Positions 1-64,000 of a DNA stretch of 64,000 nucleotides are shown piece by piece. The notes under the pieces are model-generated. The model did no database searches and was not told the DNA's origin. It saw nothing but the letters and a program-made list of their open reading frames with translations. The translations under genes were made by a program, and so were the position numbers. The stretch comes from Polytrichum commune (taxonomy: Eukaryota > Streptophyta > Polytrichopsida > Polytrichales > Polytrichaceae): positions 13,729,001 through 13,793,000 of the forward strand of contig OX485807.1 in the NCBI GenBank assembly GCA_950295325.1, given 5' to 3'. The first letter of the stretch is position 1. Every line of letters begins with the position of its first letter.

Positions 1-1150
1 TTAGAACCTTAAGTGTGAGGAGAAACAAATTGATTGACAAAAAAAACATGGAATTTATTTTTTGAGCATACAATTTTTGGGTAATCAGGCTTGAAACCCT
101 CCACCAATGAGTCAAAAGTATCCTTTGTGATATGTGATGAGTTTCCAATTAGGCCAACACATGCACACTCGTTGCCACATAGGTAGGTGTTGTGGGGTTG
201 GTTACCTCTGTTTGTTGACACCCATTAATGTCCTTGAGAAGAAAAGTCACGGAGATTGACATGGTGCAATTTGACCCTTTGAAGCCAATTTAAAGACATT
301 GGCTACCACTATTGCACCGATTCTTAGATGACACATGCTTATTTTTAGTAACCCTCAAGCATCCAAGAGGCCCAGTTTGGGCCTCTCCGTGCACAAAACA
401 TGTATTTAAACTACATACTTCCATTTTTCAAGTCAATTATGTCAAAAGTGACCCTCTCTAAAATCAACTTATTCTTCAAATAATCTTTTTGAGTGGGTTG
501 AAGAACTTGATGTTTGTGAAGATTTAAATTCAAATTCTCAACTTGTGCGGCCTTGGATGCAAATACACACAATGTATTTTGATCATCAACGTCAAGTATA
601 TATTTCGCCTACTTGGAATTGATTACACCAATCCCTTGGACATAGGATTGAGTTTGGTCATCAAGAATTGGGTGGGCTTCATCAAAATGCAGCTCAAACG
701 CCCACATGTTGACGGTATGACTCTCTTACGAGGAACTTCTATCCTTGTATTGGAATTGGAAGGGGGTGAAATGATGATAGGAGAGGTAGAGAAATGTTAC
801 GAACTTGTCACTCAAGCTCGTAACCTCCGTCTACACCTCAAAGGAGACTCATTAGGAGACACTCAAGCTCATAGTCTCTTCTGCACATTAGTCAAAGAGA
901 ATCACTATGAGGTAACACGACATGAGTTTATGAGTCTCACTAAACCCAATGTCACCAAAGACTTTGCAATTCTCATTCTCATCTATGAAGAAGCTAGAGA
1001 TGTCATACTCAAATATGGAGTAGTCTTCCAACATAATTAAATTTGAGTTAGCATCACAAGGGATAAGGAATCCACTGCACCCTTGGAACTTTGAATTAGC
1101 ACTACCTTAGTTGCTAATATTCTCCCCCAAAAGGAGATCCAAACATCCAT
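1..1150. other. Intergenic, weak decayed open frame
   Basis: No recognisable gene. An open frame on the plus strand (about 543-1040) runs 165 codons but begins at a TTG rather than an ATG, and its translation shows no domain that I know. It may be the decayed 5' part of the G-poor region that follows, since open frames continue in shifted registers past 1155. I would not annotate a protein here. Confidence 0.3.
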
Positions 1151-1154
1151 AGTC

Positions 1155-2990
1155 ATGGCCCTCGAGAACAAGTTTGGAGAATGCAACATAGTTGGCTTCA
1201 ACTTTGGCAACAACATCAACCATGAAGAGGACAAGCAAGTGGGTTGGTGCCATCTTCAATGTCTCAACGTTGTTGTCTACACCGAATGGATTCAAAAATC
1301 CATATACATTTTCAGGATTCGAGTTAACTTTATACCTCACAAAGGAAGTATCGACAGATCGGACCCCAACAAGACCACCCTTTGTCTCGCTACCAACATG
1401 GGAGGCGATTGCCCAACAACTTGAGGCAGTGGGTAACACCAACACCAATCCCACCCTCACTGAAACCCTCTACACCAAATCCACGTGGGAGTGGGAAGAG
1501 AAGCTCGATGGTAAGGCCACACAACTCACCACCAACATCAATCACAATACCAACATCAAAGTTTATGTGGCCACCAACAACATCATCCACCATGCCATCA
1601 ACAAACAAGAAATTATAGGTAATGTAGCTACGAAATTTCAATTATCCCAATATAATGCCAAAGAATTCCAATCATCCCAACAAAGAGTGCATGCAATCAC
1701 TCAAAACCTTGCCATGTCTCTCCCTAGCCTCTACCAACACCTCCCCACCTCCAACCAACAAGGACCTAGCACATCCACACACACGGGTGGCCATCCACTC
1801 CAACTTCAAGCTCCACCTAGCTACCATGGTCCACCTCAACACAACCACCCAGAAAACCTCCATCAAAGCTACAACCCTCCTAATGAATAGCTCCTCACCG
1901 ATACCATCGCAATGGGTCACTTTGATTAGTATGTGTGCACTTTTGATTGTTTGTTTCCTCTACCTTCATTATAGTAGAGTGTTTCCCCCAAATCCCTACA
2001 TGCAAGACTCATTTTGATACTATCTATCCTAACCCTCCTACAAGAAATTTCACTTTTGCACAAAAATACACTTCTCAATGACTTACACACTTGCATCACT
2101 CATCATTTAACCAAACACAACATCCTCGAAGAGCCCAACAAGTCTCTTACTCTCATTAGTCTCTTCATCCTCAAAACACTCTACACCAATGCCACAGAGG
2201 TACCCACAATCACAATACTATCCAAAACCACATCACACAACCAACCACAAATTCACACTGATAAAAAAAACCCTCATACATATCCTCATGCTCCTAAGTC
2301 TTGCCTACATAAAAAAATACCCATAGCATGCCCCTCTTAAACAACATAGCCCCATCAATCCCAACCCACATTGGCACTGCACACCCCCCACAACACATAT
2401 CATACATACCATCATGCTTCACACCTCCCCACACATATCTACCTCACACATCCACCCCCCCCCCCCCCCTCACACACACACACACACACACACAAATCAT
2501 AACCTCACCTATAAAGCACAACCCCTATCAAACAAATAACCACATTATACAAAATAATATAACTTACATCAAATACTACTTGGTCATAAAAACAAACCTC
2601 CGAAAATCCAAAACAACCATAATCATAAATCAATTAATAGATCTAAGCATGCTTATACTAATTGGATGTGACATTAGACCAACCCATGGACCACTCAAAT
2701 ACACATTAAAAAACCTTCCAAAAGAATATACACAAATATAAAAGCAAAACTTCATGTCCAACACCCTAAATTTAATACCACACTACTTGCACCTTGATGA
2801 CATTTTTACCCCATACCTCCCCCCAACACATATATTAACAATCATAATCACCTCTCTAACCTTAGAAGACATAGTTCCCTCCTATTGAAATACCCACCCT
2901 ACTTCCAACTATATACTTTCATAATAGTTATTAGCCCCATCCCTCACCCACGGGTAGATCACTTAGTGCATATTAAAAACGACGTGCGGC
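1155..2990 (+). other. G-poor region with decayed Pro/Thr/His-rich open frames
   Basis: The plus strand is strikingly poor in G and rich in A and C. Overlapping frames (1192-1890, then 2014-2340 and 2328-2741) give Thr/Asn/Pro/His-rich peptides without a recognisable domain. The first has a leucine- and tryptophan-containing middle and a proline-rich tail, a composition seen in many retroelement first open frames, but I find no zinc knuckle, reverse transcriptase or integrase motif. The base composition is like that of the retroelement at 19.4-22.3 kb, so a relic of a similar element is a reasonable guess. A run of 15 C followed by a (CA)n microsatellite lies at 2455-2495. Confidence 0.35.
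2455..2495. repeat. Poly-C run followed by (CA)n microsatellite
   Basis: Fifteen consecutive C residues (2455-2469) run into an alternating CA tract of about ten repeats. This is one of at least fourteen G/C homopolymer runs of ten or more bases in the window. Confidence 0.95.
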
Positions 2991-5900
2991 ATAATATAGA
3001 GAGGATTAAAATCATTTGAAATAAAAATTATAAAGGAATTCCAAATAATGAAGGGGCCATTAAATGTAGACAATCCCATTATAAATAAGTTAGATGGACA
3101 TAAAATGTGGGCCATTATTTTTTGTAAAATTAATATAGGGGCTAAAGATAAGGATCCTAGAAGGTATGTTTAGTATGATATGTAAATGGGTTTAGGACTC
3201 ACGGGGATGGATGATAATTGGGATTTCCGTATGTCCAAAAATGGCTTAAAAGGAATATAGAGTACAAAAAATTGCAATGACTTGGACAATATAAGTAATG
3301 AAAGGGTGCAAACAAATGGGCCATTTTTGAAATTTAAGTAATTATAGGGAGGCTTTAATTCAGCCCTTGAAGGTAAATAGCCCCAAAACAAAAAACCCCT
3401 AGCCGCACGTGGTGCACAAAAATGCCTCAGAGTGACCTACCCGTGTCCTCACCAATGTGACCAGCAACTTGGCAGGCAACTAGACCCAAGGTGTCTTACC
3501 ATGCTTAGACAACTTGAAGCCCTCCCACACAAGTGCTCATTTCAACACAAAGGACCTCCCTACCCATCGCAACAAATCACAACGCCCAACCCACCAACCT
3601 CCCCAACCACAACTGCCTATGAATGCATTAATCAACAAATCACTAACGGAAGGAATATCACACCACAATAAGTCCAACAAAACTTTCCATTTATCTAAAG
3701 TCAATTGACCCATGAACTCATCAAATGCAGCTACTCCATTACTGGATTCACACCAAACCCAAACATTACCCTGCCCACAAAAACTTCACACAACTCACCA
3801 CTGACATGGACCATGAAATTGTCCCAAGACCCTGTAGAATCTGTGATTGGTTGTTGAGCTTGTCTTGGGACCGCTTTGGTTTACACAAAGGAAAAAAATG
3901 TCAAAGTGACCATGGAGTTCGAGGTCCCTTGAAGACATATTTCAAAGCGTACATTATACATTGACATGGTCCAACATGTTTTGCGGTGGGAGAGGCAAAA
4001 AAGGTGCTCTAGTAGAAAAAGGCAAGGGCCATGGCAGAGAAATAATGTTAATAAAATGCTTTTTGGGGAAGAGAAGATGAAGACAAAAGAAGACAAGAGA
4101 ATGGTCAAACTTGATTTTTTTTCCCCCAAAACTGCCCTTTTTGGACATTTAAAAAATAAATTAGCACATCCATTTTTTGGTGCACGGTCATTTCTCTTGG
4201 TCCACATTCGGTTTTACACCTAAAAAGGTGCCCACAAGCTTTTTAAATTCAGTTTTTAAACATAGTGCTACTAAAGTTGCCATGGTATTCAAACAATCAC
4301 AATACATTAAAATATTATTTTGCTCCATACAACACTATGCTATATCTCACTTTTATCCAATTAGTTTAGTGAATCAATTATTAAAGTACAAAAATAACAT
4401 GATAAAGAAAAACATAAGATATAATAGTTATGTCATTTCTTGAAGATATGCCATTTTGGCAAAGAAAAATATTATCGCTATGTAATGCAAGCATGAACAA
4501 TTGCCCACAAAATGCGTGAGAAAACCTTTTATCATACCAATCTCACACATGTCTCACACCATACTTTCTAGCATGTGTTGGATTTTCCCATCAACTAGGA
4601 GATCAAACTCTAGGGGTGCGTTTTATGTTGCAATACCTACGTGAGCACTCAAAAGGGGTATTAATCAAACATGGCATGTGCATCATACACATCGGAAAAG
4701 GGGGGGGGGGAGGGGGGGCAATACTGAAGGTTTGTATGTATATTTCAAGTTATTATGTGATGTTTATATGTGAAAAATTTAATAGGTTCATCATTTGGAC
4801 AAGAAAAATGAAACATTGGCATTCCAACCATGAGTGGATCCATTAGCGCAAATTGATACACATACAAGTATAATCTTAGTATCTTTCATGCCTTTTTGGT
4901 ATATAAGGGTATTACTTTAAAGATGACACATGCACATTGTGTGTGTGTGTGTTCTTTTTTTCTTTTTTTATGTTTTTGGTTATCATAATGAAAACTGCAC
5001 CCCCAAAATTCAAACAAAATATAAACATATAACATCTCCCAGAAAAGGAATACTTAACAAAGAGGTGGTGAAGTATGCCCTCCTTAAAATTCTCTCTAGT
5101 ACGGTGCTAGACACCAATCCTCAATCTCCATGTGGATTTGGGGGGGGGGGGGTGGAGTCTATATCATCTCCCTATTTACACAATTTGGCTAGGATAACAT
5201 TATTCAAATCCATGATAATGTTCTATGGGACTGACAATATTCCATAGAATATTCCTGGATAGTCCCCAAATTCACATATCATATCACACAACACACTTCG
5301 TGGGCCATGCAAGTCTCACGGGAATTGTCTTGGGAGATAAGCGGCCGATAATATTCCATATATAGATTCAACACTAAATTTGGTAGCTCCTCCCTGCACT
5401 CTCATGACACATGTGACTAAAGGCTCTTATACCCAAAACTCTTATTTCTTGTATACTTTACGCTCAAGTCTAATTTTGCACGCCAAGGTTGCCTATATTC
5501 AGTTTCCATGTCAACTTCCTTGATGTTTGAACCAATCACACAGCGACACATGGCACTTTATGACACACAATGGCCGATAGACACCTACTATGACCTGCCT
5601 CTCGGGAAGTTCAAAATTTTCTTAAATTTTGTGCTTACTCAACAAAAGGGGCTTGGAGAGGCTCCTAATTTGTCAAAGGTAAACAAGTGTTAAATTATGT
5701 TGAGTATTGAACTTAGAAAGGTATCGTATTTTGAGCATGTGATCCAATATGTTTTAAACACATGTCTTCTTTTTCTTTCTTTTTAATTTTTTTTTTGTGT
5801 GCGCTCTTACATCCACACCTAACCACAAACCACTAAAATATAGGCGTCTAATATAAGAAAAAAACCATGAAAGGTTGGCTTACTTTAGAGGAATGTACTT

Positions 5901-8357
5901 GGGACACTAAAAGAAAACTTGTGTATTGCAACCATCTGTTGTGACTTGGCCATTGCGATTCATGGTGAGAAAATGCATAAATTGATCATTTTTGTTGTCG
6001 ATCAGAGGTTCTTGGCTGCAATTCTTGGACAATGGGTAACCAAAACCCTCCCCTCCAGTTGACAACCACAATGAGTTATTTATGCATTTTTTGGCCATGA
6101 GTCACAGTGGCCAAGTTGCAATGGACAAGTTGTCTTCTAGTGGAATATGGTAGCCACAAATCTATACCATAACTCTCTAGCAACTTGGGCTAGAAAATAC
6201 TTAATTTTGAAAGTGCCTAAGTTTCTAGGAATTGAGTGTTCAACAAAAAAAAAAAAACACATTCAAAGAGTGCTTAAGTCACAATAATGCAAAGTGACAA
6301 AGTCTCTCACGAAGACCACTCCGTATAACTCTCACACAAAGCAAAACCCTGACATACAAGTAAAAGACAAACTTTAGGTAAGGAATGTTGGTTAAGGGAA
6401 GTGTTTAGGTTAATCATAGCCTCCATAAATGAGATTAGGAAAACCATCCATGAATTATAGGAATGAATTGGATGAATGTCTAACTTATTTTTAAGTACTT
6501 TTTGAATGTGCCCAATTTTAGAATATTATTTTTTGGTTTGCAATCCAAGTCTGGAATCATAACATGCTAATTTCTATTAGAGGATCCCACAATAGGATTG
6601 TCTAAGAAGATCCTCCGATAGAGTGTGCATAGGTGATTATGATAGTATTATAGCAATTTGTTTTGATTGTATGTTCACTATCCAACATTTATTTAAATAA
6701 ACTTATCATCACACAATGTATTTTAAAATTTTTTCTCATCATATTGTAGTAGCATAACATTCAAAAATCTCCCATAAGAATTAGGTATATTAGAAGTGTA
6801 TTGACCGATCCGTCCATAGAAGTGAAGCAACCAAAAAGCCCAAAATTGATACATATGTCTAGATTTACTGAAATGCATTCAGTTTGAATGGATGTAAAGT
6901 ATCACTAACCGACTTTCAACATCCATCCCCCGACCATGATTTGTTGGTCCAATAGTTGGAGGTGAAATAAAAAATGGTTGGTAAGACCAAGTATGATCAT
7001 CATGTAGTAGCCACTAAGGCAAGGAGGTCAATGATGGGGACACTTTAGTGCTCATGGAACCAATCTCCAAGGACGGGGACCCTCGTTTCTAGAAATAGAA
7101 GCTGAGCATAGGCTAGTGGTAAGCTCTTATTGGGTCCTCTAGCCTCATCCATTATTGTCTATCTTAGGACGTGAAACCAATATGCGTCTTCTAGATTGGA
7201 CTCTATGGATGTGCCCAAAGGAATATTCTAGACATGTTTTGGAATGTATTGGAAGAGATGAATTGAACCCAATAGGAGGAATCTTCCAACCACTCAAGAT
7301 TGTGATTCGATCAACAATCTATTTTGAGCACAAGATGGTCTGCCCATGACAACAAAATGAGGTCCGTTGTTGTCATACATTGTGTACATAAAATAGAACA
7401 CAAAGGATTGCTTTTATTTCCTGCCTCCTATAAATATCAATGCTAAACATATCCAAATCTAGATAGAAAAATGACAATTTTGGCACCAAAAATAAACTCC
7501 AAAACAGCAAGAAACTCTACAGATCACACCTGCACCTTCATTTGATATGAAAAAACACCCGTAATATTAACCAATTCAAAATACGACATATACAAGCAAT
7601 AAGTAGTTCCGGTCATGAGCATTCTCTATCTACTAGTTATCAATCCAACCAATCTCATTTATTACATTCAAAACCCACAACTTTACTTGAAAAAATATAA
7701 ATATAAATAAACACACACACACACACACACATTTAACTTATTAGTTGCTCAACTACACATAAAAAAACTTGTACTTCTTCCTAATACCAATTTCATCTTA
7801 GTATTCTTGTTAAAAGCACCAAAAAGCCCTTCCCATATTCAACCACAATTGTAGCTCAAAGCCTTCAATAAAAGTAAAAGTTCGTGAAACTTTACTTCTA
7901 GTGAAAAAGATTTCCGCAAAGAAAGCACCCAAAAGGAACCTTCCATCATCCTGTTGCGTTTACTTCCACCTACTAATAAGTGGCTTTTGTGTTGCATATA
8001 TAACAAAAAGATTATGTTGAAAGTGAAAGGAATCCCAGGTGAATATTCTTATACTCTTAAAAATATAAATAAGAACCCTTACGACAAGTCTCTCTTCATC
8101 CTTTAGGTTGTGTTCCTTTCTATTAAAGAAAACAATTACATGCCTCAGCTGAATAATTTATGTTTGCAATCATCAGTGACTACATATGTCCTCAATTTTA
8201 TAACCGACGGGCTCATGTCTCGACACAAATTAGTGAAGTAATTGTGCATTGATTTATTAATCATTAGCATCACGTAAATTTAGTGTGAATCTAGTGCAAA
8301 AGGATCCTAAGAAAATAACGAGAGAATGAAAACCTAGCTTATTCCCAGACCTTGCAA
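2991..8357. other. Long gene-free stretch
   Basis: No gene is supported. The stretch is AT-rich with many stops in all frames. It contains poly-G runs at 4700-4710 and 5140-5152, a (GT)n tract near 4937-4951, and a (CA)n tract near 7709-7730. The G-poor open frames at 3432-3708 resemble the composition of 1.2-2.9 kb and may belong to the same relic. Nothing else stands out. Confidence 0.6.
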
Positions 8358-8631
8358 CACTACACTAGATATGATATTTAGTGTTTGATTATATTTAGTG
8401 TTGTTACCACCCTATCCTGCTCAACAATAATTTTCAATTCTTTGATAATTAGTGTTAGACATAAATGCACCGCCACCTCCTTTCTCCTTGTATCATTGTT
8501 AATATTTTTTTTTCATATCCTTACTAACACTAGATTCGTGTATGTAACTTCCACATATTACCATAGTTGATATTTAGTGTATGCATTCGTATTTAGTGTA
8601 TCAAACACTAAATATCATATTTAGTTTAGTA
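8358..8631. mobile_element. MITE with about 32-bp terminal inverted repeats
   Basis: The left end (8365-8389) and the reverse complement of the right end (8600-8624) match at 24 of 25 positions. Imperfect pairing continues outward to about 8358 and 8631. The ends contain the sub-repeat ATTTAGTGT, which recurs inside the element. At about 274 bp with no coding capacity, this fits a non-autonomous DNA transposon. I cannot define a clear target-site duplication, so the superfamily is open. Confidence 0.75.
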
Positions 8632-8729
8632 TGTGGCTGAATAATGTTATGATGTTCTCACCAGACAAGACTCCAGAGAAGTTACTAGAATCAACTTCCT
8701 ACGAAGTGAAACTCACCACTCACCACTCG

Positions 8730-8798
8730 CTAGTTGGAACTAACGAGTCACTAGTTGGAACTCACAAGTCACTAGTTGGAACTTACGAGTCACTAGTT
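8730..8798. repeat. 21-bp minisatellite, about 3.3 copies
   Basis: Units beginning CTAGTTGGAACT repeat every 21 bp at 8730, 8751 and 8772, with a partial unit at 8793. The units differ by one to three bases. Translated on the plus strand they give a seven-residue repeat of the type SLVGTxx, but the frame has no convincing gene context. Confidence 0.9.
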
Positions 8799-9289
8799 AC
8801 CACTCCGCCTTGGGAGTTACCATCACTGTAACGTCTCTCTTTTGGGGGGGGCTTTTTGGGCGTCTGTGTGTGAGTGTGAGTTGTGATGAGTGTTTCGTAG
8901 CTGTTGTGTTGTTGTTTCGTTTTGGAGAAGGAGTTCAGTCACTCAGCTGCTTCAATTTCTGCCGTTTTTTTTTGTCTTCCTGGCTGCATCTTTTCCTCTC
9001 TCTGGCTGCCGTGTTTTTGCCAAAAAAAAAGCGCCAGCTGCAGATGTTCTCTACAGCTACTGCTGTGCTGTTTTCATCATCTGCCGTGTAGTGTTGGCGC
9101 TGTGGTGGTCTGAGAACCGCCATCACTCTGGTCAAATTGTTTGGTCTAGGAGAGGGATTTTAGCGGAGTGGAGTGGAGTGGAGAGGAGAGGAGTGGTGGA
9201 GTTTGGTGTTGGTGGGTTTGTGGTGGTGCATTGGAGGTTGTGGAAAGGGGGACGGGGGAGATTGGGGTGTGCATTTGGGTTGGTGCAAG

Positions 9290-9646
9290 ATGCAGAGGGT
9301 TGGTGCGGGGGTGAGGATGGCATGGTCAAGCCGCGCAGCAATGAGGGAGCGGGGAATGTATCAGAGGATGCGCATTGACGAGGATGATAAGGATGATCAT
9401 GAGGCGAGCACGAGGGACGGGACAAGGAGGGTGGGGGTGAGGCCGGAGAGCCCTGTGCGTGCTTCATTGCAGAAGTGGCTGCACCGTGCCTTGGAAGTGG
9501 TTCCTGTTTTCTCAGCTGCCCCTATGGTGCCGCTGTCCGAGAGTCCTAAGCGGGAGCTAAGAATGCAAAGATCGGCAGGTAAAGCCAGCGGCAGGAGCAA
9601 GAAGCATCATCAGGACAAGTTATACTTCCCCAGGCGCTGGTGCTAG
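9290..9646 (+). CDS. Small basic Ser/Arg-rich protein, unknown family (paralogue A)
   Basis: A single-exon frame of 118 codons starts at the ATG at 9290 and stops at a TAG at 9644. I do not recognise the family. The case for a real gene is that a second frame at 12569-12907 encodes a similar protein with conservation in separated blocks: YQRMR near residue 24, ESPVRASL at 53-60 followed by KWLHRAL at 62-68, VPLSESPKRELRM at about 80-92, and a C-terminus of KKH-Q-K and F-x-x-RWC. Two SP-x-R/K motifs (S54, S85) fit the full consensus for proline-directed kinases such as CDKs. The protein is basic, with an acidic patch at 30-37, and has no signal peptide or membrane segment. The frame is open further upstream but without another ATG. 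The coding stretch is GC-richer than its flanks. A nuclear or kinase-regulated role would be inference only. Confidence 0.6.
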   Translation: MQRVGAGVRMAWSSRAAMRERGMYQRMRIDEDDKDDHEASTRDGTRRVGVRPESPVRASLQKWLHRALEVVPVFSAAPMVPLSESPKRELRMQRSAGKASGRSKKHHQDKLYFPRRWC

Positions 9647-9749
9647 CCGCATTTAGTCCACTTCTTGTTCCCCATGCCTCGAGGACTGTACTTGTAGATT
9701 TTATCTAGGTCATTTAGCTTGATGACACAACCAAATTTTGGCCATCCCT

Positions 9750-10375
9750 AGGTTTCATCAAGTTGCGATGTTGCTCCTCCGAGTCCGCTTAATTCCATGG
9801 TTCACAAGGCGCGCGAGCAGTTTTGGTGAACATCATCAACAATGTGCACTCATCATGTGTCTTATGGTCATTCAAAGTCCATGAGGCTTTCGACCATCAG
9901 GGAACATTATTTGCTTACGCAGACTCCAAAGCAGGACGCAATATTGTACGCCGTGAATTTAAATGCAGAGGTTTGAAGACAGAGCTAGCGCGGCGAAGGA
10001 CAGGGAAGAGACAATCGCAAAACATATCCCGACTATTCTTTGCAGCTACAGTAGAGGGTAGACACATTTTTTGCCGACCAAGGTTTCATCATGATGCGAT
10101 GATGGTTCGAGCCCGCTTATTTCCATGTGTTACAGAGCGAGCAGTTTTGGTGAGCATCAACAATGTGGCGACGGTCATCCAAAGTCATCTCCAAAGTCAT
10201 CTCCAAAGCATCAGGGGCGCAATAATGAACGCCGTGAGTTTGAATGCAGAGGTTTGAGCTGGACAGAGCGCGGCAACGGACAGGGATCCGGAAGAGACAA
10301 TCATAAGCATATTCCGAGCTCTTCATCAGTACAAAGGCGTCATCTGTAGGCACTATTCGTTTGCAGCTACAGTAG
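9750..10375. repeat. Tandem duplication of about 330 bp downstream of paralogue A
   Basis: A segment beginning GGTTTCATCA at 9751 recurs from about 10083, and both copies end with a TTTGCAGCTACAGTAGA block (near 10039 and 10360). The copies have diverged by substitutions and indels. The second copy has its own short direct repeat of CCAAAGTCATCT near 10180-10207. An open frame crosses the duplication on the plus strand (9823-10257), but it is not equally open in both copies, so I treat it as non-coding. Confidence 0.8.
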
Positions 10376-12036
10376 ACTTTGGGTAAATTTGTTAGTAAGC
10401 TGCATGATTATCAACAACATTAGGTGGATTGATTGTTAGTAGAGTCTCTCCAGTACTACTTAGTGCAAATCATTTTTGATGCAGTGCACTCCCATTCGAG
10501 TGTCTGTAAAACCTTCGTATAGGCTTGACAAACCGGTCAAGAGACCTGAGAAACCGTTCCACATTGTACAAATCGGAAACCCTAATTAATCTAAAACATC
10601 ATCGCCTGTACACTATTACATTGCCGAAACTTCTGCACTGCTTGGGAAAAGTTGCATGTGACTTATTATGTGGTGTGTGACCCTTCTCCGGCAGAGGAGA
10701 AGAATCACAAGCACGTGCTGACGATCTCCGACCAGAAGTCAATGAAATGTGGGAAGAAGATGGTGCCACCAATTGGTATCCGCAATTGGGGCGGTTACAG
10801 CGGTTACGTTTATTGCGGATGATGAATAGGACAAAGGGCGCATGGTTTCTGGAACGTGGATTGATGGCTGTGCTCACTAGTGTGCTCATGCATGCATGTG
10901 GACAACTCGGCAACTTCTCTCCATCCATCCACCTTGTGCGCACAATTACAGTGGAAGGTTCTTTGTTCCTTGAACTGGTGATCACAATGGAAGGTTCTCT
11001 TGTTCTTTTCTTACCAGGACAAATAACGAACCAATTATCCAGACATTTTCAAAAGGAAGAAAGTCCTCATTCACAAGTCTTCCCCTTTATAGTTGACGGT
11101 CGATGGACCACGTTGTAATTTATAAAGTTCACCAACTTGTTATCACAATTTTCGTCTGAAAGCGGACCATTCTTGTAAGTTGTAATGAGAATCAGAAATG
11201 CTTCTGCCGATGAACGGCGCTAATAAAGCAGCTCCGATCCCGAAGTGGGTGACTGAAAAATGTAAATAGGGTTTACACTCGTAGTAATACTGTATAATCA
11301 GATCTTTTGTTTCCCCTCGTTTCACACTAGGCAGAAGAATCTCGTCCAGCACTATGCTTGAGAATAGAAAGATGCAGATATCTATTTATATATTTATATA
11401 CATATGTATGTATGTATATGAGGGAGGTGGGAGCTAAAGCAGTTGTATCACCATCGTACTGATGGTAGTTAGAATCTCTTGGTACATGAAACCTTTTGTG
11501 TGTTTGATGAGTTCTTTTGCATTCTAGGAGCCTTTTCGAGAGACAATGAAGCCATGATCTGTATGTACATACATAGCTTCCAAAAAGTCATAAACTCAAC
11601 CGAAAGTTTATTATTCTACATCGATATCGCACAATTTGATTTCTTCACAGAATCAAATTGTGAAGAAATAGGCTTTTACCACGTAGCGCTAGAGCCACCT
11701 ACTTACGAACTGCCCATGATTCAGGTAAATCCTGATGAACTAAACTTGCCTATAAAGAGAGAGGGAAGGGAAAGGATCTCTTTGTCCAGCACTCAGCATA
11801 TCCTAGCAGCTAGCAACTCCTTTTTGCAGTACTCGACAGCTTCCCTTCCTCCTGCGCTAACTTGCCTCTAGTTCGATAGTCTTTTTGTCCTTCCGCATGC
11901 TTATCCTAATCTCTTCGCCTGTCGACGAATCCCTCGACTTGTCGTGTTTGTCTCCTCTCCCCCTTTTATAATCAATCTCTTGTGATCTTCATTCCTATGG
12001 TCTGTTTCATCAGGGTCGGGGTCGGGTTGGGGTTCT
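10376..12036. other. Spacer between the two small-protein genes
   Basis: No gene is supported. An ATG-started frame of 123 codons at 10747-11118 and another open frame at 11479-11871 show no domain and no conserved partner in the window. A perfect 12-bp inverted repeat with a 9-base loop lies at 11630-11662. A (TATG)n-like tract lies near 11390-11420. Confidence 0.5.
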
Positions 12037-12345
12037 ATCTCCACATTCGTGGTCATCGTCATCAGTTCACCTCTTGTTGAACTTCTAGTTCGTGGCAAAG
12101 TACTGCTATTTCTGTGTAGTATGCTCTATTCCGGTGCACAACGACTTTCGGAGCTACTTTTATTGAAAGCAAGGTCTTGAGATCTCTGTTTCAGTGTTTT
12201 GTTTTAGGGTTGCGGTTCTCTCTCTCTCTATATATATACATATGTTTTTCTCCACATTCATGCTTATCCTCATCAGTTCACCACATCTCTCCTTCAACAC
12301 CTCTTGTCGATGTTTCTAGTTCGTAGCAAAGTAGTTCGACTGGCT
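12037..12345. repeat. Duplicated segment in the upstream region of paralogue B
   Basis: The block CTCCACATTC...CATCAGTTCACC...TTCTAGTTCGT-GCAAAGTA occurs at about 12038-12115 and again at about 12250-12345 in the same orientation. The second copy would lie within the leader of the gene at 12569, and the first upstream of its likely promoter. Confidence 0.75.
12216..12243 (+). promoter_or_regulatory. Candidate core promoter (CT tract plus TATA box) of paralogue B
   Basis: A TCTCTCTCTCT tract runs directly into TATATATATACATATG, about 330 bp upstream of the ATG at 12569. A pyrimidine patch next to a TATA element is a common plant core-promoter arrangement. The leader between it and the start codon contains other ATG triplets, so the start site is uncertain. 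Confidence 0.35.
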
Positions 12346-12568
12346 TCAGTTTCTGTGCTGTGTTGAAGTTTTGCAGTAGTAGTCAGTGACGAGGAAGAAA
12401 TCACTAGACCTTGCTTGAGGTTGGAGATTTGGAAGTTCTGAAGCAACAGGGTTTTCATGTGCAAGCGCACAAGGGTGTGCTGATCTCCGCCTGTGTTTGG
12501 GGTGGGAGTTTTGGAGTGGAGTGTCGGGGTTTGTAGATTTCGGAAATTTGTTAGAGGCTTCGCTGCAA

Positions 12569-12907
12569 ATGCAAGGGGGAGGTGTAGAAGTGAAGTTACT
12601 AGCAAGGTCAAGCTCTGTTCGGGAGGTCAGGGACACAAGGTCCTATCAGAGGATGCGAAGTGATGATGAGGAGGAATCGGGTAACAGATCGATGAGGTCT
12701 GAGAGCCCTGTTCGCGCGTCGTTGAAGTGGTTGCATCGTGCCTTGGCGGGGCCTGCTGCTGCTTTCGCTGCCTCCTCCTCCCAAGTGCCGCTGTCGGAGA
12801 GTCCCAAGCGGGAGTTGAGGATGAAGTCGGCGGCGAAAGCGAGGAGTAGTAGCAGTCACTCGATCAAGAAGCATCAGGAGAAGCATTTCTCAAGCCGCTG
12901 GTGCTAA
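12569..12907 (+). CDS. Small basic Ser/Arg-rich protein, unknown family (paralogue B)
   Basis: A single-exon frame of 112 codons runs from the ATG at 12569 to a TAA at 12905. It is the clear relative of the protein at 9290-9646 and shares the same ordered blocks: SYQRMR (25-30), an acidic patch (32-36), SESPVRASLKWLHRAL (44-59), VPLSESPKRELRM (74-86) and a tail ending F-S-S-RWC. S46 and S78 sit in SP-x-R/K contexts. The tail is rich in Ser, Lys and His. The frame stays open upstream to about 12497, but this is the first ATG in frame. The gene's last bases and its 3' flank have been copied downstream (13046-13345), which may mark this locus as prone to duplication. The function is not known to me. 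The block-wise conservation between two copies that have diverged elsewhere argues for purifying selection. Confidence 0.65.
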   Translation: MQGGGVEVKLLARSSSVREVRDTRSYQRMRSDDEEESGNRSMRSESPVRASLKWLHRALAGPAAAFAASSSQVPLSESPKRELRMKSAAKARSSSSHSIKKHQEKHFSSRWC

Positions 12908-12919
12908 GCCCTACTTCAA

Positions 12920-13345
12920 AAATTTCGGAAGCTTTCTACTCGAACACATGCCTAGAATAATAGCCACAGCAACCATTACTACTTCCGACAGTTGCCCCCC
13001 AGATGTGTTGATTACATCTTGCGCTCCGAATCACTTCCAAGTGCTGGCTATGGCGGATGAGACCAATTTACGAGACAATAAGACGCAGGAGAAGCATTAT
13101 TCAAGCCCCTGGTGCTAACCCTATCTCTGGCTATGGCGTATGAGACCGCTTTACGAGACAGTTAGGAGCAGCAGAAGCATTTTTAAAGCCACTGGTGCTA
13201 ACTTTACCACCGTTACTCTTTTTCAGAGGCTTCCACTTGATCACATTGTGTCGCTTAGAATAACAACAGCCACAACAACTCTAGCTGCCTCCCAGGTGTG
13301 CTGATCCCTAATCACTTCCAAGGGTTGGCTATGGCGGAGACCACT
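12920..13345 (+). pseudogene. Tandem remnants of the 3' end of paralogue B
   Basis: Two short stretches repeat the end of the gene at 12569-12907. At 13083-13118 the frame reads TQEKHYSSPWC and then stop. At 13172-13201 it reads QKHF, stop, SHWC, stop. Both are embedded in repeats of GGCTATGGCG...GAGACC...TTTACGAGAC that begin near 13046 and 13127, with a third partial copy near 13329. The flank 12920-13046 also resembles 13205-13328. Together these show that the terminal coding segment and the 3' flank were copied in tandem and then decayed. Confidence 0.75.
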
Positions 13346-13459
13346 TTACGCTGTCTAAAGTTGCGATGGATTGTTGAAACAATGTCGGTACAGCAGCAAG
13401 CAAGTGGCAATGAAGATGAATAGTCACCGTACTCGTGGGGGAGGTGACTAGCCTGCTCG

Positions 13460-14270
13460 TTTCCAGCTTAAATTTAAATCACTGAGCCCTTTCCTCCAAT
13501 TTTACCGCACACGACCGAGACAAATCACGAGATGGACTTGCTGTCATCCTCTGTTCCAAACTCCCGAAGTAGGAAGGAAGAACACGAAAGATTGTTGTAA
13601 TTAACGAGTATGTGCAATTTGCAGGGGTTGGATTAGGGTATGAATAGGACACAAGAGTGATGCATAATTGTGATGCATTCTAGCTGGAGAAACAGCACAT
13701 TCTCCGTCACGGCACTAGACTGGAACAATATCAATAAACTTTGATCAAGTAAGTGTTGATGAAACCAAGTTTATCAATTGCTTGCTCCAAGCTTTTTCAA
13801 GTCGCTGAGGCTTTTTCCTCCAATCTTTTCGCACATGAAGCGCCAGCGACCGAAACAAGTCACGAGACACACTTGCCGATCATCCTCTGTTTACCAAAGT
13901 CCCCGGATCAGGAAGGGAAGCATATGAAAGATTGTTGTAAATACTTTTGCAAGATAACTATCTGCAATTTTCAGGGGGTTGGATTAGGGTATGTAAGACA
14001 AGATCGGACACAGTTGTGATGATTCTAGCTGCTGAACAACATAATTCAAGTAAGTTCCGCATTTGATGAAAGACTAATTTCTCTCAATTGTTGCGACTGC
14101 CTCTCTGCTTTGTCATCTGCAATGTGCAAGGGATGGATTAAGGTTTGTGGTACACAAGTGAACACGATTATGACTACGATTCTAGCTGAAGAAAAGAAAA
14201 GAAAAAACAGCACAATCTCCATCATGAAACTGACTGGAACAATTTTTAATATACTTTAAACAGTAGAGTT
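13460..14270. repeat. Three diverged tandem copies of about 290 bp
   Basis: The landmarks TTTCCTCCAAT, ACGAGA, CATCCTCTGTT, GAAAGATTGTTGTAA, GGTTGGATTAGGGTATG and GATTCTAGCTG occur in the same order in 13460-13757 and 13758-14055. A shorter, more diverged third copy (14056-14270) retains the last part. The copies contain no conserved reading frame, so they look non-coding. Confidence 0.75.
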
Positions 14271-14289
14271 CATTGAGCATTGATAGTCT

Positions 14290-15204
14290 GCCAACCCGCC
14301 ATTGATGTCGAGGATCATCTCATCTCTGTTGTAAACTTCCCGCCCTGTGCATATAATGTGAGGCCGACCTGATTTCGTGCTCATCAAGTGACATCATTAG
14401 TAAGTGGGGAAAGCTCGTTCGTTCTCTTTCCTCCACGAATAATCCACAGTTGTATTGCAATTTGATTTCATAATAAAAGCGGAAGATGCAAATTGTTGCT
14501 CGAGTTCCTCTAGCTAGAATCCGTAGTGGATGGGAAAGTGGGAATGGGTTCGCTTAGGGTTAGAAAGAGGCACACGTTTCTTAGGTTGAGTAATGTTATG
14601 TTATGGGTCCACCGATTCCCAAACACATATATGACTCATCCAAATGGAGTTCTTTCTATCCACGCAAAGAGCATCTTCTCCATAACCGCTTGCTCATCCA
14701 AGAGCAAAAGGGCCATTAAAAAACATGTCACAATGACGTTTTCATTCATGGAGGCACTATATATATCATCCCATACTTCCTAGAATTTGCCCATGAGTCG
14801 ATCGGTTCTGATAAAATAACCAACTTTGAGTGGGTGGATGACTCACCGTTGCCGCCGCTCCTCCCGCGGCTTATCATCCACTCTCCTCTTGATGGTTATC
14901 TAGTCCACAACCCTACGGCTCCTGTCCATAAAGCAAAGTAGGTGTGGTCCAGACCTTGAGTAGGTGGATGTCTCACTTGCGTATCACGACTTGTCATCCA
15001 CTCTCTTCTCACACCAACTACAGTATGTTGTCCATATCCAGTCGCTTATCCAAGTGGAAAGCACTTCCATGAGTTCCCATGTGTGTTTTTTCTCTATCCC
15101 CAACCTCAAGTTTCCCACCCGTGAGCATACCCGTTATGCCCCATAAACCAACTTGAGAGTGGGTGGCTAGCTTGCTTGTCGCTATGGAAGTGTTTGAGCA
15201 TATA
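14290..15204 (+). repeat. Dispersed repeat related to 37.19-37.54 kb (opposite orientation)
   Basis: Blocks such as GCTCATCCAAGAGCAAAAGGG, catccactctcct and a short 'atccatgga' block are shared with the reverse complement of the region near 37190-37540. Here the motif CTTGTCATCCACTCT-CT occurs three times (about 14875, 14990 and 15655), which suggests an internally repetitive element. No gene is seen. Confidence 0.5.
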
Positions 15205-15640
15205 TAGTCGGTCAAGATCTTAGTGATTCTAAATCCCACCGGTTACATGTCGATATCTTCCGGTCTTGCTTTCACTCATTTGAGGTATATTCCATACATT
15301 CCTCTAAAATGGTCGGTAATTTTTTCCTTGCAGTCTTAGAGCAGTGATCGGGGAGATTTTTGGGCATAATCGGTTGAAACCCTAATGTTTGCAAATCCAA
15401 CCGGTTACATGTGTTCATCCTTTGGTTTTTTTCCTTTATTAAACTGGGGTATATTCTATAGATTCCTCTAAAATGACCGGTAATTCTCCTGCAGTCTTGA
15501 ACTTCGACCGGTTATTTCTCAAACTCAACCGGTTCATCTGTAACGAACTGCCGGTTCTCCCCGATCATAGGTCTTGACCTTCAACCGGTCGTTTCTCGAA
15601 CTCCACCGGTTCATCGGCACCAAACCGCCGGTTCTTCCGG
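15205..15640 (-). repeat. AACCGGTT-family repeat, copy 1 (at least two units)
   Basis: On the minus strand this matches the body of the repeat at 28.4-29.3 kb: an AACCGGTT-rich start, then GAGGAATCTATGGAATATACC, then CAACATGTAACCGGTTGGATTTAGAATCA and a GGTCAAGATC block at the left edge. One unit covers about 15205-15340, a second about 15370-15560, and a partial one reaches 15640. Confidence 0.8.
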
Positions 15641-17236
15641 GACATGTATAGATCCATCCACCACTCTCCTCTTATTGTCAAAGGGTGAAGTTCCTCCAAA
15701 ACCTCACCCCCCTCACGGCGCCAACCTCCCTCCGAGATTTGGCATGCTTTCATACTTTCAATTCTTAACTCCTTTTTATTTGATGAACGAGAACGGTTGG
15801 TTGGTCGGTGAGTGCCACAAGTATATTTATATGTGCCTTATGCCCCCTCCCCACCATACTTTAGCGAAGCCTAAAACTTGGTTCTAACAACAACCCGGCC
15901 TCCACACCATCGACATTATCTAGTGCCGAGCCTAGTTGGCACATGATGTGGCATGGCTTACAAGTGGAGGTTTTAAGCCCCAAAGCACCCACCCTCCCAT
16001 CGGTACCTAGACATAACATGAGGCAAGAATACAGGACTTTCAAAAGTGTCGCCACCCGCCCTTGTGATTAGGTATTTTTTAGTCTTAGCTCCTTGTGCCC
16101 TCGTAGCTCCATTAACAAGCAAAAAAAACCGATGGTAAGGTAGATGAGTAGAAAATCATTTGGGAACGGGACAAAAACCACCCAACATTCATTGTTTGGT
16201 AGAGAAAATAAAACCACGAACATGTATGAAAGCTACTTAACTAAAACCTACTCAAAAACCTCCAGAACAAGTTCTTGTAGGTGCACTGAGATAGCCGGAT
16301 GCCTCCCCTATAACTGAGGGAGCTTTACCTGGGTTTTAGAAACGACTTTGGTTATTTGGTAAACTCAAGTGGGGAGGGGGCATTATTATTATTATAATAC
16401 AAGCTACTATTGCATACACACAAGCGCATGCAATTCAAAAGCACCTTTAAATTTCTCCGGGTGACTGCAGCCACATGATCGTCATTTCATTTCATTCAAT
16501 GCAGGTGGCTGCGGCAGGGGGGGCCTTTTTCTTCTGGCCCTGGAGCTAGTTTAATTTGTTCAAGTGCAGTTCCATGAGGCTTCGTTCACCAACTCTTGTC
16601 GGATCAATCATCATAACTTATCAAATCCAATAAACGCCTCTGACACCCGAGCGAGTACACTAAACATGACATTTGTAAGTGCCGCTTTACTACTCGGATT
16701 TACACAATGCTATGTCGTCTTTTTTACTTCTTTTTTCTTTTTAATTATTTTTTACACTTGATGCGGTTTTTAACGAGGTAAAGTAGTTGGGGTAGTTGTT
16801 TTTGTGATGTCCTAACACCCAAGGTAACATTTGTTGGTAGAATATGAGATATGCAACAAGAAAGCGGTAGAACCGTGAGGCTCTGTCCTTTCTTACGAAA
16901 GACTACAATTGGAGTTGTACACTTTGCTCATGCCAGTCCATGGCTATTCACTATACATGTAACCAACTATAGTCAATTAGTTTTTTTTTTTTTTTTTTTT
17001 TTTCCAATACGTTTTAGGGAACAACTATAGTAAACTATATATATGTATATATAAAACTATAGTTAACTACATTTTTTGGCAAGTTGAATCCCGAACAACT
17101 ATAGTTACGAAAGGCAACTAGTTAAGTAATAGTTGAATTTGTTGGTTAGTTGTTCAAGGTATGCAAGCTTTCATCATCCACGTTAGATGAACTTGACCAA
17201 AAATAGCAAGAACAAGTAACGTCCAAGTATGAGCGC
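15641..17236. other. Intergenic stretch with AACTATAGT-rich segment
   Basis: No gene is supported. A run of 23 T occupies 16981-17003. Around it (16960-17150) the motif AACTATAGT recurs in both orientations beside a (TA)n tract, which may be the remains of a small inverted-repeat element. The rest is unremarkable. Confidence 0.5.
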
Positions 17237-17646
17237 CACGGGGAGGTCACTCCATTGTCAAGTTGAAAACCACGTGCGAACAAAGTTTGCTACCCCTATA
17301 TTATATGCCATAGATAATTTTAAAATTTATGATATTTTTTCTATATGTACATATCCATTGATAATATCTTTTGTATATTTTTTTGAAATTTTTAGTCATC
17401 TCCATTTTTTCTAGTAATTTGTTTAGTTCAATTCTGCGTCATTCTAGTTAGAAACGGTATGTTTTCTAGAAATTTTTTTTATCAAATTTGGTTATCAATT
17501 TTTACTATGTAATAAATACCATGTATATGCACTCATAAATGTTTTTTGATAAAATTTTGACCCATTTTGTTGATGCAACTTAGAAAAAGTAGATTCTTTT
17601 TGTTTGCACGTGGTTTTCAACTTGACAATGGAGTGACCTCCCCGTG
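17237..17646. mobile_element. Young MITE with 47-bp terminal inverted repeats
   Basis: The left end (17237-17283, starting CACGGGGAGGTCACTCC) and the reverse complement of the right end (17600-17646) match at 46 of 47 positions. The flanks read ATGAGCGC on the left and ATGAGTGC on the right, an 8-bp target-site duplication with one difference. The 316-bp interior is very AT-rich and non-coding. The 8-bp duplication fits hAT or, if nine bases, Mutator-like elements. I would not choose between them. The near-identity of the ends suggests recent movement. Confidence 0.9.
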
Positions 17647-17879
17647 ATGAGTGCAAAGTGGTTAGAAAACTTGCTCTTGAAACATAGAAGTCAATGCATA
17701 GTCTTTATCCTATAGGCAAAGCCAATAATAAATAGGTATAACATTGGCGTGGTTCCAATGAGTAAGTGACACTAGATATCATAAAAGTGTAGTACTCGGG
17801 CGGCCCTTTCCGAGACGTAAAGTTAAAAAATAAACGAAAATTGGGTTGGATGTCACATGCACCCCAAATTCATGGAAGA

Positions 17880-18060
17880 GACGATTGAAACAACCGGTTG
17901 AAAGCTTAAGACTTCAGGGAAAAAAAAACTCTTCATTTTAGAGGAATCTATGGAATATACCTCAAATAGGGAAAAGAAAGAGTGAAAAGATTACAACATG
18001 TAACCACCGGTTGGACTTGGAAACACCGGGGTTTTGACCGAGTCTCTCCCGGGACACTAA
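17880..18060 (+). repeat. AACCGGTT-family repeat, copy 2
   Basis: This is a plus-strand copy with the same order of blocks as 28.4-29.3 kb: AACCGGTTGA, GACTTCAGG, TTTTAGAGGAATCTATGGAATATACCTC, AACATGTAACCACCGGTTGGA and a terminal TTGACCGAG. It is a single unit without tandem expansion. Confidence 0.8.
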
Positions 18061-18095
18061 CATGGAGACTTTAGAGGCGCTATAACTTAACCTTG

Positions 18096-18608
18096 GGGTC
18101 ACTTCACACATGAGACTGAGAGCCTGTGCCCATTACACTTCAAGCACTCTCATTGGCGGAAAAGGCGGAGCCGGTCCAAGTTCACTTCACACTACGCCTG
18201 AGGGACCAATGGAGTATATAAGTGAATGCAAGATGGATGTACAGTCTACATGGGTTCCTACATGGCATCGAACGGATCATGTTTCATGGTCACTTGGACT
18301 ATTTTCAAAAACCACCTCTTGGAGGTAGGCCTAACACAAAACCATGAGACATGACATTCCGAACGCTCACAACCGTTGATTCACTCTAATTTTTTTTTAT
18401 CATGTGTCTAGGACCCATGTGAATAAAAATTCATTGAAATAGCATTTGGTTGAGGGCCCGGTCACGTATGACTTCACACTACACTTGAGGGTCCGTGACC
18501 ACACTACATGATGTTGGAGGTGCCTTGGAATAGCCCGCCTTTGGACACTTTCTTTTGGGCTCTCCCAAATTCATGGTCACGGCTCTTGGCTCGTGTGTGA
18601 AGTGACCC
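18096..18608. mobile_element. MITE-like element with about 29-bp inverted ends
   Basis: The left end GGGTCACTTCACACATGAG (18096-18114) and the reverse complement of the right end (18580-18608) match over the first 15 bases and then with small differences to about 29 bp (an AGAGCC block is shared). The phrase CTTCACACTAC-C-TGAGGG also occurs twice inside. I see no coding capacity and no clear target-site duplication. Confidence 0.65.
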
Positions 18609-19380
18609 TCATTGTAGGCTCCGCCATTCATGCCCCCCGCCCCAAAAACACTTTCTAACCAAGAAAAACAATTTATACTATAAAATGGACTTGTTTATTT
18701 TCTAGTAGCCGGGGGGCTCTGATGAGGAGACAGTGTTTATGACAAGCTGCTGCCAGCCCTAGGAGTGTCGTTCTTTACAGCTTGTGGGGATCGATATATG
18801 TATATATATGCAGGGCCGACACACTTGCAGGGGGACTGGCCTTCCTGTCTCGAACAATGAACGTGGGCGAGCCGACAAGGGCATGAAATGGTCCTCCTAT
18901 TCATTCGTGTGGGATACTCATAACTAAATCATCAAGAGATATCCCTAATCCGATCTTGGTTGATGCTTCATCTTAGATTTGCTAATGCAACACATGCTTT
19001 GTTGTTGCGTAAATGAGGATGTGTAGAAGTCGATGAACATGAGAAACTGACCGAATAGCACCTCATTACGCACCTCCCCTGCGTAATGATGTTATAATTA
19101 ATAAGGGCATGAGTTCGCTGAGCTTCAAACTCATGTCACCTTTCAACCCAACCTTTTGCAACAAGAAGAAAATATTTGGGAGCAGCAAAAGGTTGCTTTG
19201 AAACATGTAGGTGGTAATTGTAAGGTGAGCCGGGTGATTGTAAGGTAATCCAACGTACGACAGCCTCACATGCAACTCTGAAACAAAATCCCCAAAATAC
19301 GTGGACAAAACTATATATGTACGGTATCACAACACTAATTAACGCGAATCCATATTACACTATGGCCATAATTACCCCGG
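18609..19380. other. Intergenic stretch
   Basis: No gene, RNA or repeat is recognised. Short open frames on the minus strand (19066-19330) overlap in two registers and show no domain. Confidence 0.5.
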
Positions 19381-19480
19381 CATAGTTTAGGGCCATATAC
19401 AAACACGCACCCAAAATCATCAAGGAGGCACTTCAACAAGCTAAAGCACTAATCCCGACCCCACCACCACCACACCACAC

Positions 19481-20176
19481 ATGAACCATCCTCAGTCAAC
19501 ACAACAAACACCCACAAACATTGCACACGACCCAAACACTCCCCCCCCCCCCCCCCCCCAACCCACACTAGGGCGAACAATCCATGCCATAATTAAAGAA
19601 AAAACCATCACCAAGAAAGATAAATGGGGAGCACGAGCCGTCAAAAGAACATGTCTATGCCAATGGCAACCTACACAAGGAACCACACAACAATGGCACA
19701 CAAAAGAGGAACTCTTACACCTGGATAACATCCTACTAGACCACAATATACTCCTCATAACACAATACCATAGAAAAAGATTGGAACAAAAAACCATCCA
19801 AACCTATGCTAACTACCTCAATTACACCCAACCAAAGAACAACAAATTCATACACCCCGGCCCCCTCTTAAAATTACCAACCTCAAGATATCCATATAAG
19901 AGTGCAACCTGGATAAAGACATCCTTGCCGATCGATACCATCCAAATACAAGCCTCAAAATCTAACATATACGACCAAAAAGGGAGTTACATAGTCACCC
20001 TTACTACCGAACGACAACATTGGTTGTGGAATACATTCTCTCACAACAACCTCCCACACTTAACCGACTCCCTACAACCCCCACTTCAAGACTTTGAAAC
20101 CAAAATATTATGGCTCATACAAAGATACATAACTATACTCCCCAAGAAAAAACCAAAAAAACATACAACGAAATAA
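19481..20176 (+). pseudogene. Retroelement open frame with possible chromodomain-like segment
   Basis: The frame is ATG-started and 231 codons long, in G-poor, A/C-rich sequence upstream of the RNase H remnant. A 19-base poly-C run near the start gives a proline run and is a likely slippage site. The segment around residues 33-75 has the spacing of a chromodomain: a hydrophobic start with I-x-x-II, then R-x-x-K-R-x-C-L-C-x-W, a gap, a second W and then E-E-L. That reading is an inference from pattern only. The remainder (His, Asn, Thr and Lys rich) matches no family that I know. Being next to a decayed RNase H/Cys-rich frame, it is best taken as part of one broken element. Confidence 0.45.
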
Positions 20177-20189
20177 CCTTAACCACACA

Positions 20190-20672
20190 CTACACCTAGA
20201 ATTCACCAACCTATTAATAGACTCATTTAAAATTACACGTTCATATTACTCGTCCCCTCTTACCTGCCCCACCTAACTTATGCAATACTACTCACCCCAT
20301 AACCGTGACATACTATTCGGCTCTCTAGGGCACGCGAAATCCTCCATATGGAACGGAATTGGCCTAGCATACCCCAAGGAACACAACACTACTTTAGAAG
20401 CCATCCATTGGGTTAGAATGGCAACCAAAGAAGATGCACATACAATCACCATTCTCATAGTCAATCTCAAGGATTGGACACCACAACAACTCCCACTCAC
20501 CACAAACGCTAACATACACGCACTTGCAACCATCCCCCCACACACCATACACCATGACCCCACACCGGAATGGCCAAAATACTACCAATATGTAGAGCGG
20601 TCACTCACATCAATAATTTGCATACACAACCAAGCAAAACCTAACAACGAACCTACAAACCCCACATGAACT
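20190..20672 (+). pseudogene. Retroelement segment with unidentified domain
   Basis: The frame continues through YYSS-LTCP, then a stop, then YYSP-x-x-RD-x-x-FGS-x-GHAKSSIWNGIGLAYP, and later TITILI-x-N-x-KDWTPQQ and ATIPP. The pattern of a small residue-rich loop, SxW, A/N-x-P and a later hydrophobic strand ending in W is loosely like Dam-type N6-adenine methyltransferases, which are known in some DIRS retrotransposons. I offer this only as a hypothesis. The segment has an internal stop near 20272 and ends at 20667-20669, about 200 bp before the RNase H remnant. That leaves no room for a reverse transcriptase. Confidence 0.4.
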
Positions 20673-20869
20673 AGAACAAGTACTAAAGAAAACAATTAAC
20701 ACACATATAGACACCTAGCCCATCACCCCCCCCCCTCCCCGGCCAACATTACAACGTTAAACTCTCAAACTCATGGAAAAATGCCCCCAAAACAAACACC
20801 CCCCCTCCCAAAAACACCACCTCAACACCCCTACCGGCCAAAAACAACCACCGCCACCCTCTTAAATTT

Positions 20870-21354
20870 CACCCACAACAATGCATATACACGGATGGGT
20901 CATTTATCCCACCCTCCAAAAACTCCGAAGGACAAATAGTGGGCAACACCGCATGATCAGGAGTATGTAGCCCCAATAATAACACCCAACTATTAGAAAG
21001 ATTACCAGGATACCAAAACATCCTAAGAGCAGAGCTTAACGCTATACTTATCGCCATCAAAACCACACAAACCACCCAACTTGACACACACATATAGCCT
21101 CAACATCATATTCTTAATCAACAACCACATACAACATCCAACATCACAACATCACCACCCATATAAACTATTCATAGCAGCCATAGTACATCAGATAACC
21201 TGGACCCAACACTCAATCCACATACACAAAATGCGTGCACACTCAGGCATTACTGGAAACGAAAAAGCTGACACATTAGTCAATGAGGGAACACTTAAAG
21301 AAAAACCATCCGTTACACCCCACATACACTCAGCTCACGCTACTCTTTACTAGC
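20870..21354 (+). pseudogene. RNase H domain remnant of a non-LTR-type retroelement
   Basis: The RNase HI motifs appear in order. TDGS at 20891-20902 carries the first catalytic Asp. RAELNAI near 21028-21050 carries the catalytic Glu. After a frameshift near 21080-21095, a hydrophobic SLNIIFLINN follows, where the family has a TDS with its catalytic Asp; that Asp seems to be lost at the break. Then HKMRAHSGITGNEKADTLVNEG (about 21224-21290) carries the final His and Asp. An in-frame TGA interrupts the first half at 20954. The frameshift, the stop and the missing catalytic Asp show that the copy is dead. The RNase H type and the downstream Cys-His motif fit non-LTR (LINE-type) elements. Confidence 0.8.
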
Positions 21355-21538
21355 TAGCAAGCTACCCAACAACCACACATGATGGAGTCATCCTAAATCT
21401 CCACACAATCATAATAAAAAGAAACATGGCAACCGTGAAGCTATAACAACCAAAAATAAATTTCCATACGTAGACAAATGGCTATCAACTAACTAAGTAA
21501 ACCAGAAACTCTCCAACCATTTTTGGAAAAATGAAAGC

Positions 21539-22318
21539 GTGACAAATGCCCAAATCACCCAAACTTTAAAATTCAAATATGCCCAATACATGGGTAACCA
21601 CAAGATAAACACCTTTTGGCCCCTCACGTACCAAAACCTCAACTGCACATTATGCCACAATAACGACAGAGAAACCTGGCCCCACCTATTATCAACATGC
21701 AAAAATCCATATCTAAAAGGCTTAAGAATTGCAAGGCACAACAAAGCGGTACACCTCATCACCTAGGCATTACAAGCCAACAAACACACCCGGTTCTTCA
21801 GACTAACCAATGCAGGCAACCTCAACAACACAACACCCGAACAAACAATCTCAGAGTGGCTCCTTAAATGCTCATGTCCACAAACAGCTTGCCAATGCCA
21901 AGCCAAAAAACGACAAGATATCCTATGCATACTCGGAGCCCCAAACCAAACACAAACACCCACACTACCCTCACCCACATTCACAGTCCAATTCATTGAA
22001 TTCACGTACTGCCACGACAAATTCCCCACACAAGCCCTCACACATAAACACACCACATATGACCCACTAACTAACACCATACAAAACAATGGATGGAAAA
22101 CCAACCCCCTCATTACCATCCTAGCGGGAGTAAGAGGAGCTATACATGAACAGTCCATAAGCAAACTAGCCAACCTCAAAGTCCCAAAATCCAACGTTAA
22201 GACCCCCATGAAAAATATACATCAAAATGCCATTAAATATCTAACTTACCTTGTCCTTAACAAAAGGTTACTCGACATTAAACAAGTCACCATCCCACCC
22301 CCCCCCCCAACAAATTGA
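21539..22318 (+). pseudogene. C-terminal Cys-rich region of the retroelement
   Basis: A single frame from 21539 to the TGA at 22316 is open for 259 codons apart from one TAG at 21764. It contains C-x2-C-x9-H-x6-C-type residues (CTLC...WPHLLSTC, about 21650-21712), the kind of zinc-binding cluster found at the end of LINE second open frames. Further on it has C-x-C and C-x-C pairs (KCSCPQTACQCQ, about 21868-21903). The last 80 residues are Lys/Asn/Ile rich and end in a proline run made by a poly-C tract. The length of the frame suggests a fairly recent death of the element. Confidence 0.65.
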
Positions 22319-22554
22319 GATAACTAGTACACCACCAGAGCCCACCTCCCAAAGGAGGCATAACACCTCATGTTGCATCACGAATCGCCGTGATCAACAT
22401 TTGGCCATCGGGCTCCTATTCATGCCGGTACTTGATACGGGCGTTATTTTGTCTTTTCTTTCTAAGGTGAGCTGGGCAAGGCGGTAGGGCATGTGTATAA
22501 CAAAATTGAACCAAGGGGGCCATATTCTGGTCAATAAGAAAAGGCCAAATCCAA

Positions 22555-22770
22555 TGAATGGGGAGAACTGACTGCTAGTTATAGATGAACTAGCTGAGTT
22601 TGAAATATAACTTGTTGAAGTTCAAGACTTTAGGAAAATTTCTGATCATTTAAAAAGAGTCTATGGAATATACCTCAATTTAATAAAGAGAAACCGATCG
22701 ATCACAATGCGTAACTCATTTGGACTTGAAAACACAAAGATTGGACCGATGTGCTCGAAAACCTCCCCGA
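22555..22770 (+). repeat. AACCGGTT-family repeat, copy 3 (diverged)
   Basis: This is a plus-strand copy with recognisable but worn blocks: GAACTAGCTGAGTTTGA, GACTTTAGGA, TCTATGGAATATACCTCA, AACTCATTTGGACTTGA and TTGGACCGATGTGCTCGAAAACCTCCCC. It faces copy 4 (22925-23165), so the two form an imperfect inverted pair about 160 bp apart. Confidence 0.7.
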
Positions 22771-22924
22771 ACACCCGCTTTCATCCTTGTCATAACAATC
22801 ATTAAGCAGCTAGATGTTGGTCTCTTTCCAAAGAAAGAGATTACAATTGAAAAAACTCTCAATTGACAGTTGCTTGTCGAAAACTCCACAATACACAACA
22901 TGAGTGCTCCCCATAAATTAAAAG

Positions 22925-23165
22925 ATGATTAATCTTGCCTGATACTCGGTCCCATAGAACGCAACCAAGGAGTTAAGTAATGTTATGAAGAGATGCTGGG
23001 GTCAAAGTCCAACCAATTACATCTTGTGATCTTTCAATTTGTCTTTACTGATTTGAAGTCTATTCCATAGATCCCTTCGAAACAATTAATTATTTTCATG
23101 AAGTCTTGAACCTCAACCGGTTATTTCTCAAACTCAACCAATTCATCTATAAATAGACATTGGTG
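22925..23165 (-). repeat. AACCGGTT-family repeat, copy 4, with 5S-rRNA-like head
   Basis: The body (about 22990-23165) is in the opposite orientation to copies 2, 3 and 5. Just before it, read on the plus strand, CTCGGTCCCATAGAAC...GGAGTTAAG...GATGCTGGGGTCAAAG (22945-23000) resembles the middle of plant 5S rRNA, which has a GG-TCCCAT-AGAAC run, then AGTTAAG, then a promoter C box around a GGGTGACC. If this is real, the family would be a 5S-derived SINE read in this direction. The match is by eye and imperfect. Confidence 0.5.
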
Positions 23166-25550
23166 ATCCCCTTTCATGGCTCTAAAATTTGTGATAGACC
23201 CACCATGCATCTTCAGCTTCAAGCTTTTAAGAGGACAACAAGAAACTTTGAATATGGGTGTTTGAATGGGGACCACTATAAGTCTAATAAGGTTGACGAG
23301 TCTTACATATTATGCTTCCATGTTTGCTATGAAACATCATAATTATGATTCGCGGATTCTAGAAATCTCATAGCTATACATTGTGTTGACTTCATTAAAC
23401 TTAGCGGCACAAGTTAAGTGGGCCTAATGATGATTAGCGAATTTGAATCAAGTTCGTAGTCATTTTCCTCATAATTTGGAGCTCTTACGTATATTTTATG
23501 TATTATTAAATGGGTGGATTTGGTGAAGTGGACCATTATTGGGTAGACTTGATTCTCTAGGTCCACCCAATTGCGTTGACTAGCATTGAGCATAGAATAT
23601 TCAACAAATTTTTGAGCATATGGTGTCTACATTCTCATAAAACAAATGTTGACACTTGAATATTTTAACATAGTTTTAACACGATGTCGTTTGGGTGTCT
23701 TGTTCCTAGATCCAAGTCTAACCATATACCACTCAAATGTAGATGTATGCTCATAATAAGTAATCCAATTAGGCATGCTTATCTTAGGCTAAGTAACTGA
23801 ATTAGACCCGCTTACCCGAGGCATTCTCTAATACAATAATTTAGCTACAACTAAGTATTTGGTGCGCCCAGGCAAAGAATTTGCAACAATTACAAAATTT
23901 CATGGTTGCGTTGTTAGGAACATGATACTTCATGTTGGATTTGAGAAGGGATAATATACCTAAAGAGGGGGTTCCAAATGGCTTGTTTTCCTTCACCCTT
24001 GGTATGCGGCCCTTAAACAAACATTTCTAGTTCTGCATCCACTTCTCGTAGGACATGACACACACATAATTCGTGTGAAACGATTGGCAAATCCATATCT
24101 TGCCTATAACCATTTTCCATGTAGTTTTTAGAACTCATATGAACATTTAAACATTATTCGAAGCAAAGATTTTTCTTTTCTTAGAAAGTGATCATATAAC
24201 ACCCCCTTCCCCCCTCGAATCATTAACATATACACATAATCCAATCTCTTTTAAACACATGTGTCTTTAGTGCCCGTTCACAAATCCATACCAAAGCACA
24301 CACCACTCAAATCAAGGTGTCCATATAAGCCAAGTAATTGAATTAGGGTATGCTTACTACCTTAGCCACGTGCAATAATACATTGAGAATCGACAAAGAA
24401 CGATGGCCCAGCCGGCCTTGGCCCTTGCCTAATGAGTAACGTTATGTGGTCTTCAAGACATGTTATTATAAAAGTATGTAGAAGTTGGGTTGATGACACA
24501 TGGCATCATTGCATTGGACTATGTAATTTACAACATTGGACTCGGAAGAAGGTGCCTTCAAAGTAGATACTTCAATCGGAGCTCATTACTATAGAGCCGC
24601 CCTCCCTCTCGATACTTGGTGAAGTATAATTCGCCGCCGAAATGTGTGTCATTATGTGGCACTCCATGATTGGCCAAGGCTTGTTATAAGTGGGATGAGG
24701 TGGCTTATGACACACACAATGCAGGTGGGATATTATTGACCATTGATGCTTGGTGACTCGGTGTGTATAAGCATGGTACTTATGTACGACCATTAAGGTA
24801 TGCGGGTCTTAATGAAACACTAGTCACCTTATGCGGATGCTTACATGTCAAGGAATGTAGTTGAGAACACACACCGAACCAACACATGTTACAACGACAT
24901 TGGATCATGGGCGAGAGGGAATTATCATATGTATATAAGTGTATCTCTTATTCATCCAACACAAAAAAATGAACTTTTGAAATAGTTTGCAACTCAGAGG
25001 TTATTTTTTGAAATTAGTTTGCCCCTGGGGTGGATTCTTTGTTGGAAACCTAAATGACGTGCGTGGGTCACTTTGAAATTAAACCCCATCTATATGAGAA
25101 GTTTATGAAGACGAACAAATGTATATGTACTAATGGCAGGCTAGAAAATGGACCGATGTATTTATATTAAGCTTTCAATTTGATGTGGTAAATGAATGCC
25201 TCCACTACATATACAAAATATAATTCATGAATTAGATATGGCTTTATTACATGCAAAATCTATGCTCACTTTCTAATGAGAGATTTATTGGACATTTTTT
25301 TATCCATAGCATCATAACTCAACAATTGCATCAATCAAACAAATTGTCTTGGTAACTTAGCCACAATCCGGAGAGCAAAACTCAAGGGAGCCCATGAGCA
25401 CTCCAAGAGCCTCTAGCTTGTCATGTAACCCAAATGTGAACCCTGACAAGAATGGACAGGGGAGTCATCGAGGACTGTTACCATAAGACAACAAATGGAT
25501 GGAAATGTGAATTGTATGAAACTAACACCTAGGGCCCCCTTTTGTACATC
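23166..25550. other. Gene-free stretch
   Basis: No gene, RNA or clear repeat is recognised. All open frames are short and without domains. Confidence 0.6.
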
Positions 25551-25705
25551 TGCCTTTATTTCCAAATCCTTAATAGACTTTTTAAATTTACACACTAAAG
25601 AAAATTAATACCTCTCCCTTATGTATACTATGTACGCTGATGCCTCAAATAATACCCCTTCTTACACTCACGTTAGCTTGCATGTGGTATGAAGACTCCA
25701 CCCTC
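25551..25705 (+). repeat. Dispersed repeat, inverted relative of 40930-41085
   Basis: About 155 bp containing CACTA-AGAAAATTAATACCTCTCCCTTATGTATA and TGCCTCAAATAATACC matches the reverse complement of 40930-41085 with scattered differences. It is non-coding. The family and ends are unknown. Confidence 0.8.
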
Positions 25706-27814
25706 TAGTTTGATTTGGCACTACAGAAGAAAATAATTTAAAGACCCCAGATTAGGTTTAATTAGTCCAAGTCTTTGGAGATGTATTGGCCACAAAACCT
25801 ATAGGTGTCAAGTTTATGTTAAATGGATGAGAAGTACACCCGTGCATGAATATACCTCTCGCCTAGATTGTACTCAAGATACAAACACCACTTCAAGTTT
25901 GGTAGTGAGCATGGTTGGGAAGACCTTTGCAAACATTTAAATAGAAAGAGAATCTTCACTTTGACCTTCTATAACTTTTGCATCTTCATTTTGATTTTGA
26001 AATTTGAAATGATAATCTTTGTTATTTGAAATTTGATAATGAATGAGTCCAGAGTAGGAATTCTCAATTTGACCCAATGACCGTAATTGTTTGTGCAATT
26101 GGAAGTGCTCCCAATAGAGCCACCATAACATTATTCAACCTTATGGCCGTGTAGGGTGGACCCAAACATCTAGTCAAGTTATTCAAGCACAACCCAAATT
26201 TGATGCCGAAACACTATAACGTCATGCTGAAATTTAGTGATTGCATGTTATGTTTGACACCTTGTCGGCCTACCGAAACACCTACTTATAACATGTGCCC
26301 AACCCCGAATCTTTGTCACCATGCCAACACAATAAATTTTGACGATCATCACCATAAGCCCGGCTCAACCCTAATATTTCGGCCATAGCCCAACAAGATT
26401 GTGTATCTTTAGGCCCTAGAATGGGCTATACATATTGAATTATGTTACGACATAGCTTACTTCATGGCGTGTGAGGGTGTATAGGTACACTAGGGTACTT
26501 GTATTGGTCGCCCTTGTAACGCATGTAATGCAAATGCACATGTTCGGTTGCCCAATTTTACTTCCTAGTATTTCCGTGTTTCAATGACATGTCACGACAA
26601 ACACTAAGAGAGGTACGATCATGTACTTCATGCACTTTCAGTTGTTCTTCATTGGAGGTCAATCCCCACAAAGATGTTGGAGTTTGAGCGAACGGAAGTG
26701 CTATGCTATGGTGCTAAAGGCTCTAAAGTGAAACACGGTTGATGTAAAAGGCTCCAAAGTTCCCCATCATAGTCACCCAACTTTTATGCTCGTAAATCGT
26801 GTCCAAGGAATGTACATGAATCATAGTTTTGATGCATGTGTAGTATTTGATAAATTGGTTATGTCCCACTATTGTACTCAAAGTGAAAAAGCACCTATAA
26901 CGGATACTTTGAGCTTTTGACACAAAATTCATATGATATATGTTTCGTAAATGGAAAATTGTAAAGAGGTCAATGAAATGATTTCGTTTGAACTGCAATG
27001 GTCATGGTAAATATTGTGGGCATGTGTAGTATGATGTACCTTTGCATCTCTATAGTGTGGTCCACAATATAAACCATCATGCAAGAAAATAGTGTGCAAC
27101 CCTAGTTACACTTGTATATTCAACCACTCACTAATGCGTTTCTATCCTATCACTTCTAATTACTGAGTGAGGTATTGATTGAAAGCAACTGAGAATGTGA
27201 ACCTAACGAGCATAAATACCCTTCCTAGGTCCAAGAGTCAATGAAGAAAACATTAGATCTTAGAATTGGCATGTGAGTGTTTCTTGAAGGCATACACAAT
27301 TGCTCTTTGAGTGGTCATTACTGCCAAATGGCTAAGAGTTAGGTGACAATTGTAGTGACTTATGAAAGAGAAGAAGAAACTCAACAAGGTACACCTACTT
27401 TTTCTTTAAAAAAAAACATTTACCTTCTTTTTGGGTGGAAAACAAGCAAGATTTGAAGAAATGATCACAAATCAATCTTGGATCTCCAATGTTATATAGT
27501 GTGGGTTGGTAAATATTGTGCACCCCCAATACGATCCCCACTTTCTTTAGTGTGAACTCCTTATTATTATTGTGGCCCACAAATTCTAATTGGCCTTGAT
27601 ATTCATTTTGAGGTATAGCACACTAAATATACCAATTAGTGAGGGTGGTACTAATCCAAATCACATGCACAACCTCACCAAACCTCAAAGTTACTGAGGC
27701 TTGGAGTTGCTGCTGAGTGACACACTAAATTCACGAAGATGGTAAACTCTATCCTCATTTACCATAGATTCCAAGAGAATTAGTGCGTGCTTACGATTAG
27801 TGTGTGCCACATGC
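25706..27814. other. Gene-free stretch
   Basis: No gene or repeat is recognised. Open frames are short and unsupported. Confidence 0.6.
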
Positions 27815-27880
27815 TTGTCGGTGCCACAAGTGCCAATACTTTTAGTGATCAGTGCATAGTGTCGGTACTTTAGTGAAGAG

Positions 27881-27985
27881 TGCCAAGTGTCGGTACTTTC
27901 ATGCCAAGTGCCGATACTTTCATGCCAAGTGCCGATACTTTCATGCCAAATGCCGATATTTTCATGCCAAGTGCCAACTGTTGGT
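27881..27985. repeat. 21-bp minisatellite, about five copies
   Basis: Units of TGCCAAGTGCCGATACTTTCA start at 27881, 27902, 27923, 27944 and 27965, with more degenerate relatives on both sides (about 27815-28012). On the minus strand the array translates to a seven-residue repeat (ESIGTWH type). The surrounding frame lacks gene support. Confidence 0.95.
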
Positions 27986-28439
27986 ACTTCAAATGAATAG
28001 TGCCAAGTGCCGAGATGAACAATGCTTCCTAGATTTTTTGGTGGCACTAATTCATAACATAAAGAAGTTTAGTACTACCTTCACTAATTTCCCCACACTC
28101 ACTAATTGGTGTAGTTAGAGTAGTTATCCACTTGGGACCAAACTTGGGATCCACTTAGGATCCTCTTGGTAACTTCAAGCGAAGGCAAACTTCCATGTGT
28201 TGGCCAAGTTTGCAAAAACATTTAAATAACAAAAACATGAACACCCCCCCCCCCCCCCACACCCCCCTCTTTTCATATAGAAGTGTACTTTAATTTTCCT
28301 CAAAGCACAAGAATCGATGGCCTACACAATTGCAGGGGAAGACTGAAGTTAAAGGCAGAAGGTTGACCGCCGCTCTATTCTGAAACCAAAATCTGCGTTT
28401 TGTTTCAGTGGGGAAATGTTAAATTTGCATTAAACTAGG

Positions 28440-29335
28440 GCTCAAAAAGGAGAACCGGTGGTTAGTTGCAGATGAACCGGTTGAGTTTGAGAATGAACCG
28501 GTTGACGTTGGAGACTTCAGGAGAATTACCGGTCATTTTAGAGGAATCTATGGGAGAATATACCTCCTCAAATGAATAAAAGCAAAACCGGAAGATGGAT
28601 GTCAACATGTAACTGGTTGGATTTAGAGTCAGTCATTTAGAGGAATCTATGGGAGAATATACCTCAAATGAATGAAAGCAAAACCGGAAGATGTCAACAT
28701 GTAACTGGTTGGATTTAGAATCATGATCATTTTAGAGGAATCTATGGGAGAATATACCTCAAATGAATGAAAGCAAAACCGGAAGATGTCAACATGTAAC
28801 TGGTTGGATTTAGAATCATGATCATTTAAGAAGAATCTATGGTAGAATATGCCTCAAATGAATGAAAGCAAAACCGGAAGATGGATGTCAACATGTAACT
28901 GGTTGGATTTAGAGTCACGATCATTTTAGAAGAATATATGGGAGAATATACCTCCTCAAATGAATGAAAGCAAAACCGGAAGATGTCAACATGTAACTGG
29001 TTGGATTTAGAATCATGATCATTTTAGAGGAATCTATGGGAGAATATACCTCAAATGAATGAAAGCAAAACCGGAAGATGTCAACATGTAACTGGTTGGA
29101 TTTAGAATCATGTTCATTTTAGAGGAATCTATGGTAGAATATAAGCAAAACTGGAAGATGTCAACATGTAACTGGTTGGATTTAGAATCACGATCATTTA
29201 AGAAGAATCTATGGTAGAATATGCCTCAAATGAATGAAAGCAAAACCGGAAGATGGATGTCAACATGTAACTGGTTGGATTTAGAATTACTGGGATCTTG
29301 ACCGACTATATATATGCCCCAAAACTTCCCGAGCA
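28440..29335 (+). repeat. AACCGGTT-family repeat, copy 5, expanded into a tandem array
   Basis: The element begins with AACCGGT motifs at about 28453-28505. Its middle has then been amplified into eight units, with GAGGAATCTATGG-type starts at 28541, 28640, 28735, 28830, 28929, 29027, 29122 and 29202. Unit lengths are 95-99 bp, except one of 80 bp that lacks the CCTCAAATGAATGAA stretch. The array ends in the family's terminal TTTAGAAT-ACTGGGATCTTGACCGACTATATAT block. Unit variants (GAAGAATC against GAGGAATC, ATGGATGTCAAC against ATGTCAAC) alternate, which suggests higher-order duplication. Confidence 0.9.
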
Positions 29336-29739
29336 CTGTGCACCCAAAATTGTTGCATTCTGCCACAAATATTATCATGGTGACCCAAATACTCTTATTA
29401 TTCAAAGCTTGCCCGAAGCTTCCATTGTTCCTAGAATCACAGACAACATATAAAATCTCAGGCAATTTATTAAGAAAAAACTTCGGATCTGATCTGATCA
29501 ACCTTGATGATGCTTGGCTAGGTGCAACCCTAATTGTGGTCTTCATCGACAACGAAACCCTAAATTTTGTTGACCATGGACGGGTGGTCGTGAACGACAA
29601 GGAAAAGTCCGTCATTGTGGATCACATGACTTTGTTGTGGGTGATTCATATGCAAAGCTCATTGACCAAGGTTCGACCTACAACCATAAATATGAAGGTT
29701 ATTTTTTCCATGCAAATTGTGATCCTTCCAACTCGCTAA
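29314..29739 (+). CDS. Doubtful ORF of 141 codons, no recognised domain
   Basis: The ATG at 29314 follows a TATATATAT stretch at the end of the repeat array, and the frame runs to a TAG at 29737. The middle (LLRKNFGSDL-x-NLDDAWLGATLIVVFIDNETLNFVD) looks more protein-like than most frames here, but I cannot assign it. The downstream sequence to about 29950 gives similar fragments in other frames, so this may be the 5' part of a broken gene or element. I treat it as possible only. Confidence 0.25.
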   Translation: MPQNFPSTVHPKLLHSATNIIMVTQILLLFKACPKLPLFLESQTTYKISGNLLRKNFGSDLINLDDAWLGATLIVVFIDNETLNFVDHGRVVVNDKEKSVIVDHMTLLWVIHMQSSLTKVRPTTINMKVIFSMQIVILPTR

Positions 29740-32057
29740 AATAGTCCTAGTAGCGAGGGTGTTGAATCAACATGGGCCACTCTGTAGTAGAGGTGCTTAT
29801 TCCTGATCAAGATCCCATCTGCAATCTATAGGGTACCAAACTTTTGATCAAGCTGGGATTGAATTTTGATGAGGCTGCAATCAATAGTGCCATGACACAT
29901 GTCCTAGTTTTGAGTGCTAAAGTGAGAAGGAATGAGCAATCAAAATGAGTGGTTATGGCATTGGGCTAGACATTGGTAATATGTTTGGACCAACTTATGG
30001 ATTCAAAAATTCACAGTAATTTCAATTTAAGGAATAAAGTTACCAAAACAATTGTAGTCCTCCTGATCTGTACCTTCCTACACGGGGAAAAAATTGCACT
30101 ACCTTATACTTCTTTAGATCTAGCGCAAAACATTTGCTTCACTTTAGATCTTTCAATCGGTTATAGGTGCCTCTACTCTAATTGTCTATTTGGGGTGGAA
30201 ATACCGTGGGTCCAAGACCCCACATCTTCCCTTTAGTTCTCCTTGAGACTTCCAACCAACACCTCACATAGAATAAAAAATAGTGTCCTTGCATCAAAAG
30301 TAGCATAAAATAAAATATTCATCCACTTCAATTTCTTAGAACAACAATAAATCTCACCCATGCCAAATTTAAAGTAAAGATTTGATGTGGATCGAAAAAT
30401 TAACCTGACCCACATTAAGTCTCATAATGAGAGTGTTGTGAACTCTAGAGAATTACTATGGCCCACAAAAAAAAATAGGACTATTTAGTGTACACCATTT
30501 ATGGTATTTACTGTCACATACACTATTTATGAAGGGCCTAAACTAGATACCTAGAAATCTCAAAGTGTCACACCCACTAATTGCCAATATGATTCCATTT
30601 GTCAACATAAAAAACTTCTTTCATTGAAAAATATCTACATTATGACATTTGGAGTAGCACATTGGGATACTTTAGATGATAGTCTTGCATTTTAGTATGC
30701 AAGAGGAAGATATTCTTGAGCATAATAATGGCAAGTGTCATTTGTGTACACTTTAGTCAACTTGTAGACTGTTGTGTAACATAAGCATGCACCTCATGAC
30801 ACTACTAAACATACCCATGCCAAGATATTAGTAAGCGCACTTGAACGCCAAGTGTCATGAGGTGACACTTATGGTGAAGTTGTTAATCATCAGTGTACCC
30901 TAGCATATGCCTCAAAACATGGCCAGTGACACTATTACACATGTGACATTAAATACCATGAATGGTGTAGTGGTCATGTCATCAAGCTCACATCACAATT
31001 TTACTATCAAGCATATCTGACAGTTTCTACGAGATGGGTACATGAAATTCAATATCCTAGGTTACATGTTAACTAAGATGACAACCCCAATTGGGGTGAA
31101 ACATCCAAACGAAGTAATACTTTTTCAAGGTGATATCAGAATTAACTGTACTAAGGAGACTATTGAACAGGGTAGGGCCAACGGGCTCATATTCACATCC
31201 CAGTGAACCACCAATGTTTATTTTTCATTTCTTTGCTATCACAATCACCTGCCAAAGTCTGTTATCCGTATCCTATCGAAACTCAATCGTCACCATGATA
31301 CACTCCAAATCAAGGGTGTATAAGAAGACGAGTGGAAAAAACAAAAACCCATAATGAGTATAAGGGTGATACTTTTCTAGATGACACGCTTCGGAATCTT
31401 CATAGACAATATGGTGGTTGTTATTCTTGAATACAGAAACATCCAGCACCATACTCGAAAGGACCTCCATACCTTCTTCAGCCTATGTTATTTGAGTTGT
31501 ACACCATTTATATCAATTAAAATGGATAAAAAGAATCCACAAAAAAAGACATCAGATCTCTGAAACAAGATACATAGTGATCTTGGTTCTAACTCACAAA
31601 TGAAACAAGTGAGGAGTCTATCTTGAGCTTGCTCACCTTTTCAAAAAGCTTTCCAACAAGCTTATCACTCATCAAGTTTCTTCAAACTGAACAAAGAGTC
31701 CAGCTTGCTCAAATTTTCAAGACCATTCCAACCAGCTATTATTAGATTCTCAAAGATAAGTACGCAGTAATTTGGTTGAAAGGGGGTCGATGACATCATC
31801 CTCTAAAGTTTCAACCCTCTTCTTTTAGAAGAGTTCTGGTTTAAGTTGGCACAAAACCAGGGGTTCTATTGACAAGATGCAATTTTGCGAAGGTAATTAG
31901 AAAGAGGCAGGCAATATACAATATCCCCTTTCTGACAACAGGAACCTGAAAATGGTTGCAGAGCTCATGTTTCAAAGGACAAATAACAAAAGGAAAGGCT
32001 TCGAAACTGGGTGGGCAGAAAAACCTGTAGACCTTTGGGCCACAAGAATCTATTGAA
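29740..32057. other. Gene-free stretch and 3' flank of the TBC gene
   Basis: No other gene is supported. Sequence just below 32058 should be the 3' untranslated region of the TBC gene, but I see no strong AATAAA in it. Confidence 0.5.
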
Positions 32058-35000
32058 TCATTTTATCAAACTTCTAACTGATGCACCTTCGTCAGCAGCG
32101 TTAAGGCGTTGTACTTGTCGCTCCAATTCAGCCATGACTGCAGGCTGTTCTTTCTTTCTTTGCTTGCTAATGGTTTGCGTAGTCATCACTCCTACTTTTT
32201 CAAATGCAACCTGAAAAATACATGAAGAACATTAGAATACTCTTGATCATCTTTAACTTTGTCAACACTCATAATGGAGAATTTTTTTCCAGAACCATCA
32301 AACTGCCACATTTGATTCACAAGAAAAGCTTCTTGGAATATTGTATCAAGACAGAGTGGTGTGTCTTACTAACCCTTTAAGAACCAAGGGGCTCAATGGA
32401 AGGTCATATATACAATTTCTACAAAATCTTGAAATCATATTTTTATACTTTTACATTATCTTTTGTCAATCTTGAAAATCACAATACGATCACCTGTGAC
32501 GTTGATGATCAAATTACCAAGCATGCATTTGCATCCAAGGGCACCCAGGCTGTGTATTGTAACCCAAATCCTTAGTAGATTAATGCATTCAACTGTTTTG
32601 AAAAGTGCACTATAAAGAACGAGTTAATTTTAGATAGGGTAACTTGGCCAGGGCTAGACGCCCACCTCTTTGAGTAGAGTCCCCATCACTATCACCAAGG
32701 TATAGGATTTATAGCAAAAACATGACCCCATAGGTTTGTGGTTCAATCACCTCAGGTGGGTCCATCTAGACTAATTCGGGGTCAAATTGTCCAAAAAAAG
32801 AAATCTATGTGCTATAATAGAATTGCCTGCATTTGCACCTCAGGTACTACACTAAATATTTCAATAGTAAAAAGATATAGCACCGTGTAAATCCAAATAG
32901 CAAATCACACTAACGAGGTGGGCATCTAGCCCTGGCTGGGTCACTTCTTGACACGATTGGCCACAAATGAAAATATGTAGCTCAACTACACGTTTTTGTG
33001 CATAGACACTTGAGGGTTAAAATCCAAATGATAACAATTCTATTTGGAAGTCACAGTAGAACGGTTTACCCTTAGGAGCTCCTCCGGATCATAAGCATTG
33101 TGTGTGGCTTCCTGCAACAACCTGATTGCTTCACCTACATGCCTTGTCCTCAGCAATTCTTCCTCCTTAATCTGAAGGATCATTAAGGGGATAACAAGCA
33201 TTTGGAGTGAGTAACAATCACTGACAAAATTCTGAAGAAGTGAGCTAGCCTATCAAGAACAAAATCGTCACTCCAAGTATATATAAGAATAGCAATACTA
33301 TCTTCAGTATAACACAACTGACTCAACCAATATAGACCAACTTGAAGAATCTCCTGTACTTATTAATGTCAATGCACCATCGATACAACCCTACCGCAAC
33401 AAAAGATAAGACACCACTCTTGTACCTTAAAAATAGCCAAGGCAACCCTAAACAATATGTTGGCACCTTCGTTGAATAAAACATCCCATACCCTCATAGT
33501 GGTCTGCGCAACAAAAAAATAAGGTCGTTACAGAGGCATCAGGCTATTTCACCAGACCATTAGTAGGTACTAATCAACTCTAATTTATGTTAAGAAAGAT
33601 GGATATTAAGGATCTCCACAAATAATTAATGGATCATAAACAACTTAATTCACAAAACATAACTGAGTACTGAGAAAAACCTCAAAATTTGCGCACCTCA
33701 GATGGCAAGCTCTTTGCAAACAGACATAGAAACCATTCTGTAACAACCAGGGAAACCTCAAACTCAATGTCATCCAAATGTTGTGCAAGCCTGTCAACAC
33801 AGTGCCAAGAAGCATCCGAATAAAATAAACTCATTATACGTGGCATTTTGTCTACATAGTGAAATGTACTAGGTCAATGGTTTTCAATCATGGTTTCTGA
33901 TACCAACACATTGCTTCTGCAATTTCAAGTATAGATATTTATTCGGAAACATGTGAGGGAATGGGATTAAACAAACACATCACAAAAGAAAAGCAAGATA
34001 TGAATGGATTTAAAGAATAGAACCTTGGACACTTCTTCTTGAACAGATCCTTGAACACCCGCTGCTCTACGTGGCATCCGTAAAGATTTTCAGAGTAGCT
34101 ATCATGGAAGAGAATATTTTCTAAGAGCACTGCCAGCATCCAAAATGCTTCCTCTTCTGTTTTCATAACCAGCAAAAGTGATGCAGCCACATAATTCATA
34201 CCCTGCAGACAACCAACCAAGTTTTATCATCAACACACATCAAATAGATTTCAGAAAGTGCGGAGAGTAGACTAAGTTATTTCCCAGTCGTCGACAGATT
34301 TTTCAAAGCTCAAGAATTAACAGTTGACAACTATCTGCAAGTATGGAAACTTGGCATACGAGTGTTTGAGCTTACCTGGCAATACCCTACACGCGAATCC
34401 CGAAAAGAGTAGCCTGTAAGAATTCGACGAAGAGAGGCTTGTCCTTCTGGCGAATCTATTGCTGGCTGACCTGGAAAAGTGCGGCCCAAATCCTGAAAAA
34501 CAGAGTCAATTTCACAAATCTGTTTTTATCAGATTTGAGTGACAGACCATAAGAGCAACTGAAGCTTTAGTGAAATTTCATGTGATTGTAAGATCCTACA
34601 AATGCAGAAACTTACTTCTGAAACCTAATGTTCTGCTTAATTGACAATGCACAAGCCTGGATGAATTACGTGTTTCTGAGAGGACAAAACTCAACCAGGC
34701 CAAGGCTGATATTGTTACATGGTCACTTTGCCATGTCAAGTTACCACAAATAGAGTAAAGTTCTCATGTGATTGTGCTCATACAAATCCAGAAACTTACT
34801 TCGGAAACCTAACGTTCTGTGACATTGACAATGGACATGGCTACAGGGGGATTATCAAGATATAAGAGTTTCTAAGAGGAGACGCTCAAAATCCAGAGAG
34901 GCAAAGCCTATTATGTGCTAGCTGGTCGATTTGCCATGTCAAGTTATCAAGAATAGAATGGCAGACCAGAAGAAGCAAGCAGCTCAGCACTTATAGCAAT

Positions 35001-35882
35001 GCTTTCAAGTGATCGGCTGATAATACAAAACAGAAATCTAACGTTTACATAAAATTGCAATTCACATGGCTACATAGGGATTGGCAGAATTTAGGAATTT
35101 CTAAGAGGAGACAACTGACAGAAAAGAAAAGGCTTATATGTGTTACAAGGTCAATTTGCCATGTCAAATTATCAAGGATAGAGTGATAGACCAGAAAAAC
35201 AAGCAGCTGAACTTATAGTGAAGGTTTCATGTGATTGTATGATCGTACAAATGCAGACACATACTTCGAAAACCTAATGCTCTGTGAAATTGATGCTGCA
35301 CATGGATACAGAGGAAGTTATTAAGATCTAGGAAAAACCTGAGAGGAGAAAACTCAACAAAAAGGTTAATAATACGAAGCTTACATGGTCGATTTGCCGT
35401 GTGGCCGGAGTCTCCTTACCCTGCACGGCCTCACAGAGATCCTGGTAATAACTGTCCGGGACGGTGGACTGTTTCTTAATGGCACCCGAAACAGCGCGCC
35501 AAACCCGAGGCCGAAGTGCAGGCGGGATTCCCTTCCTGATCAGCTTCTTCAACTGGCCGGAGCCAGTGAAATTAAAATTTGACAGGGAGAGTTGGGAAAC
35601 CAAATTGTTTTCTGATGATAAGGAAGAAATCTCAGGCTGCAAATACCATCCTACGCCCTTGTTGGCTTCCGCTGCCCACCACACCCGCCCTTGCTCCTTA
35701 ACCCTCTCCTTTACTTGGTTCAAAATCGAAGCCTCGTCTCGTGTAACCTCAAGCTCAAATCCATACAAGTCCACCACCTTCACCTTCAAAACCTTCCTGG
35801 CCTTGCTTAACCCTCCTCCCCATGATGATGATTTCTGCGCCACCAATCCGGAGGGCTCTTCCCTCATCCCATGATTTTGCAT
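32058..35882 (-). CDS. RabGAP/TBC-domain protein (406 aa, seven coding exons)
   Basis: A GTPase-activating protein for Rab-type GTPases, which acts in vesicle traffic by speeding GTP hydrolysis on the Rab. Coding exons are 35882-35385, 34492-34376, 34202-34024, 33790-33697, 33503-33426, 33171-33070 and 32210-32058, all with GT-AG borders and consistent phase. The TBC domain spans about residues 111-322, opening with LKKLIRKGIPPALRPRVW. The catalytic arginine finger lies in IDHDLGRT (I164-T171; Arg170), split by intron 1 after residue 166. The glutamine finger is Gln205 in VGYCQGMNYV, split by intron 2. Later motifs WFLCLFAKSLPSE and VWDVLFNEGA are intact. The N-terminus (30-82) resembles plant growth-hormone-regulated TBC proteins. 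The C-terminus (370-406) looks like a short coiled coil (MAELERQVQRL). The start ATG at 35882 is the first in frame after an untranslated exon. Rab specificity cannot be read from the sequence. Confidence 0.93.
32639..32944. mobile_element. MITE-like element inside intron 6 of the TBC gene
   Basis: The left end (32639-32668) and the reverse complement of the right end (32915-32944) share GCCAGGGCTAGA-GCCCACCTC with few differences. The roughly 306-bp interior has a GGTTCAATCACC stretch (near 32740) that resembles a tRNA B box, though no matching A box is convincing. It lies between exon 6 and exon 7, away from the splice sites. Confidence 0.7.
34560..35402. repeat. Tandem array in intron 1 of the TBC gene, reaching the splice donor
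   Basis: Units of about 203-238 bp repeat four times. Landmarks recur in order: CATGTGATTGT-, CAAATGCAGAAACTTACTTC, CCTAATGTTCTG, GGATTATCAAGAT, TTCTAAGAGGAGA and GGTCGATTTGCCATGTCAA. The last landmark is at 34715, 34918, 35143 and 35381. The 35381 copy is the exon 1/intron 1 junction itself. There the sequence ACATGGTCGATTTGCCGTGT covers the last coding bases of exon 1 and its GTAAG donor. Intron copies therefore carry worn duplicates of the exon end and of the donor. Confidence 0.85.
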
Positions 35883-36069
35883 CGTGGTCTTGTTTCAACC
35901 ACAGCAGCAGCTGAACTTGATGGCCTCCGAAACAGCCCAAAAGTTTCTTGTGTAACAACTGAAAGAGGTTGGTGAACCCTTGAATCAAGCCATTGCTTTG
36001 AAAGATGTCGTGCAACAGCCCTCCACATAGTACTCAGCAAATTGCAAAGGCATGCCTAAATTCCTGCAC

Positions 36070-36366
36070 CTACAACACAAAACAGGCATCCATGTATGAT
36101 TCAAAACATGTAACAACACATACATTATATAATACCAGCACATGTAAAGTGTTTTAAATAAATGATATATGCTTGTGCCATGTGTTTTACATTAATGATT
36201 TATGCTTGTTACATGTGTTTAACATACACATGTAAAACACCTGTAGGTATCATGTATGTAAAGTAACAGACACACATGCTGAGCAACAATGAAATCTGAA
36301 GTTGGAAATTTGTCTCTCTTTGTGTGAAATACCTTTATTTCAATGCTGAGGAATTCTGAGAATCAC
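36070..36366 (-). other. Predicted 5' untranslated intron of the TBC gene
   Basis: On the minus strand a donor GGCAG|GTGATTC ends an untranslated exon at 36367, and an acceptor TTGTGTTGTAG precedes 36069, about 190 bp before the ATG. An alternative acceptor six bases on (GTGCAG) is possible. A second copy of the donor-side sequence (ATCACCTGCCGAGCTA on the plus strand) lies 169 bp upstream near 36531, as part of a local tandem duplication at 36355-36660. Confidence 0.5.
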
Positions 36367-36660
36367 CTGCCGAGCTAGAACCCTCCTATCAACACAGACC
36401 CATGTTTCTATACTCCTTCGTGAGTATTTCACGGAGGAACTTGTATCCTAAGGAGATCCTGATCCACAAGCTTGAAATCCACAAACGTGGCAATCTCGGT
36501 CGGCTTGCTGAATTGCCGATATCACCTGCCGAGCTAAAAATCTTCTTGCTCACACTGACCTAAGTGTCACAATCACTTAGAATATTTTTCGTGGATGTGT
36601 CGCGGAAGAGCTTGTACCCTAAGATGCGCGAAATCGACAAATGTGGCATTTGTCTCTTCT
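36355..36660. repeat. Tandem duplication of about 169 bp in the TBC promoter/leader
   Basis: The order ATCACCTGCCGAGCTA, AGAATATTT/GAGTATTTC, CGCGGA/CACGGA, GAGCTTGTACCCTAAG, CGACAAATGTGGCA occurs twice, beginning near 36362 and 36531. The duplicated unit includes the candidate untranslated-exon donor. Confidence 0.65.
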
Positions 36661-39600
36661 CTTCTCCCACCCCTTGCATCGTCATCGGCTAGTTGCTTTG
36701 GTAAGAAGAATCACCTCTGTACAAATGTGGCAAACCCCCAAGGCACGATTTCCTCACCAATAATGCCATCATAATGCCATCATCGGCTACGGCAATCTCG
36801 TAATAAGTCCACTCAGAGCGCCATCGTCATAATCATTCATTTCTCGCACATCCGAATCCTCAAATTCCAGTTCTCCCCTATTGTGCTCTTGCGATCCTTA
36901 TGGCTGCGAGCTCAATGGCTCGATGCCATTGTTACCTACAACATTCTGCCCTACAAAATTCTGTCACCCCGCAATCCACAGTACTTACTTACACATATAA
37001 CTTACAATTCAGAGTAAAGCCACAGCCCACATCCCTCTTTCACATGCTCACTTGTGCAAATCCCCCTAATTCGGATGCACATTTCCAAAATTACAACTGC
37101 CAGCTCCACGTTGAGCAGATCGCTCCCGAGTGAATTAGGAAAACTCCAATCCCACAAATTCCTGGAAGTGCATGCCCTCCGGATATCAGAACCAGGGTAT
37201 CACCGGACTACATAACCAGCGAGAGGAGAGTGGATCGCATCTAAGAGCAGAAGGGTGGTTAACAGATCTCGTCATAAATCTCATCCATGGAGGTAAGATA
37301 TCATCCATAATTTCCAGATTATGTCCATGAGTTGATTGGATATGGACTAAATAACTAGTGAGAGGAAAGCGGATGACAAGCCACTCCAACTTGTCATCCA
37401 CCTACTTGTGCTGCTTATCCAGTTCATAACCAATCAATTCATGGATAGAATACGGAAGTTATGGATGAAATTGCATCTTCACGGATGAGATTTTGTGAGG
37501 CGTTGTGATAACCCTTTTGCTCTTGGATGAGCGATCAATTATGGGTGTAAGATATGTGGCTTTATTGTGGGCTTTTCTGACTCCATAAACATTTTGGAGC
37601 GTTGGAGTGAACCGAGGATTGTCTCATTCAATTACCGATTGCAAACTATGTAGATTTGTCATCTCAACTTTCAAAAATGGAGTTGAGATGTAAAGAAGAA
37701 ACAAGAAAAAAGCATGATGAACTTTGGCGTTTTGCTTACGTTCGTGTGAACCTATTGACCATGTCATGTGTTGAGATGCAAAAATTATAGAAGTTTATCT
37801 TTCTCTTCAAAGTTAGAGGTGATCATGTAAACTATGTCATTTGTGTTCACAATTGAACCTAGAATGGTGTCTATATTTTGAGAACAAAGTTCGGTCTCAT
37901 TGTAACACATGACTTATTGGTAAGCATTATTTCCGTACAAACCTTGCCATATGCCAATGATAAATGGGTGTCTAATTGAGTAGAGCGACCACATAAGACC
38001 CACATACCTTAGTATCTTATTAATTTCATCACAAATCATTTTCTCGAGTGGAGGTGCCACGTGTTAGGCAATGCTCAGTTGCAACTTGTAAAAAATGAGA
38101 TGTGGGATCAAAAAAATCAACTCAATTTTGGCAATCAAAGTGCCTATAACTTTAAAAGGTACTACGGTAACTTGATAGATGTTGAGCAATCGCCTTCAGA
38201 AGTAGTTGGGAAATGTGACCCAACAACTCTATCAATGTCTGGAGAGATTGCATAGAAAATGGGTTGAGATCCAAGTGTTTCCAAATCCAATTAGTTTCAT
38301 GTTGGTGTCTTACAATTTTCTTTTATTAACTCTGCCATGTGGGGAAGAGACCCAAGGGAGGTCTTTGAAATGGGGCCAGAAATTGATAAACAACCCAAAC
38401 AGACCATGCATGTATGGTGTTAATTAATAACTCATTCTTCAAGTGGGGTCCAATTACAAGTGATGATTCTTGGTATAAAGTGGTTTGTAAAATGAGACAA
38501 AGTAGATCTCAATTGAAGAATTATTGGGTTGAAAATTTGAAAAGTTGGAAAAGGTGAAAGTTATTGGGTATCAATGCATCCATGTTTTATCGACTCCGGG
38601 TATCTGAGAGTGGTTTGTGGGACAAAGCACCTCACTTATTATACACCCAAAGAGAGCTTGTGAAGCTGATTGAAATTTTAGGGTTTAAGGATTAAGTCAA
38701 GCATTGGAAAATTTCACCCACAAACTTTGGGAAAGGCGCCTAGACTTATTGCATTATGGCAGGCAAAGATTCGGGCACACTCGACCATACGGAAACCAAG
38801 TCCACCCAAATCCAATCGAAGGTGTAGTTCGAACTATCAAACTTAGGGCCCATTTATTAGACTACGGTGAAGAAGTGCACTGGTCGAGAAGTTTATGGGA
38901 ATGGAGCAATACGATTGGCTACGAAATGGGTTCTTCATCAGCTAGGGTTTTACACTACAGCCACGACTTCTCTGGTGGAGAACTTCAAGCATGGATGAAA
39001 AGATGACATGGCTGCCAACATGGCAACACCTTTTGCTAGGGGAGTTCTCTAGAGGTCAAGTTTCTTGAGGAACCCTTGCACAAGAAACTTGGCCTTTGGA
39101 AAACTCCAACTTGAGGCCTCCCTTTTTTTTTCTTATTGTTTTTCCATCTTGTCCATCATACCAGTTGTTGCCCCAAATAACCTTGTCTTGGGCTAAAATT
39201 CTTGACCAACCGATGCACTTCTTCATTGTAGTCTAAACCGACCCTCAAGTAGGTGTCTTGGTTAGACCATGTCACATGCGTAATGCAAGTAAGTTACACG
39301 AGGGTTGTTGCGAACAATTCCACAGACATGTTTTAAAGTAAGCGGGCCTATTTCGGTTCCCAACCTTATCTTAATCATACATTTGTATTATCTATGTGGT
39401 GCATGGTTAGATGTGGATCCAAGAATAGATACGTAAAGACTTGGTTTTATAAGAGATTGGACTACGTGCTCAAAAAGTGTCAACTATTCTCCATTAAGTA
39501 GTTAACATTAATCAAGGCAATTTATATGACTGTTCAAGAAGAAGAAAAAGAATCTTTGTTTTGATAGTGAATGAAAATTTTATATGAGGGGTATGAAATT

Positions 39601-40349
39601 TGAAAAATATGAGGAAAATGGATAAAAAAATTAGTAATCCTTGGGGGATGACTTAGAAAAACTTAGTTGGAATGGTGCAACCAAAGATATGGTGTAGTCT
39701 AATATTTGTACCTAAAAAAAATACATAAGGTCATGTATAACATATCCAAATAAAGTTAAATATAATGCATTGTGTGGGATAAATTAACTTCATGTTGATA
39801 ATAGAGCATTTGTGTATTGTTTGTGCCATTGAGTGTGCAATGACAATATTTTGAAATATAAGTTATTGAAGTCTAGAATTTGTGGTTGTCAATACAAAAG
39901 CAATGGCCATTTGGAACTGAATGCTTCTTAATGTCATTCCTTGATAACTTAGTCTTAGTGTTGGAACTGAAGTTGTTAACAATGTGTTTGTCTTTGATAT
40001 TTGGATTTCGTTATTTTGATTTACTTCAATTAGTAATGATAAATTCATGGGTTGAACCTCCACCTCCCCCCCCCCCTCCCTTCACAATTTGTAAGTAATT
40101 ATGTGGACCCTTAAAACTCTTATGAAAGCAAAATACTTCAATTATTGAATGGTTCATTTTATTAATCTGGGCCATCAAAATCCCCCCTACAATAATACCT
40201 CTAGGTTGCACATGATATACAACCCTCCCCAATGAATCCCCCCCCCCCCTTAGCCTTAATCTAGATTTGCTATTCACCTCATACTAATTGCATATTCAAT
40301 ATCTTAGAAGAAGTGGGTGCAATGTGACAATTGGTTGCTATAAGCCCAC
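36661..40349. other. Gene-free stretch with one dispersed repeat
   Basis: No gene is supported. The stretch 37190-37540 is an inverted relative of the repeat at 14.6-15.1 kb. An open frame at 38704-39006 starts with TTG and has no known domain. Poly-C runs lie at 40067-40076 and 40238-40248. Confidence 0.55.
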
Positions 40350-40713
40350 GTACCTCTCGGGGGGGGGGGGGGGGCACTGTGTTAAAAAGTTAAGGATATA
40401 GGTGCGAACAACCACTATTTTATAGGGGGGTATTACTTTCAATTCTCTTATTTTTTTCACATGCTATCATTATGTAAATTTCTACTTTGGGTTAATAGAA
40501 AAATGGCTTGCATTACTTATAATTCCAAATTACCTATTATTCCATACCCTATAGTACTTTAAAGATGTCCAATGCCATTTTTGATACCCTATATTACTCT
40601 TAAGTCGATTTATAATTTTTAGCTCCCATGTTTTTAAAATACCCTATCATTTGTTCGCACGTATATTGCTACTCCAACCAATGACTACCCCCCCCCCCCC
40701 CCCCGAGACGTAC
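40350..40713. mobile_element. MITE-like element with poly-G in both inverted ends
   Basis: The left end reads GTACCTCTC followed by 16 G (40359-40374). The reverse complement of the right end reads GTACGTCTC followed by 17 G (40688-40704). Further in, GTGCGAACAA occurs in both ends (about 40401 and inverted near 40655). The interior has TTTTATAGGG/TAGGGTATTTT blocks that also pair loosely. The target-site duplication is not clear. Confidence 0.6.
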
Positions 40714-40929
40714 CTTATTGGCTCTACCCCATGTGCATCAAAGCTCTCCACTCCATTAGAATCTTAGGTTCATAACTTTGCCCTTGAATGAACGAGTGTG
40801 GATGAATGGATCATCTTGTTTTGCACAACTTTGAAATGACTTCCTAATTAAATGTTGTCATTTCCAAGTTCTCTTATTCCACTTATATTTGTGCAAATAT
40901 ACTTTATGCATGCACACACACACCCTAGA

Positions 40930-41085
40930 GGGTGGACTTTTCATACCACCTATGAACTAATGCAAGTGTAAGAAGAGGTATTATTTGAGGCATCAACGTA
41001 CATAATATACATAAGGGAGAGGTATTAATTTTCTCTAGTGTGTACATTAAAAAGGACTCTTAATTTATTCTTTCAAATAAGGGCT
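40930..41085 (-). repeat. Dispersed repeat, inverted relative of 25551-25705
   Basis: The reverse complement matches 25551-25705 over about 155 bp. It abuts the inverted-repeat element that begins at 41087, so that element may have inserted at its edge. Confidence 0.8.
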
Positions 41086-41086
41086 A

Positions 41087-41302
41087 TTACTTTACCCACG
41101 GGCTAATTTATTTTTTCAAATAAGGGGCTAGTTCTAAGGGGCTAATTTGATGCAAAGGACAAGCAACTTACAAGAAATTGCCTCAAGGGAAGAAAAATCA
41201 AATTCCATAAATTTATGTAATTTCTCTTCGAGAGGGGCGGTGTTCCTTTTTATATGTAACAATCCACCACCGAAAGGTCGAAGTAGCCCGTGGGTAAAGT
41301 AA
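41087..41302. mobile_element. MITE-like element with perfect 19-bp inverted ends
   Basis: TTACTTTACCCACGGGCTA at 41087-41105 is found inverted and unchanged at 41284-41302. The 178-bp interior is non-coding, with short GGGGCTA repeats near the left end. No unambiguous target-site duplication is seen. Confidence 0.75.
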
Positions 41303-43372
41303 CTCTCCATACATGCTTGCCTCCATGAGAGGCGAGCGTTTCTATCTATTTATCCATCTAACAAATATTTAAAAAATAAATCTACCAAATTGCAAACCTC
41401 ATCAATTCTTGCAACCAAATTGGGAACTTTGCTCTCATAGACACGAGCACCCATAATAACAAACCCCACTCCGGATACCACCACCCACTATGGCTTTTAA
41501 ATTGCACATATGCAATGATACACGCCGCACATGTATGGCATATGGCTATGACCAAACATAGTACATATAAAAGGAGCCCCACTACAACCATTTGCAATAA
41601 CACAAACACTAAAAAAGAAGAGAGTCCAAATAATCAAATTCACTTTCTCCTATGATAGATACAAAGGCAAAGCCATCCAAATTATAACACAATATACACA
41701 CTTAAAATCCCAACGGTGGACCTCTTAAACTTTAATAACTGCATGAGTAAGAGGAGCCATCAAAATACTCGAAGAGCTAGCTCCCCCCTTCCCGCTCCCG
41801 GTCCAAAAAGACCATGAAAGAGGTGAGGTACTCTCCAAATTGATCACTTCTAAGTGACCTCTTCTAATTTGTGTGCGCATATGAACCCCAATGCGGTAAC
41901 TTGATATTATAATCTTCGCAATTCGCGAACCTATCCCCGACCCAATTTAACAGCTATAAAACGTCTCTGGAGTCAGAAGTGCCCTCAATGTTACAGAGAT
42001 TTGAACTTCAAAACGGTGATTTGACCGCTAAAAATCAGTAGAAACTGGAGGATGGCGAGCTGGGACACCGCAAAATTTAAACAATCCATTTTGGAAGGTG
42101 AGCAGTGGGAGTACAGATTGTGAGTAACTGGCTTTGATTGCGTGCATTTACAAAGTACAGACACAGACCCAGAATCCTGCTTTGAGTCTATTGTGAATAA
42201 CATAGACTTGCATGTTATTCAAAGTTGTTGAATGGCAATCAGAATAGAAATCCAGAAGATCCGCAGTAGTTTGAAACACAAATACAGTATGAACAAATCA
42301 CTAGAATTTCCGCATTCCGTAATTCCAGTGCAACACAGTAGTATAGAAAACTTGTAAGCCTAGGGTGGAAAACTGTTTGTGGCACTTTAGAACCTGGTTT
42401 GGAGCTGCTAAATGGTGTCAATGAACCCCTCAATGGTGTCAATGAACCCCTCAATGGTGTCAATGAATTCCTCTCAAATCCCACCTTTTTGAAGACATGG
42501 CTCCCTATCTCTATGTGAAATAACAACTCATAAATCCATTGAAAGCATGAGGGTCTGGTAAATCCAGATAGAACATATTCTGTCATAATTTTAAAGCCCA
42601 CACGTATTTATGAATACATGATCACACAAAATTCATCTTCCTACATCTTCATGGAAACTTTAAACCTGCATGAAAGTTTTGGGATACTGTTAACATGGAA
42701 CAACTCGAGTTTTTGACCACGAGTTAATAATTGAGTTAATAACAAAACTCACCACCCAATTCCCAGATAAAACCCAATTCTCTATACCAGCAATGCATGA
42801 AAGCGTGGATGAGGTGCACAAAGTTGGAATCAATCAAGTGTATTTCTGGTTCTCTCTCAAGAGTCAAAAGAGGAGAAACAATGACATTTCTTGGAGAACC
42901 CTGGGAAAATCCATATCTTGATGGCTTCTCAAGGCACAAAAAAAATTCTCCCTACTTTTGGACTAATAGCACCGAAGAAGACCTCCAGGACGGCGCCTTT
43001 CACAGGATGTGTAAGGAGCATGTTTGTCCCTGCATAGCCATCCATGGCGATATATTCAGGCTTGAATGTGATCAGTGGAGGTTCTAAAATATCCAAGAGA
43101 AAAAAGGTTGGATGGAGCTACGACATTCAAGGAGTTTTCAGATTGTTGCCTCCGCAGCTCATGACTTTTAGCTCTTGACACTAATTCCTGATCATCAGAA
43201 GTCTGTAAAAGTCTTTATAAGTTCCAATCGTTGCTGATGTTTCGGAATTACTCAACCCATGTAGGTCGTCAAAGAACCTCCTGCTCAAACAGCCACATTT
43301 ACAGTCGATTGCCTGCAAGCATCAGGTCAAAACTCATTGCAAGGAAAATTAACATTGCATGGAAAACATTCT
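41303..43372. other. Gene-free stretch and 3' flank of the CTL gene
   Basis: No further gene is supported. A three-copy 21-bp minisatellite lies at 42411-42473. The part next to 43373 should hold the CTL 3' untranslated region. Confidence 0.5.
42411..42473. repeat. 21-bp minisatellite, three copies
   Basis: AATGGTGTCAATGAACCCCTC occurs at 42411 and 42432, with a third copy from 42453 carrying two changes near its end. On the minus strand it encodes a seven-residue repeat (LTPLRGS type) in an unsupported frame. Confidence 0.95.
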
Positions 43373-46300
43373 TCATGAATCGTCGTCGCTGCGGTCGTCA
43401 CTTGAGTCCCGGTCACTCTGACTCTGATCCTCAAACCTGCCATGCCTCTTGAAATCTCGTTCAGCCTCTGCAGCTTCTTGGCGCTCCACAAAAGTGTTCA
43501 AAGTTTCAACAAGGGAGTGAGGTGCAAACAATGCAGTGCCATTGTGCTCCTCAGAGTCCATGCAGAGAGACATTAGTGTTGTGTCGAGTGCCATCTCTGC
43601 AACGGCAAAGAAAATCGATGCCGTGACGTATCCAATTCCCCAGCAAAACTGCAAACCTCAAATGGCGGAGGATCAGTTGGTGAATCTACAAGTCATAGTG
43701 CATGAATTCACAAAATGATTTTAAGAGCCTATATGTACCAAAACCATAGACCCTAAACCCTAGACATATCTAATACAAAAATCTTTTTTCTGGAAAGATG
43801 AACGTTTCTTGGTTCAATTGATTGGTGGCAATAGAAAACTTACCAGCACAGGAAACAGGGGTGACGACACGCGGTGTTGACTTGTTTTGTAACGGTGTGT
43901 GTCTAGCATGAGAGAGGCAAAAAACGCAGAGGCAAAGCTCACACACAGCTTTCCAAGAAAGAGAATGAGATCTCCAATGGCTATAACTGTTGCAACCCTC
44001 AATTTGTTACTTCCGATCAACTTTGTTGCTCTCCCTGCAGCTCCACAGAACTCAGTTCCTGAGATCGCAATCTGCATCATATATTCAGCACCAGAACAAC
44101 AGTCTATCAAATCAAATAGAGATCGCAGCAGACACAACAAGCATTTGGAGTGTTTTCCTTAATGAAAAGGGGTAAGAAATGTCCTCCTCAACGTAACAAA
44201 GGTAATGCATAAGAGGAATCTTTGCCATGGTCTGAGATGCAAGTCGGACATATTAACACATAATTTCAAATGCTAGATTGCATATTTGGAAATTCCACAG
44301 CAAACAGATATGTCCTTTGACATAACTTTTCACAGGGTGCTATTGCTGCTTGGTTCACAGATATCAGTATAGATCCTCCATGTGAGAAAGTATCGAAATT
44401 ATATTACTCTTTCAGCAGATTTTATGTGTTCGCCCATGCTAAAGCAGATCGAAAGCAACCCGGCGTTTGCACGCACCACAATATATGCATTTCTGTTGAT
44501 GTAGGTGAGGGTCCAATCAAGGCAACTGAGGCAGCACATGCCACCACGGCCATGGCTGGAGACCACAGTGCCATTGGGCATGGTCATCTCCGCCGACTTC
44601 AGCTTCGACCTCAGGTTTTCCAGGATGAAATTGAACGTCTCAATCGGCGGTACTACGAGTGACCCAAGTGATATAGAACCCAGATTGTAGCGCGACACTT
44701 GTTTTGCGGCAGAGAAGACCGGAAACCAACCCATTCCCTTCCAAGTTGACCCCTCTCCTCCATTCCACAGCTGCCATTCCACAGAGAGTTCAAACTCATT
44801 ATTATTCACCAATGTGTCAGGAGCTGCATGCACACAACATTCTTGAGTAGCTTAAGTACGTTCCAATACAAATGGAATAAATCCAAGGTAATCCGCATAA
44901 CCTGAAAATGATTCCACTGATAACACACCTCTTCAACTGTATGTTGGTAGATGAAAGAAGGCTTTGTGTCCGAAGATAGGCATCAACAATGAGTTGACTG
45001 TCAACTAATGACTATGCTACGACTATTGAATTCATGCATTTACTCAAGGACCTTGATCCTTCAGATTTTATTCTTGGAGCTAGAATAGAAGGAGAACTGC
45101 CTTACACATGCTTAAGAATGCACGTGGCATGCATGAAGCTGCTAAAACCTTCAGGATACTTTGCAATGTTGGAAATCGTTACATAGCAATGTGCTCCACA
45201 AAACCCTAAACCCTAAACCTTAGACCCAAACTGATAGCAGAGAGACTGGATATGGGTGTATATCGTACAGCAGTTTCTCCTCGTGCCCAGTAATAGGCGG
45301 CAACAGCGCCAGCAAGTGTTGTGACGGTGCATGCCATGATGAAATGAGTGACCCAGTAGAGGCTGAGAAAATGGTACAGAATGGCCCACACGATGTGCTT
45401 CGTGTGGTGGAATGTGAATCCGCAGCACAAACTTGTAACCCTAACCTCCCCGGCGCTGAAGAGATACAATGTTGCAGCCACCCAGTACATGAGGAAAATG
45501 CTCAGAATAACAAAAGGGATAAGAGGGTAGATGATGAGACTCGGTATAGCAATCACAGCCCGCAGTGCCACCTGCGCAGGAAAATGAAAACAGTTGTAGA
45601 ATTTGCATCAGAAGTGCAATTAACATTCAAGAACCACACCTAACCAAAATCATCAGTTTACAACTCTATGCAAATTTATTGATCTGTTTGCAAGCCGTCA
45701 ATTTGGGGTTAATGTCAGCGTGAACAAATCTGGAGCATAACTCTGCAGCCCTCCTCTTACCTTGATGACTGCAATGGCGACAGAGATGCGATGAAGAAGA
45801 GCTACTGTGACAGTGACAGTGAGGACAAGCACAAAAGTAACAAAAACTGCCACCACCTTCAAGTGGCTTTGCTCCTGCAATGACAACACCCAAATTCACC
45901 AGCATCGTCATCAACATCATCAACATGAGAATCAGGATAGAAGCACAAATATGATCTGAACAAACCTCGAAGCTGAAATTTGAGATGTTCGGTTAAAATT
46001 CTACTTACAACTGAGGAGGTCCAAATGGCATAGGCTGCTTTCGGGCCAATTACAGCCGTCACTGCATCATTACCTATCCACCCCACTGGTCACACATACC
46101 ATGTCCAATTTCAGCAACAGCAATTTCAAGTTCCAAATATGATACTACTCCAGAAACACAATACATTGCATTGTCAACATGTGGCTTGAAAAGAATTTCA
46201 TTTCAAAATAAAAATCACCGGCTAAACCGCTTGATAAAGCCAGATAAAATTGAAAGATGCTGAACAAGCAGGAAAAATCTAAGGAATGATATTTCCACCT

Positions 46301-48225
46301 TTGACGTAGAAAAAGAGAGTGACGAGGAGGGCCAAGATGTTGAGAAGGAAGAGACTGATCCAAATAGTAGGTCGGACGAAGTAGCAAATTGAGATAAGCC
46401 ACAAAATAGACAACATGAATGGCACTAGTCCACCACACAGAAGCAGGACCGGCCAAGCTCTCCCCAAGTCTGCAATGTATCTCTGCAATCGACCAACCCA
46501 GAACAAAGTGTCAAAAATCCAGTGGGGACCATCAACAAAGGGGGGGGGACAGCATAACATTGGCTTTCCATGGGTTAATTTCACAAAGTGAGAACCGTAG
46601 GAGTAATATTGATTATGTCCACACACATACCTGAAGAGTTGCAGATGAAGACGTGAGCAGGCGATCCACAGCCTTCACAATCAAACCTCCAGCGGACACA
46701 TCCGTGCCATTCATGCTCTTCCACAATTGCTCTGTCTGGTTGTCAGGAAACGGTGCTAACTGACACCTCCAAAACACTGCACATGATCCGGAACAAGCAC
46801 TGAGACCCTCAACCACAACAGCAGGAAGAAAACGCAGGATGTGAAGACTGCGTACACCATCATCATTCCCGCCCAATTCGCCAAACATTTAAAGCCCCAT
46901 ATGCATGACCCCTATCCATTATCTGAATTACTGGGATCCAGCATGCAATCCAGAAACCGTGAGACAACAAAGCAGGTGGTCTAAGACATACATATGCATG
47001 ACCTATCTTCATTTCTGGATTATTGGGGTCCACCATTCAATCCAGAAATTATGAGACAAGCACAGTAGATGTTCTAAGACGTACTATATGCACGACCCAT
47101 CTTCATGTCTACATTATAAGGGTCCACCATTCAATCTAGAAACTGTGAGACAAGCAAAGTAGATGTTCTAAGACATATTTTCCATATGCATGAACAATCT
47201 TCATTTCCGGGATTATCGAGGTCCAGCAATCAATTCAGAAAAACTGTACGACAAACAAATTAGTAGGTGCTCTAATACATAGCATATGCATGATCCATCT
47301 TCATGTCTGGATTATTGGGGTCCAGCATTCAATCCAGAAATTTGAGACAAGCAGATTAGTAGGTATTCTAAGACATACCAAATGCATGACACATCCACGT
47401 TTCAGTTTTTATCGGGGTCCAGCATTCCTTCAATCCAGAAGATTGTGACACAAGAAAAGCATGTGCCCTAAGACATACCATTAGTGCTCTGGAAAAGAAC
47501 AGGGTAACAAGGTCCGGCAAAATTCTTGGATGACGCCTGCTGGTCGGGTGTCAAGCGATCAAAATAGTTGTAATTCTTCCTGCTCCAGTCCGACATTGTG
47601 AAATTGCTCAAAATCGATGCCTCCGGGTAATCGCACACCCATGCCATATTGGTGGCATTTCCGAGCCTAGGGCAGTCTCGCAGACAAATGCTCCGGGCAT
47701 TGCTGAGCTTGAATGGGTTCTTCCGGTCTCCACTCAGATACAGCTGCGTTGGATTCACCCAGTACAACACATCGAATCCTCGCAGCCCCGGAGTCGCCTT
47801 TCTGTCGCCGCACACATTGCCCTTGTAGTCTAACCCATGCACCAATCTGCAAAGCAGGCGCCCAATTTCAACCGGGATAGCAAAACTTCTCTCAAAATGG
47901 ATGGAAAATCGAGGTTCGTGATTGACTAAGGAGGATTCTGCAAGATTTTGGCGCCGAGAAAGTACCTGAGTGGGTTCCCTCTGTTGAACCCAAAGCTTGT
48001 TTCCACGATAAACCCAAGACCAAACAGAGCGAAGACAACCAGAAATACAATGTCTTGCAGCTTGTGCAGTCGATTGATGCGAGGCTTGCGCCTAACCCCG
48101 CCTGCTTCGTTGTCTGCCAATGTCGAAGCAGCCGGTGGGTATGATGGGATATTGGTGGAGTTAGGGGCATCCCCAATGCTGGAGGCTTGCACATGGCTCT
48201 CCGAAGCCCCTTGACCTTCAACCAT
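43373..48225 (-). CDS. CTL1: Choline transporter-like protein, CTL/SLC44 family (749 aa, ten coding exons)
   Basis: A polytopic membrane protein of the CTL family. Plant CTL1 (CHER1) moves choline and affects vesicle traffic and cell-wall pores. Coding exons are 48225-47966, 47846-47479, 46776-46631, 46482-46299, 46085-46009, 45874-45761, 45571-45269, 44770-44477, 44071-43844 and 43648-43373, with consistent phase. Features: a cytosolic N-terminus; a membrane segment at about 58-75; the family motif NPLRLVHGLDYKGN; a large Cys-rich loop (88-257) with glycosylation sites N150, N168, N222 and N232; membrane segments near 268-294, 298-318, 350-372, 390-422 and 443-477; the motif YYWARGE; RYNLGS-SLGSL; NRNAYI; then GDLILFLGKL and LMLDTHRY; and an acidic Ser/Asp-rich tail. 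The acceptor of exon 8 is uncertain: 44770 adds about 11 residues compared with a later AG. The ATG at 48225 follows a likely leader-intron acceptor. Confidence 0.92.
45201..45219. repeat. Short plant-type telomeric repeat in CTL intron 7
   Basis: AAACCCTAAACCCTAAACC lies about 50 bp inside intron 7. A related CCCTAAACCCTAG lies in intron 9 at 43751-43763. In plants this telo-box motif is usually a promoter element of growth-related genes. Here it is intronic. Confidence 0.9.
46899..47478. repeat. Tandem array filling most of CTL intron 2, ending at the splice donor
   Basis: Six units of about 92-105 bp have boundaries near 46991, 47085, 47178, 47283 and 47380. Each has ATGCATGA-C-ATCTTCAT, GGATTAT-GGGGTCCA-CATTCAATCCAGAAA, GTGAGACAAGCA and CTAAGACATAC. 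The last block is, on the minus strand, GTATGTCTTAG, and in the final unit (47468-47478) this is the actual exon 2 donor. The copies at 46981-46991 and 47368-47378 keep a usable GTATGT, one has GTACGT, and two have lost the GT. Confidence 0.9.
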
Positions 48226-50950
48226 GTTTAAAGAAATGATCTTTGCCTGACCCTGAACAATTAAGCAGCACTGCAATAGTACGATGCAACAACAGTGCCA
48301 AACGGACAAGTTAGATGCCCAATTTCAGATGAAACTCACCGCAATGAAAATACCAGTTCAAGTCAATCCTTATGTTTTCATGTCAAAGCTTCATGTCAAA
48401 TGATAACCCATGTTGACCACCTTCCCCACCTCGAAATTCACTTTTAGAAGACTCGACAACAAGAGCCAGGCTAATAATTTCAGCTCCCGAGGGTAGAGCA
48501 ACAATTTCGACAACCTAAGTAAGCTGGCACTCGACGATTCTATCACTAGAGGAATAAATTGAACTTTCCTCTTGAGTGATCACATCCGGCACACAAACAT
48601 CAAGGTTTGTATCATTGTCGACATGATAGAAAAACTACAGTACCCTATAACATGTGCATTGACATGTGAAAGCTCGTGTAAGTTTCGCCGGACACGACCA
48701 CCTCCCTCACCTAACAGATCAAAGCTCACAAATCTAGAATAAGAAGAAATAAAGAATAAGAGCCACCTCCCTGCATTCACCTGAAACTCTGCAAGATACT
48801 GAACACTTCAGCTCCCACCAAATTACTGCAGCAATCACCGCAAGTGCTTCAACGCTAATTCTCACCAACTCAATTCAGCTGTCACTCGAGTCTATCACTT
48901 TTAGTGGTAGAAATAGGTTTCCTCTCGACTTACATCCAGCGAGCTCTGGTAATCCACACGAACAAAGACTCAAAGTCACCTGCAGAGTGCACCAGCAACG
49001 AAACCACAGAACTTGACTCATAAGAACAACAAGTCAACCTCGTCGTCACATGGTATCATCTGCATTCAGGCTAAACCTCTTAGTTCTTCCGAACATTACA
49101 CAAATGGTCACATTCCGGACCAGCTCATGGCTCTGTGGACGAAGATTGAGCAAAGCTCAAATATGAGCTCCCGGCCAGAATTAACTAGCGACCAGCACTG
49201 CAATAACATTACTGTGTGCAAGTTCTTCAATGCTGGCAACTTGATTCTAGCACTAAAAGGCAGAAAACCTTCCCCTCCCGGGTCATAATATCTCAAGACC
49301 TCCATTCCTCACGAACAAGACTTGCAGCAGTTTCAACATGACAGAACTTGTACAGAGACTAGCACCAGCAAACCAAAACCTTCAGAATTACAAGCCAACC
49401 CAGCGATGATATGTGCCAGAATACTCACATACATATCCTTCGCACATCCCGGCTAGCTAACCTCGAACTAAATCCTCAAAAATTCATCCCCGCAAGTAAT
49501 TCTTCAGGGTAACCAGCAAGTCGGCACAAACAAGAGTTGCAGAAGTTTCAACGTAACAAGAACTTATTATACAGAGGCTTACACCAGCAAAAATAACCTT
49601 CAAATTTGACTCACAAGAATTAGAAGCCAACCTCCTCGTGTTGATGAACATATGTCCGGGATATTTATTCACATACGTGACCTTTAATGCACATCCAGGC
49701 TAATAATATCGAACTAAGCTTCAGCAATTCAACTTCGAATTTTTTTCTTCAGATTAGTCAGCAACTCGGCAGAAACCAGAGTTGCACCAGTTTCAACATA
49801 ACAGAACTTATTATACAGAGACTTACACCAAGCAGAAAACCTTCAAATTTGACTCACAAGAAGTACAAGCCAACCTCCTCGTGATGATGATCATATGGCC
49901 GGGATATATATTCACATACATGTCCTTCAATGCACATCCAAGCTAGCTAGATAACCTCGAACTAAATTAACTCTTAGCAATTCCACTTCGCAAGTTATAT
50001 CGCTTCAAGTTAGTCAGCAACTCGACTGGCACGAACTAGTGCAGACGACCACTGCCAGAAAGTCTACACCTGCTGCCTCATGATGGGAAAAAACAACTTT
50101 GTGGCAATGATCCGTCCCGGTCTATCCTCTGCCGGTCGTTAAACCCCACGAGAACATAGATCTCCTCGACAGACAGAAATCCAGGGAAGCTGCAAGGTGA
50201 TCAGATTCTGCGAAAAGGCTAAACTGCAAGTACCTGCTCCTAACTTAGGTTTCCTCTCCGTCAGAAGCGACCAGCTCCACTTGAGTTGTGATCAGAGAAG
50301 AGCAGGGCCGGCGATGGCTCCTACACCTTGGTGTTTCGAATTGCAGCTGCAGCTGGAACGTCAAAAACAAATCCTACTCACTTAACCCTTCTTACAGTAT
50401 GCCAGACAAATCGCCGAGTCCTCAAACTTGAACGAATCCTCATGCTTCAATCCCCAGCGCTTCTGCCGCACACTCGCACTCATGAACACTCTGAATTCCC
50501 ACACTTGGGCAGTAATTCCACAGCAATCGCCAAATCTCTGCCGCATTATGACGCCCCAGCCGCCACGGGGATATCCTTCGCGCCTCCCGACCACTGAACG
50601 CCGTCTGAAGTTTCTACCCTCCGACCGCCGACCCAAAATCCCCCCGTCCACTTCGAAGCCTTCAACCAACGGGCGCTTTCTCCCCCGCTCGAAGGTCGTC
50701 CGCAGCGTCCTAATTTGATCCAAAGACCATCGGTCGCCGCCTCGGTGTCGAACGACCTGGCTCATGACGTCGCGCATAACTCACTCTGTCCATCGGTCGC
50801 TCGACGAAGACCGACGGACGTCTTTCACAAAGACAAAGGCTCTTGGTTCCCGTCCAGTGGAAAACGCCTCCGTCCTCCGGTCATCGGGTGGGCTCGTCAA
50901 GCTCGCTTAAATTTGTCCCATACATAAGCTGGATAGCAATGGTCGAAAGG
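48226..50950 (-). promoter_or_regulatory. Leader and upstream region of the CTL gene
   Basis: On the minus strand the sequence AATTGTTCAG|GGTCAGG places a probable acceptor before 48252, 27 bp ahead of the ATG, so the 5' untranslated region is likely spliced. A donor candidate GAGCAG|GTACTTG lies near 50235. The GC-richer segment 50255-50900, with an open minus-strand frame of 131 codons (50382-50777) ending in no known domain, may be the first untranslated exon. That frame could be an upstream open frame or chance. Confidence 0.35.
49310..50030. repeat. Three tandem copies of about 230 bp in the CTL leader intron
   Basis: The order GTTGCAG-AGTTTCAACATAACAGAACTT, ACACCAGCA, CCTTCAAATTTGACTCACAAGAA, CAAGCCAACCTCCTCGTG, CATATG-CCGGGATAT and ATTCACATACATG recurs with anchors at 49331, 49556 and 49791. 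A block near 49010 (TTGACTCATAAGAAC...GTCAACCTCGTCGT) is a partial fourth copy. I see no reading frame kept across units. Confidence 0.8.
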
Positions 50951-51794
50951 TTGAAGAACCCAAGGGTTTAAGTCCCCGACCACTGGATAACATCTCCATC
51001 CGGCGGTCCGCGTATCCAACCAAGATATGGACCTCTTGATGATCCTGCAGCCCGACAACTGCAGGGCTTTTTAAAAAAATTCTAAATGTCCTTTGTATTA
51101 TTTTATTTCCTGTTTGTCTATCAGTCGGTGGCTCCACCCATTGGATGTCAGAAGGAAAGAACGGCTTAATTCCGTTAGCGCCCATTGGCCGGGAGGAAGA
51201 TTTTATAATATCCGCTGGATGAAGACCGATGCGTCGTTTTGAATGAGCCGTCTTATCTAGGTCGGTCGACCGGCGGTGTCGGTTGTCAGTGTGTATGCCA
51301 CCGGCTGGACCAGGTGGTCACCTGGGAAGGCACCCACTTAATCCTCCATAAAGTGCTAGGACCCATGATTTGATTCAAATTTTAAACTTCACAACTGCTT
51401 AATTTCCTTGGGGCCCTTGTGCTCACGGGCCCCCTTGATGGTGCCTTCAAGTAAAAAAATGACGTATTATTACCATGGTTGATGGTTTCCGGTACCAACT
51501 ACTAAACTTGCAAAGTCGTCTATCAAAGCGGGCCGGGTTTGGTAAGGAACACCATGTTAACTCCACTTATTGTTCCAAGACACCCTCATTGGCATCAATT
51601 AAATTTTGTCCTTTGAGAATGGGTGGCGTGAGTGTACCTCGTACCTAAGGCTAAGGCCACCCCGTTTCAAATGATTAACTAGGGTTTAATGGCTTCGGTT
51701 TTGAAGTTGACCGTCCTTGTGCTCGGAAGAGTGAGTCAGGTAACCCTTTTGCTTTTGTCCCAACTGTTCTCTAGCTTCGTCACTATACTCGCGA
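50951..51794. other. Intergenic stretch
   Basis: No gene or known repeat is seen. There are short ACCGG-containing motifs, but no copy of the AACCGGTT family. Confidence 0.5.
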
Positions 51795-52275
51795 CTTACA
51801 AAGGCTCAACAGTAGGGTCCGAGACCAAAAGACACTCCAAAACCAAGCTATCTTATTGGTCGAGAGCAACATTTTGGACTCAAGGAGTTTACACTAAGTA
51901 TGGGTACAAAGCATGAGAAAAAAGAAAAAGTGATGGGCCATCAGTTTTCTTGTTAAAACACAGCAATCCCCGCTCAATAAAATGCTCCTCTTAGTTTGAG
52001 AATCGGATTTACAAGTTAGGGTCCGATCTTGAGTCCGAACATAAGGTTCATTGGACTAGACCTGTGTCGTCTCAACCCGTTGCATTTGTGCATACAAACT
52101 AATGTCCCAGACCACCATGCACGTACCCTTCCGCCCAAAAGCACCCATTTATTTTCTTTCTACTTCACCTTGATTTCGCCCTCAATAACTACCACAATCA
52201 CCACCACCACCACCACCACCACCAATCCTTTGTTGTATAGTAGGTTATAAGGGGTGTAAACCCACCCTGAGATCA
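51795..52275 (+). repeat. Dispersed repeat family, copy a
   Basis: It shares with 62540-62890 and 63300-63660 the ordered blocks GGGTCC-AGACCAA, ACTCCAAAA, ATTGGT-GAGA, TTTTGGACTCAAGGAGTTTA, AAAGCATGA, GATCTTGAGTCC, ATAAGGTTCATT and, with copy b only, GTAAACCCACCCTGAG. A (CAC)n tract lies inside this copy at about 52199-52224. It is non-coding; whether it is a solo LTR or another non-autonomous element is open. Confidence 0.75.
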
Positions 52276-55200
52276 CTTTCATGGCAAGTCGAGGGTCGAG
52301 ACCTCAACATGTAAGTGTAGTTGTAAATATTAGGTATTTGACCAATCTCTTTCATTCCACATTTTTCTAAATTGGATTCCAAATATTTGATCAACGACCA
52401 ACTTGCTCAACAACAAAGTATTGAATCACATTAATTGATAACGGTGTTAGTCACAGAAGCTTTTGCTAGATATATATGTAAAGTAAAGCTAGATTTATGC
52501 ATGAATTTTAAATGTAATGAAACTATGTAGATGCAATTTTATCGATGGACCATATAACAGAAATGCAAGTTAATTCAACCACATCCCTAGATGTGGATTA
52601 AATCTCTTATTGCAAGCATGTTTTTGTTGCACATGCATTGTATTATTTGTAAAAAAAGTTCAAGTTTAGACATATTTTTTTCAACCATGTTGCTTTTCAA
52701 ATTATGCATAATTAGGGTTTCCGTCATATTCAATTATTTATCTTTCTTGGATCAAAGGTTTCTGCAATGTGCGTGTATTGATAACGCACATGATACTCTC
52801 ATAAGCATTTCAACATACTCTCATAACTTTTAAGCAAAATTTTTTATCTACATTGGGTTAAACCCTAATTTTGAGATTTGTAGTATTTATGTGTAACATT
52901 GAATAAGTATCCACATAAAATTGTTCAATAGCTGTATTTATGACTCTCCTCATCAAATATTGATATATATTCTAAACCCAAATCAAAAAATTATTGTTAT
53001 TTATACTCATAAAGTTTATTTCTAGAAGTCAGCTAATGTAATTATGGAATGGGCCAACCTCACCCTCAGTCTATACCATATATATCGTAGTGGAATCCCA
53101 TGACATCATGTTGCATTTATGTGTAGTCGGCAACACATGCCCTTGCTTTGCCACAAGGCCTATTGCATCTCCCAACACCACTTGGGATTGGATAAAATTG
53201 GCAGCCATGGATCATCTAATGTACAAAGCAAAGTGGCGCTTCATGTCATCTGCTAAACATCGTTTTAGTGATGGGGATCTTGCCATGAACTTATGTCTAC
53301 AAAGCCAAGGCCGAGAACATGCCTTGTTTGCAAAGCCATGTGGCCCACCTTTAGGTGTGATACATGGTATAAGCTTAGAAGGGGGGGGGGGGGGGAGGTG
53401 TATGGGAACTTAAGGAGGGGCTTGGGGATTGGAGAGGGATGCAATTCTTTTCAACTTTAATGAAGTTTCATTGTCATATTATCATATACGTAATTCATAC
53501 GCACGTGTGCTATGGGCCGGGATTGCACAGGTCAAGTAGATCAAGTACCTATGACTAGTGGTCATTCAATATGTAATTTGGTCTCCAAGACTTCGTAGTT
53601 CTTGACCAATTTTTGAAAGAAAAAAAATTAATTCTCTTCAGCAATTATAAATTGTTTTAAAACAATGTGGTAGGTTGGTGGCAAGCCCTACACTTTGATG
53701 TGCAGACATGGAGTTTCTGGGATGGTACACAAACACATGAGAAGCTCCAACCAATATGAAAATGACATGTGCTATTATGCTCAAATATTGAATTAATGTT
53801 TGTTGAACATGCTACTAGTGAACCATAGTAGGTTTTTGTTGTGATATAAAATAACAAAAACCTAGGCTATAGACTCTCAAGGAAGGCTTATTTGGTGTTT
53901 GTTACATGCACTTGTCATATTACAACTCATTAATTAGGCAAAGAGGCTGTTATTTCATTCTAAAAATACAATTGACTTGCCTTTCATTATTTTTTCCTTC
54001 AAAGGTTCCTCTCCGGACCTCTATTTTAGTATCCCATTCCGTTTTCATTTCCTCGTAGTAAAGTACAACAATAGTCTTTGATAAGTATTGGCCAACGCAT
54101 TCTCAAATCATGACAAACTCCTTCATTAATTGGTCAATGTTAATTCCAATTCAAGGCAAATTATTTATTCATTACTTCCAAAATTTGATTATTATCCACA
54201 ACATTGTTAATAATAGCTAGCATTAAGTTCAAGCTATAGTCTTGCCTACCATGCACAACATGCAACAATAACCACAACCATGGTAACACACAAGACAATA
54301 ATTAATGTGATTAACTTGCATTTCACTCACATGGATTGTAGCTCATGGACTAGGAATCAATCTATGATTCTTACTTAACCCTAGGACAACTCATGCCCAA
54401 GTTTTCTTGATAATCCATAGTTCATCCTCGCTAGGTGACAAACCATAGCCTTCAAATATGTCATCCCCACAAAAATTGAACTAATCATAATTATATTTTG
54501 ATCCTCTTCAATTGGTGAAAAAGTTCACTAATCGCAACTTCTACAGACTCATAAGCAAGACTATAGTCTTTCTCTCAACTTTAATCACACTTTCAATAAC
54601 ATGATTCATCATATCCTTCAGGCTCTCCACCTCTCACAAACTTCAACAATAGTCAAGTGGCCTCTCTCTCATATTGACCCTTGACCTTCTCTCTCCCTAA
54701 CACTTAATATGTTTTTCACAAGACTTGCTTCTACTCAAGTGGTTCCTCTTTGAGGTATCCCTTGATAACTCTTGTTCTTTCCTATCACATGGCTACTCTC
54801 CTATTCTCCCTCGTCAATGGTCTCTTTCTCCATCATGTTTCTCATTGAATAATCTCTCAGCTCCATCTCAATTGCTCTTAGAGCACTAACAAACTATAAT
54901 TTAACTATGTTCTTCATTCGTGAGTAATCACTCAATCGCCACCTTCGGCCAATAGTTCTACATTCGCTCTTTAGATCCAAGTGCGTAATCAACACTTTGC
55001 TCATAGTTCCGCTTACTCTCAAATTGTTTCACTTATGTCTCTTCTTCTCTTCCACATAGAACATGATTATATTTTTACTCTTACTGTAGTTTCTTTCTCA
55101 TATGACCATTAACCTCTGTGAAACTCAATTTTCTCTTGCTCATCTCTTAGGCAAGCAAACTTATAATTTCACAACTTTAATCAAATTATTTTTATCTCAA

Positions 55201-57474
55201 TTCACTTGCATTCAGACCAGTTACTCACCAACTTAATCAACTATTCTCACAACTCACATTCGATCCAATGAAATTACACCAAAGACAATAGTTCTTAGCT
55301 TCACATAACTTTGTATTGTTCTCCATCAATTCCGAACCTCTCATACTCATAATCAAACTCGCTCATACCTCCTATTCATGTAAAGACTTCTCAATCATAA
55401 TATTATCGTCTACAACTCCACACAACAAGAAAATAGTTTGGCTAAATGTCGACATATTCGAATATAAAATATCAACTTTATCCCAAAGCTACAATACTTG
55501 TGGCATTGAGGCAATTGCTAAGTTGTTTACAAAAAAATAGTTGGACTATTAACCTCGCACAATCCATGTATCGAGGGAGACAAGACTACAAGTTTAAAAA
55601 CGTGCTCAAATGTTCCCCAAAAAAATAAAAAATGGTTGTTTGTCTCCGCCTCCCCTTGCTCCTTATGACAAGGGGCTCCTAAGGGAAGCTAGCATGTGAG
55701 TGATGAGTAATGAGTGGTAACATGTGAGCAGTGAGCAATAACATGAGATATAAGTTTTCATTTTTAGAATATGTTACACACAATTTGAATGCTTTGGCTA
55801 TAAATGAAATGCAAGGGGACATTTGACATTTGAAACTAAACATGATTACCGTGGAATTCATGCTCTACATCTTGTGAAAGGGCCTATTACCATGTAATCA
55901 ACTTGGTATTTGTAGATTCATAAATAAACCTTATTATATTAATGTAGCTTGAATGTTGGTAAATGAAACTAAAAAATAACTAAAATTACATGTACACTCG
56001 CATGTACATTTTTTTGAAAGTTCATGAAATTTATATATCAACAATGTATTAACATCACATCCTAATTATATGTTATTGACTATTATTGTTCAACAATATT
56101 TGCAACTATGTATCATTTGGATATGATGTGCATGGCCTTGTTGTAGTTCAAAGTTACAGTTGCACACATGAAGTGTTTGCCATCATGTAGTCAACCCTAC
56201 ATATAGATACATGAATACATGATACACATGTGTTTGTAGTATAACCCACTGGCATTTCTTCCCCACTGTGGCATATGTTGTAATTATTATACACTCCCAT
56301 ATGTTATTATGCTTTGCAGTATGTGCATTTGGATTGTGCCCAATTTTTGGAGTTGGAAAACAACATCTTTCATATCAAATAACTCAAATCAAGTTTCGCT
56401 TACAAATTTTACTTTCAGATTTGAGAAAGGTTTCAAATATGTCTTCATCCATATAATATAGCTCATGAAAATTTGGCCATGAAATATGCATCATTGAAGT
56501 TAGGAAAATGATAGAATCTAGATTTACCAACATATAATCTTTTAAGCTATAAGGTAAGCACGAATACCCATTAAAAAAATGAAGCTTTTGGATTGCAATG
56601 TGCATATCTACATCTACTTTAAAATTCTCATTTGCCATTTTATTTGTAGACAACAACAAATCATAAGAATCAATAATTCTTCCTTTCATATATTATGAAC
56701 ATCAATGCCTCTAAAAATCCCCTTTTATACACTCATGTAGTTTAATTTGTGGTGTCCAAAGAACATACTTATCTCCTACAAATCATAGCACCTTATTCAT
56801 ATGTAGATAACTAGGTGGAGCAATGCCCCTCCCATATGTATACTTTGTAAGCCATTTTTTAAATAGGAACCTTGATTACTAGATCGTAGGCTAGTAATGT
56901 ATGTACTTTATGTATGTTTGGTTGGATTGTTGGATGCAAGCACATATGTTCTAGAACAATAAACGTTGTAAGTAAAAAACTAAAAATCACAAGAACTAAT
57001 GTGTGCTAAACATTTACGTCCCCTACGCCGTCTTAATAACGATAGGACCGATGACCCGAAATAAAATAAAACGGTGTTATGTATAACAATTGGGTGCAAT
57101 CAAATCAAGTTCATGCACTATATACCCTCCCCCCGCCCCCCCCCCCCCTCCAACAAACAAACAAACAAACCAACCAAAAAAAAAAAACCAAAAAAAACCA
57201 AAAAACCAAAAACCTCTTAACACATATGTATATCACAACATATAAGTTGTCCTCCCTAAGAACCTACCAAGAGCATGTGAACAATTCATTGTCTCTATTT
57301 GAAAGGCCATAATCTCAACTATTTTGAAAGATTATGAAACCTTCCTTTGTGCCCCCACTAGAATACAACCACCAACATAGAATGACATGGTATTGTGTTT
57401 CAACATCCTCCATTGTATTGCGTGCATCTAATTCTTGCAAGGTTTTGTGCTAAAGCTACAGCCATAATTACATG
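52276..57474. other. Gene-free stretch
   Basis: No gene, RNA or clear mobile element is supported. A run of 15 G lies at 53381-53395 and a poly-C run at 57136-57148. The segment 54.4-55.3 kb is pyrimidine-rich on the plus strand. Open frames are short and lack domains. Confidence 0.55.
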
Positions 57475-57487
57475 TGTTGTTGCGTGA

Positions 57488-57859
57488 GCACCACGGGCCT
57501 TGGCTTGGTGGTTAGGGCTCATGGCCCCCAATGAGGAGGTTGTGGGTTCTATTCCCCATGCCGGCGTGGTGCTCACCACCTTAGTCCACCCAACTATGAT
57601 GGGGGGTCCTTGGACCTTGTTGTATGGGTACCTCAAAGCCCTTTGGGGGGATACCATGTCCGGTATCTTCAAGGCACTAGTGGCTAGCTAGGAACTAGTA
57701 TAGTGTGTCACTATAGTGTCCATCCTCGAAAGGGGAGAGTAGTATTGTCCCAGTGTCCCCTTGTCCAGTGGGCATCGGGTCATTGGCATTACGAACGGAC
57801 ACTTTATTCACGCCGGCCCCTTGCTAAAAAAGGGACCGGAGTTTCTATCTATCTATCTA
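57488..57859 (+). mobile_element. tRNA-derived SINE, full length, with target-site duplication
   Basis: Near the 5' end TGGCTTGGTGGTTAGG (57501-57516) matches a tRNA/SINE A box, and GGGTTCTATTCCC (57544-57556) matches a B box at the right spacing. A body of about 280 bp follows and ends in a (TCTA)n tail. The insertion is flanked by TGTTGTTGCGTGA (57475-57487) and TGTTGTTGGGTGA (57860-57872), which match at 12 of 13 positions. The last 85 bp are shared with the truncated copy at 60805-60896. SINEs are transcribed by RNA polymerase III and moved by a LINE's enzymes. Confidence 0.9.
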
Positions 57860-57872
57860 TGTTGTTGGGTGA

Positions 57873-58309
57873 TCTTTATCCAAATCATAGTTGGGTCGCA
57901 ATCTCTTCGGATTGTGTATCACAACAATCAACAATCCATATTGTATATTATTTGGTATTGCACCCATCGCATGAAATTGCAGTTTATTCTTCAAATGTTG
58001 ACCATGGTCACATCTTTCAAATGCTCAAACTTCAAGCAACAGTAGCCCTTAAGGATCATGATATGAGCGATCCATCGTTTTGATACTTATTGGAATGAAA
58101 TTATCGAACCCCTAAACATATCAAGGTCAATATCCCAAATTTATGCACAAACATACTTTTGTTCTCTAGTTGATACCCAAGATTCCAACGAGATGTTGCC
58201 CCAAAAAATAGAAGTCAATCCCCTCATGAAAATTAAGAAACTCAACATTTTGAGCACCTAGAAGTTGGTTTCGAATTTTGACGCACATTTTAAATGCTAT
58301 AAAATGGCT
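57873..58309. other. Intergenic stretch
   Basis: Nothing is recognised between the SINE and the tandem array. Confidence 0.5.
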
Positions 58310-59830
58310 TTAAGAACTTTTTAAAATATAAGGAATGAATTTGAATGAAACAAAACGGAATTTAATTTTGGTAACAATTTCTTTTTTCTTTTTCTTTATT
58401 GATTTATAAATTGTCCTTGTACCATTTCCCGATGTTTTAAAAATGAGTGTACAAATCTTCAAAAATTTGAAATTAGTCACCTCGGTGCCGACATGACTAA
58501 TATCAACATTTGGGTACTCTGAAGTTTCTCTGTAAATTTCCTTTATATTTGTCAAGTTGTTTACGAATGGCCCTTGCAATGTTGCCGAAGGTTTTCAAAG
58601 TGATTTTGAAAACTCTCCAAAAAATTGAAATTAGTCATCTTAGTGCCAAGATGACTAATATCAACATTGGGTACTCTTAAGTTTCTCTGGAAATTTCCTT
58701 CATTTTCTCAAATAATTACCAAATGGCCTTCGTGATACTTCCCAAGGCTTTAAAAAAATCCAATTTTACAGAATATTCAAATTAGTCACCTAATGTCAAG
58801 GTGACTAATATCAAAATGAGTACTCTTAAGTTTCTAAAAAAACCCATTATTTTTCTCAAATTGTTTGCAATTAAAATGGCCCCATACCACTTTCCAAGGC
58901 TTTAGAAAACAATTTTACAAATCTTCAAAAACTGGAATTAGGCACCTCCGTGTTGAAGTGCCTAATATCAAAATTTGGGTACTCTTAAGCTCCTCTTAAA
59001 ATTTCTTTAATTTTCTCAAAACATTTACAAATGGTTGTCATATTGCTTCCTAGGGCTTTAAAAAAACATTCTACAAATCTTCAAAAAATTGAAATTAGTC
59101 ACCTCGGTGCCATGGTGACTAATATCAACATTTGGGTACATTTTAGTCTCTCTCATAGATTCTTTTATTTTTCCTCAAACTATTTACAAATGGCCCTTCC
59201 AATGCTTGCTAGGTTATGAAAGTGATTTTGAAAACTCTCCATAAATTTGAAATGAGTGATCTTGGTGCCAGGATGATTAATATCAAAATTTGGATACTCC
59301 TATGTTTCTCTAGGATTTTCTTTTATTTTTCTCAAATTGTTTACAAATGACCCTCATAGTGTTGCCCGGGGATTTCAAATTAATTTTGAAAACTCTCCAA
59401 AAATTTGAAATTAATCATCACGGTGCCAAGATGACTAGTATCAACACTTGGGTACCCTTAAGTTACTCTCACATTTTCCTTTATGTTTCTCAATGTTTTA
59501 AAAAATGGTGATTTTGAAAACTCATGGAAATTTTGAAATTAGTCATTTTGACTACAAATGGCCTTGGAATCAATTCCCAAGGATTTTGAAGCGACCCTAA
59601 CAGATCTCCAAAAAAATGATATGAGGTGATTTCTATCAACATCTTGGTAACCTTAAAAGTTGGCAATTTTTTTTTATTTAGTTCTCTCAAATGCATATCA
59701 TTTTCAAGGGCTTTCAAAGTGACCTTGAAAAACCTCCAAAACTTTAAAATTTGTATGCTTAGTGCCACGTATACAAATATCAACATTTGGGTTACTTTGG
59801 AGATAGCTCAAGACAAGTTTACTTTCCTCA
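58310..59830. repeat. Tandem array of about 158-bp units, each with a hairpin
   Basis: Units with the order CTCAAA-TGTTTACAAATGGCC, GCTTTNAAA, TTTTACAAATCTTCAAAAA-TTGAA, ATTAGTCACCTCGGTGCCAAGGTGACTAAT (shown with consensus bases) and ATCAACATTTGGGTACTCTTAAGTTTCTC repeat with anchors at 58495, 58653, 58802, 58959, 59117, 59275 and 59433. More diverged units follow to about 59830. The spacing is 149-158 bp. Each unit holds a hairpin with arms of 8-12 bp. In several units both arms differ from the consensus but still pair. Short frames exist on both strands but none spans the array. Confidence 0.85.
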
Positions 59831-60792
59831 AATGCTTTGTAATTGATGTTGTAAAAACCTCAATACGGGTTCCTATGGCAAGGAGATGTGCTTTACTAAG
59901 TAGTTAGCCAAAGGTAGAATTAGGTTTCTTTTGAGAAGGCAAGCACAACTATTAGCAAATGAGAAGATTTGTGAATGATAAATACAAGAGCGGTGTTTGT
60001 AACCCTTAGGACGGCCACATAAGAAGTGGTGGTCATGATATTGAACCGAGGGTTTCTGAGGCCACATATCCTAGTACCTACTTAGAAAGTGTAAAAGTGG
60101 GTGAGCAGTACAAGAGAGAGGTGAAGTTTTGCAGTGTACAACATTGCTAATGAGTGTAACAATGTTGGTTCTTGGAATATTAGTATTTGGGTTTGAAGGG
60201 TTTCCTAACTTGTTCGTGGTTATAGTAAGGCTTGTCAAAGCAATTAGTTCCAAGAAGTCTTGGAGAGACAGGACTTATACATGTCTTACATTATTTTCTC
60301 TAATAATAAGAAGTATCTATCACATTAGTGCGAGATTTAAGAGGAATAAGTTGGTCAACCTTCAATATCACTACCAGCTAGGGACCCACCATCTATAATA
60401 TAGTCCAATAATTGTGGTCATATATAGACTAAGTTAAGAAGCTAGAAGTAAATATGGTAGATCAATCACATGTTGGAGGGTTATAATGTTGCCGGTATAA
60501 GAGTGAGTAAATCAAAAGACATATGATATAACTAGTACAAAGATGTGGTTGTAAGTAAGTAAAATTATAAGATCAAACATCGACAAGTCTCGACCAATAT
60601 CAAGGGGTGAGCAGTACTAGCACAACCTTCAACAATAGTATCACCGGTAACATGCTAGTAATACGGTCTAGGTAGTAGGGTGATGTAGACTGGAAGGGGT
60701 AGCTAACTTGGGTAGTAGAGAGAATTCCAATAGAGTTACCGATTTCAATTCATTTCCTAAATCTACATGAAATCTATAGTTATAATCTAGAG
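59831..60792. other. Gene-free stretch
   Basis: Nothing is recognised apart from short unsupported frames. Confidence 0.5.
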
Positions 60793-60804
60793 TATGCTCA
60801 ATAC

Positions 60805-60896
60805 GGCCATCGGGTTCACTGGCATTACGAACGGACACTTTATTCACGCCGGCCCCTTGCTAAAAAGGGACCGGAGTTTCTCTTTCTTTCTTTCTT
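60805..60896 (+). mobile_element. 5'-truncated SINE-tail insertion with perfect target-site duplication
   Basis: This 92-bp insertion matches the 3' end of the SINE at 57488-57859 (GGCATTACGAACGGACACTT, CACGCCGGCCCCTTGCTAAAAA, GGGACCGGAGTTTCT) and ends in a (TTTC)n tail. It is flanked by identical 12-bp copies of TATGCTCAATAC at 60793-60804 and 60897-60908. 5' truncation is typical of target-primed reverse transcription. The tail differs (TTTC against TCTA), so the simple repeat varies between copies. Confidence 0.92.
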
Positions 60897-60908
60897 TATG
60901 CTCAATAC

Positions 60909-62539
60909 TAATGCTTGGAACGTGCTTGCATTTTTTTTAAAAGAAATTGAATGTTGAATCTAACAACAATGTCAAAATCATCTCCAAACTCTCATGCCAT
61001 GCTTGTGGTTGTTGATTTTAAATGTAAAATAAGGCATTTATTAGGTTAATTGCAGCTTGTGCCCAGGAGCTTGTGTGAACTTCCCACTCATATTATTATA
61101 AACAAAGATGTCGATCTTTATGCCAATATACAATAATTATAGGATACTAGTGAGTGTATCTCCACATGTCTTGCCAACCTCACCACTCATCTGTTAGCAC
61201 TCCCTAGCGCTCCTGAGCCCACGATTATAGTTCTAATTGCCTAACTCCGTCCATAGTTCACAACTTCCATTCATATAAGTACAATCTTCAGCCAAATATC
61301 ACTAAAACGCCTATAATGAAACTACTAGCTTAAAATTTTGGCTCACATGAGCCATCGGTGGTTTTGTGATTCACGCATTTAAACTCAAAAATCAAAGGAG
61401 AGTTGCAGAATGGCAAGATGGAAATACTACACACAAGTACACACCTTTCAATCCATTCAATGAAAATGCTTTGAAGCATTTCATATCCCAACATTTATTG
61501 ATTGGGTCCATTTTAACATTAGAGTTAACTTCAAATCCCCCAAATTTCTTCGGAACATCAAGATTGAGATGAATCAACATCGAACCTATACTTAGCATGC
61601 TTATTGTTAACACGGATGGATGTTGGGCACACTCACATGCAATAGTTCCCTCTCACCAAATGGAAACACTGGACACCATCCAAAAGTATCATCCACGTTT
61701 GAGTCACAATATCATCGGTTCACCCCCGATAAGTACACTGATATGTGCAATCAGGTCGTCTTCGTGAACACGTCGCCTCTTTACCCATGCAAATTACCTT
61801 TGCTCAAAACCAAACCACAAAACTTATAGCATTTGTTTCTTCATTCACAATGCAACCACAATAAAAACAAAAAAATCTTACATTCTATTAGAATTGCGTT
61901 AACAAGTAATTGGAAAATAGTGTGGAATTAATGTCGATGAGTTTACGGGGGGGCACCTAACGCGCTCCCATTGGAGGTTGGAAAATTGAAATTGGTTAGG
62001 AATTTATGTGAAACTCGCATGGGCCTTTTTGAAATTGATTGGGGTACGAGCTAGCACCACAAATGGTTTTTGTGATGCGATTGGATCGGATTGAGGGGAG
62101 GGGGGGATGGCGATGACGGTTGGTCGGCATTATGGGACGAGGATGGGCCACAATCCGCCACTTAACACCCGTACTTAATTCGTACCCCGATTAATGTACT
62201 AATCATGGACACCGGTGCAAGTGCCGCCCTCTAAATAGCCGCTCGAGATTACTTAACTTTTTAGGCTTGTGAGGATGTCCCTATAAAGCTTTAGGACTCG
62301 GGCGTAGTCTTTCCCACACAATGCGTACTTAAGTACCCGACCGTACCCTAAAGTACCCTAGAGGCCTCTCTATCTCCACCAATAACAACAACAACAACAT
62401 CCCCCTTTAAAAGAAACCCCCTTCAATTGTGCCACGTGTCGTGCTTGCATTGGTGAGACCGGCCCTGTATCTGACGTGAAATATCCATTTCAGCACTAAC
62501 TTTAGTAAAGATGAAATAGAGAAATAGAGGGCCTTCTAC
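60909..62539. other. Gene-free stretch
   Basis: No gene is supported. ATG-less or short frames at 61366-61829 show no domain. Confidence 0.5.
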
Positions 62540-62890
62540 GAAATGCTCATTTTCTTTGCATTCCATGCGAATAAATAAAGCTTTCAAGAAGCTAATGAGG
62601 GCCGGTTTTACACTAACTACAGTAGTAGGATCCAAGACTAAAGAAACTCCAAAAATCATGTATATTCATTGGTTGGGAGTAAACTTTTGGACCCAAGGAG
62701 TTTAGAGATCGAGGCCCAAGTTTAAAGCATGACATGAAGTGATGTTGATGTGGCATCACTTTGTCAGCCGATTTAATAAACTAAATTTTGAATTGGGGTC
62801 TAGCGTTGAGTCCAGAAGTAAGGTTCATTAGGGTGTTTTGGACCCCCGAGTTTCTTGGACTTGGACCCTAATTGTAAACCCACCCTGAGT
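62540..62890 (+). repeat. Dispersed repeat family, copy b
   Basis: Matches copies at 51795-52275 and 63300-63660 in the same orientation. Shared blocks include TTTTGGACCCAAGGAGTT, AGCATGA, TTGAGTCCAGAA, AAGGTTCATTAGGGTGTTTT and GTAAACCCACCCTGAG. Confidence 0.75.
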
Positions 62891-63299
62891 ATCCTCGTTT
62901 AGCTAGGATTCAATAGATTTAGACAAAAGACTCGTCCAAAAATTGTATTGCATTTGAGATATATCATATGTGCACAGTTGAGACATGCACATTGCAAAAC
63001 ACATTTTTTTACATTTTTTTTTTTGGGGGGGGGGAGCAGAAGACTAGAAGAATATGATGAAAATCCCAATGATACATACTTTGAGAAGCAATGTGGTGAG
63101 GTGTTTCTCTAGATGTAATACTTTCCACAAACACACATAGTGTGCACGAACAGAAACATGTTGCAACAAGTGATGTAGTATACATCTAATATTAGTATAA
63201 TTTTCCATTTCTATTGTAGCGGCCGTTGATAGACATGCACAAATATAGTCTCTTGATGACCAAGATTCATGCACAACTCTAGATTTAGTGATAACATAG

Positions 63300-63660
63300 T
63301 TATTTGCTTCATGTTTCATGCAAAAAAGGAAGCCTTCAAGAGTCTAACAAGGAGGTCTTTACACTGGGGTTCAAATCCAAATGAACACCAAAATGAAGTG
63401 ATCGCATTGGTCAAGATCAAGATTTGGACCCAAGGAGTTCACAATAGAGCATGAATCTATAGCATGGAAAATTATGAATTAGTGCCTATTGTGGCACCAC
63501 TTTCTTGTCAAATTTTGTTGATCCCAGGTGATGGGATCCCTCTTCCTAATTTGAGAAACCCAACTTCAAGCTTGAGACCAATCTTGGGTCCAAAATTTAT
63601 GTTCAAGTGTTTTAGACGCCAACTTTCTTAGATATCGACCCTTAGTTTGGCCCATTTCCA
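63300..63660 (+). repeat. Dispersed repeat family, copy c
   Basis: Matches copy b from its 5' part (CTTCATG-TTCATGC, GCCTTCAAGA, TTTACAC) through TTTGGACCCAAGGAGTT to AAGTGTTTTAGAC. It lies 760 bp from copy b in direct orientation, so the two may flank a segment (a possible LTR pair) or be independent insertions. Confidence 0.7.
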
Positions 63661-64000
63661 ATTTTGAAGCATTATTGTATGTTGAACAAAGTATTTAATA
63701 AGTACGAACTAAACCTATATTAGTTTTCTCATACTAATTTTCATAGCTCCATGATTTAGGATAGAGTCTACAAAACAAAATTTGCGTAATAAAAATTCAC
63801 ATATTCTTTGTTTACAACTTGACATTGGTGCTCTAAGCATGTTATTTTATATGGCCTATACTATTGACTGCCGACCAACATCAATTATCATGCAAACAAT
63901 GGGTATTCTAAAAAAAGAAAATGAAGACCACTCTAATTAGCATGACACACAAATTCAAATGCCATGTGCTATCCAATTTTAGTGTAGTTGACATGTATTT
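63661..64000. other. End of window, nothing recognised
   Basis: AT-rich sequence with no supported feature. Confidence 0.5.

Follow-up and report, generated by a model that had tools for sequence, protein, structure and literature searches.

The tandem array at 58434-59845 on the + strand of the window (the whole 64,000-nucleotide stretch analysed, C5:13729001-13793000 of a 408 Mb genome) is an internal part of an old, apparently non-autonomous inverted-repeat DNA transposon, and has been dispersed with that element. We consider it quite probable that the palindromic repeat carried by this transposon is decaying neutrally. It would then be a repeat like those of other mobile elements, rather than an RNA structure under preservation, and a template switch may have occurred once in its distant past. 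No current function is indicated for the pairing of its arms.

The array comprises about ten units, mostly of 150-158 bp. TRF reports a period of about 158 bp at 58434-59493; beyond this block, a profile search finds degenerate units and then distinct last ones, reaching about 59845. The preliminary description of this region had placed the array at 58310-59830: an array is indeed present, but this start is slightly early, repeat similarity beginning at about 58385-58435. The window array opens with a first-type unit, continues with units of the interior types A and B and then a truncated one (near 59508-59550), and closes with a penultimate and a last type.

The unit consensus, TTGAAATTAGTCACCTCGG-TG-CCGAGGTGACTAATATCAA, reads as a near-perfect palindrome of 40 bp in which a single mismatch, A.A, is constant. 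What had been described as the loop of a hairpin is actually the decayed inner stem of this palindrome, and contains CpG. Eight hairpins in the window were verified letter by letter, all given here on the + strand. The first unit (58467-58506, of the first type) has mismatches at pairs 13 and 14, yet folds (z -3.77). It is followed by the hairpins at 58625-58664, 58776-58814 (third unit), 58932-58971 (with GGCAC/GTGCC), 59089-59128 (fifth unit), 59247-59286 and 59405-59444, among which those at 58625-58664, 59247-59286 and 59405-59444 have pair 13 in the T-A state. The last-unit type, ATTTGTATGC / GTATACAAAT, lies at 59744-59783. Between the last two hairpins, the penultimate unit retains a remnant (59616-59639) whose left arm and centre are deleted, a deletion common to units of other elements. 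Folded as RNA and compared with shuffled sequences, eight of nine unit windows have negative z-scores (-1.56 to -6.27). The weakest of these eight is 59395-59454, where 15 of 200 shuffles fold as well, and the window at 59590-59650, which holds the penultimate remnant, folds no better than its shuffles (z +0.56).

A genome-wide search for the unit, which the preliminary description had called for, returned at least 100 matches at no fewer than about 34 places, a lower bound based on our own grouping of the matches listed. One of these places (C6:26265755) was left out of the locus set, and two loci that carry units, L014 and L022, were added by other routes. The 35 loci examined hold from 1 to 14 unit matches each. 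We collected 251 non-overlapping matches, dropped 48 in which the hairpin was not covered and kept 203 units; removal of 20 last-type and 20 gapped units left a standard set of 163.

Unit types occupy fixed places in these arrays. The last type is the last unit in 20 of the 20 loci that carry it, 13 of the 14 penultimate-type units, with their left arm lost, are the last but one, and the first type, with mismatched pairs 13 and 14, comes first in 10 of 10. The types were defined only after the sequences had been seen, and the first type was chosen by its pairing-breaking motif, so that its position in the array is its only independent result. Since this order is common to the loci, it predates dispersal. 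The tree of units is weakly supported inside arrays.

The host element extends over 55681-61205 (+ strand), about 5.5 kb including later insertions. Its similarity to other loci ends near both positions, and its ends are inverted (GGGAAGCTAGCATGTGAG.. / ..GTTAGCACTCCC). The flanking sequences GGGGCTCCT (55672-55680) and AGCGCTCCT (61206-61214) agree at 7 of 9 positions and are probable copies of a target-site duplication; the end positions were placed on the model of two sister elements, A and B, both of which have exact duplications. No open frame across the element exceeds 131 aa, which is why we regard it as apparently non-autonomous. Element sequence outside the array is common to the window and 11 of the 12 loci fetched first. 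At the twelfth (L011), the only sequence shared outside the array, within its 6 kb, is a repeat inserted in the window element at 57488-57860 (+ strand), where it is 98.4% identical to the L011 copy over 373 bp. We read this insertion as SINE-like from its tRNA-like start; a tRNA search of the window gave no match. The insertion is much younger than the host element. A second SINE-like insertion (60804-60891, + strand) matches the terminal part of the first over about 90 bp (91%).

The element probably belongs to the Mutator-like superfamily. Family copies have target-site duplications of 9-10 bp, within the 8-10 bp range of Mutator-like elements (MULEs): besides the 7/9 of the window, matches are 8/9 in L013, 7/10 in L014 and 9/10 in L017, and the younger sister copies A and B have 10/10 and 9/9. 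A copy pieced together from L003 and L044 shows no clear duplication by eye. Inverted ends are present, the longest seen measuring 45 bp at 82% in sister A, and a genome search for a 20-base end pattern, with no more than 3 mismatches, gives 791 matches, versus 5 for its reversed control. The sister elements, about 9.4 kb long, have the same ends; the protein that they code for bears a SWIM-like motif. The window element shares with these coding sisters a terminal motif and 69% identity over 276 bp at the right end, as a non-autonomous MULE shares the ends of a coding member. The sister protein scores 13.0 bits against Pfam SWIM, below the cut-off of 19.6, and has no match to the Pfam MULE domain nor to any other Pfam domain above cut-off; on our reading only, it would carry DDE-like motifs.

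It was the search with the sister A protein, and not a search for the MULE domain, that identified the coding partner. The protein search gave 2472 candidate places, of which 146 were scored; among the matches listed, 15 inverted-repeat ends have a protein match 5-14 kb inward. The MULE-domain search of the genome gave 142 matches from the best 150 of 271 candidates; only two of these lie near a listed family place, at most about 8 kb away, a number close to chance level by a rough estimate, and no partner was identified that way. The transposase-like protein family is very numerous (L046, L048-L050), with open frames of up to several hundred amino acids, including 742 and 455 aa in L048; a search of solved structures with the 742-aa frame found no relative at E<=1.

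Several further observations concern the family at large. The same ends are found in a sister subfamily whose tandem array is unrelated, consisting of 5.6 copies of a 359-bp unit (L020:2622-4644, that is C1:4037621-4039643), and these units also hold inverted repeats, with arms of 38-57 nt that are 74-83% complementary. Palindromes in internal arrays may be recurrent in this transposon group. Left-end matches at C3:17883744, 17889288 and 17894832 have an exact spacing of 5544 bp and identical scores, perhaps representing whole elements in tandem or a larger tandem segment. At another locus (C6:6613265-6613944), a left-end piece of about 124 bp is present three times in tandem.

Is the pairing of the arms maintained beyond what the history of the units would produce? 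The preliminary description proposed so, from compensatory changes in at least three units, and on the window data alone this impression is fair. The eight window hairpins have a covariation score of 0.276 versus 0.135 when shuffled, and 7 pairs with two-sided changes versus 3.1 after column shuffling; in each case, none of 500 shuffles reached the observed value. The arms also pair in most genomic copies: over all 203 units, 2346 of 3323 cells are Watson-Crick paired. But in the 163 standard units from 35 loci, pairing is as frequent as independent decay predicts: 2011 of 2872 cells are paired, versus 2002.9 expected from column composition alone. Nor are matched changes in both arms, the mark of hairpins maintained by template switching, in excess in the standard units: the exact partner is found for 61 of 526 left-arm changes, versus 73.7 expected (the A.A pair and pair 13 left out).

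We then compared each stem pair with a null in which every column evolved independently, simulated on a tree built from the unit flanks. With the last-unit type set aside, 18 of 19 pairs (counting the constant A.A) show no significant excess of pairing. Only pair 13 exceeds this null (p=0.002 for excess pairing and 0.028 for the G-test, uncorrected); when the last units are included, pairs 8, 11, 12 and 13 do so, with p from 0.001 to 0.007. Column 13 has stronger links to three columns of the flanks (G 72, 59 and 50) than to the column with which it pairs (G 21), and we therefore read pair 13 as a marker of a unit subfamily, type B. The best stem pair ranks only 443rd among 11628 column pairs.

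The three arm variants singled out in the preliminary description (at 58640, 58937 and near 59750) are all present in the sequence, but they are not three independent compensations. The first, in the hairpin at 58625-58664, is the T-A state of pair 13, shared with the hairpins at 59247 and 59405 and typical of type B in many elements: a subfamily marker. The second, at 58932-58971, is a coincidence by genome-wide counts, pair 10 being paired 114 times versus 114.1 expected in the 203 units. When the first- and last-unit classes are left out, 45 units have a G in the left arm at this pair; opposite it, A is retained in 39, 4 have C and 2 a gap. In the third, at 59744-59783, both arms did change together, but as one inherited last-unit type. 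The apparent compensatory changes are thus mostly differences between types fixed before dispersal, plus chance.

A weak but continuing process would have been visible at this sample size. In simulations run at a fitting rate, matching of 5% of arm substitutions gives a summed excess of about 66 (sd 28); the observed value is -17.6, within the lowest 2% or so of the simulation without covariation, so that this model is itself imperfect. Together with the tree null, this power simulation leaves ongoing selection on pairing, and ongoing correction of one arm by the other, unsupported. Ongoing maintenance of pairing was accordingly rejected, on the counts of paired cells and of matched changes, the tree null and the power simulation. 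Units with more diverged flanks do not have a smaller share of paired cells (rho 0.000, n=163); this says little, because arm identity is likewise flat across quartiles of flank identity. We looked for conservation specific to the hairpin and found none: hairpin columns score 0.800, the rest of the unit 0.786. The unit also contains a second small palindrome, whose 8 pairs show no general covariation; one of them, which includes a column strongly linked to subfamilies, exceeds independence (61 versus 46.0).

Selection for an RNA structure is expected to make G.T mismatches exceed A.C mismatches on the transcribed strand. If the units made a structured RNA, such as a small-RNA precursor or a structured transcript with pairing kept by selection, the strong folds predicted for most window units would be explained, as would the two non-Watson-Crick pairs of the last type, both of them G.T, a pair possible in RNA from the + strand. 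Yet the standard units hold 218 G.T versus 257 A.C mismatches (binomial p=0.08), which runs against a + strand RNA, and the outer pairs 141 versus 151 (p=0.60). As the two kinds are similar in number, no RNA strand is indicated, even though single pairs are lopsided (20 versus 4 at pair 3, 24 versus 42 at pair 16). There is no covariation within unit types, and the units display neither compensatory changes at several pairs nor a preference for G.U over A.C. At gathering thresholds, no Rfam family matches the window. We consider a structured RNA very improbable, the least favoured of the explanations weighed here.

The palindrome could also have acted as a DNA-level dyad, for instance a paired binding site for a transposase or a protein of the host, under selection as long as the element remained active. 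The retention of the consensus palindrome in several unit types (A, B and last) is consistent with such a role, and so is the presence of inverted repeats in the different, 359-bp array of the sister subfamily. On the other hand, the hairpin is conserved no better than its flanks, and units with an incomplete palindrome were inherited at fixed positions. Moreover, L013 and L017 are target-duplicated copies that show no array match between their flanking matches: the array may be needless for movement, although loss of the array after insertion would also fit. These observations leave a selected dyad improbable, if a little less so than an RNA.

Template switching, or quasipalindrome correction, would copy one arm onto the other and so keep or restore pairing; such a mechanism at hairpins is described in PMC8794818. 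The last-unit type is where it finds support. Relative to the type B consensus, this type has 5 changes in the left arm and 4 in the right, and all 4 right-arm changes are at partners of changed left-arm positions (hypergeometric p=0.0013; the contrast was chosen post hoc, though the unit had been named in the preliminary description). Its consensus pairs everywhere except at the constant A.A, if two G.T pairs are counted; to us, these suggest that C changed to T twice in a right arm that otherwise matches. Both arms of this type changed together once, before dispersal; one template switch, replacement of the palindrome or selection at that time could each explain the change. As a steady process, template switching is not supported by the 163 standard units, where matched changes are not in excess. 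The palindrome centre is TG in 139 of these 163 units and CA in 2, with no sign of the spacer inversion mentioned in PMC8604942. The first type, with its mismatches at pairs 13 and 14, and the penultimate type, with an arm lost, also stayed uncorrected. Arm correction, as the preliminary description had envisaged it, is thus unsupported as an ongoing process and unlikely overall, but a rare event in the founding element fits the last type and may explain it.

Returning to neutral decay of a transposon-borne repeat, the history we propose is as follows. A founding unit held the near-perfect 40-bp palindrome still visible in the consensus. This unit would have multiplied in tandem and then diverged into a few types; palindrome and multiplication alike may have arisen by replication slippage, or by template switching at the palindrome of the founding element. 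The fixed-order array already existed before the element spread through the genome, as the shared order shows, and transposition would then have copied it as a block. Since the spread, left and right arms within a unit have, within the power of our tests, decayed independently. Some observations stand against this explanation: the excess at pair 13 without the last units and at pairs 8, 11, 12 and 13 with them, the concerted arms of the last type, the one pair of the second palindrome above independence, the lack of shared element sequence at L011, the low summed excess relative to the model without covariation and, ambiguously, the flat share of paired cells.

We also propose, tentatively and as the less probable history, that palindromes were rewritten in concert in the founding transposon, before dispersal. 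The last unit would have acquired matching changes in its two arms at four positions of the stem, and type B at a single one, the simplest route being inter-arm template switching during replication; the shared type would then be a dated footprint of this arm copying, with any maintenance lost once the element stopped moving. If the last-unit event was truly a template switch, dispersed arrays of fixed order offer many dated copies of one event.

These results call for caution with tandem arrays generally: covariation that beats column shuffling (0 of 500) can vanish when units are sampled genome-wide, because subfamilies and position-specific units mimic compensation.

How does this element compare with known systems? 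The last-unit type resembles the hairpins maintained by template switching in PMC8794818 in the concerted, multi-base change of both arms; unlike what that source describes, there is no signal in the bulk of the units and no conserved RNA gene. With Mutator-like elements as presented in PMC5225508, the family shares terminal inverted repeats, target duplications of 8-10 bp and non-autonomous members with varied interiors. It departs from them in its inverted repeats, typically over 100 bp in that account and about 45 bp here in a sister copy, and in a family protein that has no Pfam MULE match. Cg_HINE of the Pacific oyster offers a likeness for the array: dispersed satellite-like arrays are there reported to be the central repeats of a non-autonomous element, and related elements carry different repeats (PMC7492417). 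Cg_HINE belongs to the Helentron superfamily according to the same source, whereas the window element has inverted ends and target duplications of 9-10 bp. Tetris, a foldback element from Drosophila virilis whose internal tandem repeats measure 220 bp, is likewise an apparently non-autonomous DNA transposon with a short internal tandem array (PMC4079207). Its repeats are described as sitting in the terminal inverted repeats and as having seeded long satellite arrays, while the window array is internal and the ends of its host are short. Short tandem arrays inside non-autonomous transposons are thus already known, and the window element, whose superfamily assignment is probable only, is a further example of them.
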